A program made the position numbers and the translations under genes. From a bacterium (GTDB lineage: Bacteria; Blakebacterota; Blakebacteria; Blakebacterales; Blakebacteraceae), in contig JALGVQ010000154.1 in assembly GCA_025774615.1 (NCBI GenBank), forward strand, positions 1 through 6,840: a stretch of 6,840 nucleotides of DNA, read 5' to 3'. The stretch's first letter is position 1, and each line of letters starts with the position of its first letter. Of this stretch, positions 1-6,840 are shown piece after piece. The notes beneath the pieces were generated by a model. It was not told where the DNA came from and made no database searches. It worked only from the letters and a program-made list of their open reading frames with translations.

Positions 1-1
1 T

Positions 2-679
2 GTCTCTGACTCGGCCCTCGGTCGGGTAGAGAAGTTCGTGCATGTGAGTTCGATTGCCGCCTATGGCGGACCGGGTGAATATGACGAGACCGATCCCCCC
101 CGCAGGGGCAGGCACCCGTACACGATCACGAAAGCGGTTGCCGAAGAGGTCGTGGATGAGGCGATAGCCAAGGGCTTGAACGCGGTCCATGCCCGGGTCG
201 GAAACGTCTACGGTCCTGATGATCCCAACTTCATGCCCAGAATGATCGAGCAGGCGAAGACGGGCAGGTTCCCGGTGATCGGGGATGGTTCACCGCCCTC
301 CAACCTCATCCATGTCGACGATGTCGCAGACGGGCTCGTCGCCATGCTGAAAGCCGAGACAGACCCCGGGGAACGATTCCTGATCGTGGACCCCGATACA
401 CCTTCGATGCGCGAAGCCGTGGAGATTGCGATCGAGGCCATCGGACTCGACACTACCATCATGCGCATTCCGAAGAGAGTGGCCCTGATAGCAGCCGGTG
501 TGAGTGAGCTGTTCGGAAAGATGACCGGTCGCCGCCCGGCGATCACCCTCTATGCGGTGAGGGGAATGGGTGGGGTAAGGATATTCCACAACGAGCGGAC
601 CATGGAACGGCTCTCATGGAGACCACGGTACACACTGCGGGAGGGGATCGCCGCTACGGCCGCCAGCTACCAGGAGTGA
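2..679 (+). CDS. NAD(P)-dependent epimerase/dehydratase (extended SDR), 5'-truncated by window edge
   Basis: Frame 2 is open from the window edge to the TGA at 677-679, so the GTG at position 38 is an internal Val and not the start. About 225 residues are visible; extended SDRs usually have 310-340, so roughly 100 N-terminal residues, including the GxxGxxG dinucleotide loop, lie outside. Visible landmarks are the strand KFVHVSSIAAYG with the catalytic Ser region, the active-site YTITK (Tyr codon 119-121, Lys codon 131-133), VGNVYGPDD after it, and IHVDDVADGL, the usual start of the substrate-binding half. These fit the epimerase/dehydratase or 3-beta-hydroxysteroid dehydrogenase-like branch, acting in the cytosol on a nucleotide sugar or a lipid-like alcohol. 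The substrate cannot be told. The active site appears intact, unlike the SDR-like gene at 3766-4269. Its 3' end overlaps the convergent dehydrogenase gene. Confidence 0.9.
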   Translation, partial: VSDSALGRVEKFVHVSSIAAYGGPGEYDETDPPRRGRHPYTITKAVAEEVVDEAIAKGLNAVHARVGNVYGPDDPNFMPRMIEQAKTGRFPVIGDGSPPSNLIHVDDVADGLVAMLKAETDPGERFLIVDPDTPSMREAVEIAIEAIGLDTTIMRIPKRVALIAAGVSELFGKMTGRRPAITLYAVRGMGGVRIFHNERTMERLSWRPRYTLREGIAATAASYQE

Positions 680-1757
680 TCAGGGCCTTCATCGAGTTGA
701 ATCCGGCGACGAGTTCCAACCCTTCGTTCGCTTCATCCAGTTCGAACGTGTGCGTCACCATCTCTCGCCAGGGGAAGCGTTCCCTGGTAGCGGCAATCAT
801 CCGGATCCCCCGATAGACATGCGTGAATGCGGTTCCCCAGCACCCGCGTACATCAAGATGTTTAGCGTTGATCTGAGTATGGGGATTCACCGAGATCTCA
901 CCGGCGTCGGTGTACTGTCCGACGATCACATACGTTCCGCCATCCCGCGCGAGGTCGAGCCCCTCCCGGACAGCTGCAGGATTACCACTCGCCTCGATCA
1001 CCACATCCGCGCCGCGGCCATCTGTTGTTTCGAGTACCATCTGAAGACGCTCATCCGGTGAGAGCTCATCGACATCAAGGGTCTCGTCTGCTTCGAACCT
1101 GAGCGCGAAGGCGAGTCTGTCACGGGGCGCGCCGATGACGATTACTCTGCCGGCGCCCGAGAGTCTCGCAAAAGCCGCCGCGGAGAGTCCCACCGGCCCG
1201 GCACCCTGAACCACCACGATGTCATCCATTCTGATCCCGGCGCGTTCAACAGCGTGGAAACCGGTCGAAAGGCCGCAGCCCGCGCCCATGTAATCGTGCG
1301 GTTCCATCCCCTCGGGCAGGGGGATGATCTTCATCCCCGCCTGCAGGACGATCTGTTCCGACCAGCCGCCGAAGAGACCTTCGTCAGCGCCGTAGGTGAT
1401 ACCGTACACTTTTCGGCTCGGGCACTTCGTGGTCTCCTGCGCCACGAGACAGTGCCAGCAGTGGCCGCAGGTCTCGTGCACGTCAAGAAAGGTCACGACC
1501 TGGTCACGTGTGACCGGTCGACCATCGACATCGATGACCTCGCCGCCGGTTTCCAGCACTTTACCGACTGATACGTGACCGGGAATGAGCGGGTAGGGGA
1601 CACCGGCCAGTTTTCCATGGTGGAGATGTACGTCGGTGCCGCAGATCTCGCTGCAGAGTGTCTCAAGGAGCACTTCACCGGGCTGGATCTCCGGATCGGG
1701 GTATTCACGTATCTCGAGCGGATCCATCGGATTCGGCATGACGACGGCTCGTACCAT
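654..1757 (-). CDS. Zinc-dependent medium-chain alcohol dehydrogenase (MDR superfamily)
   Basis: The 367-residue product is full length for an MDR alcohol dehydrogenase (about 340-380) and should oxidise an alcohol or reduce an aldehyde or ketone with NAD(P). The GroES-like domain holds the catalytic zinc ligands Cys39 (in CGTD), His61 (in PGH) and Cys161 (in GCGLSTG). The structural zinc lobe is Cys97, Cys100, Cys103 and Cys112; the last gap is 8 residues, against 7 in horse liver ADH. The Rossmann motif GAGPVG is at 185-190. Two deviations stand out. The Glu that normally follows His61 (GHE) is Val62; I recall GHVSVG from related proteins, so it may be a subfamily trait. The acidic residue expected at the end of the second Rossmann strand is Gly (VIVIGAPRDR), which may allow NADP. 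The gene starts 14 bp after the ALDH-family gene, so co-transcription is likely and an aldehyde relay is possible. Substrate unknown. Confidence 0.9.
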   Translation of the reverse strand: MVRAVVMPNPMDPLEIREYPDPEIQPGEVLLETLCSEICGTDVHLHHGKLAGVPYPLIPGHVSVGKVLETGGEVIDVDGRPVTRDQVVTFLDVHETCGHCWHCLVAQETTKCPSRKVYGITYGADEGLFGGWSEQIVLQAGMKIIPLPEGMEPHDYMGAGCGLSTGFHAVERAGIRMDDIVVVQGAGPVGLSAAAFARLSGAGRVIVIGAPRDRLAFALRFEADETLDVDELSPDERLQMVLETTDGRGADVVIEASGNPAAVREGLDLARDGGTYVIVGQYTDAGEISVNPHTQINAKHLDVRGCWGTAFTHVYRGIRMIAATRERFPWREMVTHTFELDEANEGLELVAGFNSMKALITPGSWRP

Positions 1758-1774
1758 GGGATGTTATTCCTCTA
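1758..1774 (-). promoter_or_regulatory. Stop codon/ribosome-binding-site junction between ALDH and ADH genes
   Basis: On the minus strand the ALDH stop TAG (1774-1772) is merged with the Shine-Dalgarno sequence AGAGGA (1773-1768), followed by a 10-nt spacer and the ADH ATG (1757-1755). The arrangement fixes the ADH start. It suggests translational coupling, because a ribosome terminating on the upstream gene would sit on the next gene's binding site. The spacer is slightly longer than ideal. Confidence 0.6.
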
Positions 1775-3448
1775 GAAAAGGCTCCGCCAGCGACGCACCA
1801 GGGAGCTGAATCGGGTTGAACGGCGGAAATGTCGCATCATGAGGAGTCGGCGCATACGATTCAGTTTGCGGATCGCCCCCCGCTGATGGATGGCGCCCAG
1901 GGCAGTGCGCAGGAAGTCCCGGAGTTCATGCGAGTAAGGGAACCACCAGGCAGCCGATGAAGCGCGGTACTCGTAACTGACGTGTTTGATGCGGCAGAGA
2001 GCTGCCAGACCGTGACGGCCGTGGCTGCGGCCGACGCCGCTGAAGCCCTCACCTCCGAAGCAGGCCGACGGTTCCACATATCCCGAGGCGTGGTCGTTGA
2101 TGCCCACCATGCCGGCCTGCAGACGGTCGGCGAGCCACTCCGCCTTCTCGGCATCTTCAGTCCATGCGCTTGCTGCGAGACTGTTTCGCGATTCGTTGGT
2201 CAGCTCAACTGCCTCCTCCAGCGAATCGACCGCCATCACCGGGAGAACCGGCCCGAATGTGATGTCGCGCATCACGTGCATCTCGTGAGTGGCGCCAGAG
2301 AGGAGGGTGGGGGGATAGAAAAGACCGGGGCCTTCGGGCATGGCGCCGCCCGAGAGGATCTCTGCTCCACGAGCCACGGCATCGACCACGTGCTCATGGA
2401 CCTTTTCACGATCCTCGGACAGTGTCATCGGGCCGATATCGGTCTGGGGCCTCCGTGGATCACCGAGACGGAGTGAGCCGCAGACTGCAGCGAGACGCTC
2501 GAGAAACGCTGCTTCGATCTCCCGCTCCACGTATACCCTCTCCACACCGAGTCGTATCTGTCCGACGTTCGAAAATCCCCACCACGCGATTCCGACCGCA
2601 GTGCGCTCGAGGTTGCAGTCAGCGGCTACGATCGCGGCGTTGTTTCCCCGCATCTCCAGGTTGACTGACTTCATCGCTTCGGCTGAAGAGCGGAGTATTT
2701 TCCTGCCGCTGTGCTCCCCGCCAGTGTAGCCGATCCGCGCGATATCGGGATGCTGGACGATCGAAGCGGCCGCTTCATCATTGATGAATACGGTATTCAC
2801 GACCCCGGGCGGCACGCCGGCCTCTTCAGCCATCCACTGGATCGCGAGTGAGGTGAACGGGGTGACGAGACTCGGTTTGAGGATCACGCTGTTGCCGACC
2901 GCGAGCGCCTGGGCCACCTGTATCGCGGGAGTGAGGAGGGGGTAGTTCCAAGGCGTTATGAACATGGTTGGCCCGGCGGGCTCGAACCGGATCTCACCCT
3001 TGCGGCCCGCGAGCATCGGATTGCGGAAGATCGTTTTCTCCGCCTCCATGATCCGACGGGAATGCCGGGAGAGGTGACGCCAGAAGTCGGCTGAGACCAT
3101 CAGTTCGATGGCATATGATTCGGCGACCGGCTTGCCCTGTTCCCTGGCGATCAGGTCGACCAGCTTCTCCTGGTAGGCAACGATGAGCTGGGCAAATTTC
3201 TCCAGACACCGTCCCCGCAGGTAGAAGGAGAGGTCCCTCCAGATCGGAAAGGCGCGAACGGCCGCTTCGACCGCGAGCTCACCGACTTCGGTGCCCCCGA
3301 CCAGTATCTGTCCGAGGGGTGTGTCATCGCAGGGATTCATGACCTCGGTCGATCGTCCCTGGGGGATCTCCTCACCCATGATCCAGGAGCCATACTCCTG
3401 GTCGGGATCAGGTAGCAGTTTCAGGAGGTGATCATTCTTCGTCAGCAT
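1772..3448 (-). CDS. Aldehyde dehydrogenase-family protein lacking the catalytic Cys (probable pseudoenzyme)
   Basis: From the chosen ATG the product is 558 residues. The ALDH fold is clear: PWNYP with Asn168, ILKPS with Lys191, the Rossmann turn GYTGG, Glu265 in EMRGNN, and FGPV. Key positions are changed. The nucleophile motif (normally NxGQxC) reads SNVGQIR, with Arg299 (codon 2554-2552, CGA) at the Cys position. The Glu two residues before FGP that binds the nicotinamide ribose is Ile396. The second Gly-pair position in ELGG is Arg267. GGxKxSG reads GGEGFSG. Thioester chemistry should be impossible, so the protein is either non-catalytic or does something else. A C-terminal extension with WWFPYS (about 501-506) ends in an Arg-rich tail. 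The frame stays open to an ATG at 3637, but family alignment starts near residue 20 and a promoter-like element lies inside the extension, so 3448 is preferred. That ATG has no good Shine-Dalgarno, and an ATG at 3379 is possible. The ADH gene follows. Confidence 0.85.
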   Translation of the reverse strand: MLTKNDHLLKLLPDPDQEYGSWIMGEEIPQGRSTEVMNPCDDTPLGQILVGGTEVGELAVEAAVRAFPIWRDLSFYLRGRCLEKFAQLIVAYQEKLVDLIAREQGKPVAESYAIELMVSADFWRHLSRHSRRIMEAEKTIFRNPMLAGRKGEIRFEPAGPTMFITPWNYPLLTPAIQVAQALAVGNSVILKPSLVTPFTSLAIQWMAEEAGVPPGVVNTVFINDEAAASIVQHPDIARIGYTGGEHSGRKILRSSAEAMKSVNLEMRGNNAAIVAADCNLERTAVGIAWWGFSNVGQIRLGVERVYVEREIEAAFLERLAAVCGSLRLGDPRRPQTDIGPMTLSEDREKVHEHVVDAVARGAEILSGGAMPEGPGLFYPPTLLSGATHEMHVMRDITFGPVLPVMAVDSLEEAVELTNESRNSLAASAWTEDAEKAEWLADRLQAGMVGINDHASGYVEPSACFGGEGFSGVGRSHGRHGLAALCRIKHVSYEYRASSAAWWFPYSHELRDFLRTALGAIHQRGAIRKLNRMRRLLMMRHFRRSTRFSSLVRRWRSLF

Positions 3449-3513
3449 GAGCACGATGCCTGTCGCGGGTCCGTCGGTGGTCCACCGGACGATCTGTACG
3501 GAGACCGGTGGTG

Positions 3514-3541
3514 AGTATAGAGAATAATGGAGCGGGTGCAA
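3514..3541 (-). promoter_or_regulatory. Candidate sigma70-type promoter for the ALDH-ADH pair
   Basis: On the minus strand TTGCAC (3541-3536) is followed after 16 nt by TATACT (3519-3514), a 5/6 match to the -10 consensus with a weak 3/6 -35. Transcription would start near 3507, giving a leader of about 59 nt before the ATG at 3448. If real, it rules out the longer start at 3637 for this transcript. It is a by-eye match; a member of Bacteroidota would use a different promoter consensus. Confidence 0.35.
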
Positions 3542-3664
3542 AGTGAACGCCCGCTGTATGTGTGAAAAATCCGAAAGAACCAGCCATTCTCCAGCAACAG
3601 ATAACCTCCCTTGAACGGCATTAATATTCATTAACATGCTTATATGATTTATAAAATATGAATA

Positions 3665-3686
3665 GTATACAATAATACATGTATAC
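3665..3686. repeat. Paired GTATAC palindromes around ATACATGTAT
   Basis: GTATAC occurs at 3665-3670 and again at 3681-3686, exactly 16 bp apart. Each copy is self-complementary, so the pair could also form a hairpin with a 10-nt loop. The 10-bp palindrome ATACATGTAT (3675-3684) overlaps the second copy. In DNA this AT-rich such words arise fairly easily by chance. Confidence 0.4.
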
Positions 3687-3687
3687 A

Positions 3688-3728
3688 GTTATAAAAACCT
3701 TATAACATCTGTTATAGGTACTAATAAC
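3688..3728. repeat. Four alternating GTTATAA half-sites (possible operator array)
   Basis: Half-sites are GTTATAA at 3688-3694, its exact reverse complement TTATAAC at 3700-3706, GTTATAG at 3711-3717, and TAATAAC at 3722-3728. Start-to-start steps are 12, 11 and 11 bp, and the orientation alternates. The middle pair gives a perfect dyad, TATAACA-TC-TGTTATA (3701-3716). Spacing near one helical turn with alternating orientation resembles a cooperative operator. No regulator gene lies in the window, so the binding protein is unknown. Confidence 0.45.
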
Positions 3729-3733
3729 GTGTA

Positions 3734-3763
3734 AAACAGTTTGTAATGATAGTAATACTGTTT
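3734..3763 (-). terminator. Weak stem-loop just after the SDR-like gene
   Basis: AAACAGT (3734-3740) and ACTGTTT (3757-3763) are perfect 7-bp inverted repeats around a 16-nt loop, starting 2 nt after the TAA of the SDR-like gene on the minus strand. Reading that way the stem ends in TTTTA. It could be a feeble intrinsic terminator, but the stem is short and AT-rich and the loop is large. It could equally be part of the regulatory repeats of the island. Confidence 0.25.
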
Positions 3764-3765
3764 AA

Positions 3766-4269
3766 TTATTCTGTAACAAGCTTCAATATGGCATCGCACG
3801 CAATGGTGTCCGTCAACACCTGATCTGCAGGGACGTCGGCGAGTTCCGCTCCGGGGACGCTGGTATTGTTGTAGCGCACTATCCTGCCGGATTCCGGCTC
3901 GACCTGGATGATGACCCCCGATCCCTGTTCCTCCATCAATGGCGCGACATATTTCTCACAATGAAAGAAGCTGACCTGATTTGACTCTATACTCGCGTAG
4001 GTGATGAGAAGGTCGATCCGTCCGAATTGCTGCACTGTTCGACTGAGAGCGGCCGAGAGCTGTCCCTCTACCGTGATATCTGCCGTTATGGTCAGGATAT
4101 TCCGTCCACTCTCCTCGCCGATCTTCGTGGCGATGTGCATCATGCTCTTCCGGTCCCGATCGATGATTGCCAGATCGAATCCCTCTCGGGTCAACCGCTG
4201 AGCGATCGACGTGGCCAGATCCCGGATACCGCCGGCAATGACCGCTATTCTCTGATGATTATCTGTCAT
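3766..4269 (-). CDS. Short, degenerate SDR-like protein without catalytic residues
   Basis: At 167 residues this is about 80 shorter than a classical SDR (about 250). The N-terminal Rossmann half is recognisable: strand RIAVIAGG, Asp37 ending the second strand (NAD-type), ADIT around Asp64, and GRIDLLITYAS where NNAG is normal. TGxxxGxG is reduced to AGGIRDLAT. Later, GSGVIIQVEPESGRIV matches the beta-5 region and by eye recalls sorbitol-6-phosphate dehydrogenase. Aligned without gaps, that places Pro125, Val138 and Glu142 at the catalytic Ser, Tyr and Lys. The helix carrying the conserved Asn, and most of the C-terminal substrate lobe, seem deleted. The start is well supported by GAGGAG 5 nt upstream. 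A dehydrogenase activity is unlikely. It may be a nucleotide-binding pseudoenzyme or a decaying gene; the intact frame and good ribosome site slightly favour expression. Confidence 0.7.
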   Translation of the reverse strand: MTDNHQRIAVIAGGIRDLATSIAQRLTREGFDLAIIDRDRKSMMHIATKIGEESGRNILTITADITVEGQLSAALSRTVQQFGRIDLLITYASIESNQVSFFHCEKYVAPLMEEQGSGVIIQVEPESGRIVRYNNTSVPGAELADVPADQVLTDTIACDAILKLVTE

Positions 4270-4556
4270 GGTGTCTCCTCACCCGAACCGAAGCGGATCA
4301 ATCCCGCTCATCATCTTCTGCATGCTCCACGAACGGACAGGTCCCGTCAAGAACAGTGCGGAAACCCGTTTGAATAGCAGCAGTCGTCGCACTTGAACCG
4401 GAAGTGATATCGGCGGAAGCCGGCCGTAGAAGGATTCACATACCCCTGAACCAAACTTTATAGCCGGCTGTTCCGTATAGTATCCCAAACAGAGGCGTCC
4501 CGAGACAGCCGCTCGAGGGAACTGCTCAGTCCGACATCACCATCTTTGGGGGTATC
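4270..4556. other. Divergent intergenic region between SDR-like and DUF5916 genes
   Basis: This 287-bp region must carry promoters for both flanking genes. On the plus strand TATAGT (4476-4481) is a 5/6 -10 match, but no clear -35 precedes it. On the minus strand TATAAA (4463-4458) is a possible -10, also without a good -35 at normal spacing. The word AGCCGGC occurs at 4418-4424 and 4462-4468, 44 bp apart. A minus-strand frame at 4279-4488 begins with TTG, has no ribosome site and resembles nothing known. I see no convincing gene here. Confidence 0.45.
4275..4280 (-). promoter_or_regulatory. Shine-Dalgarno site of the SDR-like gene
   Basis: GAGGAG on the minus strand stands 5 nt before the ATG at 4269-4267. 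It is the best ribosome-binding site in the window and decides the start of the short SDR-like gene. Confidence 0.75.
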
Positions 4557-6755
4557 ATGAGACGACGTTTCGCCGCTGCTGCCGGGATACCGGCACTCCT
4601 TCTCTTTCTCTCTTCCGCCTCAGCACAGACCACCGAACAGCAGCCATTCCGACCACTGAAGACCGATACACCACCGGTGATCGACGGGGTGCTCGACGAC
4701 GAGGTCTGGCAACTGGCACCGAGTGAGACAGGTTTCAAGACTTTTTACCCCGACTATGGTATCGATATGGTGGAGAATACGATCGTCTATTACGCCTACG
4801 ATCGGGAAAACCTCTACTTCGCCTATCGCTGTCTGGACAGCAGGCCCGACCTGATAAAGACCTCGATAACGGCTCGTGACCGAATCAGACCCGACGACTG
4901 GATCTGTATCAACCTGGACACCTTTAACGACCACCAGTCACTCTTTGCTTTTTACACGAATCCTCTCGGGATCCAGATGGACAGCCGCGCAACGGCGACC
5001 TCGGAGGATGCGAGCGCTGATTTCGTCTGGTACAGCGCCGGTCAGATCACCGATGAGGGGTACACGATCGAGGTGCAGATCCCCTTCAAGAGTATCCGGT
5101 TCTCCTACAGGGAACCGGTGATCATGGGAGTCATCTTCGAGCGGTATATCAGCAGGCTGTCACGGGGCGGAACGTATCCTGCTCTGGATCCCCGGCATGG
5201 TCCGAACTTCCTGACCCAGACGAGACCGCTTATCTATGAGGACATCAAGCATTACCGGCTGGTCGAGGTTCTGCCCGCTGTTACATATGGGGCGACCAGT
5301 ACGATCAACGAAGGAAGTCTGGATTCCGACGATTCCGAGAGTTCCTTCAGTCTGACCGGGAAAGTGGGTATCACTTCACATCTCGTCCTGGACGGTACCA
5401 TCAATCCCGATTTCAGCCAGGTGGAGACCGATGCCGGGCAGGTCGATATCAACCGGCGCTCTCCACTCTTCTTCCAGGAGAAACGCCCCTTCTTCCTGGA
5501 AGGGCGCGAGTACTTCGATTTCGGCGCGAGGGCCGACGGTGGATTCCTGGGATCGGTGGTGCACACACGGACCATCGTCGATCCATCAGTCGGGGTGAAG
5601 CTCACCGGGAAGATAGGAGACCGGAACACGATCGCGACGATCTATGCTTCCGATGAGTATCCTCAAACTTTCGATGCCGGGCACCCGGCGTACTCCCCCG
5701 ATCCGGCGAACTCAATGATCTTCCGCTACAAGCGAAGTCTGAGTGGGGACAGCTTCATCGGCGGATTATTCACTCAGCGGGATGAAGGGGATGCTTTCAA
5801 CCGGGTGGTCGGAGTCGACGGACTTATCAGACTCAATCCCGAGAGCCGGCTGAGTTTCCACGCCTTTGGCTCGCAGGATGAAGACCCGGCTACACTCCTT
5901 GATACCTCCGGGCGGGCACTGGGCCTTGACTACACCTACTACACCCGCGACTGGATGGTGAATGTTCTCCTGCAGGATGTGACCGACCAGTTCAACACCG
6001 AGACCGGATATCTGCGCAGGAATGGCGCGACCAGGTACCAGTTCGGGGTGCTGAAGATGCTCTACCCGGAATCGGACTTCATCCTCCGGACCGATCTCCT
6101 GGTGCACACCATCCATACAAGAGATCATCCCAGTGCGCTGTGGGAGCGCTACAACGCGCTCGATGGAAGATTGATGCTCGGGCGGAGTTCGATGGTGCAG
6201 CTTGGGTACGTCATGTCGAACGAGATCTTCCGGGGATTCCGGTTCGAGACTCAGGGGCTCCGGGTGAGGGCCAGCAGCCAGTTCACCAAGCGGCTCGCTC
6301 TCAACCTCTCGTATCGGAACGGCAAGAAGATCCGGTATACCTACTCGACCGATCCCTACCAGGGAAACGGTACCGACCTCTCCGGTTCGGTCGTCTACCA
6401 GTTCACCGACCACCTCAGTTCCAGCCTCAGCGCCACCTACAGTGAATTCATCAATGATGCGACATCTGTGAAGGAATATGACTACCAGATATACCGGAGC
6501 CGGAACACTTATCAGATAAACAAGTACCTCTTCATCCGGGCAGTTGTTCAGTACAACACCTTCTACGAGGAATTGACCACTGACCTGCTTGCTTCATTTA
6601 CCTACATCCCCGGCACAGTAGTGCACATCGGGTACGGCTCGCTCTATAACCGACTCAAATGGGATGGAGCGCTGATGGACTACGTGGGTGCTGACCGCTT
6701 CCTCGAGATGCAGAGAGGCTTTTTCTTCAAGGCTTCATATCTCTGGAGGCTGTAG
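4557..6755 (+). CDS. Exported CBM9-like / DUF5916 outer-membrane protein
   Basis: The product has 732 residues, within the family's usual 700-850. It begins with a Sec signal peptide: MRRR, a hydrophobic core, and a likely cut after ASA at residue 23. Residues about 38-225 form a CBM9-like beta-sandwich, recognised by IDGVLDDEVW (42-51), the YYAYDRENLYFAYRC strand pair and the NLDTFNDHQSLFAFYTNPLG segment. From about 230 on is the DUF5916 part, with DFSQVETDAGQVDINRR (285-301) and EKRPFFLEGREYF (308-320), then many alternating aromatic strands ending in YLWRL, as in an outer-membrane beta-barrel. The family's role is not established; carbohydrate or glycan binding is inferred from the CBM9 fold only. 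The start is supported by GGGGG 4-5 nt before the ATG and by the signal peptide. It is divergent from the SDR-like gene and looks intact. Confidence 0.92.
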   Translation: MRRRFAAAAGIPALLLFLSSASAQTTEQQPFRPLKTDTPPVIDGVLDDEVWQLAPSETGFKTFYPDYGIDMVENTIVYYAYDRENLYFAYRCLDSRPDLIKTSITARDRIRPDDWICINLDTFNDHQSLFAFYTNPLGIQMDSRATATSEDASADFVWYSAGQITDEGYTIEVQIPFKSIRFSYREPVIMGVIFERYISRLSRGGTYPALDPRHGPNFLTQTRPLIYEDIKHYRLVEVLPAVTYGATSTINEGSLDSDDSESSFSLTGKVGITSHLVLDGTINPDFSQVETDAGQVDINRRSPLFFQEKRPFFLEGREYFDFGARADGGFLGSVVHTRTIVDPSVGVKLTGKIGDRNTIATIYASDEYPQTFDAGHPAYSPDPANSMIFRYKRSLSGDSFIGGLFTQRDEGDAFNRVVGVDGLIRLNPESRLSFHAFGSQDEDPATLLDTSGRALGLDYTYYTRDWMVNVLLQDVTDQFNTETGYLRRNGATRYQFGVLKMLYPESDFILRTDLLVHTIHTRDHPSALWERYNALDGRLMLGRSSMVQLGYVMSNEIFRGFRFETQGLRVRASSQFTKRLALNLSYRNGKKIRYTYSTDPYQGNGTDLSGSVVYQFTDHLSSSLSATYSEFINDATSVKEYDYQIYRSRNTYQINKYLFIRAVVQYNTFYEELTTDLLASFTYIPGTVVHIGYGSLYNRLKWDGALMDYVGADRFLEMQRGFFFKASYLWRL

Positions 6756-6766
6756 GACGCCGGGGA

Positions 6767-6840
6767 ATGGCCACGGCAATGCTGGATCCCGCGGATCCCG
6801 ACTGGTCGATTTACAGCGAGAGGATCGCCTCGATCCTCAA
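6767..6840 (+). CDS. Start of an unrecognised protein, cut by window edge
   Basis: An ATG 11 nt after the DUF5916 stop opens a frame that stays open to the window end (24 full codons). CGGGGA directly precedes it, very close for a Shine-Dalgarno; a second in-frame ATG lies at 6779. The visible part includes MLDPADPDWSIYSERIASIL, with mostly G/C third positions as in the neighbouring genes, which suggests real coding. The tight spacing suggests the same operon as the DUF5916 gene. I do not recognise the family from so short a piece. Confidence 0.45.
   Translation, partial: MATAMLDPADPDWSIYSERIASIL

Follow-up and report, generated by a model that had tools for sequence, protein, structure and literature searches.

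Organization of the locus

The window, a stretch of 6,840 bases that makes up one entire contig of a draft metagenome, belongs to an incomplete 3.3 Mb metagenome-assembled genome and carries on its minus strand a gene (1772–3448, stop codon counted) for a 558-residue protein, here termed Arg-ALDH, which has the aldehyde dehydrogenase (ALDH) fold and lacks the catalytic cysteine. The longest open frame at this site, 3637–1772 on the minus strand, spans 621 codons and matches the Pfam profile PF00171 with 417 bits against a cut-off of 23 (E 8.5e-125; residues 95–553 of the 621-residue version). This frame is open from ATG 3637, and the alignment of the gene with its two orthologues begins at ATG 3448, which is the likely start because both orthologues begin there and are likewise 558 residues long; the in-frame extension at 3449–3637 (minus strand) is probably untranslated. 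With this start, the number 299 that the initial annotation assigned to the altered nucleophile residue is right. Equivalents are given in ALDH2 numbering, in which Arg299 corresponds to Cys302, Ile396 to Glu399, and Arg267 to Gly270.

The whole-domain profile match together with the ALDH fold places the protein in the ALDH superfamily (PF00171) by descent. An AlphaFold2 model (mean pLDDT 85.6, pTM 0.81) is confident in the core and poor at residues 451–480 and in the C-terminal tail, and solved ALDHs match it with Z of about 50 (49–50) and rmsd of about 1.6–2.3 over ~475 residues (Foldseek/VIA). Putative side-chain contacts in the pocket are drawn from homology. The tail, which starts with WWFPY at residue 501 and reaches the C terminus (1775–1948, minus strand), comprises 58 residues with a net charge of +13 and is predicted to form a helix. 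Matching tails occur in relatives such as L057, L011, and L012, where they are shorter or less basic.

Downstream of the Arg-ALDH stop, after a gap of only 14 bases, begins a gene for a zinc-type alcohol dehydrogenase (ADH; 654–1757, minus strand; PF00107/PF08240), and the two genes likely reside on one transcript. Convergent with ADH is a gene for an NAD-dependent epimerase/3beta-HSD-type short-chain dehydrogenase (SDR), truncated by the contig end (2–679, plus strand; PF01370). Four genomes, all from one family and all incomplete (63–85%), represent the phylum; ADH, the epimerase, and Arg-ALDH occur together in three of these, and none of the three genes has an orthologue in the fourth. Orthologues of ADH are found in both genomes of the sister genus (G002 and G003), which keep the convergent ADH/epimerase pair, and none is found in G001. 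In the sister genus, Arg-ALDH is located away from ADH, with upstream neighbours that are DUF362-like and M55 peptidase-like (named from sequence only), so that the functional tie to ADH and the epimerase, built on one adjacency among four incomplete genomes, is suggestive. More distant ADH homologues (51–53%) have no adjacent ALDH in the stretches read, and no consistent partner accompanies the tail-bearing ALDH relatives, whose neighbouring gene contents are mixed.

Three further features of the window were recorded. An SDR-like gene (167 aa; 3766–4269, minus strand), 0.3 kb upstream of Arg-ALDH, is a second degenerate dehydrogenase alongside it: shrunken relative to the sorbitol-6-phosphate-dehydrogenase-like SDRs of its own and related genomes, it has lost the Gly-rich motif, the NAG motif, and Tyr-x-x-x-Lys, has two stretches deleted, and has no orthologue in any of the three remaining genomes. 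Positions 3601–4000, in and around the gap between this gene and Arg-ALDH, are A+T-rich (41% GC, against ~59% just downstream and 56% upstream). Finally, 4557–6755 on the plus strand encodes a secreted-looking protein of 732 aa with CBM9-like and DUF5916 regions.

Active-site residues and selective constraint

The initial annotation described an ALDH with arginine in place of the nucleophile, further active-site losses, and several retained residues; direct codon reading confirmed every codon and coordinate that it quoted. Arg299 is encoded by CGA (2552–2554, minus strand), two changes away from both TGC and TGT, and gives GQIR where GQxC is expected. Its codons are CGA/CGC/CGA across the three orthologues, and every other homologue aligned has Cys at this position, Arg being confined to the three-member clade. 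Arg267 (CGG, 2648–2650, minus strand; CGG/AGG/AGG across the three) turns ELGG into EMRG at Gly270, a glycine in 98% of the other ALDHs aligned. Ile396 (ATC, 2261–2263, minus strand), Val in both orthologues, replaces the nicotinamide-ribose ligand Glu399, which is present in all other homologues aligned. Thus two defining features of a catalytic ALDH, the Cys302 nucleophile in GQxC (Arg in 3/3) and Glu399 at the nicotinamide ribose (Ile/Val/Val), are missing. The residues reported as kept are the same in all three orthologues, namely the general base Glu268 (Glu265; GAG, 2654–2656), the oxyanion-hole residue Asn169 in PWN (Asn168; AAC, 2945–2947), and the cofactor ligand Lys192 in LKPS (Lys191; AAA, 2876–2878), each on the minus strand and with an invariant codon. 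Two more active-site changes in Arg-ALDH, which the initial annotation overlooked, are Ser246 to Gly and the replacement of Pro by Cys463 directly before the FGG motif. Cys463 (2062–2060; TGC/TGT/TGC across the three) has no counterpart among the other homologues aligned, 94% of which have Pro. At Arg299, Arg267, and Cys463, codons differ synonymously among the three copies and the residues are constant.

GQIR, the Ile at Glu399, and EMRG therefore stand as active-site losses. GGEGFSG, listed with them as a loss (K469G; the Gly468 codon of the window copy is GGC, 2047–2045, minus strand), was rejected as such: active-type, Cys-containing ALDHs carry FGGxGxSG, and the motif is hence uninformative on inactivation. 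Loss of the GxG cofactor loop as a result of lost catalysis was likewise rejected, as the Cys-containing L057 has an identical VTDE loop, and the loop change therefore probably predates the loss of Cys.

The concentration of change at the active site was quantified by aligning the three Arg-ALDHs with ALDHs from their own and from further genomes (54 non-redundant rows). Among the 34 positions with conservation of 95% or more in the other ALDHs, the Arg clade keeps 31, Asn169, Lys192, and Glu268 among them, and alters only G270R, C302R, and E399I/V, all of which are catalytic or cofactor residues. With a 90% threshold, 6/57 positions are altered and all six lie in active-site loops, compared to 24/57 positions overall (p 0.004); the enrichment has p 0.03 at 85% and is not significant at 80% and 95% (p 0.11 at both).

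Arg-ALDH is under purifying selection. Nei-Gojobori counts give dN/dS values of 0.147 and 0.123 for the comparisons across genera and 0.077 for the pair inside the sister genus; these are approximate because dS is high (1.0–1.6). The ratio is greater when the window copy is compared (0.12–0.15) than within the sister genus (0.08). The adjoining intact ADH gives 0.097 and 0.099 by the same method. No stop codon interrupts any of the three copies. The strongest constraint falls on the FGG-motif segment, in which residues 446–478, GMVGINDHASGYVEPSACFGGEGFSGVGRSHGR (2015–2113, minus strand), form a 33-residue block identical in 3/3 orthologues that contains Cys463. This block is the longest invariant run, a length matched in 0/5000 shuffles, with pN = 0 in all three comparisons and pS = 0.40–0.60; in ALDH structures generally, the equivalent segment carries the FGG motif and lines the active site on its substrate side. 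Loss of the catalytic motif combined with purifying selection (dN/dS 0.08–0.15, no stops) is the signature of a pseudoenzyme, and the proposal that the long open frame reflects selection for some function that is altered or no longer catalytic is accordingly supported by these values and by the shared replacements. The outcomes that would have contradicted it did not appear: close homologues with Cys were not found, the only ones carrying Arg, Ile/Val, and Arg, and dN/dS is far from 1.

Phylogenetic placement and distribution

In a maximum-likelihood tree the three Arg-ALDHs cluster together (100/100), united by a stem of 1.11 changes/site that gives way to short branches. Such a long stem succeeded by constraint is the trace that one would expect from a change of function. 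The group is nested within a 31-row ALDH set (100/97), most members of which have a C-terminal WW(F/Y)PY tail, and its tree position together with WWFPY at 501–505 assigns it to this tail-bearing clade, for which no name was found in the libraries used. In the tree, L057 is a candidate for the sister of the Arg clade. Cys-containing tail ALDHs, namely L057 (G322), L011/L058 (G022), and L012 (G037), share the 31-row set and the tail motif with Arg-ALDH, and L057 additionally shares the VTDE cofactor-loop sequence and an alignment that extends to the last residue. Unlike Arg-ALDH, these relatives keep GQxC, EETFGP and, in all but one, ELGG, and they are 31–36% identical to it. Among curated bacterial families, aminobutyraldehyde, succinate-semialdehyde, and betaine-aldehyde dehydrogenases share the fold and give significant profile matches (best 321.9 bits), but Arg-ALDH falls far under all cut-offs listed (500–909 bits) and lacks the catalytic Cys.

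Arg-ALDH is present in three of the four genomes of the phylum, representing three species and two genera, and is missing from the fourth (85% complete, 530 contigs), a member of the same genus as the window. The two orthologues, both from the sister genus, are 71–72% identical to the window protein, and both read GQVR, VTFGP, EMRG, and GGEGFSG. Their assemblies were deposited separately, one as Candidatus Latescibacterota (RS_11_2) and one as Candidatus Zixiibacteriota (CSMAG_1180). A profile search of 386 genomes and a peptide-pattern scan of 84,980 species genomes, limited in reach by its reliance on two short peptides, returned no more members; among the genomes searched, the Arg clade is found only in this tiny phylum. 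A phage origin was considered and rejected, for no relative of the Arg form occurs in viral contigs and all viral ALDHs read keep Cys. Many large viral contigs (L100–L149) do encode ALDHs, with PWNFP, GQRC, and EVFGP, and the catalytic Cys is present wherever they were read.

Functional interpretation

In the ALDH reaction, Cys302 attacks the substrate, hydride is transferred to NAD, and hydrolysis follows with the assistance of Glu268 (PMC8160307). As Arg-ALDH offers no thiol at the Cys302 position, this classical reaction should be impossible for it, and we are highly confident that it represents a conserved pseudoenzyme within the ALDH superfamily. Losing Glu399 by itself reportedly affects which step is rate-limiting rather than NAD binding (PMC8160307), and we therefore infer from the combined changes, rather than from this one, that NAD(P) binding would be weak or different. 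The enzyme has probably been converted to a binding or partner protein, in which the substrate tunnel would persist as a binding pocket. There, Arg299 beside the kept oxyanion-hole Asn168 could bind a carboxylate resembling the acid that the active ancestors produced, and the basic C-terminal tail could tether the protein to an acidic partner or a membrane. Within the ADH/epimerase pathway, with which it is co-inherited, Arg-ALDH may serve as a partner for binding, sensing, or scaffolding. Taken whole, the reading in which selection maintains the pocket and basic tail of a pseudoenzyme for binding, probably in the service of that pathway, is moderately favoured; the role as a carboxylate-binding partner is a guess, and a rather unlikely one.

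Two trivial explanations fare poorly. A sequencing or assembly error at Cys302 would be conceivable in a draft metagenome contig, but the same residues recur in two further assemblies from different isolates, where the codons differ synonymously. Since these independently assembled orthologues share every substitution, a single sequencing error is no explanation, as had been argued from the codon, and an error of either kind is refuted and has a negligible probability. Plain decay, in which the gene would be a still open pseudogene with a lost active site, gains some credit from the shrunken, motif-less SDR-like gene 0.3 kb upstream, by which gene decay may occur nearby. Against it speak the low dN/dS, the absence of stops in three species, the identical replacements, and the 31/34 intact top conserved positions; refuted by the selection test, decay is highly improbable.

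The main rival is a cryptic enzyme acting through Glu265 or Cys463. Some other chemistry is possible because Glu268, Lys192, and Asn169 are kept and an invariant Cys463 is new in the active-site segment, and hydrolysis, hydration, or thiol chemistry of a relocated Cys, for example, could be carried out by Glu268/Lys192/Asn with Cys463 or the two new arginines. The confinement of Cys463 to the three Arg-ALDHs and its place within the invariant block favour this idea, as does the catalysis by migrated residues known from other pseudoenzymes (PMC10211241). The loss of Glu399 and the gain of Arg270 speak against normal cofactor use, however, and nothing points to any particular reaction, which leaves a cryptic enzyme unlikely. 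Of similarly low probability is a rebuilt site in which Arg267 and Arg299, the kept Glu265 and Asn168, and the relocated Cys463 would together make up a novel site, either anion-binding or catalytic, and the protein would be membrane-associated; if true, this would be a natural ALDH working without Cys302 chemistry in an uncultured phylum. Less probable still is a regulatory role in which Arg-ALDH, itself inactive, would join an active ALDH paralogue from its own cell in mixed oligomers and tune it. ALDHs are dimers or tetramers (PMC6127216), and the genome has other Cys-containing ALDHs, one of which (L003, GQLC) belongs to the same broad clade. Yet L003 is just 35% identical to Arg-ALDH, and any specific partner co-occurring in the sister genus is hypothetical.

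The closest precedent for a conserved pseudoenzyme is human ALDH16A1, to which the initial annotation had drawn a parallel. It is reported to lack the entire catalytic triad (PMC10650815) and to be a binding protein that has no dehydrogenase activity (PMC8160307, PMC10650815). Both proteins are ALDH-superfamily members without the catalytic Cys that are retained by selection, and to this extent the parallel holds; beyond that it is an analogy only, for Arg-ALDH is bacterial, keeps Glu268 and Asn169, and has no evident close kinship to ALDH16A1. The ALDH16 type has a large extra non-functional C-terminal domain (PMC8160307), whereas the 558 residues of Arg-ALDH comprise only one ALDH match plus the 58-aa tail. 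The omega and eta crystallins of the eye lens are likewise ALDHs recruited to a non-enzymatic role (PMC10650815), but these are animal proteins with a structural function of which Arg-ALDH gives no sign. The ALDH-superfamily pseudoenzymes that we found described are animal proteins, and Arg-ALDH is a lineage-restricted case from bacteria; a search of the open-access literature gave no report of a bacterial ALDH without the catalytic Cys.

Owing to the shared replacement, the long stem followed by constraint, and the identifiable Cys-containing relatives, the step from enzyme to non-enzyme is directly studiable here. Automatic tools would label this gene an aldehyde dehydrogenase, and uncultured bacteria could be credited with an oxidation that they may not perform using Arg-ALDH. 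Elsewhere among the tail-bearing ALDHs, L073 (G170:C24) keeps its Cys, reads ELEG for ELGG, has Leu at a near-invariant Arg, and is possibly another altered ALDH.
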